Source: Oscillospiraceae bacterium (GTDB lineage Bacteria > Bacillota > Clostridia > Oscillospirales > Oscillospiraceae). Taken from it: a stretch of 42,854 nt of DNA. The notes under the pieces were generated by a model. That model did not search any database, was not told where the DNA came from, and was given only the letters and a program-made list of their open reading frames with translations. Position numbers and translations under genes: made by a program. Positions 1 to 42,854 of this stretch are shown here, piece by piece (position 1 is the first letter of the stretch; each line of letters opens with the position of its first letter). The DNA lies in contig CACZPK010000042.1 in NCBI GenBank assembly GCA_902783035.1, forward strand, positions 1 to 42,854, given 5' to 3'.

Positions 1-381
1 ATCGCCCTTGCCGAAAATGCAGGTGGAGTTCACGTTGCCGTAGGGGTCGATCTGCGCGCCGCCGATGAAGGCGACCAGACGATCCTCATCGTGCAGCCAC
101 TCGTTCGCCTCAAAGCCGACGAAGCGGATGTTGGGCCACTGCACGGCGCAGTGCGCCATAAAACGGTTGTCGCCGACGGAACGGGGCACCTCGACGGGGT
201 CACAGTCCATCAGGCCGGACTCCACGATGGGATGGCAGCTCGGGCAGACCGCACGCTTGGCGAGGGACGCGCCGATCAGGGGCAGGCCGGTGCCGACGAT
301 AACGATCTGGTTTTCCTTGATGTTCTTGGCGATAGCGTACGCCTGCATCTCCTGCTTGGTATATTTCGTATAATCAGACAT
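1..381 (-). CDS. gctB: Glutaconate CoA-transferase subunit B (partial, 3' end beyond window)
   Basis: This is the beta subunit of the enzyme that moves CoA from acetyl-CoA (or glutaryl-CoA) to glutaconate or 2-hydroxyglutarate in glutamate fermentation. Only the first 127 residues are in the window. The ATG at 379-381 follows a strong AGGGAGGG site. The N-terminus closely follows the remembered Acidaminococcus GctB sequence, including GTGLPLIGAS (residues 30-39), VESGLMD and FIGGAQIDPYGNVNS. The glutamate of VESG falls at residue 54, the known catalytic position that forms the CoA thioester. The gene lies 18 bases downstream of gctA and should be translated from the same message. Identification is confident. 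The exact acyl acceptor in this organism is inferred. Confidence 0.9.
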   Translation of the reverse strand, partial: MSDYTKYTKQEMQAYAIAKNIKENQIVIVGTGLPLIGASLAKRAVCPSCHPIVESGLMDCDPVEVPRSVGDNRFMAHCAVQWPNIRFVGFEANEWLHDEDRLVAFIGGAQIDPYGNVNSTCIFGKGD

Positions 382-399
382 GTTGATATCCCTCCCTAC

Positions 400-1497
400 T
401 TAGTGCGTCGTGGAATAGCCGAGGTGCGGCTCGTTCTTCAGACGCATCAGGCGGCTGCCGCCGATCTTGTCCAGCAGTTCGGCCTGGTCCTTGCAGCCGT
501 AGACCCACTTGTTCAGATAATCCTCGAAGGTCTCGGGGATCTTCGCGCCGCTCTCGGCAGCGTCGGCGGCCGCCTTGGCCTTCTCCAGCGCCTCGGCCAG
601 CTTCTCGTCGCCGGGCTTGGCGTCCAGCGCCTTCTGCGCCTTAACGGCGGCCTTTTTCAGCTGCGCCACGGCGTCCGCGGCATCCTGATACTTGGACGCC
701 TTGTCATACTCCTTGAGCGCGGCATCGTCGTCATCGTAATAGTCATAGCACTGCGCGGGCCATGCGCCGTAGGGCGCCTTGACCACAGCCTGCACGCACT
801 CGCCGAAGATGCGGGTCTTGGTGGGATCGCGGCGGATGTACTCGTTGGAGACGATCTCTTCGCAGGTGACGATGGTCTTGCGCGCGGCAACCGCGATGTC
901 GATGTCGTGGAACTCATCGCCGCAGATGATGCAGGTGCCGTCCGGGCTTGCCTGCTGAACGTGAATGAGCGCGGTATCAATTCTGGGAACGGGAACCGCA
1001 ACGACCTTCTCGCCGGGAACCAGGGGGTTCTCGATCTCAGCGCACTTGAGGTTTTCCATCTTGGGCATGCTCTTGCGCTTTTCCTCGCTGATGCCCCAGT
1101 ACTTCATCAGGCCGCTGCCCTGCATCAGGCGAACCGGCAGGAACGGAAGGCCGAGGGAAGACGCGTGCAGCATAAGCATCAGCACGTCCTGCGAATAGTC
1201 CTCGTAGGTGAGCTTACCCTGCTCGATGAACGCGCGGAAACGACGGGAAACGTTCGTGTAACCGGAGTTTGCCGTATAGCAGTTGATATACGCCGCCACG
1301 CGGCCCTCGCCGATCAGCATATCGACCTCGCCGCCGCCGGGACCGGCGTAGACGATGAAGTCCTTCTGCCCCTGGCGCAGGATTTCCGAAACCGCCGCAT
1401 AAGGCTTGCGGTTGGTGGTGAAACCGCCGGTGGCGAGTACGTCTCCGCTTTCGACGTATTTTGCAACGGCATCGTGCAATGACATGACCTTGCTCAA
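400..1497 (-). CDS. gctA: Glutaconate CoA-transferase subunit A, with an Ala/Lys-rich insertion
   Basis: This is the alpha subunit partner of GctB. I chose a TTG start at 1495-1497: it has GGGAGGTAA just upstream, and the resulting N-terminus SKVMSLHDAVAKYV matches the family start. An in-frame ATG 90 bases further upstream has no support. Family motifs include GGFTTNRKPYAAV, AYINCYTANSG, LMQGSGL and HVQQASPDGT. The protein is 365 residues, against about 320 in the Acidaminococcus enzyme. The excess is a charged Ala/Lys/Glu-rich helical segment at residues 273-319, between the conserved YDKASK region and the C-terminal FEDYLNKWVYGCKD. The reading frame and both flanks are intact, so it is an insertion rather than an error. 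Confidence 0.93.
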   Translation of the reverse strand: MSKVMSLHDAVAKYVESGDVLATGGFTTNRKPYAAVSEILRQGQKDFIVYAGPGGGEVDMLIGEGRVAAYINCYTANSGYTNVSRRFRAFIEQGKLTYEDYSQDVLMLMLHASSLGLPFLPVRLMQGSGLMKYWGISEEKRKSMPKMENLKCAEIENPLVPGEKVVAVPVPRIDTALIHVQQASPDGTCIICGDEFHDIDIAVAARKTIVTCEEIVSNEYIRRDPTKTRIFGECVQAVVKAPYGAWPAQCYDYYDDDDAALKEYDKASKYQDAADAVAQLKKAAVKAQKALDAKPGDEKLAEALEKAKAAADAAESGAKIPETFEDYLNKWVYGCKDQAELLDKIGGSRLMRLKNEPHLGYSTTH

Positions 1498-1592
1498 AAT
1501 AATTACCTCCCTGTTCCATCGGCTCAGAGCGCGCATTTGCAACGTTTCCGTCAAAATTTTACGCGCATACGTCCGATTTGAATTCATTTTAC

Positions 1593-1621
1593 ATTATAGT
1601 GGAGAAACAGTTTTTTAGCAA
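1593..1621 (-). promoter_or_regulatory. Predicted promoter of gctAB
   Basis: On the minus strand TTGCTA (1616-1621) and a perfect TATAAT (1593-1598) are separated by 17 bases. Transcription would start near 1586, giving a leader of about 90 bases before the TTG start of gctA. Confidence 0.6.
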
Positions 1622-1716
1622 TGGAAAAAGCGGCGGAAAATCTGAAAAAACTGAACAAATTTTCATCGGTTTTTTTGTCGTTTTCGCGTATTGAAAAGTG
1701 TTTTTGCTGCGTTCAA

Positions 1717-1752
1717 ACGCAAATTTTGCAAGAAATCTTGCAAAATTTGCGT
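1717..1752. repeat. 17-bp perfect inverted repeat in the gctA-mscS divergent spacer
   Basis: The arms at 1717-1733 and 1736-1752 are perfect complements separated by AA. The arm begins ACGCAAATTTTGC. It lies between two predicted outward-facing promoters, so it is upstream of both genes and cannot be an ordinary terminator for either. A regulator operator or cruciform is the simplest reading. The remainder of the 1498-1833 spacer is AT-rich and holds no convincing gene. Confidence 0.7.
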
Positions 1753-1772
1753 GCACTTTTTTGCCCATCCAC

Positions 1773-1801
1773 TTGCACGTCAAACCACATCCTGTTATAA
1801 T
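1773..1801 (+). promoter_or_regulatory. Predicted promoter of mscS
   Basis: TTGCAC (1773-1778) and TATAAT (1796-1801) are separated by 17 bases. AGGAGG at 1821-1826 then precedes the ATG at 1834. The inverted repeat at 1717-1752 ends 20 bases upstream of the -35 box. Confidence 0.65.
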
Positions 1802-1833
1802 CGCGGCAGAAAAACACAACAGGAGGTAGTTTT

Positions 1834-2643
1834 ATGCCCGATGTATCTTCCCTCATCGCCGATTCCGGCTTGAGCATCGGCACGTTGACGCTTGCCGCCG
1901 CGCTCAAGGCACTGCTGACGCTGGTCGTCGGCATTATCATCATTCGCATCTTTCTGACGCTGTTCGACCGGGGGTTCGACCGTTCAACCAAGCTCTCGCC
2001 GCTGAAAAAGCATATCCGTCCCGTTCTCAAATGGCTGCTGGGCTTCCTGCTGGCGCTGATCGTGCTCGATTCGCTGGGCGTGCAGGTGACGAGCTTCGTG
2101 GCGCTGCTGTCGGTCGCCGGCCTCGCCGTTTCGCTGGCGCTGCAAAACACGCTCGCCAACATTGCCGGCGGCATTACGATCCTGCTCATTCAGCCCTTCT
2201 CCGCCGGAGACTATGTCTCCATCGGCGGTACGGAGGGCACCGTGGATACCATCGGCTTGTCCCACTGCAAATTCACGACCATCGACAACAAGCAGATCCT
2301 CATTCCGAACAGCCAGATCGCCAGCGCGCAGATCACGAACTTTAACCGGCTCGGCCGCCGCCGCATCGACCTGACGTTCACCGCGTCCTACGACGCGCCG
2401 ACCGACGCGGTCTACGACGCGCTGCGCGACGCGATGGGGCGTTTCCCGCAGCTCACCTCTCCGCCGGAGGTTCATCTGACCGGTTACGGCGCAAGCAGCA
2501 TCAGCTATCTTGCCCGCATGTGGGTCAAGTCGGATGACTACTGGACGGTGTACTGGGGCGTGTTGGAGGCGGCGCGTGAGACCTTTGCCGCGCACAAGGT
2601 CGAAATGACCTACGACCACCTCAACGTCCACTTGGACAAGTAA
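1834..2643 (+). CDS. mscS: Small-conductance mechanosensitive channel, MscS family
   Basis: This inner-membrane channel opens on membrane tension and releases solutes during hypo-osmotic shock. The 269-residue length is close to E. coli MscS (286). Two hydrophobic segments (about residues 20-43 and 65-83) precede a glycine/alanine-rich pore helix containing SVAGLAVSLALQNTLANIAGGI, the family hallmark. It is followed by the beta domain (FSAGDYVSIGGTEGTV) and a cytoplasmic alpha/beta domain ending near VEMTYDHLNVHL. The ATG has an AGGAGG site 7 bases upstream and its own promoter. The gene is monocistronic between the divergent gct operon and a terminator shared with the converging phage operon. 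Family assignment is secure; conductance and gating are not inferable. Confidence 0.94.
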   Translation: MPDVSSLIADSGLSIGTLTLAAALKALLTLVVGIIIIRIFLTLFDRGFDRSTKLSPLKKHIRPVLKWLLGFLLALIVLDSLGVQVTSFVALLSVAGLAVSLALQNTLANIAGGITILLIQPFSAGDYVSIGGTEGTVDTIGLSHCKFTTIDNKQILIPNSQIASAQITNFNRLGRRRIDLTFTASYDAPTDAVYDALRDAMGRFPQLTSPPEVHLTGYGASSISYLARMWVKSDDYWTVYWGVLEAARETFAAHKVEMTYDHLNVHLDK

Positions 2644-2654
2644 ACAAGCGCAAA

Positions 2655-2694
2655 AGAGGAAGGGTTTCGCCGCCGCGAAGCCCTTCCTCTTTTT
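2655..2694. terminator. Bidirectional intrinsic terminator between mscS and the virion operon
   Basis: A 16-bp stem with one G-T pair (arms 2655-2670 and 2675-2690, loop CGCC) is flanked by A-rich sequence on the left and TTTTT on the right. It can therefore end mscS on the plus strand and the last phage gene (stop at 2709) on the minus strand. Confidence 0.9.
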
Positions 2695-2708
2695 GATTGC
2701 GCGTTGTA

Positions 2709-3869
2709 TCACTGCCGATACGGCACGCCGTAGTAATATTCGTACGCGGAGAGTACCGCCGGAGTGCGGATGCCGTTTTTGAGCGCTGCGTTCACCTGTG
2801 CCGCCGTCAGCGTCGGTTTGTCCGCCAGCGCGGCGGCTTCCGCCGCCTTTTCCGCTTCCCGCTGCGCCTGTGCCACGCGTTCCGCCTCGACCGCCGCCAC
2901 GATGGCGTCAGCCGCCCCGACGTCGATCCCCGCGCTCTCCAACAGGCTCGTCGAGGGCATGATGCCGCTGCCGATCATCTGCATGGCGGTCTTGTAGGCA
3001 TAGCTGCGCTGCGCCGCCGCGTCCTCGCGTTCATACGCCTCCCGCCGCGCGTCCAGCGCGTCCTGACGGTCGATGAGATCCTTGAGCACGCCCGCATACT
3101 TGTCCGTCTGCTCCTTTGCCGTTTTTGCGGCGGCGTCCGCAACGGCGATATCGCCGGTGAGGCGCGTATCCGTGATGGCGCGGTCAATGCTGCCGATCGC
3201 ACCGATGCGCCCCTGTTCGCCCTGTCGCAGCGCCTCGGCGTACTGCGTATCGTATCCGAGCGCGGTCGTTTCCGCCGCGCCGCCCGTGACACCGCCGGCA
3301 GCAAGGCGCTGGTCGAGGTTCTTGCGGTTTTTCATCTTGTCGATGTAAAGCTGGCGGAACAGCTCGGAGTATTGCTGCTCCGTGGCGGCTTTCTGGCTCT
3401 CCAGACTGTTCACCGCACGATTCACCGCCGCCTCCTGCGCGGCCTTTTGCTCCGCCAGCATTTGCTGATAGGCATTGTTCTGCTCCGCGAGCTGCTGCTG
3501 ATATGCCCGGCTTTGTTCGGCAAGCTGCTGGGTATAGGCGTTCAGCGCGGAGGTCATCCCCGTTGTCACCGGCGACGGGTTGTAAAGGTTGCGGTACTCC
3601 TCCAGCGCCTGATTGAGCGCGGACGTTTGCTGCTGGCGGAGCTGCTGCGTCTGCTGTTGCGACAGGTCCAGCCGCTCGGAGCCGTCCTCACCGCCGGAGT
3701 AACCGTACCGCGCACGGATCGCCTCCGCGCCGGCATGTGCCGCCGCCTTGCCCGCCTCGTCGCCGCGCGCGTTTGCCTCCGCCCACTGGTCCTGATAGCT
3801 CTTGATTGCCGCCTTGTCCGAGCTGGACGTATGGCGGTCGAAGTAATTTCCCTTTGCCTGATAGGCCAT
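2709..3869 (-). CDS. Coiled-coil phage protein with hendecad repeats, possible internal or tail-tip protein
   Basis: This 386-residue protein is the last gene of the virion operon. Residues 24-64 hold a motif of the type AHAGAEAIRARYGYSGGEDGS, which I associate with clostridial phage proteins. Residues 65-180 are Gln/Glu/Ala-rich coiled coil and include three tandem 11-residue units of pattern YxQxLAEQxxA (about 112-144). A glycine-rich turn (AAGGVTGGAAETTAL, about 190-204) precedes further helix, then a short globular C-terminus ending in AYEYYYGVPYRQ. No signal peptide or membrane segment is visible. An ejection, needle or tail-associated role is inferred from position and coiled-coil content. 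No enzymatic motif was recognised. Confidence 0.75.
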   Translation of the reverse strand: MAYQAKGNYFDRHTSSSDKAAIKSYQDQWAEANARGDEAGKAAAHAGAEAIRARYGYSGGEDGSERLDLSQQQTQQLRQQQTSALNQALEEYRNLYNPSPVTTGMTSALNAYTQQLAEQSRAYQQQLAEQNNAYQQMLAEQKAAQEAAVNRAVNSLESQKAATEQQYSELFRQLYIDKMKNRKNLDQRLAAGGVTGGAAETTALGYDTQYAEALRQGEQGRIGAIGSIDRAITDTRLTGDIAVADAAAKTAKEQTDKYAGVLKDLIDRQDALDARREAYEREDAAAQRSYAYKTAMQMIGSGIMPSTSLLESAGIDVGAADAIVAAVEAERVAQAQREAEKAAEAAALADKPTLTAAQVNAALKNGIRTPAVLSAYEYYYGVPYRQ

Positions 3870-3887
3870 GTTGTTCCTCCCTGTTCG

Positions 3888-4556
3888 TCACTCGTCGTAA
3901 TGCGCCATGCGGTCATTGATGACCAGCAGGCGCAGCATATCCCCGCTGAGGTCAAGGTCGGCATCCGGGCCGCTTCCCGTCGTGCCGCGAATGGCGCCCG
4001 CAGCAAGCAGGCGGCGCGTCGTCTCCTCGGCCCAAGGCGCATCGCGCACGATCTCCGCAAGCGTGTGATAGCGCCTTGCGGCGTCGCCCTCGCGCAGCTC
4101 CTCCGGGTGGATATACGCCGCAACGGTGTTCGCCCCGCGCCTGCGCCGCAGCACCGCGCCGCCGTTGGCGTCGTCCGTGCCGCCCGTATTGCCATCGATG
4201 CTTGTCACAAAGCCTTCCGCCGCGCTCTCAAAAATGCCGGCATGGTCGGTCACCCCGCCGCCCGGAAAGTCGAAGATGACGATATCGCCCGGACGCGGCG
4301 CGGAAACGATGCACGCAGGCCGGTTGGCACGGTACCAGCGCAGCAGCGCGCCGCAGCTCGCCGTTTTGAACGGCAGCGCCGCGCCCGCGCGGTCATAGCA
4401 CCACTGCACAAACGCCATGCACCAGGGATACGCCGCGCCGGCAACATCCTGTCCGTAATACCAGGCGTTGTATTTCACGCGGTTGCTGTGCGGCGGCTGC
4501 TCGGTGACGCCCAGCTGCGAGCAAGCTGTTTCCAGCACGTCCCTACCGCTCGCCAT
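3888..4556 (-). CDS. CHAP-domain endolysin with a C-terminal wall-binding-like domain
   Basis: This 222-residue enzyme is predicted to cleave peptidoglycan peptide or amide bonds and release particles by lysis. The N-terminal CHAP domain shows the expected catalytic Cys46 (YPWCMAFVQWC), His105 (TDHAGIF) and a polar residue near Asp121/Asn123 (SIDGNTGG). The C-terminal 60 residues (LAEIVRDAPWAEETTRRLL ... DLSGDMLRLLVINDR) resemble the small helical domain at the end of many clostridial phage lysins. The start overlaps the holin-like gene by 14 bases, and GAGGGAGG precedes it. No signal peptide is present, so export would depend on the adjacent holin-like protein. Both domains appear intact. 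Confidence 0.88.
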   Translation of the reverse strand: MASGRDVLETACSQLGVTEQPPHSNRVKYNAWYYGQDVAGAAYPWCMAFVQWCYDRAGAALPFKTASCGALLRWYRANRPACIVSAPRPGDIVIFDFPGGGVTDHAGIFESAAEGFVTSIDGNTGGTDDANGGAVLRRRRGANTVAAYIHPEELREGDAARRYHTLAEIVRDAPWAEETTRRLLAAGAIRGTTGSGPDADLDLSGDMLRLLVINDRMAHYDE

Positions 4557-4749
4557 GCACCGCGCCTCCCTCCTCGTCCCGTCTGCGCGCCTGCGTGCCG
4601 AAGTAAAACGCGATGACGACCGTGAACACGGTCATAAATTCCTTCCCGTCGATCCCGCGCGTCACCGCGAGATAGGCAAACACCAGCGTCAGCAGCAATG
4701 TGACAATGCTTTTGATGGAGATCAGCCGTTCGGCGATCCGCTCCTTCAT
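4543..4749 (-). CDS. Small membrane protein, holin-like
   Basis: The 68-residue protein has two hydrophobic stretches (about residues 13-30 and 39-51, the second reading TVFTVVIAFYFGTQ) and a charged Arg/Asp/Glu tail. This is the pattern of a small phage holin. It begins with a 4-base ATGA overlap with the XhlA-like gene and overlaps the endolysin start, so the three genes are translationally coupled as a lysis cassette. The role is inferred from size, topology and neighbours. Confidence 0.7.
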   Translation of the reverse strand: MKERIAERLISIKSIVTLLLTLVFAYLAVTRGIDGKEFMTVFTVVIAFYFGTQARRRDEEGGAVHGER

Positions 4750-4991
4750 TTCTCCGTCCTCCTCTCCAGCGCGCCGATCCGCCGGTCGGCGGCGCGGAGC
4801 TTTTCCTCCTGCAGCTCCGTCCGCTCCTCCAAACGGTAGGTACGCTCGATGACCTGATTGTGCTTGTTGACCTTCTCCTCCAGCTGCTCAAGCCGGTATG
4901 CGATCAGAATACTGCTCTTGCGGTTGGAGAGATAGGTGCCCAGCAGGGCCAGCCCGCCCGTGACAAGCGCGACCAGTATCGTCTCGCTCAT
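4746..4991 (-). CDS. XhlA/hemolysin-like membrane coiled-coil protein
   Basis: The ATG at 4989-4991 is chosen because AGGAGGG lies 7 bases upstream; a longer frame upstream of it lacks a ribosome site. The 81-residue product has one N-terminal membrane segment (ILVALVTGGLALLGTYL), then a basic stretch and a long charged coiled coil (LEQLEEKVNKHNQVIERTYRLEER). This is the arrangement of the phage XhlA/hemolysin family that helps holins permeabilise the membrane. It is coupled by ATGA overlap to the holin-like gene. Confidence 0.78.
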   Translation of the reverse strand: MSETILVALVTGGLALLGTYLSNRKSSILIAYRLEQLEEKVNKHNQVIERTYRLEERTELQEEKLRAADRRIGALERRTEK

Positions 4992-5023
4992 GTCTGTTCC
5001 CTCCTCTTTCGCCGTGCCGCCGT

Positions 5024-5266
5024 TCAGCCGTCGCCGCTCCGGGCGCGTTTCGGCGCATAGGCGCACGACATCGTAATGCTGCTCGCGCGGGGCGCATCAT
5101 AGTAAGCGCCCAGCACATGCTCACGCACGCGCAGCTCCCGCAGCATGGATTCCAGCAGCTCCAACTCCCGCCGCGGCGCATGCGCGGCGCGTTTCTGCTC
5201 CAGCCGCGTTTCCAGTGCATCTGCCTCCGCGCGGCACTCCGCCGCCATTTCCCTCATGGTGCTCAT
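5024..5266 (-). CDS. Small helical phage protein of unknown function
   Basis: An 80-residue protein starting MSTMREMAAECRAEADALETRL, with a helical Glu/Arg/Leu-rich body (LELLESMLRELRVREHVLGAYY) and a short basic tail. The start overlaps the end of the preceding 613-residue gene by sequence spacing only (14 bases between stop and ATG). A weak GAGG is the only ribosome site, so translation may depend on coupling. An alternative start is MREMAAE, three codons later. Similar short Leu-rich proteins ending in YY occur in clostridial phages, but I know of no function. It may be a structural accessory or chaperone. Confidence 0.65.
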   Translation of the reverse strand: MSTMREMAAECRAEADALETRLEQKRAAHAPRRELELLESMLRELRVREHVLGAYYDAPRASSITMSCAYAPKRARSGDG

Positions 5267-5279
5267 GTGTCCCGTCGCC

Positions 5280-7121
5280 TCACTTTTTTGCAAAATTGCC
5301 GGCGGCATAGTGCTTGACGATGGCGTAAACGCCAAACCCCTGATTGACCGCGTCGTTCCGGACGAGGATCTGCAGGCGCTTGTAGTTTTTCACCTTGCAC
5401 CGGAACGGAATTTCGGCGGGCGCGTCGTTGACCGCGCCGCCCGGAAGCGGTTCCCAGTCCTCCGATGACGTCTCCGCCGCCTGCCACGCCACGGCGTCTC
5501 GCTCCGTGCGGAACAGGATCTTTGCGCCGGTGGCCGCATAGGGCTTGATGGTCACGGCGTTGCCGTTTTTGAGCATGGTTTTATAAACCATCGGGTCGCC
5601 GTCGTCGTCCGAGCGCGTCGACCAGACCGCGGTGATGGCGGCACCGTCGTCGTTGTAGCGTGCCGCGCCGTCCACGTCCGTATTGAATCGGCACACGCGG
5701 CCGTCCGCCGTACCGAACCACAGCGTCTCCCGTCCGTCCTCCACCGCGCGCAGTACGCAGCGCGCCGGAACATTCTCCCAGTAAAAACACTCGTAGACAA
5801 AACTCGTGTCGTTGCGCGAGGCATAGCTGCGCACCTGCCGCCCGTCCAGTCCGTAGACCCGCCCACCGACAAAAACGAGATATGAGCCGTCATAGCTGCA
5901 CGAAACCGCCTCGGAAAGGTCCTCCGACAGCAGTTTGGGATCAATGCGGTAACTGCGGTTCTGCGCAACGCGCTCCGCGGTGAGGCTGTTGGTGGTCAGC
6001 GCGCAGATGCCGTGTCCCGTAAGGATAAGCTGCTCGTCACCGATGTTCCCGAAGCCGAACCGCGTCACCGCGCCGGCGCCCGCGATGCAGGGCTTGACGG
6101 GGAACACCGCTTCGCCGTCGCCCGCCATGGTACTCGCGCGCAGAAACACGGTGGAATCCTGGCCGTTGTCCTCCTTGACGACTGCCAGATACTCGCCCAG
6201 CCGGCGATAGCCGAGGATGGCCGTCTCGTCCGTGCCGATCACGGCATAGCCCGTGTCGGGCCAATAGGTGCCGTCGGCATAGCCGGAGGTAAAGTCATAG
6301 TTCGGATAGTCCGGGTTTCCGGTGGCAATGATGCGGTCACTCGCCGCACCAACGCCCCAGACCACCGCCGTGCGGCATTTGTTGATGCGATCCGTGTTGC
6401 CGGGCAGCGTCTTGGAGAATGTGATGATCACATTGTCCTCCGCGCCCGCCGCGGGCGCCGCCGGCGCAGTGGTAAAGGTCACGGTACCCGCGCCGCAGTC
6501 GACCCAATAGCCGCTGTGCTGCGTAATGCCGCCCACCTGCACAAGATCAACGCTGGATATATCCTGATACGGCAGCTTGTAAACCGTACTCTGCCCGTCG
6601 GCGAGAAAGCTGACCCGCTGGCGCGGCGTGAGCAGGTTGACCGCTTCATAACTCACGCCGCCGCCCGACGGTGCGCGCGAGATGATCGTCAGTGGAATGT
6701 ACGCCCCATCCGAGGCAAGGCTGAGCTGCGTGCCGTTGTAACGATAAAGCCCGGCGCCCGTAAACAGCCACAGGCTGCCGGACATATACACCGCCGCGCT
6801 GCGCGCGTCCGGCAAGCCGCCGGTCAGCTCCGCCGGCGCCGTACCGTCCGTATACCAGCGGTAGAGTTTTGTCCCCGCATGCACAAGCCGGTGTATCGTG
6901 CCGTTGAACACACCCTCAAACAGCCCGTTGATACGCCCGTCAAAGGTGCGCAGCGTACGCCAGCCCGGGCGTTTTTCGGGCATACCGCCCATGTCGGAGA
7001 TCATGTTCGGCGCCCAGGGGCTGCGCGCGTCGTCAACCAGCGCAGGGTCGGTGGAAAAGTCCACGCCGCGGAACCGCTCATATTTTTTGGTGCGGATTAC
7101 CGCGCCTTTTCTTTTGGACAT
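5280..7121 (-). CDS. Propeller-like tail/stabilisation protein (P22 gp10-like by position)
   Basis: This 613-residue protein is dominated by short beta-rich repeats with aromatic and glycine-rich turns (for example SGSLWLFTGAGLYRYNGT, YDGSYLVFVGGRVYGLDG, RETLWFGTADGRVCRFN), a pattern typical of beta-propellers. Its size and its position directly after a small head-tail adaptor match the short-tailed-phage protein that plugs the portal after DNA packaging. The N-terminal RGVDFSTDPALVDDARSPWAPNM resembles phage proteins that start with a list of sampled parameters. The assignment as gp10-like is inferred from fold pattern and synteny, not from a recognised signature. It starts with ATG 15 bases after the preceding stop. 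Confidence 0.65.
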   Translation of the reverse strand: MSKRKGAVIRTKKYERFRGVDFSTDPALVDDARSPWAPNMISDMGGMPEKRPGWRTLRTFDGRINGLFEGVFNGTIHRLVHAGTKLYRWYTDGTAPAELTGGLPDARSAAVYMSGSLWLFTGAGLYRYNGTQLSLASDGAYIPLTIISRAPSGGGVSYEAVNLLTPRQRVSFLADGQSTVYKLPYQDISSVDLVQVGGITQHSGYWVDCGAGTVTFTTAPAAPAAGAEDNVIITFSKTLPGNTDRINKCRTAVVWGVGAASDRIIATGNPDYPNYDFTSGYADGTYWPDTGYAVIGTDETAILGYRRLGEYLAVVKEDNGQDSTVFLRASTMAGDGEAVFPVKPCIAGAGAVTRFGFGNIGDEQLILTGHGICALTTNSLTAERVAQNRSYRIDPKLLSEDLSEAVSCSYDGSYLVFVGGRVYGLDGRQVRSYASRNDTSFVYECFYWENVPARCVLRAVEDGRETLWFGTADGRVCRFNTDVDGAARYNDDGAAITAVWSTRSDDDGDPMVYKTMLKNGNAVTIKPYAATGAKILFRTERDAVAWQAAETSSEDWEPLPGGAVNDAPAEIPFRCKVKNYKRLQILVRNDAVNQGFGVYAIVKHYAAGNFAKK

Positions 7122-7136
7122 GCCTCCCGCTCCTCC

Positions 7137-7703
7137 TTATCCCCTGTAAAGCGCCTGGCGTACACCGCCGTCGGGCGTGTTTCCTGTGCGCGTCAGCATG
7201 GCGCGCATTTGCAGGTACAGGTTGTAAAACGCGCCATAGTCCACCACCAGATCCGCAATCAGCTGCTGCGCCGCCACAAAAAACGGCAGGCAGTTCGCTG
7301 CTTCCTCCCCGACCTCAAACACATAGCTGTCCGCGGTATCCGGGCCGATGGCGGCCGGCGCCGCGATATAGTCCAGCACGATCAGGGAACGGTCGCCCTC
7401 CGGCGCGGTAAGCCGCCCGTCCACCGCCCCGCAGTCTGCGGCGCGCACCAATCCGCCGCGTCCGTTCTCCCGCCGGATGCGCAGCACGCGCTGCACGTCC
7501 CGAGGCAGCGGCACAGAGCCCGTGCCGTCCATCTGCACCGTCGTGCGCCGCACGATAGGCTGCCATGCGGCAACGTCCCGCTGCGCCATATCGAAAAAGT
7601 CGTTCATGCGCAGGTTCAAGTCGTCGTCCACCGTAACCGTGCCACCGGTGGAATACTCGTCGAGCAGCATCAGCACCCTGCGCTTGCCCTCTCCCAAAGT
7701 CAC
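7137..7703 (-). CDS. Head-tail adaptor-like protein (P22 gp4-like by position)
   Basis: The 188-residue product starts at GTG (7701-7703), with AAGGAGGG upstream. It is mainly helical: an N-terminal VLMLLDEYSTGG, a central segment FFDMAQRDVAAWQPIV and a C-terminal CLPFFVAAQQLIADLVVDYGAFYNLYLQMRAML. This composition and its place between the capsid genes and the propeller-like protein fit the small adaptor that lengthens the portal in short-tailed phages. No diagnostic motif was seen, so the role is inferred. An inverted repeat 20 bases upstream separates it from the capsid genes. Confidence 0.6.
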   Translation of the reverse strand: MTLGEGKRRVLMLLDEYSTGGTVTVDDDLNLRMNDFFDMAQRDVAAWQPIVRRTTVQMDGTGSVPLPRDVQRVLRIRRENGRGGLVRAADCGAVDGRLTAPEGDRSLIVLDYIAAPAAIGPDTADSYVFEVGEEAANCLPFFVAAQQLIADLVVDYGAFYNLYLQMRAMLTRTGNTPDGGVRQALYRG

Positions 7704-7722
7704 AGTATGTCCCTCCTTCCGT

Positions 7723-7759
7723 TGCCCGGAGGGTAGCTTTACAAGTTACCCTCCGGGCA
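7723..7759 (-). terminator. 13-bp hairpin between major capsid and adaptor genes, likely partial terminator
   Basis: The perfect arms TGCCCGGAGGGTA (7723-7735) and its complement (7747-7759) flank an 11-base loop. On the transcribed minus strand there is no T-run after the stem. It is therefore more likely an attenuator, RNA-stability or processing element that lowers downstream expression relative to capsid protein than a full terminator. The whole 7704-7879 gap holds no convincing gene. Confidence 0.6.
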
Positions 7760-7879
7760 TATGTGTCCCCCTTCGCCTTCACCCGTTTGCGGCTGCACGG
7801 CCGCGATAGCGCGAAGACCGGAACCGCGCCCGAGCGCAGTTTTGACCGCAGCGCCCACAGGCGCCGCATTTCGGGACGA

Positions 7880-8830
7880 TCAGGAAGGATTGCTGAAAAT
7901 GATCTGCCGCGCATCTCCCCAACCAACGCCGAAATCAACGTAGCCGGTGTAAAGATCCTTGAGCGGGTTATCCAGCGCGGTCTGCATGACGGTCGGCTTC
8001 GTGATATACACGAGCTTGACCATCTCGCGCATGAGCGCAGGATCGCAGATTGCCCACTGCTTCGCGGCAAAACCGTCGTTACCGCCGCCGATGACCATAT
8101 ATTGCAGGTCGGCAAGCGGGTTCGCTGCATTCAGGTTGCTGGACGGATCACGCTCCGGGCGGAACTTGCCGTTGTCGCCGCAGATCTTTTTCGCCTCCGC
8201 CTCCAGCTCCGGGGACACGAGCAGCAGATTCATGTCCGCGAGCAGCGGCAGGCCGTCAGGGGTCGTAAACCGCCCCGCCATGCCCTGCGCTTCGGTGATG
8301 GCGGCAACACTCAGCGTTTCGGTGATGAGGTTGGAGTAGGTGCCGCTGTCGGGGTCGACAATGTACTTGCGCCCCTGCGAGCCCTTGGAGGCGTTGGGGT
8401 GGTCGGTCGCCGCCCAGCTCTTGCCGTCGCCGCCGGTGCAGGCGGCGTTGAATGCGTTGGCAAACATGCGCAGCGCATGCATGTAAACGGTCATCGCCGC
8501 ACTGTTGCCCAGCATTTTGCCGACGCGGGAGCACTCGCCGCTCTTGTCGATCTTCGCCTGCTTGTAGCCGACGGACTCGGAGAGCGAGAACTCCTCCGGC
8601 GTAATGATGGTCTTGAAGCCGCGCTTCTTCGCGCCCTCGTTGAGGTTGTCGCCGTCATAGGCGGGCATCTCGCCGTAGCCGCCGCTGCCGGTCAGTTCAA
8701 AGTCGATGCTGTTGGAGTTGGCGACGCCGAGGATGGCGAGCAGCTTGTTCAGGCGATTGGCATACGCATAGTCAAACGCCTTGCCGACAAACTTGTAGTT
8801 GTCGGTCTTCCATGCGGTATTCTGAGGCAC
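7880..8830 (-). CDS. Major capsid protein
   Basis: A 316-residue protein starting at GTG (8828-8830), with AAAGGAGG 8 bases upstream. It contains the motif ATDHPNA, like the DHPN/HPN signature of Mu gpT-type HK97-fold capsid proteins. There is a long central helix (SAAMTVYMHALRMFANAFNAAC) and a C-terminal DPLKDLYTGYVDFGVGWGDARQIIF. Its place downstream of portal, putative scaffold and decoration genes supports the call. It is 16 bases from the decoration gene and has the strongest ribosome site in the operon, as expected for the most abundant virion protein. No fragmentation is visible. Confidence 0.85.
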   Translation of the reverse strand: MPQNTAWKTDNYKFVGKAFDYAYANRLNKLLAILGVANSNSIDFELTGSGGYGEMPAYDGDNLNEGAKKRGFKTIITPEEFSLSESVGYKQAKIDKSGECSRVGKMLGNSAAMTVYMHALRMFANAFNAACTGGDGKSWAATDHPNASKGSQGRKYIVDPDSGTYSNLITETLSVAAITEAQGMAGRFTTPDGLPLLADMNLLLVSPELEAEAKKICGDNGKFRPERDPSSNLNAANPLADLQYMVIGGGNDGFAAKQWAICDPALMREMVKLVYITKPTVMQTALDNPLKDLYTGYVDFGVGWGDARQIIFSNPS

Positions 8831-8845
8831 GTCGTATTCCTCCTT

Positions 8846-9526
8846 TTAAGAATTCGTGACGGCAAACACATGTTTGCCGGCGATCAGGTTGATCTTGCCG
8901 AAGCCGATGTCGTGTCCCACGACCTTGACGGGCAGGTTTGCCGTGGCCGACAGCACGAGCGCCGCCCTGCCGCTGTCCAGATTGCCCTTGGCAAAACCGA
9001 TGGGCGGGAACACGGCATAGACGTCGCCCGCCGCCGGTGTACCGCCGCTCTCAACGGTCAGCGTACCGGACGTGGCGGGGCTCCCCGTGGTTGCAAAGTC
9101 CGTGATGCGGCGCACCGTTCCGATCTTGTCCGTATTGGTGCTGTCCGCCGCCTTGGACAGCAGCACAACATATCCGCCGTTGAAGTCGTCCGCCGAAAAC
9201 ACCTTCAGGCCAGTAACCACAATGGTCGTGCCGCTGCCGCCCGCAGCCGCCTCAATCTGCGGCGCCTTGCACTGATAAATCGCGTCGGGATCGTCGATGA
9301 CAAGGATCTTCTTACCGTTGGCGCGCGGGTCGAGGGCATCGGCGTTGCCGCTGTGATTCTCCGCCGCCACGCCGAGCACGGCGCCCGTCTCGTTCACCGC
9401 CGCGGCAACGACCAGCCCGTCCGCGAGTTTCACAAGCTGCCCCTCGGCAATCGCTGTGGCCGCCGCGATGTCGTACTCTCTGGCGCTGACGTGCACACCG
9501 CCGTCGAGTTTCTGATAAAATTTCAT
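8846..9526 (-). CDS. Capsid decoration or head-fibre-like protein
   Basis: The 226-residue protein is rich in Ala, Gly, Val and Thr with many short beta strands (GQLVKLADGLVVAAAV, GTTIVVTGLKVFSADDF, GTLTVESGGTPAAGDVYAVFPP). It has no signal peptide or membrane segment. Proteins of this composition directly before a major capsid gene are often decoration proteins. It lies 4 bases downstream of the putative scaffold gene. The function is inferred from position and composition. Confidence 0.65.
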   Translation of the reverse strand: MKFYQKLDGGVHVSAREYDIAAATAIAEGQLVKLADGLVVAAAVNETGAVLGVAAENHSGNADALDPRANGKKILVIDDPDAIYQCKAPQIEAAAGGSGTTIVVTGLKVFSADDFNGGYVVLLSKAADSTNTDKIGTVRRITDFATTGSPATSGTLTVESGGTPAAGDVYAVFPPIGFAKGNLDSGRAALVLSATANLPVKVVGHDIGFGKINLIAGKHVFAVTNS

Positions 9527-9530
9527 CGGA

Positions 9531-9944
9531 TTACCTCCCCAAGAATTCTTTGGCTGTCATGGCCATCTCCGGATGCTCGGCGTTCCATGCGTCGAGCACG
9601 ATCTTCTGCGCGGGTGAGAGCAGCGCGCCGCCCGCGGTGCCGCCGCCCGTGGAGCGTGCGCTGCGGCTCTCAAAGCGTGCCACCGCCGCCGCACCTGCGT
9701 CGCCGATGAGTGACGTAAAGTCGTCGTAGAGGTCGGCAAGGCACTCCCGACCCATGCGCGAGCCGCAAAAGCGCAGAAAGCGCGCGTTTCCCATCAGCCG
9801 CTCCACATCCACATCACCGTGGCGCGCAAGGAATTCGTCCAGGTCCCGCATCGCAAACGCAAGCCGCGCGCGTTTTTCCTCGGCGATCTCCTCCAGGACG
9901 CCGGTTTCGCCCGCCGACGCGGGCATGGTGTTATCCTGAACCAT
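9531..9944 (-). CDS. Small acidic-helical protein, possible scaffolding protein
   Basis: A 137-residue protein with an acidic helical N-terminal half (EEIAEEKRARLAFAMRDLDEFLARHG) and a glycine/serine linker. A C-terminal helix follows that reads SPAQKIVLDAWNAEHPEMAMTAKEFLGR. I start it at the ATG at 9942-9944, with AAAGGAG upstream, rather than the GTG at 9965. Size, charge and position between portal and capsid genes fit a scaffolding protein. The final segment also resembles a short recruitment helix. No family was recognised, so confidence is moderate. Confidence 0.6.
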   Translation of the reverse strand: MVQDNTMPASAGETGVLEEIAEEKRARLAFAMRDLDEFLARHGDVDVERLMGNARFLRFCGSRMGRECLADLYDDFTSLIGDAGAAAVARFESRSARSTGGGTAGGALLSPAQKIVLDAWNAEHPEMAMTAKEFLGR

Positions 9945-9965
9945 CGTTTGTCTGTCTCCTTTCAC

Positions 9966-11762
9966 TCAGTATTCTATCGTCTCGCCCGCCGCGGGCGCTT
10001 CCCCCGCCGCAGACGGTTCGACCACCGTTCCGTCGCCTTCAAACGCCTCGCGCCAGCGTGCGACGATCTCCTGCTTCTGCGGAATGTCAAGATAGTCCAG
10101 CTCTGCCGCCAGCAGCCGCCAGTTGTCCGCCGTGACCTTTGTCGCCGCCAGTTTTTCCAGCACATCCACCGTTGCCGCCGGACTGCGCGCGAGGCTGTTG
10201 CCAACGCTGACCGTAACATCCACGCGCGGGTAGTACACGCGCCGCTCGCGCAGCGTTTCGCCCGTGAGCGGATCGGTAAGCTCCGGCGTTTCCAGCGCAT
10301 AGTTTGCGCCGTTGTAGACCACTGTTTCCCCCGGCTCGCCGGGCTGCCTGGCGCCGATGAACAGCAGGCGGTCGTCGTCGAAGTATTCCAGCGCCAGGGC
10401 GTCCAGCAGTTCGTAGAGGCGGCAGAAGCCCGCGTTGCGATCCGCGGCCTTCAGCCTTTGCTGTGTCTGCGCGTCCGCACGCAGCTGCATCAGCCCGCTC
10501 GCCGTGGTGACACGGGCGGTCTCCTGCCCGTTGTTGCTGTCGTAATTCCGGTTCGTGCGCTGGATCTGCCCCAGCAGCCAGCCGACCATGCTCAGGCTCT
10601 TCACGCCGTCGGACAGCCCGCCCAGCCGCGCAAGCCCCCCGCCGCGTCCCTGGTTGACGCGCACCACCGCGCCGGGCACGTTGGTAAACTCCTCGCCGGG
10701 GGCGAGCGTCCCCTCCTCCAGAACGACTACGTCGTTGGCGGTCATCGCGTCGTTGAACAACCCCGTCGCCAGCTCGCGGTCGGCGGCGTCCACCAGCGGC
10801 AGGATCGATTCCAGTTCGCTCTTGTTCCAGAACTGCGTCTCGTCGCGGATGCACCAGTAGTGCACAAACGGAAACAGCTCGCACTGCCCGCCCAGCTTTT
10901 CCCAGTAGTTCGGGATATGCTTGAGTTCCACGCCGCCCGCCTGCACGCTGCAGCCGATCGCGCCGGCCCTCGCCTCCTTCGTGTCGAAGGGCTGACGATA
11001 CCAGAATTCCATGATTTGCACAAGGTCGTCGCGCGAGGCGGTGGATTGGGTATACGGCTCCAGCAGATCGTCCGCCTCGCGATACTGCGCCGCACCCACT
11101 ACATCGTCCAGCGCCTTGTCCGCGCGTTTGAGCACGTCGTGGTAAAGCCGCCAGAACCTGAGCTTGTGCATCGTGTAAATGTAAAAAACGTACTCGCCGC
11201 TCTGCAGCCCGTCCGCCCCCGCGGTAGGGTCGGGATAGATGTCCTGCACCGCAACGTCGCGGATACGGATATTGCCCTTTCGGTCGCCGCAGGGCATCGT
11301 CTCGTCCCAATAGGCTTTCCAAAACGCGTCGCCCAGCTTGCGCAGCCGCCGCTCGTTGGCGGTGTTCATATCGCCGAGGCGGTTTTCCTCGATGATATAG
11401 CGCACCGCCAGCTCACGCTCCCTTGCCTTTTTGCCGTCGAGATCGTCGTCACGCCCGTGAAACTCGGGCACAGGCACCTCCGGCTCAATCTGGCTCTCGA
11501 CCATGATATACGGATCGGGCACACAGGCGGGCGTCCACGGCAGCCCGCTTTCTTCAAAGGCGTCCGCCATCTCCCGCGCCGCATCGTGGGCAAAGTTGTA
11601 ATAGTCGTTGTACTTTCGCCACTCGGCCTCCCGTACGGCGCGCTCGTCCTTTGCCTGCTGGAACAGCCACTCTGCCGTGGCGATGCGCCCCTCGGAGGTG
11701 GCGTAGTCGTAGACCCGGCCTTTTTCGTACCCCTCCGGGGTGGGGGTTCTCTTAAATAACAT
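9966..11762 (-). CDS. Portal protein
   Basis: The 598-residue product is predicted to form the dodecameric ring through which DNA enters and leaves the capsid. It follows the large terminase with an 11-base overlap, the standard packaging-module order. Recognisable stretches are an aromatic-rich N-terminal segment (WRKYNDYYNFAHDAAREMADAF), the mid-protein IRDVAVQDIYPDPTA and SGEYVFYIYTMHKLRF typical of large portals, and a Thr/Asn/Gln-rich ring segment (GQIQRTNRNYDSNNGQETAR). Its length is between lambda-type and P22-type portals. The frame is intact. Exact family requires profile searching. Confidence 0.82.
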   Translation of the reverse strand: MLFKRTPTPEGYEKGRVYDYATSEGRIATAEWLFQQAKDERAVREAEWRKYNDYYNFAHDAAREMADAFEESGLPWTPACVPDPYIMVESQIEPEVPVPEFHGRDDDLDGKKARERELAVRYIIEENRLGDMNTANERRLRKLGDAFWKAYWDETMPCGDRKGNIRIRDVAVQDIYPDPTAGADGLQSGEYVFYIYTMHKLRFWRLYHDVLKRADKALDDVVGAAQYREADDLLEPYTQSTASRDDLVQIMEFWYRQPFDTKEARAGAIGCSVQAGGVELKHIPNYWEKLGGQCELFPFVHYWCIRDETQFWNKSELESILPLVDAADRELATGLFNDAMTANDVVVLEEGTLAPGEEFTNVPGAVVRVNQGRGGGLARLGGLSDGVKSLSMVGWLLGQIQRTNRNYDSNNGQETARVTTASGLMQLRADAQTQQRLKAADRNAGFCRLYELLDALALEYFDDDRLLFIGARQPGEPGETVVYNGANYALETPELTDPLTGETLRERRVYYPRVDVTVSVGNSLARSPAATVDVLEKLAATKVTADNWRLLAAELDYLDIPQKQEIVARWREAFEGDGTVVEPSAAGEAPAAGETIEY

Positions 11763-13110
11763 GGTTCCTCCTTTTGCTCTTCGGCGCGATTTTGTCGATC
11801 AGCTTTTCCCGCGCGCACGAAGGCGGTTCTCCGGCGCTTACCGTACGGTACACGCAGAATCCCCGCAGCGCGTCTGGCGCATGGGTCAGCTCGTGCGGCG
11901 TGTTTGCCACGTCGTTCGGGCGGTGCTCATCATATTGCAGCAGCGGCAGCGTGCGAATGATGTTGCGGCAATTCGGGAAAAAGCGCATCTGCGGCCGCTC
12001 CGTGCCGTCCTCACAGCGCCGCGGCTTGAGCCACTCCTTTACCGCCATCCAGCCGTCCACGCGTTCGTTGCCCGTTCTGGTGAGCCAGACCCCATGCTCG
12101 GCAAAGATATCCGCCACGCTCCGCCCCGTCTCCTGTCTCGCGTTCCAGAGGTCCGGCGGGGCAAGATATGCCGTAACCGAATGTCCTCCGGCGAGATGCT
12201 TCACCGCCTCCGCCGCTTCCGACACGATCAGGCCGTCATGTCCGTCACCGAGGTCGCGCCCTTCGTAAACCTCGCCCACGACCCATGCACCGCCATGCTC
12301 GTCCACGCAGATGAGCAGCGCCGCCAGCATGTCGAGTCCGTAGTCCATCGTCACATACCAGCGCCAGTGCTCCGGCGGCACAAATGGCTCGCACACATGC
12401 AGTTCACGGTTCCATTCGGTAAAGTAGCGCCCCGCAAAGACGTCCCAGTTCCCGTCGCGCCACGCCTCACGCAATCCGTGCGGCAGGTTGTCCAGCCGGC
12501 GGACATACTCCGGGTCCTTCTCCATCAGGATGCGGTTATCGGTTACCCTTGCCGGGATAAACACATAGTCCTCCGGCCGCTCCCCGTCGCGAAAATTTCG
12601 CTCGATAAACAGCCGCTTGACCCATGCGTGGCCGACACCGCCGGGGTTGCAGGTCAGGTACATCCGCTTGGGAAAATCGTTTGCGCCGCGCAGGCACGCC
12701 GTCAGCGTCGCGTACTGGTACTCCGTAAAGTGCGTCGCTTCGTCGAGAAAAATCACGTCGTACTCCTGTCCCTGATATTGCTCCACGTCGCTCTCGCTGT
12801 CGCAGTAGCCGAATACGATCAGACTGCCGTTCGGAAACTCGAAGGTCTTGTCCGTCGCGCGGTATTCCGCCACACCCCGCAGCAACCGCCGCATGGGGCG
12901 AATGTGGTTTTCGCGCAGCTCGACGAGCGTGCGCCGCAGGATCAGCGTCCGCAGCCCCGCGTAGCGCACCGCCATCAGGATCGCCTTGTGCCGCACGCAC
13001 CAGCTTTTGCCGCCCCCGCGCGCCCCGCCGTAGCAAACAAAGCGTTCCCGCGCCGCGAAAAACAGCTCCTGTTTCGGCTGGGGCGGCGGATACGCGATCT
13101 CAGTCGCCAC
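11752..13110 (-). CDS. terL: Terminase large subunit (packaging ATPase-nuclease)
   Basis: The 452-residue DNA-packaging motor has a Walker A motif GGARGGGKS (residues 28-36), Walker B DVIFLDE (about 118-124), the coupling motif TCNPGG (about 153-158), and an RNase H-like nuclease domain with TMDYG (Asp about 256) and a late HAPDALRGF. All catalytic motifs that I can check are present. The ATG start overlaps the small subunit by 11 bases and the end overlaps the portal gene, so the packaging genes are tightly coupled. The intact motifs argue against recent decay. Confidence 0.95.
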   Translation of the reverse strand: MATEIAYPPPQPKQELFFAARERFVCYGGARGGGKSWCVRHKAILMAVRYAGLRTLILRRTLVELRENHIRPMRRLLRGVAEYRATDKTFEFPNGSLIVFGYCDSESDVEQYQGQEYDVIFLDEATHFTEYQYATLTACLRGANDFPKRMYLTCNPGGVGHAWVKRLFIERNFRDGERPEDYVFIPARVTDNRILMEKDPEYVRRLDNLPHGLREAWRDGNWDVFAGRYFTEWNRELHVCEPFVPPEHWRWYVTMDYGLDMLAALLICVDEHGGAWVVGEVYEGRDLGDGHDGLIVSEAAEAVKHLAGGHSVTAYLAPPDLWNARQETGRSVADIFAEHGVWLTRTGNERVDGWMAVKEWLKPRRCEDGTERPQMRFFPNCRNIIRTLPLLQYDEHRPNDVANTPHELTHAPDALRGFCVYRTVSAGEPPSCAREKLIDKIAPKSKRRNHVI

Positions 13111-13342
13111 GCTCGCCCACCTCGTCCGACAGCGTCAGGATCACGCGATTGCCCTCGATATCCGCCGATCGGATCGGCTTTTCCAGACCCAGCAGCTTGC
13201 TGATCTGATCCAGCGCGCTCAGCGCGCTTTTGGCGTCAAAGGACTTCGGCTCCTCCTGCGTACATCGCTCGTACACCTCAAGGTACTTCCGGATCACGTC
13301 GTCCTGCGTCAATTTCGGTTTGCTCCTTTTCCGTTCCGCCAT
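13100..13342 (-). CDS. terS: Terminase small subunit-like protein
   Basis: The 80-residue product starts at the ATG 13340-13342, with GGAGGGGAGG upstream; the longer frame has no site. It begins with a basic segment (MAERKRSKPKLTQDD), then helical VIRKYLEVYERC and DAKSALSALDQISKLLGLEKPI. This resembles the second half of phage TerS proteins. Typical TerS proteins have a helix-turn-helix and are longer, so this one may recognise DNA in a reduced way. It is the first gene of the operon and overlaps terL. It ends in an acidic tail EVGERGD. Confidence 0.72.
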   Translation of the reverse strand: MAERKRSKPKLTQDDVIRKYLEVYERCTQEEPKSFDAKSALSALDQISKLLGLEKPIRSADIEGNRVILTLSDEVGERGD

Positions 13343-13389
13343 GCGTTTGCCTCCCCTCCGTGTTTTCGCTGTCCCCACACGCGGGTATC

Positions 13390-13402
13390 TTAATAAGTTA
13401 CC
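13390..13402. promoter_or_regulatory. Second copy (inverted) of the GTAACTTATT half-site
   Basis: TTAATAAGTTACC reads GGTAACTTATTAA on the minus strand and shares 10 bases with the palindrome at 13515-13531. It lies in the leader of the structural operon, 48 bases before the terS start. It may be an auxiliary operator that loops with the main one. Confidence 0.4.
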
Positions 13403-13477
13403 ACTTGGACAAATCAAGCCCTTGCGCACGGTATTTCATTCTTTTCTGTGCGCGTCCATTTTATCCATGTTTCCACC

Positions 13478-13507
13478 ATTATAGGGGCATCGCAGCTCCC
13501 TTGTCCA
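13478..13507 (-). promoter_or_regulatory. Second predicted promoter for the virion operon
   Basis: On the minus strand TGGACA (13502-13507) and a perfect TATAAT (13478-13483) are separated by 18 bases. It begins 8 bases downstream of the 17-bp palindrome, in the direction of transcription. It would give a leader of about 130 bases before terS. Confidence 0.5.
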
Positions 13508-13514
13508 TTTGTTT

Positions 13515-13531
13515 GTAACTTATTACGTTAC
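13515..13531. promoter_or_regulatory. Putative repressor operator, 17-bp palindrome
   Basis: GTAACTTATTACGTTAC has perfect 5-bp arms and a near-symmetric centre. It covers the expected start point (about 13529) of the minus promoter at 13536-13564 and abuts the -35 of the second one. This is the place for a repressor site. The neighbouring S24 repressor is the obvious candidate; binding is not shown. Confidence 0.5.
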
Positions 13532-13535
13532 TAAT

Positions 13536-13564
13536 AGCATAGCACACATCCTGTATCTTGTCAA
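13536..13564 (-). promoter_or_regulatory. Predicted main promoter of the virion operon
   Basis: On the minus strand TTGACA (13559-13564) and TATGCT (13536-13541) are separated by 17 bases. The -35 box is back-to-back with the repressor's own -35, so the two promoters face away from each other and the 9-bp arms CTTGTCAAG/CTTGACAAG (13557-13583) form an inverted repeat. Confidence 0.6.
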
Positions 13565-13575
13565 GTTATTTTTCC

Positions 13576-13603
13576 TTGACAAGCGGCAAAAGTGTGATAC
13601 GAT
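13576..13603 (+). promoter_or_regulatory. Predicted promoter of the S24 repressor gene
   Basis: TTGACA (13576-13581) and TACGAT (13598-13603) are separated by 16 bases. The start point would be near 13610, giving a leader of about 30 bases with GCGAGG before the ATG at 13639. Its -35 lies in the right arm of the inverted repeat at 13557-13583, so a protein bound to the repeat could also regulate the repressor. Confidence 0.55.
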
Positions 13604-13638
13604 AGGCATACAGAAAGAAGGAAAGCGAGGTATGCGCC

Positions 13639-14409
13639 ATGACGCTGGGCGAGCGCATCAAGTCGGCGCGGGAAGCGCTGGAGCTGACACAGGAAGAGCT
13701 GGGCGCGCTGTGCAATACGACGAAGCAGACCATTTTCAAATATGAAACGGGCATCGTTACCAACATTCCCCTCGACCGGCTGGAGCTGCTCGCGGAAAAG
13801 CTGGGGGTCCCCCCGGCCTATCTGACCGGTTGGGAGGATGGCGCCTTTGCGCTGCCGGAAAAGCTGGGCGCACTGGCAGAGCCGTTCGGCATGCTGAACG
13901 ACGACGGGCAAGACAAGGTCGTGGGCTACACAAGGGACCTCGTCTCCTCCGGCCGTTATGTTCGCCAGACGGAACCGCATCCCGTCGTCCTGTCCTTCCC
14001 GCGGGCAAAGCGGCGCGCCGACGGCTTTGTGGAGTTTAAGGTCTATGACGAACCCGCGGCAGCGGGTCTCGGCAATTACATCGACCTGCCGTCCTACACC
14101 ATGGAGCAGTATCCCGCAGCCCTTGCGCCGGAGGGGGCGGAATTCGGCGTGCGCATCTCCGGCGACTCGATGGAGCCGGACATTCCCAACGGCTGCACGG
14201 TGTTCGTGCGCCCGACGCCCGCGGTGGACCCCGGCGAAATCGGCATTTTCGTGCTCGACGGCCAGGCATATTGCAAAAAGCTCATTGCCGACCGGGAGGC
14301 GCGTCAAACAAAGCTCCGTTCCCTCAACCCGAAGTATCCCGACATCGTGGTGCGGGATGAAACACAGATGCGCACGCTCGGGCGCGTGCTGGGACATTAT
14401 CCGGTGTGA
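13639..14409 (+). CDS. Self-cleaving phage-type repressor (XRE helix-turn-helix plus S24 peptidase)
   Basis: This 256-residue protein joins an N-terminal XRE helix-turn-helix (residues 1-65; [21 protein letters not shown]) to a LexA/CI-like S24 domain (about 132-256). The probable cleavage bond is Ala142-Gly143 in PAAAGLGNY, the catalytic Ser is Ser177 in [13 protein letters not shown] and the Lys is Lys213 in YCKKL. All residues needed for RecA-stimulated self-cleavage are present. It is divergent from the virion operon, with a palindromic operator between them, so it should repress that operon and release it after DNA damage. Its length and architecture fit phage CI-like proteins rather than host LexA, which usually has a winged helix. 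GAGG lies 8 bases upstream of the start. Confidence 0.9.
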
Positions 14410-14427
14410 AAGACGCGCGTTTCTTTC

Positions 14428-14455
14428 TTGCAATCTCCCGCGCGTTTGCTATAAT
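14428..14455 (+). promoter_or_regulatory. Predicted promoter of the udp-recG operon
   Basis: TTGCAA (14428-14433) and a perfect TATAAT (14450-14455) are separated by 16 bases. AGGAGAGG at 14474-14481 then precedes the ATG at 14490. It marks the return to host genes after the repressor. Confidence 0.6.
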
Positions 14456-14489
14456 TGAGATATCATATATTTCAGGAGAGGTGACTGTC

Positions 14490-15260
14490 ATGCAGGAGCT
14501 GGAACGTCAGTATCACATTCACTGCGCACCCGGAGAGGTCGGGCGCTATGTTATCCTGCCCGGCGACCCGGGCCGCTGCGCCTCCATCGCGGCGTATTTT
14601 GACGATGCAAAACTCATCGCGCAGAACCGCGAGTACACCACCTACACCGGCACACTGCTCGGCGTACCCGTGAGCGTTTGCTCTACCGGCATCGGCGGCC
14701 CCTCGGCGTCCATCGCCATGGAGGAGCTGCACAAGCTGGGGGCGGACACTTTTATCCGGACGGGAACCTGCGGTGGCATTGATCTGGACGTCAAGTCCGG
14801 CGACATCGTGGTCGCGACGGGCGCGATCCGCTACGAGCATACGAGCACGGAGTATGCGCCCATCGAGTTCCCCGCCGTCGCCGATTTCGGCATCGCCGCG
14901 GCGCTGACGAATGCCTCGCGGGCGCTGGGCTACACGACCCACACCGGCGTGGTACAGTGCAAGGACAGCTTTTACGGCCAGCACAGCCCCGAGGCCAGCC
15001 CCGTCTATTACGAGCTGCTGCAAAAGTGGGAGAGCTGGAAACGTCTCGGCGTCAAGGCAAGCGAAATGGAGTCCGCGGCGCTGTTCGTCGTGGCGGCGGC
15101 ACTCCACGTCCGCTGCGGTTCCTGCTTCCACGTCGTGTGGAATCAGGAGCGTGAAAAAGCGGGACTGGATCAGGACATGAGCGAGGATACCTCCGCCGCG
15201 GTCAAGGTCGCGGTCGAGGCGCTCAAGACCGTCATCGCGCAGGACAAGGCGTCAAAATGA
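14490..15260 (+). CDS. udp: Uridine phosphorylase-like nucleoside phosphorylase
   Basis: This enzyme cleaves uridine with phosphate to uracil and ribose 1-phosphate, in cytoplasmic pyrimidine salvage. The 256 residues match E. coli Udp (253). Visible signatures are the phosphate-binding GDPGR near residue 26, the central [24 protein letters not shown] and the ribose-binding motif EMESAALF. The frame extends further upstream but the ATG at 14490 has AGGAGAGG at the right distance. Its 3' end overlaps the racemase gene by ATGA, giving translational coupling. Uridine is preferred over purine nucleosides because EMESAAL and the sequence context follow the Udp side of the family; substrate is not proven. 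Confidence 0.87.
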
Positions 15261-15955
15261 GTTCAAAGGTCATCGGGGTACTTGGCGGGATGGGGCCGCT
15301 GGCCACCGCCGACCTGTTTCAAAAGCTCGTCGAACATACGGATGCCGCTTCCGACCAGGAACACCCGCGCATCGTCATTGATTCGAATTCCGCTATCCCC
15401 GACCGCACGGAGGCGCTGCTGCACGGCGGCACCGATCCCGTGCCGGAGATGGTGAAAAGCGCGCACCGGCTGGCAGACGCGGGTGCGGATGTCATCATCA
15501 TGCCCTGCAACACCGCTCACGGCTTTTACGACGCCGTGGCGGCAGCTGTGTCCGTCCCCGTGCTGCACATGATCGACCTGACGCGCGATGCGCTCACGGC
15601 CCGCGGCATCCGGACGGCGGGTCTGCTCGCCACCGACGGCACGGTGGAGACCGGCATTTATCAACATGCCTTTGCCGCCAGCGGTATCACGCTGCTCATA
15701 CCTCCGCCCGCCGATCAGGCGGCGGTGATGGACATCGTCTATAACGGCGTCAAGGCGGGCGACCTCCAACACGATGCGACTGCATTTTGCCGCGCCTGTG
15801 AGGGCTTGCTTGCGCGCGGTGCGGAAACGCTCGTGCTCGGCTGTACGGAACTGCCCCCCGCCTTTGACATCTATCGTCTTGATTACCCCGCAACCGATCC
15901 GACGCTGGAGCTGGCGCTCGCCGCGCTGCGTTTTGCGGGCTGCAAGATAAAGTAA
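15257..15955 (+). CDS. Aspartate/glutamate racemase-family protein
   Basis: A 232-residue cofactor-independent amino-acid racemase with two catalytic cysteines, MPCNTAH (about residue 83) and LGCTELP (about 195). The N-terminal [15 protein letters not shown] is the usual family beginning. Family members interconvert L- and D-aspartate or glutamate, mainly for peptidoglycan or D-amino-acid use. It is coupled to udp by a 4-base overlap and precedes thyA by 24 bases. The substrate cannot be chosen from sequence, so no gene symbol is given. Confidence 0.85.
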
Positions 15956-15979
15956 TCCAAAAACAAGGAGTATCATCCC

Positions 15980-16810
15980 ATGGCTTATGCCGACCAAGTT
16001 TTTCGCCAGACCTGTCTGGACATTTTGCATAACGGCGTGCGCGACGACAATCTCACCGTCCGCCCGCATTGGGAGGACGGTACGCCCGCCCACACGATCA
16101 AGAAATTCGGCGTTGTCAACCGCTACGATCTCTCGCGGGAGTTCCCGATCCTGACGCTGCGCCGCACCTATTGGAAAAGCGCGGTGGACGAGCTGCTGTG
16201 GATCTGGCAGAAAAAGTCCAACAACGTCCATGACCTCTCCAGCCACATCTGGGACGCGTGGGCGGATGAAACCGGCAGCATCGGCAAAGCGTACGGCTAT
16301 CAGCTGGGCGTAAAGCACCACTACAAAGAGGGCGACATGGACCAGGTCGACCGCGTGCTGTACGATCTCAAGCACAACCCGGCGTCCCGCCGCATCCTCA
16401 CGAACCTTTACAACTTTGCCGATCTGAGCGAAATGGCGCTGTATCCCTGCGCCTATTCCATGACCTTCAACGTCAGCGGCGATACGCTCAACGCGATCCT
16501 CAACCAGCGCTCGCAGGACATGCTGGCAGCAAACAACTGGAACGTGGTGCAGTACGCGGTGCTGGTGCACATGTTTGCGCAGGTCAGCGGTCTCAAGGCC
16601 GGCGAGCTGGTGCATGTCATCGCGGATTGTCACATCTATGACCGTCACATTCCCATCATTGAGCGGATGCTCGACGAGCCGGAGCATCCCGCGCCCACGT
16701 TCACCGTCGACCCGTCGGTGACGGATTTTTACGCCTTCACCAAAGACAGCTTCACCCTGAAAGACTATACATATTCCCCGTTTGAAGACAAAATTCCCAT
16801 TGCGATTTAA
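15980..16810 (+). CDS. thyA: Thymidylate synthase, divergent PCA-type
   Basis: ThyA methylates dUMP to dTMP using methylene-tetrahydrofolate. The 276 residues show the catalytic Cys157 in ALYPCAYSMTF, the phosphate-binding SRRIL (about 136-140), QRSQDM (about 176-181) and DCHIYDRH in place of the usual D-x-H-x-Y. The residue after the catalytic Cys is Ala rather than His of the common PCH motif. The preceding KKSNNVHDL and the following FTLKDY also deviate from E. coli ThyA, placing it in a clostridial subgroup. It is followed 18 bases later by folA, the enzyme that regenerates the tetrahydrofolate consumed here. AAGGAG lies before the start. Confidence 0.93.
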   Translation: MAYADQVFRQTCLDILHNGVRDDNLTVRPHWEDGTPAHTIKKFGVVNRYDLSREFPILTLRRTYWKSAVDELLWIWQKKSNNVHDLSSHIWDAWADETGSIGKAYGYQLGVKHHYKEGDMDQVDRVLYDLKHNPASRRILTNLYNFADLSEMALYPCAYSMTFNVSGDTLNAILNQRSQDMLAANNWNVVQYAVLVHMFAQVSGLKAGELVHVIADCHIYDRHIPIIERMLDEPEHPAPTFTVDPSVTDFYAFTKDSFTLKDYTYSPFEDKIPIAI

Positions 16811-16828
16811 AAAAGAAGGGATGCATCT

Positions 16829-17302
16829 ATGCAAGCCATCGTCTGTGTCAGTCAAAACTGGGGCATCGGCCGCGACGGTCAGTTGCTCTTCCGTATCTCC
16901 GCAGATATGAAGCGTTTCCGCGAGCTGACCGTCGACAAAACCGTCGTGCTCGGCTCGCGCACGCTTGCCACGTTCCCCGGCGGCAAACCGCTGGCGAATC
17001 GCCGCAACATTGTCCTCACCCGCAGCGAAGCGCCCATTCCGGGCGCAGAGCTTGCCCACACCGTGGACGAGGCCCTCGCACTTGCCGGGCCGGACGCCGT
17101 GGTCATCGGCGGCGCAAGCATTTACACGCTGCTGCTGCCCCATTGTGAGCGCGTACTGGTAACGAAGGTGGACGCGTTGCCGGAAGCGGACAGCTTCTTC
17201 CCCAACCTCGATACGCACCCCGACTGGCGCATGGAGCGCGAGAGCGAGCCTATGGAGGAAAGCGGGCTTACGTTCCGTTTCGTCGACTATGTCCGCAAGT
17301 AA
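16829..17302 (+). CDS. folA: Dihydrofolate reductase
   Basis: This 157-residue enzyme reduces dihydrofolate to tetrahydrofolate with NADPH, restoring the cofactor oxidised by ThyA. Family features include WGIGRDGQLLF near residues 11-21, the Rossmann-type VVLGSRTLATFPGGKPLANR, and VIGGASIYTLLLPHC, which holds the NADPH GG pair. The length matches bacterial FolA (about 160). It overlaps the next gene, recG, by 14 bases. The thyA-folA pairing is a standard bacterial arrangement and makes a single folate-cycle transcript likely. Confidence 0.95.
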   Translation: MQAIVCVSQNWGIGRDGQLLFRISADMKRFRELTVDKTVVLGSRTLATFPGGKPLANRRNIVLTRSEAPIPGAELAHTVDEALALAGPDAVVIGGASIYTLLLPHCERVLVTKVDALPEADSFFPNLDTHPDWRMERESEPMEESGLTFRFVDYVRK

Positions 17303-19355
17303 CCCGGCCGGCGTCTTTTCCACGGATGTCCGCGCCATCAAGGGAATCGGCGAGGCGTATGCCAAAGCGCTGCAAAAGCTTGGGATCACAAACCTGCGGG
17401 AGTTGATCTCTTATTTTCCGCGCGCATACGAGGACCGGCGGGAGTACCGCCGCATTGCCGACCTTCTCCCCGGTGAGAGCGCCTGTGTGCGCGCCATCGT
17501 CGCGGATGAGCCGAAGCTGTCTCACATTCGCAAAGGTTTGGATCTGGTCAAATTTCGCGCGGTAGACGAGTCTGCCGCGCTTGATTTGACTTATTTTAAT
17601 CAAAGTTACCTGAAAAACACCTTCCGCAAAGGCGAGGAATTCGTGTTTTACGGCAAGGCGGAGGGCGATCTGCTGCGCCGCCGGATGACGAATCCGTTGT
17701 TTGAGCGCGCGGGAGAAAACCGGATCACGGGGCGTATCATGCCCATCTACCCGCTGACCGCAGGCGTAGGCCAGTCGTTGCTGCATAAATCCATGCGGCA
17801 GGGGCTGGATGCCTGTGCAGATGAGCTGGCTGATTTTCTGCCCGAGGACGTGCGAACGGAATACCGGCTCTGCCACGTCCGATATGCCTACGAAAACGTC
17901 CACTTTCCGGCGGACGACGAGGCGCTTTCCGTGGCACGGCGGCGCCTTTCCTTTGAAGAGCTGTATCTGCTGACGTTGGGGTTGCGGCTGCTGCGGGAGC
18001 GTCGTGCCGCCGTGGCGGGGCAGCGCTGCGAAAACGTTCCACTCACGCCGTTCACCGACGCGCTGCCCTTCTCGCTGACGGCGGCGCAAAGGCGCGCCGT
18101 CGAGGACACCGTGCGCGACATGTGCGCCGAGCGCCCGATGAATCGTCTCGTACAGGGCGACGTCGGCTCCGGCAAAACGATGGTCGCGGCAGCCGCGATC
18201 TGGTTTGCGGCGCAGAGCGCCCTGCAATCGGCGCTGATGGCGCCGACGGAGATCCTTGCCGAGCAGCATTACAAGACCCTCGCCCCTCTGCTGGAAGGGC
18301 TGGGCGTGCGCTGCGCACTGCTGACCGCCTCTACCCCCGCCAAAACCCGCCGTTCCGTTCTGGAGCAGCTGCAAAGCGGTGAGATCACGCTCGCCATCGG
18401 TACGCACGCCCTGCTCTCGCCGGATGTGCAATACCGGCGCCTTGGCCTCGTGGTGACGGACGAACAGCACCGTTTCGGCGTCGACCAGCGGGCGGCGCTG
18501 GGCGCAAAGGGCGACAATCCCCACCTTCTGGTCATGTCCGCCACGCCGATCCCGCGCACGCTGGCGCTGATGATCTACGGCGACCTTGATGTCTCGCTGA
18601 TCGACGAGCTGCCACCCGGCCGGCAGAAAATTGATACCTTTGCGGTACATTCCGGCTATCACGCACGGATCTACGCCTTTCTCCGCAAGCTCATCGGCGA
18701 GGGCCGGCAGGCCTATATTGTCTGTCCGATGGTGGCTGAGAACGACGAGCTGCCCGATGAGCGCAAGGCGGTGACCGCCTACGCGGACAAGCTGCAAAAG
18801 GAGGTCTTTCCCGATCTCGTTGTGCGTCCCATCCACGGTAAGATGAAGGCAAAGGAAAAGGATGCGATCATGCGTGACTTTTCCGCCGGCAGCATACACA
18901 TTCTTGTTTCCACCACGGTCGTCGAGGTGGGTGTGGACGTGCCGAACGCCGCGGTGATGCTTATCGAAAACGCCGAGTGCTTCGGCCTCTCCCAGCTCCA
19001 CCAGCTGCGCGGGCGTGTCGGGCGCGGCCGGCACAAGTCGTACTGCATCCTCGTTTCCGACAACAAGGGCGAGGACAACCGCCAGCGCCTCGCCGTAATG
19101 ACCCGCACCAACAACGGTTTTGAGATTGCGGAGGAAGACCTGAAGCTCCGCGGCCCCGGCGACTTCTTCGGCTCCCGCCAGCACGGCCTGCCGTCTTTGC
19201 GCGTCGCCGACCTGACCTGCGATATGGAGCTGCTGCACGAGGCGCGCGCCGCGGCGGAGCGGCTGATTGCCGCCGACCCGGAGCTGGACGCGCATCCAGC
19301 GTTGCAGGCACGCATCCGCGAGCTGTTCGAGCTTAACGCGGGCGCAATGAACTGA
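17289..19355 (+). CDS. recG: ATP-dependent DNA helicase RecG
   Basis: RecG remodels stalled replication forks and Holliday junctions. The 688-residue length is typical. Features in order are the N-terminal wedge domain (beginning DVRAIKGIGEAYAKALQ), helicase motif I GDVGSGKT (about residues 291-298), motif II DEQHRFG (about 391-397), motif III VMSATPIPRTLAL, the second RecA lobe with IHGKMKAKEKDAIM and VSTTVVEVGVDVPNA, and motif VI QLRGRVGRG. The start codon is inside folA and has only a weak ribosome site, so translation probably depends on coupling. Frame and motifs are intact. Confidence 0.96.
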   Translation: MSASNPAGVFSTDVRAIKGIGEAYAKALQKLGITNLRELISYFPRAYEDRREYRRIADLLPGESACVRAIVADEPKLSHIRKGLDLVKFRAVDESAALDLTYFNQSYLKNTFRKGEEFVFYGKAEGDLLRRRMTNPLFERAGENRITGRIMPIYPLTAGVGQSLLHKSMRQGLDACADELADFLPEDVRTEYRLCHVRYAYENVHFPADDEALSVARRRLSFEELYLLTLGLRLLRERRAAVAGQRCENVPLTPFTDALPFSLTAAQRRAVEDTVRDMCAERPMNRLVQGDVGSGKTMVAAAAIWFAAQSALQSALMAPTEILAEQHYKTLAPLLEGLGVRCALLTASTPAKTRRSVLEQLQSGEITLAIGTHALLSPDVQYRRLGLVVTDEQHRFGVDQRAALGAKGDNPHLLVMSATPIPRTLALMIYGDLDVSLIDELPPGRQKIDTFAVHSGYHARIYAFLRKLIGEGRQAYIVCPMVAENDELPDERKAVTAYADKLQKEVFPDLVVRPIHGKMKAKEKDAIMRDFSAGSIHILVSTTVVEVGVDVPNAAVMLIENAECFGLSQLHQLRGRVGRGRHKSYCILVSDNKGEDNRQRLAVMTRTNNGFEIAEEDLKLRGPGDFFGSRQHGLPSLRVADLTCDMELLHEARAAAERLIAADPELDAHPALQARIRELFELNAGAMN

Positions 19356-19412
19356 GGCGGCAGGCTCTGTATTCTCCTGCGATATCGTCCCGGCGTAAAG
19401 AAGGTGACTCCC

Positions 19413-20138
19413 ATGCGGCACGCGACAAAACTGATGCGCGCGTATCTGACGCGCTTTATCTTCCGCGCGCTCGTACTCCTGTACGCTGCCGCAATGTTTA
19501 TCGCGCGGCGCGAGGCTTTGGATTTCACTGGCAGCGCCCCGTTTCCCCGCCCCGTCGACGTGCTTTGGCTGATCCTGGCGATCTCCTTCGCACGTCAGCT
19601 TTCACCGCACTCGCGCGTCAGCCGCGGCTGCCTCAAGCAATTTCCCGTACATTTTGAGCCCACGGCGGCACCGGTCGATCCGCAGCTTTTCCGCGCGCAT
19701 CTTCGTCGGCTCGACCGCGGCGCGGCTGGCGTTGCGCTGGTCTGGATCGCATTCAATCTCGTCTTTTTTGCGCTCTATCTTCTTGGCATCCTCGGCGTAC
19801 CGTTTCTGGTATTGCTCACGGCGTTTTACTACGTCTGCGACCTGATCTGCGTTTTGTTTTACTGCCCCTTCCAGTCGCTGCTGATGAAAAACAAGTGCTG
19901 TGCCACCTGCCGCATCTTCGCCTGGGGCACGATCATGATTGCAACGCCGCTCATCTTTGTTCCGCATCTCTGGTCATGGAGTCTGGCCGCGCTTGCCCTG
20001 GTGTGTACGGTGCTGTGGGAGGCGGCGTACCGCCGCCATCCGGAGCGTTTTGCCGAGGAAACGAACGTCTATCTCACTTGCGAGCACTGCACGGACAAGC
20101 TATGTGCCATCAAGAGGCGCGGAGCGTCGCATCCATAA
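19413..20138 (+). CDS. Conserved multi-pass membrane protein with two Cys clusters
   Basis: The 241-residue product has about five hydrophobic segments (roughly residues 12-30, 47-62, 104-125, 127-150 and 170-195) and two conserved cysteine clusters on the same side: CCATCRIF (about 163-170) and CEHCTDKLC (about 222-230). The pattern could bind metal or form disulfides. I recall similar proteins with NKCCxTCRI in other Clostridia, but no function. The ATG is preceded by GAAGGTGA; an earlier in-frame GTG would add three residues. It ends 20 bases before the terminator shared with pfk. Confidence 0.75.
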   Translation: MRHATKLMRAYLTRFIFRALVLLYAAAMFIARREALDFTGSAPFPRPVDVLWLILAISFARQLSPHSRVSRGCLKQFPVHFEPTAAPVDPQLFRAHLRRLDRGAAGVALVWIAFNLVFFALYLLGILGVPFLVLLTAFYYVCDLICVLFYCPFQSLLMKNKCCATCRIFAWGTIMIATPLIFVPHLWSWSLAALALVCTVLWEAAYRRHPERFAEETNVYLTCEHCTDKLCAIKRRGASHP

Positions 20139-20158
20139 AATAAGTTTTTCCGCACGCA

Positions 20159-20194
20159 AAAAGCGGCGCCGCCCTCCCGGGCAGCGCCGCTTTT
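20159..20194. terminator. Bidirectional terminator between the recG operon and pfk
   Basis: AAAAGCGGCGC (20159-20169) and GCGCCGCTTTT (20184-20194) form an 11-bp outer stem, extended across one mismatch by GCCC/GGGC. A-run and T-run flanks allow it to stop transcription on both strands. Confidence 0.9.
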
Positions 20195-20204
20195 GACATA
20201 TATT

Positions 20205-21443
20205 TTACTCCGCCAGAACCTTCTTGAGCTTGGCAAAGCGGGGCAGAGAATTCTCCTTGACCATCTTCGTCTCGCCCTGGATGAGCGGGAGCGCATAGTC
20301 GATGAACTCATGCTTCACGCCATTGTGCTCAGCGTTGATCCACTCCAGCGGCACCTTCTTCTCATAGTTGGCGACGTCGGTGAGGTTGATCAGCTTCGTC
20401 TCGCAGGCGTAACGGCCGTTCACACTCTTGCGCTCAAAGGCAACCATCTTGTCGGTGATGCCCGCGACCGCGTTCTTCACCGCCGCCTGGCCCGCCATGA
20501 AGCTCTCTTCGATGTCCGTCTCGGACGCAAGGTGCGCGGCGCAGCGCTGGAGCAGGCTGAGCTCGATGCCGCGGACCTTCGCGCCCGTGCGCTCCTTGAC
20601 GATGTTCGCCAGCAGCGCGGCGAGGCCGCCGAGCTGCGCATGGCCGAACCCGTCCGTTGCGCTGGTCTTCGCCTCGGACACGAAGCTGCCGTCGGCGTAA
20701 TGAATACCCTCGGACACGGCGACCATGACGTTGTTCTTTTCCTTCCAGATGCGATCGACGTCGGCGAGGAACTTGTCCATGTCGAAGTCCGTCTCGGGCA
20801 AGTAGATGAGATCGGGGCCGTAGCCATACTCACAGGCAAGCGCCGCGGCGGCGGTCAGCCAGCCGGCGTGACGGCCCATGATTTCGATGATGCAAACCAT
20901 GCCCTTGTCATACACATGCGCGTCCTGCCAGACTTCCATGCAGCTCGTCGCGATGTACTTCGCGGCAGAGGCATAGCCGGGGCAGTGATCGGTGCCGAAC
21001 AGGTCGTTGTCGATGGTCTTGGGCACGCCCATGACGCGGCAGTCATAGCCGACCTTCTGCATGTACTTGCTGATCTTGTTGCAGGTGTCCATGGAATCGT
21101 TGCCGCCGTTGTAGAAGAAATAGCGGACGTCGTGCTTCTTGAACACTTCCAGAATGCGCTTGTAGTCGGTATCGTCCTCGTCGGGGTCCTTCATCTTGTA
21201 ACGGCAGGAGCCGAGCGCGCTGGACGGCGTGAACTTCAGCAGTTCCAGCTCCTTGGGGTCTTCCTTGCCCATATCGAACAGGCGATCGTTGAGCACACCG
21301 ACGATGCCGTGCTCCGCGCCGTAAACATTGGTGATGTTGGGGTCGTCGAGCGCGGTGCGGATCACGCCGTAGGCGCTGGCGTTGATGACGGAGGTCGGAC
21401 CACCGGACTGACCGATGATGCATGCGCCTTTCAATTCAGCCAT
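20205..21443 (-). CDS. pfp: Phosphofructokinase, probably pyrophosphate-dependent
   Basis: This enzyme phosphorylates fructose 6-phosphate, with PPi rather than ATP as the likely donor. The 412-residue protein carries GQSGGPTSVIN near the start. The active-site loop is GGNDSMDT (113-120) with Asp where ATP-dependent enzymes have Gly, and PKTIDND (141-147) supplies the Lys typical of PPi enzymes. The first Asp of the usual GGD loop is Asn here, as in one clostridial subgroup. MGRHAGWLTAA and SEGI are the sugar-binding motifs. It is downstream of fba on the same strand, separated by 172 bases of hairpins. RBS AAAGGAGA. Confidence 0.9.
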   Translation of the reverse strand: MAELKGACIIGQSGGPTSVINASAYGVIRTALDDPNITNVYGAEHGIVGVLNDRLFDMGKEDPKELELLKFTPSSALGSCRYKMKDPDEDDTDYKRILEVFKKHDVRYFFYNGGNDSMDTCNKISKYMQKVGYDCRVMGVPKTIDNDLFGTDHCPGYASAAKYIATSCMEVWQDAHVYDKGMVCIIEIMGRHAGWLTAAAALACEYGYGPDLIYLPETDFDMDKFLADVDRIWKEKNNVMVAVSEGIHYADGSFVSEAKTSATDGFGHAQLGGLAALLANIVKERTGAKVRGIELSLLQRCAAHLASETDIEESFMAGQAAVKNAVAGITDKMVAFERKSVNGRYACETKLINLTDVANYEKKVPLEWINAEHNGVKHEFIDYALPLIQGETKMVKENSLPRFAKLKKVLAE

Positions 21444-21462
21444 AGAATAAGCTCTCCTTTGA

Positions 21463-21481
21463 ATTGCCGCTATGCGGCAAT
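21463..21481 (-). promoter_or_regulatory. 8-bp hairpin next to the pfk ribosome site
   Basis: ATTGCCGC and GCGGCAAT flank a TAT loop. The stem ends just upstream of AAAGGAGAG, so it could either insulate the 5' end of a processed pfk message or modulate ribosome access. Confidence 0.5.
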
Positions 21482-21493
21482 GAATTTAATCGT

Positions 21494-21522
21494 TTTTTCT
21501 GACGACACACGCGTCAGAAAAA
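21494..21522 (-). repeat. 11-bp inverted repeat in the fba-pfk spacer
   Basis: TTTTTCTGACG and its complement flank a 7-base loop. A T-run or A-run inside each arm makes it terminator-like on both strands, but no long T-run follows the stem on either strand. Confidence 0.55.
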
Positions 21523-21584
21523 CACTCTGCGCGGAGCACCCGTGCGCTGCAGGCGTGCGGGAGGCGCAGCGTGGGGGGGGAATC

Positions 21585-21610
21585 TAAAGGGGGGATCTGT
21601 CCCCCCTTTA
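21585..21610 (-). terminator. G6/C6 hairpin after fba, likely attenuator
   Basis: TAAAGGGGGG and its complement form a perfect 10-bp stem with a 6-base loop, starting 5 bases past the fba stop. Only TTTA follows on the minus strand, so it should be a partial terminator or RNA-stability element that lets some transcription reach pfk. Confidence 0.6.
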
Positions 21611-21615
21611 AGAAA

Positions 21616-22599
21616 TCAGGCCTTGCCGTTGCAGCCGAGCACGTCGGTGATCTTGTGCTCGACCATCGCCTTGATCGCCTCGCGGCCGGGCTTGAGGTAC
21701 TGGCGCGGATCAAAGTGGTCAGGATGCTCGGCGAAGTGCTCGCGGATGCAGGCGGTCAGCGCCAGACGCAGGTCGGAGTCGATGTTGATCTTGCACACCG
21801 CCATGCTCGCAGCCTTGCGCAGCTGCTCCTCGGGGATGCCGACGGCGTCGGGCATCTTGCCGCCGAACTTGTTGATCGTATCCACGAACTGCTGCGGCAC
21901 GCTGCTCGAACCGTGCAGCACGATCGGGAAACCGGGCAGACGCTTGGCAACCTCTTCCAGAATGTCGAAGCGCAGGGGCGGGGGAACCAGCTTGCCGTTC
22001 GCGTCGCGGGTGCACTGCGCGGCAGTGAACTTATACGCACCATGGCTGGTGCCGATGGCGATGGCGAGGGAGTCGCAGCCGGTCTCCTCGACAAAGTGCT
22101 GCACATCCTCGGGCTTGGTGTAGGAAGAATCCTCGGCGGAGACGTTGACTTCGTCCTCCACGCCGGCGAGCGTGCCCAGCTCGGCCTCGACCACAACGCC
22201 GTGATCGTGCGCGTACTCGACGACCTGCTTGGTGATCTTGATGTTCTCTTCGATGGGCAGGCCGCTCTTGTCGATCATAACAGAGGTGAAGCCGCCGTCG
22301 ATGCAGCTCTTGCACAGCTCAAAGCTGTCGCCGTGGTCCAGATGGACGCAGATGGGCAGGTCAAAGCCGGCAGTCTGCTCGGCATCCTCGACCGCCGCCT
22401 CGATCAGTTTCATCAGGTAGACGTGCTTGGCATAGGCGCGCGCGCCCTTGGAGACCTGCAGGATCAGGGGAGCCTTGAGGTCGATCGCTGCTTCGGTGAT
22501 ACCCTGGATGATCTCCATATTGTTCACGTTGAACGCGCCGATGGCGTAACCGCCGTTGTACGCCTTTGCGAACATGTCTTTCGTCGTTACGATTGCCAT
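21616..22599 (-). CDS. fba: Fructose-bisphosphate aldolase, class II
   Basis: This zinc enzyme cleaves fructose 1,6-bisphosphate to two triose phosphates. The 327 residues contain the N-terminal GAFNVNNMEIIQGITEAA, CVHLDHGDSFELC with the catalytic Asp and zinc-binding His, the activating motif AELGTLAGVEDEV, GTSHGAYK (zinc His), LHGSSSVPQQF and KINIDSDLRLA (phosphate binding). Its neighbour pfk provides the substrate, so the pair forms a glycolytic block. GGAGACAC is near the ATG at 22597-22599, and a promoter is placed at 22661-22688. Confidence 0.95.
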   Translation of the reverse strand: MAIVTTKDMFAKAYNGGYAIGAFNVNNMEIIQGITEAAIDLKAPLILQVSKGARAYAKHVYLMKLIEAAVEDAEQTAGFDLPICVHLDHGDSFELCKSCIDGGFTSVMIDKSGLPIEENIKITKQVVEYAHDHGVVVEAELGTLAGVEDEVNVSAEDSSYTKPEDVQHFVEETGCDSLAIAIGTSHGAYKFTAAQCTRDANGKLVPPPLRFDILEEVAKRLPGFPIVLHGSSSVPQQFVDTINKFGGKMPDAVGIPEEQLRKAASMAVCKINIDSDLRLALTACIREHFAEHPDHFDPRQYLKPGREAIKAMVEHKITDVLGCNGKA

Positions 22600-22660
22600 A
22601 GTAGTGTCTCCTTCTTAAATTAGTTGTTTGGAACGATTGGTATGATTGGTTCTTCTTAGT

Positions 22661-22688
22661 ATTGTACCACGTTTTCCGGCAAATGCAA
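22661..22688 (-). promoter_or_regulatory. Predicted promoter of fba
   Basis: On the minus strand TTGCAT (22683-22688) and TACAAT (22661-22666) are separated by 16 bases. It starts just beyond the terminator of pta, giving fba an independent transcript. Confidence 0.6.
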
Positions 22689-22701
22689 GCAAAAAACGAG
22701 G

Positions 22702-22731
22702 AAAAAAGAGGCTCAAATGAGCCTCTTTTTT
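22702..22731 (-). terminator. Intrinsic terminator of pta
   Basis: AAAAAAGAGGCTCA and its complement form a 14-bp stem around AA, with a T-run on the minus-strand 3' side. It ends 10 bases after the pta stop codon. Confidence 0.92.
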
Positions 22732-22740
22732 TGCACTGTA

Positions 22741-23721
22741 TTACGCCAGCGAAGCAGTGATGATCGCCATGGAGTAGACCTCCTGGCCGTTGCAGCCGCG
22801 GGAGAGGTCGTTGATGGGCGCATTGAGGCCGAGCAGGATCGGGCCATAGGCGTCGAAACCTCCCAGACGCTGGGCAATCTTATAGCCGATGTTGCCGGCG
22901 TTGATGTCGGGGAAGATAAACACGTTCGCATGGCCGCCGACCTCGCCGGTGAGGTGCTTGGTGCGCGCCACCACGGGAGAAGACGCCGCGTCGAACTGCA
23001 TCTCGCCGTCAACGGGGACGTTGGGCATCATGCGCGCGGTCTTGTCGCAGGCGTTGCGCATCTTGTCGACCGTTTCACCCTTGCCGGAACCCTTGGTCGA
23101 ATAGCTCAGGAAGGCAACCTTCGGGTCAATGCCAAACACGCGGCCGCACTCGACGGTCTCGCGCGCGATCTCAACCAGCTCATCCTCGGAGGGGTTGATG
23201 TTGATGGCGCAGTCCGCCATGGCAAGGACTTCGTTCTCACCGGAAGCGCGCTCACGGACCATGATGAAGCAGGAGGATACGATGCTGTTGCCGGGCTTGG
23301 TCTTGACCAGCTGCAGCGCGGGACGCACGGTGTCCGCCGTGGAGTAGGTCGCGCCGCCGAGCAGGCAGTCCGCCTTGCCCATGGCGACGAGCATCGTGCC
23401 GAAGTAGTTCGCCTGCTTGAGCGAGTTGCGGCACTGCTCCTCCGTCATCTTGCCCTTGCGCAGCTCGACCATCTTGGCGACCATGGCATCCATCTCATCA
23501 TAGCTCTCGGGGTCGATGATCTCCGCGCCGCGGATGTTGAAGCCCGCCTCTTCCGCCGCATCAAAAATCGCCTGCTCCTTGCCGATGAGCAGGGGCTTAA
23601 GAAATGTACCGGACAGCAGGCGCGCGCTCGCCTCAAGGATGCGGGGGTCGGTGCCTTCGGTAAACACGATGGTCTTGGGGTTGGCCTTCAGGCCCTTAAT
23701 CATTTCGCCGAAACCAAACAT
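22741..23721 (-). CDS. pta: Phosphate acetyltransferase
   Basis: Pta exchanges acetyl groups between acetyl-CoA and phosphate, feeding acetate and ATP formation. The 326-residue length is typical for the single-domain bacterial enzyme. I place the start at ATG 23719-23721 because AGGAGG lies 9 bases upstream and the N-terminus MFGFGEMIKGLKANPKTIVF fits; an upstream extension in frame is AT-rich leader. Family motifs include EGTDPRILEAS, GGATYSTADTVRPALQ, SSCFIMV, ADCAININP, KVAFLSYSTKGS and FIFPDINAGNIGYKIAQRLGG. A partner acetate kinase gene is not in the window. Confidence 0.95.
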   Translation of the reverse strand: MFGFGEMIKGLKANPKTIVFTEGTDPRILEASARLLSGTFLKPLLIGKEQAIFDAAEEAGFNIRGAEIIDPESYDEMDAMVAKMVELRKGKMTEEQCRNSLKQANYFGTMLVAMGKADCLLGGATYSTADTVRPALQLVKTKPGNSIVSSCFIMVRERASGENEVLAMADCAININPSEDELVEIARETVECGRVFGIDPKVAFLSYSTKGSGKGETVDKMRNACDKTARMMPNVPVDGEMQFDAASSPVVARTKHLTGEVGGHANVFIFPDINAGNIGYKIAQRLGGFDAYGPILLGLNAPINDLSRGCNGQEVYSMAIITASLA

Positions 23722-23760
23722 AAGTAGATTCCTCCTAAAAAAGTTGATTTTGCGGAAAGT

Positions 23761-23789
23761 ATTATACATCATTATTCTGCGCGCCTCAA
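23761..23789 (-). promoter_or_regulatory. Predicted promoter of pta
   Basis: On the minus strand TTGAGG (23784-23789) and perfect TATAAT (23761-23766) are separated by 17 bases. The palindrome GAAATTTTTGAAAATTTC at 23800-23817 begins 10 bases upstream of the -35 box. Confidence 0.6.
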
Positions 23790-23840
23790 CCATCGAAACG
23801 AAATTTTTGAAAATTTCTACGAATCGAGCAAAAGCGGAAG

Positions 23841-23880
23841 ATGTGGTAGTCCAAAATTTGGCTTTTCCCAAAATGTGGTA
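23841..23880. repeat. Direct repeats ATGTGGTA around a palindrome upstream of pta and the M23 gene
   Basis: ATGTGGTA occurs at 23841-23848 and 23873-23880, exactly 32 bases (about three helical turns) apart. CCAAAATTTGG, a near-palindrome, lies between them at 23851-23861. The array is between two divergent predicted promoters, so it may bind a regulator of either. AT-rich sequence can produce such patterns by chance. Confidence 0.4.
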
Positions 23881-23930
23881 AATCCGCTAAAATACGTCAA
23901 AATTTCCAATTTTTATGTGCAAAAAAATCC

Positions 23931-23959
23931 TTGACGGAGCATGGAAAAAAATGTATGAT
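23931..23959 (+). promoter_or_regulatory. Predicted promoter of the M23 peptidase gene
   Basis: TTGACG (23931-23936) and TATGAT (23954-23959) are separated by 17 bases. The 15-bp palindrome at 23967-23981 lies at the predicted start point. Confidence 0.65.
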
Positions 23960-23966
23960 GCTATAT

Positions 23967-23981
23967 GTTACAATTTGTAAC
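23967..23981. promoter_or_regulatory. Palindrome at the M23 gene transcription start, possible WalR-type site
   Basis: GTTACAATTTGTAAC is perfectly symmetric. With the preceding T it also reads TGTTAC-N4-TGTAAC, close to the TGTWAH-N5-TGTWAH box bound by WalR, the regulator of cell-wall hydrolases. The spacer is one base shorter than the published box, so WalR is only a suggestion. Its position at +1 suggests repression rather than activation. Confidence 0.45.
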
Positions 23982-24016
23982 TATTTTGGGAGATACTACG
24001 CTTGAGGTCAATCTTC

Positions 24017-25690
24017 ATGTCAAAGTCAAACCAAAAAACAAAATCAGGATCATCCGCGCGCAAGGAGGAACAGATCTCCTTTGCAGAGCTTTTTGCGGCG
24101 CTGCTGGCGTTTACCGCATCGGTACCGGACGCATTGCTGCGCCGTATCCGCAGCATTGGCGCGCAATCACACGCGTTGCTGCTTGAGCATCGTGCGGGGC
24201 GCTTTCCCGAGTCCGACCGGCGCATCGTACAGCTGTTTTTGCTGATCCCGGGGCTGTTCCCGATGTGGAAGTCTCTGGTGCGGGAGTGGTTTTCCCGCCG
24301 CCGCCACCTCCGTCTTCGTTTCGACACGGCGGTCGCGGCGCGCACAACGCACCAGAACCGTTTGCGTCCGCTGGCGTTCGTTGCCGTGGCGCTGCTGTTT
24401 GCCTGCATTGCCGCGTTCTTCTCCATCTACACGCCCGCCACAACGGTCGTCTACAAGGGGGAGCCGCTGGAGATTGTGCGCGACAGTGCCGAGGCAAAAC
24501 GGATTGCCGCCCGGGTGGAGCGTTTCACCTCCGAGACGCTGGGCAGCTCGTTTAAGCTGGACGAGGATTCGCTTCAGTATACGACGAGTCTGGTGCGCCG
24601 CAGCGATCTGGGCGAAGTAAAACGTCTGGAAAAGGAACTGACCGACGAGATCGGTCTGGTCACCTACGGCTATTCCCTTTATATCGACGACGAGCTGGTC
24701 GGTTCGACGCAGTATGAGGGCGCGCTGGAGGCATTGATCGACCAGATCAAGGAGATCGGCGTCTCTGCGGACACGTTGTCGGTGGATTTCGTGGAGGATG
24801 TGCGCATTGTGCCGGGCTACGTCCCGACGGACAGCCTGAAAAACCTCGGCGAGATCGCGGAAAAGATCAACAGCACCAAGGTCGGTGAAGAGACGTACAC
24901 CGTCGTCAAGGGCGACACCTGGGGCAAGATCGCCTACGAACACGACATGACCAACGCCCAGCTGTTGGAGATGAACCCCGGTTACGATATCGACCGCATC
25001 AACATCGGAGACGAGCTGGTACTCAGCCGCGAGGTGCCGTACCTGACCGTCAAGGTCACCGAACGGCAGAACTACGTCGACGAGGTCAACTACGACATCG
25101 AGTATGTGGACGACAGCACGATGTACCAGGGCGATACCCGCGTCATTGAGAAGGGCGCTTACGGCACAGCGGACATCGTGGCGGATGTCGTGTACGTTAA
25201 CGGCGTGGAAACCGAGCGCACGGTGCTCTCTCAGGTCATGCTCAGCGCTCCCAAGACCGAAACGCGTGCGCGCGGCACGAAGGAGCGTCCGAGCTGGATG
25301 CCCACGGGCAGCTTCCGCTGGCCGGCGTCGGGGCGCATCACCTCCGGTTTCGGTTACCGCAACACGGGCATCCGCGGCGCCTCCACCAACCACATGGGCA
25401 TCGACATTGCCTGCTCCTACGGCAGCCCGATCTACGCCGCCGACGGCGGCACCGTGGAGTACACGGGATACAAGGGCGCGATGGGCTACACGGTCATCAT
25501 CAACCACGGCAACGGCTACAAGACCTATTACGAGCACTGCAGTTCGTTTACCTGCTCGGCAGGGCAGCACGTTTACCGCGGCCAGCAGATCGCCCGCGTC
25601 GGCTCCTCCGGCGTTGCCAGCGGATCGCATTGCCATTTCGGCATCCAGAAAAACGGCACCTACGTCAATCCGATGAACTACCTGTCATGA
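24017..25690 (+). CDS. Membrane-anchored LysM-G5-M23 cell-wall peptidase
   Basis: A 557-residue murein hydrolase. Features in order are a basic cytoplasmic N-terminus, a membrane segment at about 118-138 (FVAVALLFACIAAFFSIYT), an extracellular helical region, a LysM domain (about 294-337; YTVVKGDTWGKIAYEHDMT), a G5 domain (about 342-413) and a C-terminal M23 peptidase domain. The M23 zinc ligands are His459 and Asp463 in NHMGIDIA and His540 in SHCHFG, with His538 as catalytic partner. The architecture suggests a bound wall-remodelling endopeptidase. The start is chosen at ATG 24017, with GAGG 8 bases upstream; an upstream TTG would add five residues. Confidence 0.9.
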   Translation: MSKSNQKTKSGSSARKEEQISFAELFAALLAFTASVPDALLRRIRSIGAQSHALLLEHRAGRFPESDRRIVQLFLLIPGLFPMWKSLVREWFSRRRHLRLRFDTAVAARTTHQNRLRPLAFVAVALLFACIAAFFSIYTPATTVVYKGEPLEIVRDSAEAKRIAARVERFTSETLGSSFKLDEDSLQYTTSLVRRSDLGEVKRLEKELTDEIGLVTYGYSLYIDDELVGSTQYEGALEALIDQIKEIGVSADTLSVDFVEDVRIVPGYVPTDSLKNLGEIAEKINSTKVGEETYTVVKGDTWGKIAYEHDMTNAQLLEMNPGYDIDRINIGDELVLSREVPYLTVKVTERQNYVDEVNYDIEYVDDSTMYQGDTRVIEKGAYGTADIVADVVYVNGVETERTVLSQVMLSAPKTETRARGTKERPSWMPTGSFRWPASGRITSGFGYRNTGIRGASTNHMGIDIACSYGSPIYAADGGTVEYTGYKGAMGYTVIINHGNGYKTYYEHCSSFTCSAGQHVYRGQQIARVGSSGVASGSHCHFGIQKNGTYVNPMNYLS

Positions 25691-25701
25691 AGACACATGC
25701 A

Positions 25702-25735
25702 AAAAGACCGCTTGCGATGTTGCAAGCGGTCTTTT
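25702..25735. terminator. Bidirectional terminator between the M23 and P-type-ATPase-like genes
   Basis: AAAAGACCGCTTGC (25702-25715) and GCAAGCGGTCTTTT (25722-25735) form a 14-bp stem with a 6-base loop and A/T runs on both sides. It serves two converging genes. Confidence 0.92.
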
Positions 25736-25744
25736 CATCTGTCA

Positions 25745-27877
25745 TCAGTATTTGTCCACGAACAGCCCGTCGATGATCGCCGCCACCATCCACAGCAGTA
25801 GGAACAGCAACAGTTTGAACGGCGTAAAGAGCGCGTACGCTGCCTCAAAGCTGAGATAGAAGCCCATCATCGTCCCTGTCACCGAGGCGAGCAGCGAGAG
25901 CGCATTCCCCGCGCGCACCGCACGGCAGAGGCGCTTGGCGCCCACCGTCAGCTCCGCGTAGGGCATCAGCCCTTCGCGGTAGATCAGCGCGCAGGGCTTG
26001 GAGCCTTCCCGCTCCGAAAGCGCAAGGCGCGTAGAGAGCTGCGGATAGACGGCATGGGCGTCGGTGCCGAACTTGCGTTTAAGGAGTGCGGGCGTGATAT
26101 TGCCGTCACGAACGGCCAGCACCGGCGTAATGCGCGCGCGGTGCAGGGCGTGCAGCGCCCAGTCCACATTCTCCGCCGCCATGTACTTGACGGCGAACAC
26201 GGCGATCAGCGTACCGTCTACCGCGAGAAACATACCCGTTTGCAGCTTCAGCCCGTTGGGCAGCGTAACGCCCATCTTGCGGCAGAACGCCGCCGTACCG
26301 AAAAGCACGGATTCGCCATGGATCGTACCGCCGACGCCGCCCTCCTCATAAAAATTAAGGTCAGAGAGCGGCTCAAGATGCCCGCCCTCGGCGGCAAGCA
26401 GGTTGTCAAACAGGCGGGAAAGCCCGGTTTCCGAGGCATGTGCCATCGTGGCGGCGTAGGAAAAAACCTTGCCGCTTTCCTCGCCGAAAATCTTCAGGCC
26501 GTTGAGCGTCACCGTTCCCGGCGGGAAGAGATCGCTGTCCGTCAGGATCACGCAGTTGCTGCGGCGCATCGTGTCCGCGCCCGCAAAGCCCGCCAGTGCG
26601 CTGCCGCTCTTGGCAAAGCGGCGGGTCAGCCGGCGCAGCGGCAGAGCGTAAATCAGTGGAAATGCCAGTGCGTTTGCCCCCGCGAGGATAGCGGAGAGGT
26701 TCCAGAAATACAGCGCCCATGACTTGATCTGCAGGGTCGAAAGCACTGAGAACACGAACGCACCCACGAGGATCACGGGCAGCACGATGGTCTGCCAGCG
26801 TCCGGAGACGTCTTCCCGCTCCGCCGCAGAGGAAAAGCCCTCGACGGAGCCGCTGCGCTTTGCCGCACCACCCGCCGTGACGGTGATCATGTAAGGCGCA
26901 TCGCCGATCGCTGCCACGCGGAACGAATCATAGAGCGCACGGAAAAGCATGGAGCGTCCCCACAGCGTACATGTCATGGACAGCGCGGCGACCGAATGCA
27001 GCGGCAGCGCGGCGCACTGGCGCTGCGGCAACAGGAGGTACAGCGCCGTATCGCCAAGCGCCGCAACGCACAGCAGCGCCGTCAGCAGCTCATAGGTCAT
27101 CTTGAAGGTCGCGAGTTTTTCGACACCATAAGAGAACACCTCGCGTCCGAGCACACACAGCAGGGCGAGTAAAACGAAATAGGGCAGCACGCCGACCAGT
27201 TTTTCCTGCGTATACAGCTCCGGCATAAAGCCGAAGGAATCCAGCGCCTGCGGGATCCACATCAGCACCGTGATCAGCAGCGCGTAGCGCGATACGCGGC
27301 GGGCATTCTGCATCGCCTCGCGGTAGTCCGTAACCGTCTCCTCGATGGGCGGTTCGGGTTCCGGCTCCGGTTCAGGCTCCGGCACGGGAACGGGCCGTGC
27401 GTGCCGTTCGGCCGGTTCCTCGTCCGCATCCGGACGCTCATAGAGTTCCTCGGTCTCCGCCCGCTTTTTGCGCGAAAAGAGTCCGCGGCGGGTCGGTTCC
27501 TCCAGCACAGGCTCTTTTTTCTGCTCGTCAAGCACATCCTGCACCGTGCGCGAGAGCACCTCCTGCAGGCTGTAGGTCTGCGGCGTGTCAAGCGAGGGTA
27601 CGATATCCTCCACCCCGTCGTCCGTCTCGTCCTCCAGCTCCTCGTCCGGTTCGTTTTCCGGAAGATCCGGCAGATTTACGGGAACGGAAACCGCGGGTTT
27701 TGGCGGGGACAGGTCGATCCCCGCTCCTTTCGGCGCGTTTTCTCCGCCGAACTCGGCAAGAATGCTCTCCAGCGTAAACTCATAATCCTCGTCCGCTACG
27801 CGGGAGGCATCGTCGAGCAGCAGCTTGCTGTCATCCAGCGTTTTTTCAAACGCCAGATCCTGTTCATGTTGATCCAT
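25745..27877 (-). CDS. P-type-ATPase-like membrane protein without a phosphorylation motif
   Basis: A 710-residue protein. Residues 1-190 are acidic and low in complexity, including a Pro-Glu repeat at 164-177. Hydrophobic segments follow at about 198-215, 228-244, 261-283, 363-381 and 387-412, with two more at 660-679 and 684-703. The region 430-605 follows the order of P1-type ATPase cytoplasmic domains: a degenerate phosphorylation site (ILTDSDLFPPGTVT, 445-457, in place of DKTGTLT), an N-domain segment GGTIHGESVLFGTAAFCRKMGV and a P-domain-like end with VRDGNITPALLKRKFG in place of TGDN. Transport by phosphoenzyme is therefore unlikely. The gene is 39 bases after rlmB. This reads as a pseudoenzyme, possibly regulatory or structural. 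Confidence 0.75.
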   Translation of the reverse strand: MDQHEQDLAFEKTLDDSKLLLDDASRVADEDYEFTLESILAEFGGENAPKGAGIDLSPPKPAVSVPVNLPDLPENEPDEELEDETDDGVEDIVPSLDTPQTYSLQEVLSRTVQDVLDEQKKEPVLEEPTRRGLFSRKKRAETEELYERPDADEEPAERHARPVPVPEPEPEPEPEPPIEETVTDYREAMQNARRVSRYALLITVLMWIPQALDSFGFMPELYTQEKLVGVLPYFVLLALLCVLGREVFSYGVEKLATFKMTYELLTALLCVAALGDTALYLLLPQRQCAALPLHSVAALSMTCTLWGRSMLFRALYDSFRVAAIGDAPYMITVTAGGAAKRSGSVEGFSSAAEREDVSGRWQTIVLPVILVGAFVFSVLSTLQIKSWALYFWNLSAILAGANALAFPLIYALPLRRLTRRFAKSGSALAGFAGADTMRRSNCVILTDSDLFPPGTVTLNGLKIFGEESGKVFSYAATMAHASETGLSRLFDNLLAAEGGHLEPLSDLNFYEEGGVGGTIHGESVLFGTAAFCRKMGVTLPNGLKLQTGMFLAVDGTLIAVFAVKYMAAENVDWALHALHRARITPVLAVRDGNITPALLKRKFGTDAHAVYPQLSTRLALSEREGSKPCALIYREGLMPYAELTVGAKRLCRAVRAGNALSLLASVTGTMMGFYLSFEAAYALFTPFKLLLFLLLWMVAAIIDGLFVDKY

Positions 27878-27916
27878 CTGTTATCTACCACCCAAATGCG
27901 TTCTCTTTTACAGGGA

Positions 27917-28786
27917 TCAGCCCTGTGCCGACCGCTGCCGTACTGCCTCATAGAGCAGTATCGCGGCGGCGTTGGATGCGTTGAGCGACTGGATGCGTCC
28001 CTTGAGCGGAATGCTGACCAGAAAATCGCAGCTCTCGCGCACAAGGCGTCCCATGCCGTCGCCCTCGCTGCCGATGACGATGGCGGCAGGGCCTTTCAAA
28101 TCGGCGTCATAGAGCGACCGGTCGCCGTCGGCGGCGGTGCCGAACACCCACACGCCGCGCTTTTGCAGATCCTTGAGCGCCGCCGGCAGATTCGCCACCC
28201 GCGCCACGGGCAAAAAGCTCACCGCGCCCGCGCTCGTCTTGCCGACAATGCTCGTCAGGCCCGCGCTGCGGCGTTTGGGGATCACGACGCCGTGCGCGCC
28301 CGCGCACTCGGCCGTGCGGATGATCGCGCCGAGGTTGTGCGGATCGCTGATCTCGTCGCACACGATCAGCAGCGGCGGTTCGCCCTTCGCCTCCGCTGCG
28401 GCGAGGATGTCCTCGATCGTCGCGTACGCGCGCACGGCGGCAAGCGCGATCACGCCCTGGTGCGCCTTGGTCGCGCTCATGTAGTCCAGCTTACGGCGGT
28501 CGGCTTCGACCACCACCACGCCCGCGGCGCGGGCAGTGGATGCGATGTGTCCGAGCGTCTTGTCGGTCTCGCCTTTGGCCAGATAGATCTTGTCGATGGC
28601 CGTTCCGGCGCGCAGCGCCTCGATAACCGCGTTGCGCCCTTCGATCAGGCCGTCGGCATCCGCCTCGCGCTCCTCGCGGTTCAATTCCCGTCCGCCGCGG
28701 GGCGCGGGCGCTTCATGGCGGCCGCCTCCGGCGCGTTTCGCATCAAAGGCGCGCGGTGCGCTTTTGTCATTGGTATCGTTCGGCAT
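27917..28786 (-). CDS. rlmB: 23S rRNA 2'-O-methyltransferase RlmB-like (SPOUT family)
   Basis: The 289-residue protein is a SpoU-type RNA methyltransferase. The N-terminal 35 residues are basic and disordered; residues about 45-110 form the L30-like substrate-binding domain (IEGRNAVIEALRAGTAIDKIYLAKG). The catalytic knot has motifs DEISDPHNLGAIIRTAECAGAHGVVIP, IVIGSEGDGM and IPLKGRIQSLNASNAAAILLYEA. These fit G2251 methylation of 23S rRNA. I start at ATG 28784-28786, behind AAAGGAA; an extended upstream frame runs through a promoter-like region. Cotranscription with the P-type-ATPase-like gene downstream is likely. Confidence 0.92.
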   Translation of the reverse strand: MPNDTNDKSAPRAFDAKRAGGGRHEAPAPRGGRELNREEREADADGLIEGRNAVIEALRAGTAIDKIYLAKGETDKTLGHIASTARAAGVVVVEADRRKLDYMSATKAHQGVIALAAVRAYATIEDILAAAEAKGEPPLLIVCDEISDPHNLGAIIRTAECAGAHGVVIPKRRSAGLTSIVGKTSAGAVSFLPVARVANLPAALKDLQKRGVWVFGTAADGDRSLYDADLKGPAAIVIGSEGDGMGRLVRESCDFLVSIPLKGRIQSLNASNAAAILLYEAVRQRSAQG

Positions 28787-28921
28787 ATCATAATTCCTTT
28801 CGGATAAATTTCTACTGCTATAATATAGCATAAGCACCGGAGAAGATAAAGAGAAAAATGAAAAATCGGTATTCCGCACGCCGATCGTGCAAAAATTCAC
28901 TGAAAATTCATCGTCCGCCGC

Positions 28922-28950
28922 TTGTGAAAGGCGCGCCGGTGTGGTAAGAT
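28922..28950 (+). promoter_or_regulatory. Predicted promoter of ftsH
   Basis: TTGTGA (28922-28927) and TAAGAT (28945-28950) are separated by 17 bases. The start point would be near 28957, giving a leader of about 65 bases that includes the hairpin at 28973-28994. Confidence 0.55.
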
Positions 28951-28972
28951 AATCGGCAATGTGGGAACATAC

Positions 28973-28994
28973 CGCCATATCCGCCGATATGGCG
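28973..28994 (+). promoter_or_regulatory. 9-bp hairpin in the ftsH leader
   Basis: CGCCATATC and GATATGGCG flank a CGCC loop. The hairpin begins about 16 bases after the predicted start point and ends 13 bases before AAAGGTGG. It could be an operator (symmetric DNA) or an RNA element. Confidence 0.5.
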
Positions 28995-29021
28995 TGCATT
29001 CTCCCGAAAGGTGGGAAATTT

Positions 29022-31208
29022 GTGGATAACAAGGACAAAAACCGCAACGACAAAAACCGCGACAGCACGCGCGGCATTTTATCTCTGGTGATCTGGGCAC
29101 TGGTGCTGACCTTTGTGTTCCAGTACATGATGACACAGATGAATCAGGCAAAGGAGGCGGAGACCTCCCACGAGATCGCCTACAGCGAACTCGTGCAGTT
29201 GGTGCGCGAGGGCAAGATTGCCTCCGTGGAAGTGGGCGAGCGCGTCTACACCATCACGCCCGCAGACGGTTATATCTATACCGACAAGGACGGCAAGGCG
29301 TACGACGACAACTATAAGCTCTATACCACCATCATCCCCGGCGGCGAGACCTTCATGCTCACCCTGCTCGACGAGTACCGCGTCAACACCACGAAGCCCT
29401 ATGAACCGCCGACGTCCATGCTCACGCAGATCATCATGGCGTACGTTCTGCCGACGGTCATCATGGTGGCGCTGTTCATGCTGATGATGCGCATTCTCAC
29501 CAAGCGCGGCGGCATGGGCGGCATCGGCGGGATCGGCTCCGTGGGCAAGGCAAACGCCAAGGTCTATATGGAGCGGAAAACCGGCGTGACGTTTGCGGAC
29601 GTCGCGGGTCAGGACGAGGCAAAGGAGTCCCTCGTTGAGATCATCGACTTCCTGCACAATCCCGAAAAGTATACCGCCATCGGCGCAAAGATCCCCAAGG
29701 GCGCGCTGTTGGTCGGCTCCCCGGGCACGGGCAAAACGCTGCTGGCGAAGGCGGTCGCCGGCGAGGCAAACGTGCCGTTTTTCTCTATTTCCGGCTCTGA
29801 CTTTGTCGAGATGTTCGTCGGCGTCGGTGCATCCCGCGTCCGCGATCTCTTCTCCGAAGCGGCGAAGGTCGCGCCGTGCATCATTTTCATCGACGAAATC
29901 GACACCATCGGCAAGTCCCGCGACGGCGGGCGCTACAGCGGCGGCAACGACGAGCGCGAGCAAACGCTCAACCAGCTGCTGGCCGAGATGGACGGTTTCG
30001 ACCCGACCAAGGGCGTCATCGTCCTCGCCGCGACCAACCGTCCCGAGGTGCTGGACAAGGCGCTGCTGCGTCCCGGCCGTTTCGACCGGCGCATCACCAT
30101 TGACAAGCCCAATCTCGCTGGGCGCATCGAGACCCTCAAGGTGCACACCCGCAACATCAAGCTCGCCGAGGACGTCGATCTCAAGAAGGTCGCACTCGCA
30201 ACCGCGGGCTGCGTGGGCGCGGATCTGGCCAATCTGGCCAACGAAGCGGCGCTGCGCGCCGTGCGCAAGGGCCGCAAGCTCGTCACGCAGGAGGATATGC
30301 TCGCGGCGTTTGAGTTTGTCATCGCGGGCAGTGAAAAGAAGAACAGCGTTCTGACCGAGATGGAAAAGAAGCTCGTCGCTTACCACGAGGTCGGTCACGC
30401 AATGGTCGCCTACAAACAAAAGAACGCCGAGCCGGTGCAGAAGATCACCATTGTGCCGCATACGGAGGGCAGCCTCGGTTATACGCTGCTGATGCCGGAA
30501 GAGGACAAGACGAATCTGCGCACCCGCGAGGAACTGCTGGCAAAGATCGCCGTCTCCATGGGCGGACGCGCAGCGGAAGAGGTCGTTATGCACACGATGA
30601 CCAACGGCGCCTCGCAGGATATTCAGGAGGCAACGGGCATTGCGCGCAACATGGTCGCCATGTACGGCATGAGCGACGAGTTCGGCATGATGGCGCTCGG
30701 CAGCATCCGCAACCAGTACCTTGACGGCGGCTACGGCCTTGACTGCGCGGATGACACTGCGGCGGTCATGGACAAGGAAGTCAAGCACATTCTGGAAGAT
30801 TGCTACAAGCAGGCGGTGGAAGTCATTGAGGCGAATCGCGACGACATGGACAAGGTCGTTGCATATCTGCTGGAAAAGGAGACCATCACCGGCGGCGAGA
30901 TGGTGGCGATCATCGAGGGCCGTGATCCCGAGGAGGTCGAGGAGGCTTACGCCTCCACGCGCAAGGATGCGGAGCAGGACGGCTTCAAGCCTTCCCTGCC
31001 CGACACGGTGGAGCCTCCCGCGCGGCACATCTCCATGAGCAACGAAACGATCGTGCCGCCCGCATCGGACGGTGCGCCGCATGTAGACGTCTCCATCGAG
31101 GCGTCGGAAGAGGAGCGCACCGCGGCGGAAGACGCGACCGTGGAAACAGCCCCTGCCGACGGCACGCCGCAGGACGGCGGTGAAGGCGGCGAAAAAGCGG
31201 ATGTATAA
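29022..31208 (+). CDS. ftsH: ATP-dependent zinc metalloprotease FtsH
   Basis: FtsH is a membrane-bound AAA+ protease that unfolds and degrades membrane and regulatory proteins. The start is GTG 29022, with AAAGGTGGG 6 bases upstream; the frame opens earlier at an ATG with no site. The 728-residue product has membrane segments near 19-37 and 136-157, an extracytoplasmic domain between them, Walker A GSPGTGKT (232-239), Walker B IIFIDEID (287-294), the arginine finger RPGRFDRR (350-357) and the zinc motif HEVGH (455-459). Its C-terminal 90 residues form an acidic Ala/Glu/Thr tail longer than in many FtsH proteins. Frame intact. Confidence 0.96.
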
Positions 31209-31322
31209 GGTTGGCAGATTCCGGAAATGCTTATGAGGGGCGTGCAAGAGAAAAACCGCCGAAAATTGTGCTATACCGCCAAAAAATCTTGGCACATTCA
31301 CATAAATTGTGCATAATTCTAG

Positions 31323-31351
31323 TTGATTTTCTGGAAATATAGCGCTACAAT
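31323..31351 (+). promoter_or_regulatory. Predicted promoter of the DUF6465 gene
   Basis: TTGATT (31323-31328) and TACAAT (31346-31351) are separated by 17 bases. This gives the gene its own transcript separate from ftsH. No strong terminator is visible between them, so readthrough may add to expression. Confidence 0.55.
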
Positions 31352-31417
31352 GCTCTCAACAAGCGCGAAACTGCGCGCCATACGTTTTTTACATGAATAC
31401 TTTGGAGGTATCAAAAC

Positions 31418-31855
31418 ATGTCCGACACGAAAAAGACCATGCAGGACGTCAAGGCGGAGGCCGCTAAGGCCGCCGAAAAGGCTGTCAATGAGGTCAAGGC
31501 TGAGGCTGCCAAGGTCGCAGAGAGCGCCAAACCCGCCGTTGAGAAGGCAAAGGCCAGCGCCGATAAGGCCGTCAAGACCACGCGCAAGCACGCTGTCAAG
31601 ACCGCTGAAAAGGCGAAGGCAACCGTTAAGCGTGCCGCCGACAAGGCTGTCAAGGGCGAGACCGCTCCTGTCGTCTATGTCCAGTATCAGGGCGCCGAAG
31701 AGAACATCGAGGATCTGGTCGCCGCTGCGAAGGCTGCGTTTGCTGCCGAGCACTCCCGCACCAAGGTCTCCGAGCTCAAGCTCTATATCAAGCCCGAGGA
31801 GCGCGCCGCCTACTATGTCGTGAACGAAAAGTTCGCTGGCCGCGTCGATTTCTGA
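31418..31855 (+). CDS. DUF6465-like protein with histone-H1-like Lys/Ala-rich N-terminus
   Basis: This 145-residue protein has two parts. Residues 1-83 are Lys/Ala-rich with repeats such as KAEAAKAAEKAVNEV and TVKRAADKAVKGE, strongly basic and helical, like histone-H1-type nucleoid proteins. The C-terminal 60 residues (PVVYVQYQGAEENIEDLVAAAK ... ELKLYIKPEERAAYYVVNEKFAGRVDF) match the pattern that I associate with DUF6465. TTGGAGG precedes the ATG by 10 bases and a terminator follows. DNA binding is inferred from composition; the function of the DUF domain is not known to me. Confidence 0.8.
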   Translation: MSDTKKTMQDVKAEAAKAAEKAVNEVKAEAAKVAESAKPAVEKAKASADKAVKTTRKHAVKTAEKAKATVKRAADKAVKGETAPVVYVQYQGAEENIEDLVAAAKAAFAAEHSRTKVSELKLYIKPEERAAYYVVNEKFAGRVDF

Positions 31856-31870
31856 AAAAAGAATCCATTG

Positions 31871-31908
31871 AAAAACTCCCGAAAGCCTGAGGGCTTTCGG
31901 GAGTTTTT
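31871..31908 (+). terminator. Intrinsic terminator of the DUF6465 gene
   Basis: AAAAACTCCCGAAAGCC and its complement form a 17-bp stem with a TGAG loop, followed by TTTTTT at 31904-31909. A-rich sequence on the other side would also help the converging LCP gene. Confidence 0.93.
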
Positions 31909-31949
31909 TCGCTGTGCCGCCGGGAAAACGTTCCCCGGATATCAAAAGA

Positions 31950-32954
31950 TCACCGGGTGATAATGTCGAGCTGATCCGCCGTGCGCGGCGTCGTGTAGGG
32001 ATTGAAAAATTCGTTGATCACCCGAAGCGTCTCGGCGGGGTCAAGGTACATATACGGATTGATCCAATGGCAGGGCATGGACATCGTGTGCAGGTTCTCC
32101 GTGTTGAACGAGAGCGCCTTGGTGGCGAACCAGACCAGATTGTTCAGCGGCAGATTGGTGTCCAGATTTTCCGCGGCGATCTGCGCATACTCGCCGATCT
32201 TCTCGGGTTTGGAAAGCGCCTTTTTCATCACCGCCGTCAACAGCGCGCGCTGCGTCTGCTGGCGTCCTTCGTCGCCATAGCCCGCGCCGCCGTTGTTCTG
32301 GCGGAAGCGGCAGACCTCCAGCGCCTGCTGGCCGTTGAGGTGCTGCATTCCCTTGCTGTAGTGGATGGAAAGGTTCTGCTCCGGATCATCGTAGTTCATT
32401 GAGCAGGGCACCTCAAAATCGACGCCGTCCACCGCGTTGACAAGGCGCACAAAGCCGTTGAGGTTGACGCGGAAGTAATAATCCACGGGTACGCCGAAGG
32501 TCTTGCTGACCTCTTCGATCAGCCCGTCTATGCCGCCGTTCATCGCGTAGGCCGCATTGATCTTCTTGAGCTTGCGCTCCACGTCCACGCGGGTGTCGCG
32601 CGCGATGGAACCGACGGAAACGCTCTGCGCGTCCACGTCGTAGGTTACAAGCATCAGGCTGTCCGTATTGCCGCCGCTGCGGTCCATGCCGACAAGCAGA
32701 AATGTCCAGCAGTTTTCCCGCCGCTGATAGGGACCGTCCTCCTTCTGCGTATCCGTCTTTTCCACGGTCTGCGCGCTCGGCTTATCGGTGCCTGTCGTCC
32801 GCCCCGGGTTCTCGGGTCTGTCATCCGCCATGGCAGGCTTCGTGATCACAATCTGCCACAGGCCCCACAGCGATGCGAGGCTCATCATCAGGATCAGCAA
32901 CGACCGGCACGTTCGTTGTGCGCGTGTCAGATTCGACTTTTTTTGTTTGCTCAC
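31950..32954 (-). CDS. LytR-CpsA-Psr (LCP) family cell-envelope ligase
   Basis: LCP enzymes attach wall teichoic acid or capsular polymers to peptidoglycan. The 334-residue protein begins at GTG 32952-32954, with GAGGG upstream. A single membrane segment (about residues 17-38) is followed by a Pro/Thr/Glu linker, and the LCP catalytic domain starts near residue 83 (TFLLVGMDRSGGNTDSLMLVTYDVDAQ). It contains SIARDTRVDVE with the Arg-Asp signature, INAAYAMNGGIDGL and the late CRFRQNNGGAGYGDEGRQQTQR motif. These are the usual polyprenyl-phosphate-binding elements. It lies 75 bases downstream of the DUF3810 gene on the same strand. Confidence 0.92.
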   Translation of the reverse strand: MSKQKKSNLTRAQRTCRSLLILMMSLASLWGLWQIVITKPAMADDRPENPGRTTGTDKPSAQTVEKTDTQKEDGPYQRRENCWTFLLVGMDRSGGNTDSLMLVTYDVDAQSVSVGSIARDTRVDVERKLKKINAAYAMNGGIDGLIEEVSKTFGVPVDYYFRVNLNGFVRLVNAVDGVDFEVPCSMNYDDPEQNLSIHYSKGMQHLNGQQALEVCRFRQNNGGAGYGDEGRQQTQRALLTAVMKKALSKPEKIGEYAQIAAENLDTNLPLNNLVWFATKALSFNTENLHTMSMPCHWINPYMYLDPAETLRVINEFFNPYTTPRTADQLDIITR

Positions 32955-33029
32955 GTTTCCATATCCCTCATTGTCGTATTTCTTATTTGCAAAGGCTTGG
33001 ACGTCGCGCCGCGCAGAATGGTTCCCGCT

Positions 33030-34115
33030 TCAACGATAATAGGCAACCAAAAGATCGACCACCGCGCCGTAGCTCTGCATTCCCAGCTTGTCGCCGTAGC
33101 TTTTGAGCATCGTGTCGTACGCCTTGCCGCTCGCCTCGGACACTGTGCCCTTCCACTGCGCCCAATAGGCATTCTCAAAACGCAGGTCGGCGTCCACGCC
33201 CGCGGGAAGGCCGGCGCGCAGCTCGTACCACGCCTCCGGATCGGCGGTATAAAGTGCATTGGCAAGATGGACGTAGCCCATCAGCCAGCCGGAATACTGG
33301 TACACGGGGTCCTCAGAGCGCGTCGAGGCAAGCACGGCAAGAAAATTGCACTGCTGTTCGCTGGCGATGCCGCGTCTGTGCGCCAGTTCATGCGCAACCG
33401 TTGCGGCAAACGTCGCGGTGGGAAAATCCATATTGAGGTTGGATTCTCCCGTAAACGGGAAATAGAGCCCCGTCACGTTCATCGCGCTCATGACGCGGGA
33501 GAAATAGACCGGCTTGGGCAGTGGGTCCGTCTCCATATACAGGAAGGGAAATTCCCCGTACATATCCTCATAAAGCGACGGCGCAGCATCCAACACAGCG
33601 CGGCGGGACACGGCACACACGCCGTTCGCGTCTCTGGGCACGCCGTCGGCGTGCAGCGAAACCTGCTGCGCAAAATAGCGCGTCACCGCCACCAGGTCGT
33701 CATGCGCCACGGGCGCGGGGTAGATGCCGCTCTTGTCGCAAAAATCGTCGGCATAAAAATTGACGCCCCAGAGCAGGCAGAACGCCAGATAAAGGCTCAG
33801 CAGCACATTGACGAGGAGCATCACATGCCGGTAAAACACCTCGCGCTTATATTCCGCCCGGCAGAGCGCAATGAGGCTGCAAATCAGGAAAACAACTGCG
33901 GCGATGATGGCCGCGGCATAGCACAGCTCTGCCACCGAAACGCTCACATGGGCGTTCAGACGGCCCAGCGCACGCTCCAGCGGCATGGAAAAGCCCTCGG
34001 CAAGAGCGGTCATGACAGCGCGCCGGGTGCGCAGAACAAAGAACGCCCCCAGCGCCAGCACGTTGACCAGCAGCCAGATATGCAGTTTTTTAAAGTATCG
34101 TAAAAATGTTTTCAT
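33030..34115 (-). CDS. DUF3810-like membrane metalloprotease
   Basis: A 361-residue protein with three hydrophobic segments in the first 120 residues (about 12-28, 65-85 and 97-117), then an extracytoplasmic zinc-protease-like domain with HELAHRRG (His242, Glu243, His246) followed by SEQQCNFLA with a possible third ligand. DUF3810 proteins are annotated in many Clostridia but lack a defined substrate. The gene starts 3 bases after the ABC ATPase and precedes the LCP gene, so it may be part of the peptide-transporter transcript. A role in wall or surface protein processing is possible but inferred. Confidence 0.82.
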   Translation of the reverse strand: MKTFLRYFKKLHIWLLVNVLALGAFFVLRTRRAVMTALAEGFSMPLERALGRLNAHVSVSVAELCYAAAIIAAVVFLICSLIALCRAEYKREVFYRHVMLLVNVLLSLYLAFCLLWGVNFYADDFCDKSGIYPAPVAHDDLVAVTRYFAQQVSLHADGVPRDANGVCAVSRRAVLDAAPSLYEDMYGEFPFLYMETDPLPKPVYFSRVMSAMNVTGLYFPFTGESNLNMDFPTATFAATVAHELAHRRGIASEQQCNFLAVLASTRSEDPVYQYSGWLMGYVHLANALYTADPEAWYELRAGLPAGVDADLRFENAYWAQWKGTVSEASGKAYDTMLKSYGDKLGMQSYGAVVDLLVAYYR

Positions 34116-34118
34116 CCG

Positions 34119-34850
34119 TCAGTCAGCTGCCGCCAGCAGCGTCTTCGTATACTCCTCCCGCGGGTTGGAAAACAACTCCGCGACGGTATTCTGTTCAACG
34201 ATGCGCCCCTTTTTCATGACCATCACCCGGTCACAGAGCTGGTAAACAACGTTGAGGTCGTGAGAAATGAACAGGAACGAAAGCCGATACTCGTCCCGCA
34301 GGGAGCGCATCAACTCCAGGATCTGACGCTGGATGGTCACATCCAGCGCGCTCACCGGCTCGTCCGCAATGATCAGGCTCGGTTTTTGGATCAGCGCCAC
34401 GCCGATGCTCACGCGCTGGCGCTGTCCGCCGGAAAGCTCGCGCGGCTTGCGCGTTACGCAGTCGGCAGGCAGCCCGACCAGCTCCACGATCTCCGCCACG
34501 CGGCGCTTGCGCTCCGGCGCGTCGTACTTGCCGTAGATGCGCAGCGGCTCCTCCAGAATCCACCCCACCGTGTAGGCGGGGTTGAGGGAGCTGAGCGGGT
34601 CCTGAAAGATCATCTGCGGCCGCTTGGTGTAATGGACGATCTCACCGGTATGCGTATCCACGAGACCGAGGATGTTGCGCACCAGCGTCGTCTTGCCCGT
34701 GCCGGACTCACCCACCAGCCCCAGTATCTCGCCGCGGTGCAGTTCGAAGCTCACATCGTAAAGCACATCATGCCGGATACGGCGGCCCCGCGCGTCTGTC
34801 TCGCGATACCACGCGTTGAGGTTCCTCACTTCCAAAACCAGATCGCTCAT
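34119..34850 (-). CDS. Peptide/nickel-type ABC transporter ATPase (second)
   Basis: A 243-residue ABC ATPase with Walker A GESGTGKT (about residues 45-52), signature LSGGQRQR (about 144-151) and Walker B LIIADEP (about 164-170). It belongs to the Opp/Dpp/Nik group, since it pairs with a second ATPase and two permeases. It lacks most of the C-terminal domain that Dpp-type F subunits carry (commonly about 320 residues), which makes it closer in size to NikE. ATGA overlap couples it to the preceding ATPase. Confidence 0.88.
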
Positions 34851-35641
34851 AGGCTCTTATCCTTCTTGACACGGCGCGGAATGGCGTTGATGAGTTCGAT
34901 CGTGTACGCGTGCTGCGGGCGGAGGAAAACATCCTCCATCGAGCCCTGTTCCACGATCTTGCCACGCTGCATCACCGCCACGCGGGTACAGATGCGGCGC
35001 ACGACCTGCAGGTTGTGCGAAATGAGCAGCATGGAAATGCCCTGCTCCGCGTTCAGCCGGTGCAGCAGCTCCAGGATCTGCGCCTGCACCGTCACATCCA
35101 GCGCAGTGGTCGGCTCATCGAGTATGACGAGTTTCGGGCGCGTGACCAGCGCCGCCGCAATCATCACGCGCTGAAGCATACCGCCCGAGCACTCGTGGGG
35201 GTAGCGGTTGTAAACGTCCGTGGGATCGGGAAGCTCAGCTTCGCCCAGCGCCTCCAGCGCCCGGGCACGGCGCTCCGCCTTCGACAGCTTCGTATGAACG
35301 GCAAGCGCCTCTTCCACCTGCGGACCGATGCGCATCAGCGGGTCCATGGCGCTCATCGGCTCCTGAAATACCACGCCGATCACGCTGCCCTGCAGCTTGC
35401 GCAGTTCCGCGCGGGAACGGGGCGCCAGCAGATCGACGCCGTCAAGCAGCACGTTGCCGCGGCACGTGACCTTTTTGCGCTCGATCAGGCCCGAGATCGT
35501 CATCGCGGTCACGGTCTTGCCGCTGCCCGACTCGCCCACCAGGCCGACGACCTCGCCGTCGTGTATCGTCAGGTCGATGCCGCCCACCGCCTCGCGGGTA
35601 GAGTCGTTGAATTTTACATGCAGATCGCGCAGTTCGAGCAT
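34847..35641 (-). CDS. Peptide/nickel-type ABC transporter ATPase (first)
   Basis: A 264-residue ABC ATPase. I start at ATG 35639-35641 because AGAGGAAG is upstream and [11 protein letters not shown] is the typical beginning; the longer frame overlaps the permease gene. Motifs are Walker A GESGSGKT, the Q-loop [12 protein letters not shown], signature CSGGMLQR (a CSGGM variant of the Opp/Dpp type) and Walker [13 protein letters not shown]. It is 14 bases downstream of the DppC-like permease. It is the D-subunit partner of the next ATPase. Confidence 0.88.
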
Positions 35642-35655
35642 GGCGGTCTTCCTCT

Positions 35656-36453
35656 TCAGATGTCTTTTCGCTGCAGGCCCTCTCCGATCAGCCCGACTCC
35701 CAGGATCAGCAGCACGATCACAAGTCCCGCGCCCAACGCATACCACGGCGTCACGGACAGGTACGCCTGCGAATCGCTGAGCATGTAGCCGAGGCTTGCC
35801 TCGTCGGGTGAAACACCGATGCCGAGGTAACTCATTGCCGCCTCCGCCAGCACGGCATTGTTGAAGCCGATGGTAATGGCGGAAAGCAGCACCGGCCAGA
35901 TGTTCGGCAGGATATGGACAAACAGGATGCGCGCGGTACCCGCGCCCATGATCTGCGCGGATTTGACATAGTTCTGCGAGCGGGCGCGTTTGAATTCCGT
36001 GCGTACGATGCGCGCGTAGCTGGGAATGAACACGATGCCCAGCGCCAGCAGCAGATGCCGCCGCCCGGGGCCGAGAACGCTGACCAGCACCAGCGCCAGC
36101 AGAAAGCTGGGGAAAGCGCTCAGCGCGTCGTTGAAGCGCATGAGCACCTCATCGAGCCAACCGCCGAAATAACCCGTCAGGGCGCCGACCACCGTACCGA
36201 CCACCGTGCCGATGAGCACGGTGCCGAAAGCGACGAAAAAGGATGCCCCGGCGCCTTTCATCACACGGGAAAGAATATCGCGCCCGAATTTGTCTGTCCC
36301 CATCAGATGCGCCAGAGACGGCGCGCTGGAGCGCACCGCGCCGTTCATCTTCATGGGGTCGTAGGGCGTCCAGAAATACCCCAGCAGAATGAAAAGCACC
36401 ACCACTGTGGAAATCAAGAGGCCGAAGATGAGAAAGTAATTGCGTTTTTTCAT
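35656..36453 (-). CDS. ABC transporter permease, DppC/NikC type
   Basis: A 265-residue inner-membrane permease with about six hydrophobic segments. The N-terminal region reads [11 protein letters not shown] then [21 protein letters not shown], a hallmark of the C-type permeases of this family (usually HPLGTDxxGRD). The inner-membrane coupling motif is present near [13 protein letters not shown]. It overlaps the B-type permease by ATGA. It forms the translocation pore together with its neighbour. Confidence 0.92.
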
Positions 36454-37406
36454 GTCCGCCCCCCTTCGCCGTAGCGCAGGCGCGGATCAATGCGCCGTCC
36501 CAGCAGGTCGCCCGCCAGATTGCACACCACAACCCAGAACGCCACCAGCACCACCACCGCCTGCACCACGGGCGCGTCACGGTTGGAAATGCCGGAGATC
36601 AGCAGCCGGCCCAATCCGGGAATGGAGAATACCTGCTCAATGATAACGCTGCCAGCCACCAGCTCCGCCACCGTCATGGCAAGGAAGGTTATCAGCGGCA
36701 CAAGCGTATTTTTGAGCACATGGCGATAGAGGATATCACCACGGCTGCGCCCACGCGCCATTGACGTGCGGACGTAGTCCTTCTGCGCCTCGTCGAGGAT
36801 GCAGCCGCGCAGCAGCCGGACCGTCATTGCCACCCGCGGCAGTGCAATGGCAAGCGCGGGAAAGAACAGATAGCCGAGATACCGCATCCGCCCGGCCTCC
36901 CATGCGGGAAAAGCGCCGGGGACGAACAGACGCAGCAGCAATCCAAACAGATAGGTGAACAGGATGCCCGTGAAAAACGGCGGCACGGACATAAGCAGCT
37001 GCCCCAGCACGGTCACGACACGGTCGAGCCAGCCGCCGGCGTATTTCGCCGTCACCACGCCCACGGGGATGGAGAGCGCCACGATCAGCGCAAACGCCAT
37101 CAGCGTCAGGCTCAATGTCGGGCGCAAACGCTCCGCGATCAACTGAGAAACGCTCAGGCGGTACTGGTAGGAAATCCCCATGTCGCCCCGCAGCATACCG
37201 GCAACCCACTCCACATAGCGCACCGGCAGGGGCTTGTCCAATCCCAGCTCCGTGCGCAGCGCCTCCAGGCGCTCCGGCGTCGCCTCCGTTCCCAGCAGGC
37301 GGGTCGCCGCATCGCCGGAAAGATTGGACAGCGCCAGGAAAACAAACAGAGAAACGAGCACCAGCGTCAGCAGCAGCGTCCCTATCTTTTTCGCTGTATA
37401 ACGCAT
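36450..37406 (-). CDS. ABC transporter permease, DppB/NikB type
   Basis: The 318-residue permease starts MRYTAKKIGTLLLTLVLVSLFVFLALS, typical of DppB/OppB proteins, with the usual six segments and an inner loop of about residues 195-230 (RLLRGCILDEAQKDYVRTSMARGRS) that contacts the ATPases. The C-terminal part contains VSVIIEQVFSIPGLGR-like sequence, which is conserved in this family. It is 24 bases downstream of the binding-protein gene. Confidence 0.92.
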   Translation of the reverse strand: MRYTAKKIGTLLLTLVLVSLFVFLALSNLSGDAATRLLGTEATPERLEALRTELGLDKPLPVRYVEWVAGMLRGDMGISYQYRLSVSQLIAERLRPTLSLTLMAFALIVALSIPVGVVTAKYAGGWLDRVVTVLGQLLMSVPPFFTGILFTYLFGLLLRLFVPGAFPAWEAGRMRYLGYLFFPALAIALPRVAMTVRLLRGCILDEAQKDYVRTSMARGRSRGDILYRHVLKNTLVPLITFLAMTVAELVAGSVIIEQVFSIPGLGRLLISGISNRDAPVVQAVVVLVAFWVVVCNLAGDLLGRRIDPRLRYGEGGRT

Positions 37407-37430
37407 GGCACTCGCCCCTTTAAATCTCTG

Positions 37431-38984
37431 TTACTCGTAGTGGACCGTGCTCATATCCATCACATAGATCGGATAGAACCGGTATCCCGCCAGGCCCTTG
37501 CGCAGCGCGACAAAGTCCACCAGATCCTGAATGTAGACGTTCGCGGCATCCTGCGCAAGGATACGCTCCATCTCACGGTACGCCTTGGTCTGCGCCTCAT
37601 CGTTTCTGGCGCGCAGCGCCTCCTCAAAGGCCTCGTCATACGCACGGCTGGAGTAGCCGATGAAGTTCTTGCCGTTGCCCGTGGTGAAGCGCTCCAGCAT
37701 CGCGCGGGCGGTCATCGTCGAAGCGTCAAAGCCGCAGACGGTCGCCTCAAAGTTGCGGCCCTTGTAGACGTCTTCCACCCAAGTCGTCCAGTCGACCGGC
37801 TCCACCGTCACCTTGACGCCGATGGCGCGGAATTGCTCCGCGGCAATCTGTCCGGCGTCAACATGCGGGGAATAGTTGGAGGGCACCTTGATCGTCAGCG
37901 CAAAGCCGTCGGGATAGCCCGCTTCTGCGAGCAGCGCCTTCGCCTGATCCACGTTATGCGGATAGAGATCAACCAGGCTCTCGTCAAAGTACTTGCGGAA
38001 CGCGGGGTACATGCTGCTGCCCAGCGCCCAGCCCTTGCCGTCCGCGGTCAGGTCGAAAATCTCCTGCCGGTCGAGGGCGTAGCACAGCGCCTGACGCACG
38101 CGCACATCATCGAGCGGTTTGACCGTATGGTTGAGGTACACGGCCTGCACAAGGTTCATCGAACCTTCCAGAATGGTAAAATCGTCGCCGAGCTGGCTGA
38201 CCGTGGCGGTGCCGAGATGGGCGTAAAGATCCACCGCGCCGCCCTTGAGCGCCATCGCCAGCGCCTCGGGATTCTCATAGACGAGGTAGGTCACGCGGTC
38301 GAGCTGCGCCTTCTCGCCCCAATAGTCTTCAAAGCGCTCCAGCACAACATTCTGCTGCGCCTGTCGGGAAACGAATTTGAACGGGCCGGTACCGACGGGC
38401 GCGGTCGCCTGATCGGCGTAATCCGCGGGAATGATGGCACAGGTCAGGCTCGCAAGGAACTCGGTGTTCGCCGCAGGCAGCGTAATCACGATATTCCCGT
38501 TTTCCTCGGCGATATCCGCCTCCGCCAGCGCAGGAACATAGCCTTCGTCGCGGCAGCGGGTCAGGGAGTACATCACATCGTTGGACGTAACGTCCTGACC
38601 GTTGTGAAATTTCACGCCGGAGCGGAGCTTGAACGTGTAGGTGGTCATCTCCGCGCCGATCTCCCAGCTCTCCGCCACAGCGGGCGCAAGATCACCGTCG
38701 GACGTGGGCTTGACGAGGCCCTCAAACACATTGAACAGCAGCTCCTTCGTGCCCGCCGCCACCATCGTGTGGGGATCAAGGCTGCTGTCGAGGTCCTGAG
38801 AAATACCGACCGTGATTTCATTGTTCGCGCGGCGGCCGGTGTCCACCGTCGGCGCGGGATCGGCCGCAGGTCCGGCGGGCGTATCTGCGCCGCCCTGCGG
38901 CGCATCGTTCTGCTTGCCGCCGCAGCCCGCAAGCAGTGAGGCAAGCAGCAAAATGGAAAGGATCAGGGACAGGATGCGTTTCAT
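37431..38984 (-). CDS. Solute-binding lipoprotein, family 5 (peptide/nickel)
   Basis: A 517-residue extracellular lipoprotein of the SBP_bac_5 family. The signal peptide ends in LLASLLAGCG, a lipobox with Cys21 as the modified residue, followed by an acidic Pro/Ala-rich linker to about residue 50. Family motifs are ITVGISQDLDSSLDPHTM, FNVFEGLVKPTSDGDLAPAVAESWEI and FKLRSGVKFHNGQDVTSNDVMYSLTR. It begins in a 4-base overlap with the AI-2E-family gene and leads into the permease genes. The specific ligand (peptide, nickel or other) cannot be chosen from sequence. Confidence 0.92.
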   Translation of the reverse strand: MKRILSLILSILLLASLLAGCGGKQNDAPQGGADTPAGPAADPAPTVDTGRRANNEITVGISQDLDSSLDPHTMVAAGTKELLFNVFEGLVKPTSDGDLAPAVAESWEIGAEMTTYTFKLRSGVKFHNGQDVTSNDVMYSLTRCRDEGYVPALAEADIAEENGNIVITLPAANTEFLASLTCAIIPADYADQATAPVGTGPFKFVSRQAQQNVVLERFEDYWGEKAQLDRVTYLVYENPEALAMALKGGAVDLYAHLGTATVSQLGDDFTILEGSMNLVQAVYLNHTVKPLDDVRVRQALCYALDRQEIFDLTADGKGWALGSSMYPAFRKYFDESLVDLYPHNVDQAKALLAEAGYPDGFALTIKVPSNYSPHVDAGQIAAEQFRAIGVKVTVEPVDWTTWVEDVYKGRNFEATVCGFDASTMTARAMLERFTTGNGKNFIGYSSRAYDEAFEEALRARNDEAQTKAYREMERILAQDAANVYIQDLVDFVALRKGLAGYRFYPIYVMDMSTVHYE

Positions 38985-40186
38985 TTCTTTTCTCCTTGTT
39001 GTTCGTTCTCTGCCGCGTCAGGCGCGGGCAGGGGCGCGCCGGGCTCGATGCCCTTACTGCGCAGGCGCTTGTCACAGTGATAGCCCACAAGGGCGTAGAA
39101 ACAGGCAAATACCGGCACGCCGAGGAACATTCCCCCCACGCCGAAAAAGCCGCCGCCGAGAAGGATCGCCACGATGACCCAGAAACTGGGCAGCTCCGTG
39201 GAACCGCCAAGGATCTTCGGGCCGATAAAGTTCCCGTCGAGCTGCTGGAGAACCAGCACAAAAATGATAAAATACAGGCACTTAAGCGGATCGACCAGCA
39301 AAATGAGGAACGCGCTGGGGATCGCGCCGATAAAAGGTCCGAAGAACGGGATGATGTTCGTCACGCCCACGACCACGCTCACCAGCGGCGTGTACGGCAA
39401 CTGGAGCAGCGAACTGCCGATGAAGCACAGCACGCCGATGATAAGCGAATCGACCAGCTTGCCGCGCACAAAACCGCTGAAAATCGTATCCATCCGCGCC
39501 AGCGAACGCAAAATGTTACGGTACACCGGCTTGCTCACCCAGGCAAAAAGCAGGCGTTTCGCTCCCTCCGAGAAGCGCTCCTTGAGCGCCAGAAGGTAAA
39601 CCGAGATCACGATACCAACCAGGAAGTCCTTGAAAAACAGCAGAACGCTCAGCACACCGCTTGTGACAATGGTGATGGTCTGCTGCGCCTGCGGCAGGAA
39701 CGTCCCGGTGAACCACTTGGTCAGCTCTCCCCAGTATTTATCGACGGAATCGGAGACAACGGAGGCGATCTTCGGATTGGTTTCCAGCAGCTGCGTTACC
39801 CACGCATAAATCGTGTTATAATACGTCTGCATGTTCCCCACCAGCGTTGTGACGCTCAGGTACAACTGCGGGATCAGAATGCTGAAAAGAATGTAGAACG
39901 CAAAGATCACGATCGCCCAGGTCAGCAAAATGCCGCCCGCGCGCACAAAACCGCCGCTGGCCCCCTTTCCGGCGGCACGGCGGATCAGCGCGTCAAAATA
40001 ATTCACCATCGGCGCGAGCAAATAGGCCATCACCGCGCCGTAAATCACCGGCTTGAGCGCCTTGAACAGCGTGCCGAGCAGCGCGAACAGCACACCGTTG
40101 CGGAAAACCGTGTCATAAAAAACCATGATGGCGCAAACGGTCAGGAAGATGGTCAGGCCCCAGCGGAAATATCTTTTTCTTTCCAA
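38981..40186 (-). CDS. AI-2E family transporter
   Basis: A 401-residue membrane protein starting at TTG (40184-40186), with AGAGGAG upstream. It has about eight hydrophobic segments and family motifs such as FFKDFLVGIVISVYLLALKE, IIGVLCFIGSSLLQLPYTPLVSVVVGVTNIIPFFGPFIGAIPSAFLILL and LDGNFIGPKILGGSTELPSFWVIVAI. The family is named after an AI-2 exporter but most members have other or unknown substrates. It is the first gene of the transporter cluster and overlaps the binding protein by 4 bases. Confidence 0.92.
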   Translation of the reverse strand: MERKRYFRWGLTIFLTVCAIMVFYDTVFRNGVLFALLGTLFKALKPVIYGAVMAYLLAPMVNYFDALIRRAAGKGASGGFVRAGGILLTWAIVIFAFYILFSILIPQLYLSVTTLVGNMQTYYNTIYAWVTQLLETNPKIASVVSDSVDKYWGELTKWFTGTFLPQAQQTITIVTSGVLSVLLFFKDFLVGIVISVYLLALKERFSEGAKRLLFAWVSKPVYRNILRSLARMDTIFSGFVRGKLVDSLIIGVLCFIGSSLLQLPYTPLVSVVVGVTNIIPFFGPFIGAIPSAFLILLVDPLKCLYFIIFVLVLQQLDGNFIGPKILGGSTELPSFWVIVAILLGGGFFGVGGMFLGVPVFACFYALVGYHCDKRLRSKGIEPGAPLPAPDAAENEQQGEKK

Positions 40187-40252
40187 GCTGTTCTCCTCTC
40201 TGCAAGAATCCGGTCATATTGATATTTTTTTAACAAGGTTGGAATCGCTTAT

Positions 40253-40281
40253 ACAATACTACTTTTTAGTGGGAATTGCAA
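40253..40281 (-). promoter_or_regulatory. Predicted promoter of the AI-2E/ABC operon, sharing its -35 box
   Basis: On the minus strand TTGCAA (40276-40281) and TATTGT (40253-40258) are separated by 17 bases. TTGCAA is self-complementary and is also the -35 of the plus-strand lipid kinase promoter, so the two promoters probably compete for polymerase. Confidence 0.5.
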
Positions 40282-40304
40282 TAGTGACTTTCCTATGCTA
40301 TAGT
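40276..40304 (+). promoter_or_regulatory. Predicted promoter of the lipid kinase gene, sharing its -35 box
   Basis: TTGCAA (40276-40281) and TATAGT (40299-40304) are separated by 17 bases. The start point would be near 40311, just before the terminator-like hairpin at 40318-40345. Confidence 0.55.
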
Positions 40305-40317
40305 AAACAAAATCTAT

Positions 40318-40345
40318 CTCCGCTCCTCACGCGGAGGGATTTTTC
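40318..40345 (+). terminator. Terminator-like hairpin at the start of the lipid kinase leader
   Basis: CTCCGC (40318-40323) and GCGGAG (40331-40336) form a 6-bp stem with a 7-base loop, then GGATTTTTC. It begins within 10 bases of the predicted start, so it would produce a very short transcript unless readthrough occurs. It could be a leader attenuator. Confidence 0.45.
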
Positions 40346-40348
40346 TTC

Positions 40349-40411
40349 CGCCGCGGCACGCCGGTTGTTCGCAAGGCCGGCGGCGCATATATGCGCGCCT
40401 GTGCCGCGGTG
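40349..40411 (+). promoter_or_regulatory. Three-way-junction RNA fold in the lipid kinase leader
   Basis: P1 pairs CCGCGGCAC (40351-40359) with GTGCCGCGG (40401-40409), extended to 40349/40411 by one pair and one G-T. Inside it, P2 pairs GCCGG (40360-40364) with CCGGC (40377-40381) around a TTG-TTCG-CAA mini-stem. P3 is the palindrome GCGCATATATGCGC (40383-40396). The ribosome site (CGGAGG at 40431-40436) is 20 bases after the fold. A leader regulator is plausible; it matches no riboswitch that I recognise. Confidence 0.5.
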
Positions 40412-40441
40412 AATATGCATGCCAAAAATTCGGAGGCTGTC

Positions 40442-41341
40442 ATGTGTAAAAAGCTCCTGTTCATTGTCAACCCGCGCGCGGGGCGCAATAAATCGCGCGG
40501 CCCGCTGTTTGACGCGGCCTGTGTGTTTTCCGAGGCGGGTTATTTGCTCGACATCCGCAACACGCTTGCATCCGGGGACGCCACGCAAATCGTGGAGCAC
40601 TGCGGCGCGGACGTCGATCTGATCGTCTGCCACGGCGGCGACGGTACGCTCAACGAAACGGTCAACGGGCTGATGCATCTTCCGCCGGAGCAGCGCCCGT
40701 TTTTGAGTTATCTGCCCGGCGGCAGCACCAACGATTTTGCCGCCAGCCTCAGCATATCCCCCGAACCCGCCGTCGCGGCGAAAAGCGCCATGCGCATGCA
40801 GGCGCACACGTTGGACGTCGGGAACTTCAATGACCGGCATTTCGTCTACGTCGCGTCTTTCGGCGCCTTTACCAGCACGAGCTACAGCGTGCCGCAGGAC
40901 ATGAAAAATGTTCTGGGTCATTTCGCCTACATTCTCGGCGGAATGAGCAATCTGGATTCTCTGCACCCTTACCACATCCGCCTCACCGCAGACGGAGAGG
41001 TCTTCGACGACGCGGACGGATATCTGTTCGGTGCGATCAGCAACTCCACCTCCATCGCGGGCATGATGAAGCTCCCCCCTGAGGACGTGTCCTTCAACGA
41101 CGGTGAGTTTGAGCTGATGCTCGTGCGCGTACCGAACACCGCGGCACAGCTGCAAGCGCTCACCCACGCGCTCCTCTACCAGGACCGCAGCGATGCGCAG
41201 GGGCTGATTTTCCGTCACGTCCGCCATGTCACCGCGGAAACGCAGGAAGATATCCCGTGGACGCTGGACGGCGAGTTCGTTCCCGGCGCACCGCAAGTCG
41301 ACATCTCCATCGACCACGGCGCCCTGCGCATGTTCCTGTAA
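40442..41341 (+). CDS. YegS/DgkB-type diacylglycerol/lipid kinase
   Basis: The 299-residue protein phosphorylates a lipid such as diacylglycerol with ATP, in phospholipid recycling. The catalytic domain has NPRAGRNKSRG (10-20), HGGDGT (64-69) and YLPGGSTNDFA (90-100), where GGDGT and GGSTNDFA contact nucleotide and metal. The C-terminal beta-sandwich contains the common PWTLDGEFVPGAPQVDISI. The ATG at 40442 has CGGAGG 5 bases upstream; the frame also opens earlier, inside the leader fold, where no site exists. Family is clear. Lipid substrate is not established. Confidence 0.9.
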   Translation: MCKKLLFIVNPRAGRNKSRGPLFDAACVFSEAGYLLDIRNTLASGDATQIVEHCGADVDLIVCHGGDGTLNETVNGLMHLPPEQRPFLSYLPGGSTNDFAASLSISPEPAVAAKSAMRMQAHTLDVGNFNDRHFVYVASFGAFTSTSYSVPQDMKNVLGHFAYILGGMSNLDSLHPYHIRLTADGEVFDDADGYLFGAISNSTSIAGMMKLPPEDVSFNDGEFELMLVRVPNTAAQLQALTHALLYQDRSDAQGLIFRHVRHVTAETQEDIPWTLDGEFVPGAPQVDISIDHGALRMFL

Positions 41342-41437
41342 GAGTGCTCACGCCGGTTTCTCCTTTCCGACGGTCGTATTATGGGGCAGCGCCACGGAAA
41401 CGCAAGAAAAATTTCATCAATTCAACGAAATTTATGG

Positions 41438-41466
41438 TTGTATTGAAAAACTTTTTGTTATATAAT
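41438..41466 (+). promoter_or_regulatory. Predicted promoter of the EF-G-like gene
   Basis: TTGTAT (41438-41443) and perfect TATAAT (41461-41466) are separated by 17 bases. AAAAGGAG at 41505-41512 then precedes the ATG at 41523. Confidence 0.6.
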
Positions 41467-41522
41467 CTATTTGTTGAGCGTTTTCCCCCCACGGGGAAAT
41501 CATGAAAAGGAGATTTGACCCT

Positions 41523-42854
41523 ATGAGTGCTAAAGACGTACGCAACATCGTTCTGCTCGGCCACGGCGGTAGCGGCAAGACCAAACTCGCCGAAAACATG
41601 CTCGCCATGACGGGTTCCCCCGCCCAGCTGGATTATGACGCCGAGGAAAAGAAGCGCGGCATTTCCATTTCTCTTGCCACCGCGCCGGCGACCTATAAGA
41701 ACGTCAAGATCAATATTCTCGACGCGCCCGGCAACTTCGACTTTGCCGGTGAGGCGCTCTCCGGCATCCGCGCTGCGGAGTGTGGCGTGCTGGTGTGCGG
41801 CGCCAAGGACGGTCTGAGTGTCGGCGCGGAGCGCGCATGGAAGATGCTCGGCAAAAAGCCGCGCATGATCTTCATCAACCGCACGGACGAGGATAACAGC
41901 AACTACCAGACCTGTTTTGACGCGCTCAAGGCAAAGTTCGGCACCGCCGTGGCGCCCATCGTCGCTCCCGTGATGGACGGCGCGGGCCATGTGACCGCCA
42001 TCGTTGACCTGCTGCACAACAAGGCGTATGAGGCGAAGGGCGGCAAGGCGTCCGCCTGCGCCATTCCCGCCGATGTCAAGGACGAGGTGGAGACCCTGCG
42101 CGCGGAGCTGATGGAAGCCGCCGCCGGCGCAGACGAAGAGCTGATGGAAAAGTTCTTTGACACCATGGAGCTTTCCAACGAAGAGATCGCCAGGGGCCTC
42201 AAGCTCGGCGTGCACGACGGCAGCGTCGCACCTGTCCTCTGCGGCAGCGCGGTTTCCGGCCTCGGCGTCGAGATGCTGCTCGAATGCGTGCTCGACCTGG
42301 TGCCCATCGCGACCGATATGCCCGCCGAGCAGGCGAAGACCGAGGGCGGCGACGCCGTCGAGATCAAATACGAAGAGAGCGGCGCGACCGCGGCGATCGT
42401 GTTTAAGACCATCTCCGACCAGTACGGCAAGTATTCTCTCGTCAAGGTCGTGCGCGGCAAGATCACGAGCGATATGTCCCTCTACGACACCACCACGGGC
42501 AATACCGAGAAGCTCGGCCGCCTGTATATCATCAAGGGTCAGAAGAACGAGGAAACGAAGGAGATCGGCTGCGGCGACATCGGCGCCATCGCGAAGATGG
42601 ACCGCGTCAAGACCGGCGACACCCTCTGCGATCCGAAGACCGTCGTGATTCTGCCCGGCATTCCGTTTGCGGAGCCCTGCTATTCCCGCGCCATCGCGCC
42701 CAAGACGCGCGGACAGGAAGATAAGCTCGGCACCGGTCTCAACCGCCTCAACGAGGAAGATCCGACGTTCACCGTCAACAACAACGCCGAGACGCACCAG
42801 ATCGTCGTCTCCGGCGCGGGCGACATCCAGATCGACGTGCTGGTAAGCAAGCTC
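41523..42854 (+). CDS. EF-G-like translational GTPase paralog (partial, 3' end beyond window)
   Basis: The first 444 residues are visible. It follows the order of elongation factor G2-type proteins: G1 GHGGSGKT (13-20, in place of GHVDHGKT), RGISISLA (45-52, in place of RGITI), DAPGNFDF (67-74, in place of DTPGH) and NRTDED (119-124, in place of NKMD). Domain II begins near residue 280 with IVFKTISDQYGKYSLVKVVRGKI. The switch I region between G1 and RGIS is unusually short. Such EF-G-like proteins often act in recycling or stress roles rather than ordinary translocation. The window ends exactly in frame. Confidence 0.88.
   Translation, partial: MSAKDVRNIVLLGHGGSGKTKLAENMLAMTGSPAQLDYDAEEKKRGISISLATAPATYKNVKINILDAPGNFDFAGEALSGIRAAECGVLVCGAKDGLSVGAERAWKMLGKKPRMIFINRTDEDNSNYQTCFDALKAKFGTAVAPIVAPVMDGAGHVTAIVDLLHNKAYEAKGGKASACAIPADVKDEVETLRAELMEAAAGADEELMEKFFDTMELSNEEIARGLKLGVHDGSVAPVLCGSAVSGLGVEMLLECVLDLVPIATDMPAEQAKTEGGDAVEIKYEESGATAAIVFKTISDQYGKYSLVKVVRGKITSDMSLYDTTTGNTEKLGRLYIIKGQKNEETKEIGCGDIGAIAKMDRVKTGDTLCDPKTVVILPGIPFAEPCYSRAIAPKTRGQEDKLGTGLNRLNEEDPTFTVNNNAETHQIVVSGAGDIQIDVLVSKL

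Follow-up and report, generated by a model that had tools for sequence, protein, structure and literature searches.

The closest known system to the phage-like gene block described here is FpGTA of Faecalibacterium, reported as the first podovirus-like element resembling a gene transfer agent, or GTA (Borodovich et al. 2026, January; PMC12946183); the two are likened by published description, not by sequence. According to the available part of that account, the small terminase subunit (TerS) of FpGTA has no obvious DNA-binding domain, and random DNA packaging is reported for Ruminococcaceae and Oscillospiraceae, with an operon from one of the four assemblies searched (PMC12946183). A TerS that starts at a coiled coil, and appears to be without an N-terminal DNA-binding domain, is described for RcGTA in the accessible portion of another report (PMC6854486). 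GTAs are hard to distinguish from defective prophages.

The DNA analyzed here, called the window, is a stretch of 42,854 nucleotides from an Oscillospiraceae bacterium (contig CACZPK010000042.1). A first-pass annotation had offered three readings of its block, as a GTA-like particle producer, a satellite, or a defective prophage, and had proposed a new element type, a term that is too strong now that FpGTA has been published (January 2026). Known here from its genes, the block is, in our fairly confident judgment, a domesticated podovirus-like element that would work like a GTA. This first of the three readings draws support from the conserved place of the block, purifying selection, the loss of the DNA-binding half of TerS, and the fact that no integrase was found in the locus.

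The particle block and its predicted switch

The block consists of 13 ORFs on the minus strand, running from 13429 to 2709, with every frame intact and four overlaps (of 11, 11, 4, and 14 bases); the sole long gap, of 176 bases, separates the capsid and adaptor genes. ORFs, motifs, and families all agree with the initial description of thirteen intact virion and lysis genes on one strand. TerS (13100..13342) is followed by the large terminase TerL (11752..13110), assigned by motifs and by Pfam (Terminase_3, 1.3e-13), and by the portal (9966..11762, P22_portal, 1e-12). Between the portal and capsid genes sits g4 (9531..9965), a probable scaffold that has relatives and no family match. The next gene, g5 (8846..9526), is a probable head decoration protein by position and by its presence in relatives, and is missing from the copies in G080 and G310. 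The major capsid protein (7880..8830) is assigned by phrog_371, with a weak Pfam match to a Mu gpT-like capsid (2.7e-5), and its structure model (mean pLDDT 82) matches HK97-fold capsids, with that of RcGTA (6tb9) at rank 2. The head-tail adaptor g7 (7137..7703, SU10_adaptor, 5.4e-6) precedes the tail nozzle g8 (5280..7121), which matches phrog_3287 at 7e-34 and whose low-confidence model (mean pLDDT 65) resembles tail proteins of podoviruses, with P22 gp10 at rank 4. The particle, as modeled, is podovirus-like, with a P22-type portal, an HK97-fold capsid, and a P22-gp10-like nozzle.

The remainder of the block encodes a small protein, g9 (5024..5266), as well as the XhlA/holin-like small protein g10 (4746..4991), which matches phrog_1863 (function unknown) at 2.5e-10 and XhlA and holin families below the cut-off. 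Holin-like g11 (4543..4749; phrog_13256, function unknown) has a relative in a contractile block of sister species, described below. A CHAP endolysin (3888..4556; CHAP, 2.5e-9, and motifs) and the coiled-coil protein g13 (2709..3869), at a guess perhaps an ejection protein, complete the set. No Pfam family reached its cut-off for TerS, g4, g5, g8, g9, or g13. Pattern searches located GARGGGKS and VIFLDE in TerL, WC and DHAG in the CHAP protein, and AAG, GDSM, and KKL in the repressor, which we take to be the catalytic motifs. Phage-type head, terminase, and tail genes sit in the chromosome, as in a GTA.

The divergent S24 (CI/LexA-type) repressor (13639..14409, plus strand; Peptidase_S24, 1.4e-22) with self-cleavage motifs was rightly noted in the first reading, together with an operator. 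The predicted block promoter, TTGACA-17-TATGCT, lies at 13536..13564 on the minus strand, its TTGACA being conserved in 13 aligned copies, and the interval between TerS and S24 contains three promoter-like sites against 0.5 expected. Operator-like site 1 (13554..13568) overlaps the -35 hexamer, and site 2 (13516..13530), 38 bases from site 1, lies directly past the -10 hexamer; site 3 is at 13386..13400 and site 4 at 7734..7748, within a dyad between the capsid and adaptor genes. The number of such sites in the 42.9 kb is four against 0.28 expected, a post hoc figure for a pattern picked after the alignment had been seen. Operator-like sites flank the conserved block promoter, and the repressor would bind there. 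Classic GTAs are usually under host control, not that of a phage repressor. The element carries its own S24 repressor, with predicted operators at the block promoter, and because this phage repressor is retained we call it GTA-like in its working and do not file it as a GTA.

TerS probably starts at 13342 (80 residues) rather than at the alternative 13429, since the former fits its relatives. Compared with a model of viral TerS that has 157 positions, the window protein covers only positions 68–93 and 111–152, and the N-terminal half was not found anywhere in the window locus. Only the C-terminal half is matched by 12 of 12 readable TerS of the genus, 3 of 3 from genus g84, and four IMG/VR contigs, and the N-terminal half was found in none of these 19 locus-type loci. 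The TerS of G301 shows an extra weak, low-complexity match at positions 28–59. All 12 viral TerS match the model nearly end to end, and the N-terminal halves of the other viral TerS recover each of them. Nine of the 12 lie on contigs with the same capsid family, two (L054 and L057) with only TerL and portal, and one (L199) with TerL, adaptor, and nozzle. Contigs shorter than 11 kb account for six of the 12. This comparison left out L233, L259, L261, and L270 (near duplicates or from the same contig), contigs that carry a different TerS-like family (d14, 121–171 residues), and L055, L245, and L271, whose short ORFs ahead of TerL (103–123 residues) were left unclassified; in view of these ORFs, short TerS may not be limited to chromosomal copies. 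In the literature, a GTA-type TerS is recognized by its missing N-terminal DNA-binding half, and the predicted TerS of the locus shows this feature.

The mscS–udp locus, selection, and trees

The conserved locus is bounded on the left by host mscS (1834..2643, plus strand) and on the right by a host phosphorylase gene, udp (14490..15260, plus strand; PNP/UDP phosphorylase family). Family matches uphold the earlier view of these flanks as ordinary host genes without an evident att site: the longest flank-to-flank direct repeat is 12 bases, equaled in 5 of 100 shuffles and no sign of att, and the window contains no tRNA. The search for the block in the genus, and for its order relative to mscS and udp, that had been proposed found TerL in 12 of 18 genomes, and S24 in those 12 as well; in 10 of the 12 carriers the block contig also holds mscS and/or HAD/udp. 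Gene order differs among copies; in G304 the block adjoins an epimerase gene and its S24 is on another contig, and G302 holds a further copy, which is partial (C277). Both boundary genes are on a single contig in five genomes (G000, G080, G290, G307, and G310). In these five intervals, from incomplete assemblies, a Pfam scan of called ORFs outside phage clusters detected no integrase, and no replication genes were recognized; among the integrase places listed across the genomes, none is inside the mscS–udp interval. The features of a temperate prophage, namely an integrase and replication genes in these intervals and att sites in the window, were not found.

Between the sister species G080 and G310, dS is 0.26–0.55 for TerS, TerL, portal, capsid, g7, g8, g13, and S24, and 0.38–0.52 for the host flanks mscS, udp, and HAD. 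The dS of these block genes matches that of the flanking host genes, and the block is under purifying selection, the per-gene dN/dS suggested in the first-pass annotation giving omega of 0.06–0.26 (TerL 0.06, capsid 0.12, portal 0.12, S24 0.16). In this comparison, the g4 row, which stands for a short g4-like ORF, carries no meaning, and c12 and g10 are outliers. Between the window and its relative L231, omega is 0.16–0.23 for TerL, portal, capsid, and S24.

G080 and G310 are joined in the S24, TerL, and host trees (95, 100, and 100), and G305 is added to them by TerL and by host genes (91 and 91). In the capsid tree, viral contigs L233–L235 nest with G300, G304, and G309 (93–96). Contrary to the host tree, the portal tree pairs G302 with G309 (100) and the TerL tree pairs G290 with G307 (82); the host tree places G290 with G309 (84) and G307 elsewhere (100). 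These portal and TerL conflicts point to gene exchange, or to capture more than once. The shared locus and the selection would fit vertical inheritance, and the trees agree with it in part, but the capsid, portal, and one TerL pair conflict with the host tree. The S24, TerL, portal, and host trees were built without G307C68, G302C277, G310C51, G310C22, G310C23, G154C3, G209C10, and an mscS paralogue from G209, and G303, with too little sequence, is out of the host tree. Also left out is contig 68 of RUG12493 (L033/L143), which shares 99.99% identity with the window along 10,087 bases and ends inside g13 in 319 bases of unrelated DNA; we treated it as mis-binned or chimeric and set aside a recent transfer between species.

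Five sister species have a different, contractile phage-like block at the mscS–udp locus, so that one particle seems to have replaced the other. About a third of the family genomes sampled carry a single copy of the contractile block, and both particle types occur together in 7 of 300 genomes against about 30 expected, counts that are uncorrected for relatedness. Among 35 contractile-block loci, two adjoin recG, one HAD, and one mscS; an unsystematic look at contigs from other genera revealed no clear shared flanks of the kind expected for same-site exchange. We tentatively raise the possibility that mscS–udp is a standing particle slot. In one subclade, a podovirus-like GTA, which had lost TerS specificity and kept a DNA-damage-controlled phage repressor, would have taken the place of an old contractile GTA-like element; swaps of this kind would recur across the family and explain the rare co-occurrence.

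Proposed working and competing readings

A podovirus head-and-lysis module would have arrived at the mscS–udp locus and then been domesticated. Upon DNA damage, the repressor, judging from its motifs, would cleave itself and free the promoter between its own gene and TerS, to which it is predicted to bind; gene order suggests a single long transcript, yielding capsid, portal, short tail, and terminase. As published RcGTA work implies, TerL would begin packaging without pac recognition, since the DNA-binding half of TerS is gone, and mostly random chromosomal pieces would be packed. The particle thus probably packs random pieces of the rumen host's own DNA under a DNA-damage switch. The holin-like protein and the endolysin would let the particles out. 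With no integrase found, the element would pass on with the chromosome, as the locus and partly the trees suggest, with some gene exchange with phages.

Several observations count against a GTA-like reading: head genes and partly TerL recombine, the G290 copy is decayed, the window has no fibre gene, and the repressor is the element's own.

The capsid family is present in 45 IMG/VR loci, at least nine of them on contigs of 33–39 kb, and six (L227–L232) resemble the locus copies in gene content. Head-module relatives on viral contigs adjoin DNA methylase, PcfJ-like, and DUF3102 genes, none of which was seen at the mscS–udp locus, and a replication-associated match on these contigs fell below the cut-off. 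Similar operons in genomes of other families share the capsid at 45–55%; gene maps of some high-GC loci were left out. Linkage of mobility or replication genes to the block elsewhere had been named as evidence for an ordinary prophage, and relaxed selection in close relatives as a further refutation. The outcome is mixed: other phage genes accompany relatives of the head module on viral contigs, none of them seen at this locus, and dN/dS shows constraint. An ordinary temperate podophage family, settling at this site and with its genes for replication and integration either lost or overlooked, would make the window copy a cryptic prophage. These viral contigs, some of which the capsid tree places among the copies at the locus, as well as the retained phage-type repressor, are consistent with it. 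We nevertheless consider it unlikely, given five boundary-to-boundary intervals in which no integrase was found, the loss of the DNA-binding half of TerS in all readable genus copies, dS like that of the flanks, and a window without an att repeat or tRNA.

Between the sister species, the fibre-like gene c12 has diverged strongly (dS 2.4), as expected for target recognition; the window copy lacks this gene, and the assembly that contains the window, which is 85% complete, yielded none. Contraction-type killing requires a contractile tail. A domesticated particle that may pack host DNA, with the killing of relatives and not gene transfer as its function, is improbable here in view of the short tail, the window copy without a fibre gene, and the strong constraint on terminase and portal; a PBSX-like alternative is discussed for FpGTA in the available part of its description (PMC12946183).

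We give equally little weight to the reading that the copy in this strain is a functionless remnant in decay, a reading that leaves room for a working element in sister species. The missing c12 and the G290 copy, which has lost portal to nozzle, suit such a remnant, and the decay of G290 also suits the defective-prophage option of the first reading; against them stand 13 of 13 intact window frames, the constraint relative to L231, and packaging genes that most of the 12 carriers keep intact, with which a pure remnant does not fit. Capsid-forming satellites are characterized by an integrase and borrowed tails, and a satellite (cf-PICI) packaged or moved by a helper phage, which the small size and the lack of recognized replication genes might suggest, is rejected as scarcely credible for an element with no integrase found and with nozzle and lysis genes of its own.

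Comparison with known systems

The full-length TerS of viral relatives would let the domestication step be seen directly, with the recognition half gone, packaging and capsid genes under selection, and the phage switch kept. Podovirus-like GTAs would then be more than a Faecalibacterium oddity, and the window block and the contractile block of sister species are concrete candidates for the random packaging in Ruminococcaceae and Oscillospiraceae.

RcGTA is siphovirus-like, and we know of no S24 repressor in it. It resembles the window block in a TerS that starts at the coiled coil (PMC6854486) and in its HK97-fold capsid, and differs in being controlled by the host regulator GafA, as far as the available parts of these reports describe (PMC9638019). 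PBSX of Bacillus subtilis is likewise a domesticated phage particle of a Gram-positive host, although it is closer to the contractile block of sister species than to the window block. PBSX is contractile and acts as a killing particle. P22-like and SU10-like podophages, which are autonomous phages, have portal, adaptor, and nozzle folds in common with the window block, as judged by Pfam and PDB matches.

FpGTA, as described in the part of its report available, has TerL, portal, scaffold, and capsid genes in common with the window block, along with a TerS in which no DNA-binding domain is obvious (PMC12946183). Like the window block, its podovirus-like operon, of about 10.5 kb, has no replication genes in that description and is conserved across a genus (PMC12946183). 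The fibre, baseplate, holin, and endolysin genes of FpGTA belong to another operon, which in one strain lies about 125 kb from the first, and the same description mentions no repressor of its own (PMC12946183), whereas in the window block the lysis genes and S24 lie beside the head genes.

Composition and chromosomal position of the podovirus-like block

The window, contig 42 of an 85% complete assembly, carries on its minus strand (2709–13429) 13 genes in series, from TerS to the coiled-coil protein g13, with a divergent S24 repressor adjoining them. Family searches identify TerL, a P22-like portal, an SU10-like adaptor, a CHAP endolysin, and small holin-like proteins. The predicted model of the capsid (mean pLDDT 82) matches HK97-fold capsids, with that of RcGTA, the gene transfer agent (GTA) of Rhodobacter capsulatus, at rank 2. 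The model of a 613-residue protein (mean pLDDT 65) matches podovirus tail proteins, with P22 gp10 at rank 4. The short-tailed particle proposed in the first-pass annotation is supported. A dyad with an operator-like site inside is located at 7723–7759, between the capsid and adaptor genes.

Separate searches for TerL and S24 relatives point to one set of 12 carriers among the 18 genomes of the genus; each also picks up one more genome, where the match is partial or distant and lies elsewhere. At E 1e-60, S24 is present in three of 300 genomes of the family sample, all of the window's genus. In ten of the 12 carriers mscS and/or HAD/udp lie on the contig of the block, with both boundary genes on one contig in five genomes (the window's own, G080, G290, G307, and G310). 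G304 is an exception, its block adjoining a UDP-GlcNAc epimerase gene and its S24 being on a separate contig; the contig of G305 is too short for its place to be read. The block is reversed in G300, decayed in G290, and accompanied by an additional partial copy in G302. In two species (L115:13082–15226, L117:5065–6378) a protein of 437–714 residues, with no match in a Pfam search, sits between TerL and the portal, and pieces near it resemble the end of g4, the probable scaffold. Contig 68 of RUG12493 shares 99.99% identity with the window block before continuing into 319 unrelated bases inside g13 (L033, 10092–10410); it is probably chimeric.

No integrase appears in the mscS–HAD/udp intervals among the matches listed, nor among the called ORFs outside phage clusters in the five one-contig intervals, where the contents are host enzymes, transporters, or ORFs with no match. 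G301, not one of these five bounded intervals, has an IS605-type transposase between g13 and mscS. The fibre-like gene c12 of the sister copies occurs in eight of the 18 genus genomes, each a carrier of the podovirus-like block. The same search did not find it in G290, G301, G305, or the window's 85% complete assembly; the particles of the window strain may be devoid of a receptor-binding part.

Of the 12 S24 proteins of the genus, 11 keep the GDSM motif (that of G305 does not) and ten show the KKL-type lysine pattern. In the repressor–TerS intergenic region of 13 aligned copies, TTGACA is conserved, and the near-palindrome TAACTT-N3-AAGTTA, a pattern drawn from the same alignment, is found with at most two mismatches at two or three sites in 12 copies and at one in G300. 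Six of the 13 copies include one to three further sites of this kind elsewhere on the locus read.

A TerS without its DNA-binding half

The 12 viral TerS proteins (147–175 residues) from which a sequence model was made all match it from position 1–9 through 153–156. The locus-type TerS match only positions 61–154 of this model, as seen in 12 readable copies of the genus, three of a second genus (g84), and four IMG/VR contigs; the latter were called locus type partly by gene content, which makes the 12 and three the cleaner count. The TerS of G301 has an extra weak, low-complexity match at positions 28–59. Pfam recognises Terminase_2 in a viral form of TerS and nothing in that of the window. 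In a translated search, N-terminal halves of viral TerS matched none of 19 locus-type loci, while every viral TerS was recovered by the N-terminal halves of the others. A prophage-like relative within G430 (family f16) retains a full TerS (positions 2–153). The TerS of RcGTA, by contrast, starts at the coiled coil and seems to have no DNA-binding domain at its N terminus (PMC6854486). Viral contigs L055, L245, and L271 have short ORFs before TerL and stand outside this classification.

In all three g84 genomes (L155, L156, L158) TerS and S24 of the window kind adjoin a PGA_cap gene, and two of the three also show rimP and nusA there; TerL is either complete or truncated where the contig stops. 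The PGA_cap position is another conserved site, with TerS likewise lacking its N-terminal half.

A contractile block at the same locus

In five other genomes of the genus (G154, G253, G306, G311, G209) the mscS–HAD/udp interval holds a different compact block of ~13.5 kb, comprising TerS, TerL, portal, capsid, tail sheath, LysM and hub proteins, wedge, and endolysin. Both boundaries are seen in G311 on one contig and in G306 over two, the mscS side in G154 and G253, and the HAD/udp side in G209, which has lost capsid, sheath, and tube. The opposite neighbour in G253 is a permease gene, followed by recG. G308 was assigned to neither type. In the unrooted host-gene tree the species with the contractile block, five in all, group together (98) and G307 adjoins them (100), a pattern that fits one switch of particle type.

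The contractile-block capsid is found in 105 of 300 family genomes and 48 of 106 genera, at 57–100% identity and with no stops, in a single place per genome apart from one case split over two contigs. Outside the genus, gene order is identical in 18 of 20 loci from 14 other genera (L217 is rearranged and L218 has no sheath), and the flanks differ from genus to genus. Podovirus-type TerL is present in 86 of the 300 genomes; it co-occurs with the contractile-block capsid in seven, against 30 expected (Fisher p 5e-11, kinship ignored). The contractile block is a candidate family-wide GTA or tailocin. Its loci (L122:1524–15234, L121:2917–17032, L147–L149, L152, and 35 further, L200–L219 and L286–L300) have capsid and terminase, with no long tape-measure gene seen, and TerS has at most 121 residues in 26 of 36 called. 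MT835769.1 (L197, 1–18586), a 'Bacteriophage sp.' from human faeces, Mexico, contains this block with host recG, dfr, thyA, udp, and HAD, the neighbours being as in the window's genus. The record may derive from a purified particle fraction (PMC8361208), if, as we infer, that paper is its source.

Descent and relation to known elements

In the comparison of G080 with G310, eight block genes have the same dS as the flanks and low omega values (0.06–0.26; 0.37 for g13), with c12, g4, and the XhlA/holin-like g10 as outliers. These two genomes are joined in the S24, TerL, and host-gene trees alike, and G305 is added by TerL as by host genes. Contrary to the host tree, TerL places G290 with G307 (82). 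The portal tree joins G302 with G309 (100), and in the capsid tree viral contigs are nested among locus copies. We read these sequences as pointing to descent of the block with the chromosome, accompanied by exchange with phages; it may have been captured more than once.

In a sample of the order, a window-type capsid is encoded by 23 of 394 genomes, always as a single copy; two of the 23 belong to the window's genus. Among six capsid regions read outside the genus, four (families f19 and f20) are compact 8–11-gene operons between apparent host genes, that of f15 has six recognised block genes with no TerL called, and that of f16 resembles viral contig L246. The TerS-like ORFs of f15, f19, and f20 give no match to the viral TerS model (E 0.1 or worse). 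Podovirus-like operons with apparent host flanks are seen in other families of the order (L324, L325, L326, L328, L329), their capsids being 45–55% identical to that of the window.

The isolated phages of the phage collection offer nothing above 33% identity over 45% of the window capsid, and no description of the window element or the contractile block was found in the open-access literature searched. It is fairly probable that the window element works like a GTA, and it would package and transfer DNA. Judged by architecture, its closest known counterpart is FpGTA, the podovirus-like GTA-like element of Faecalibacterium (PMC12946183).
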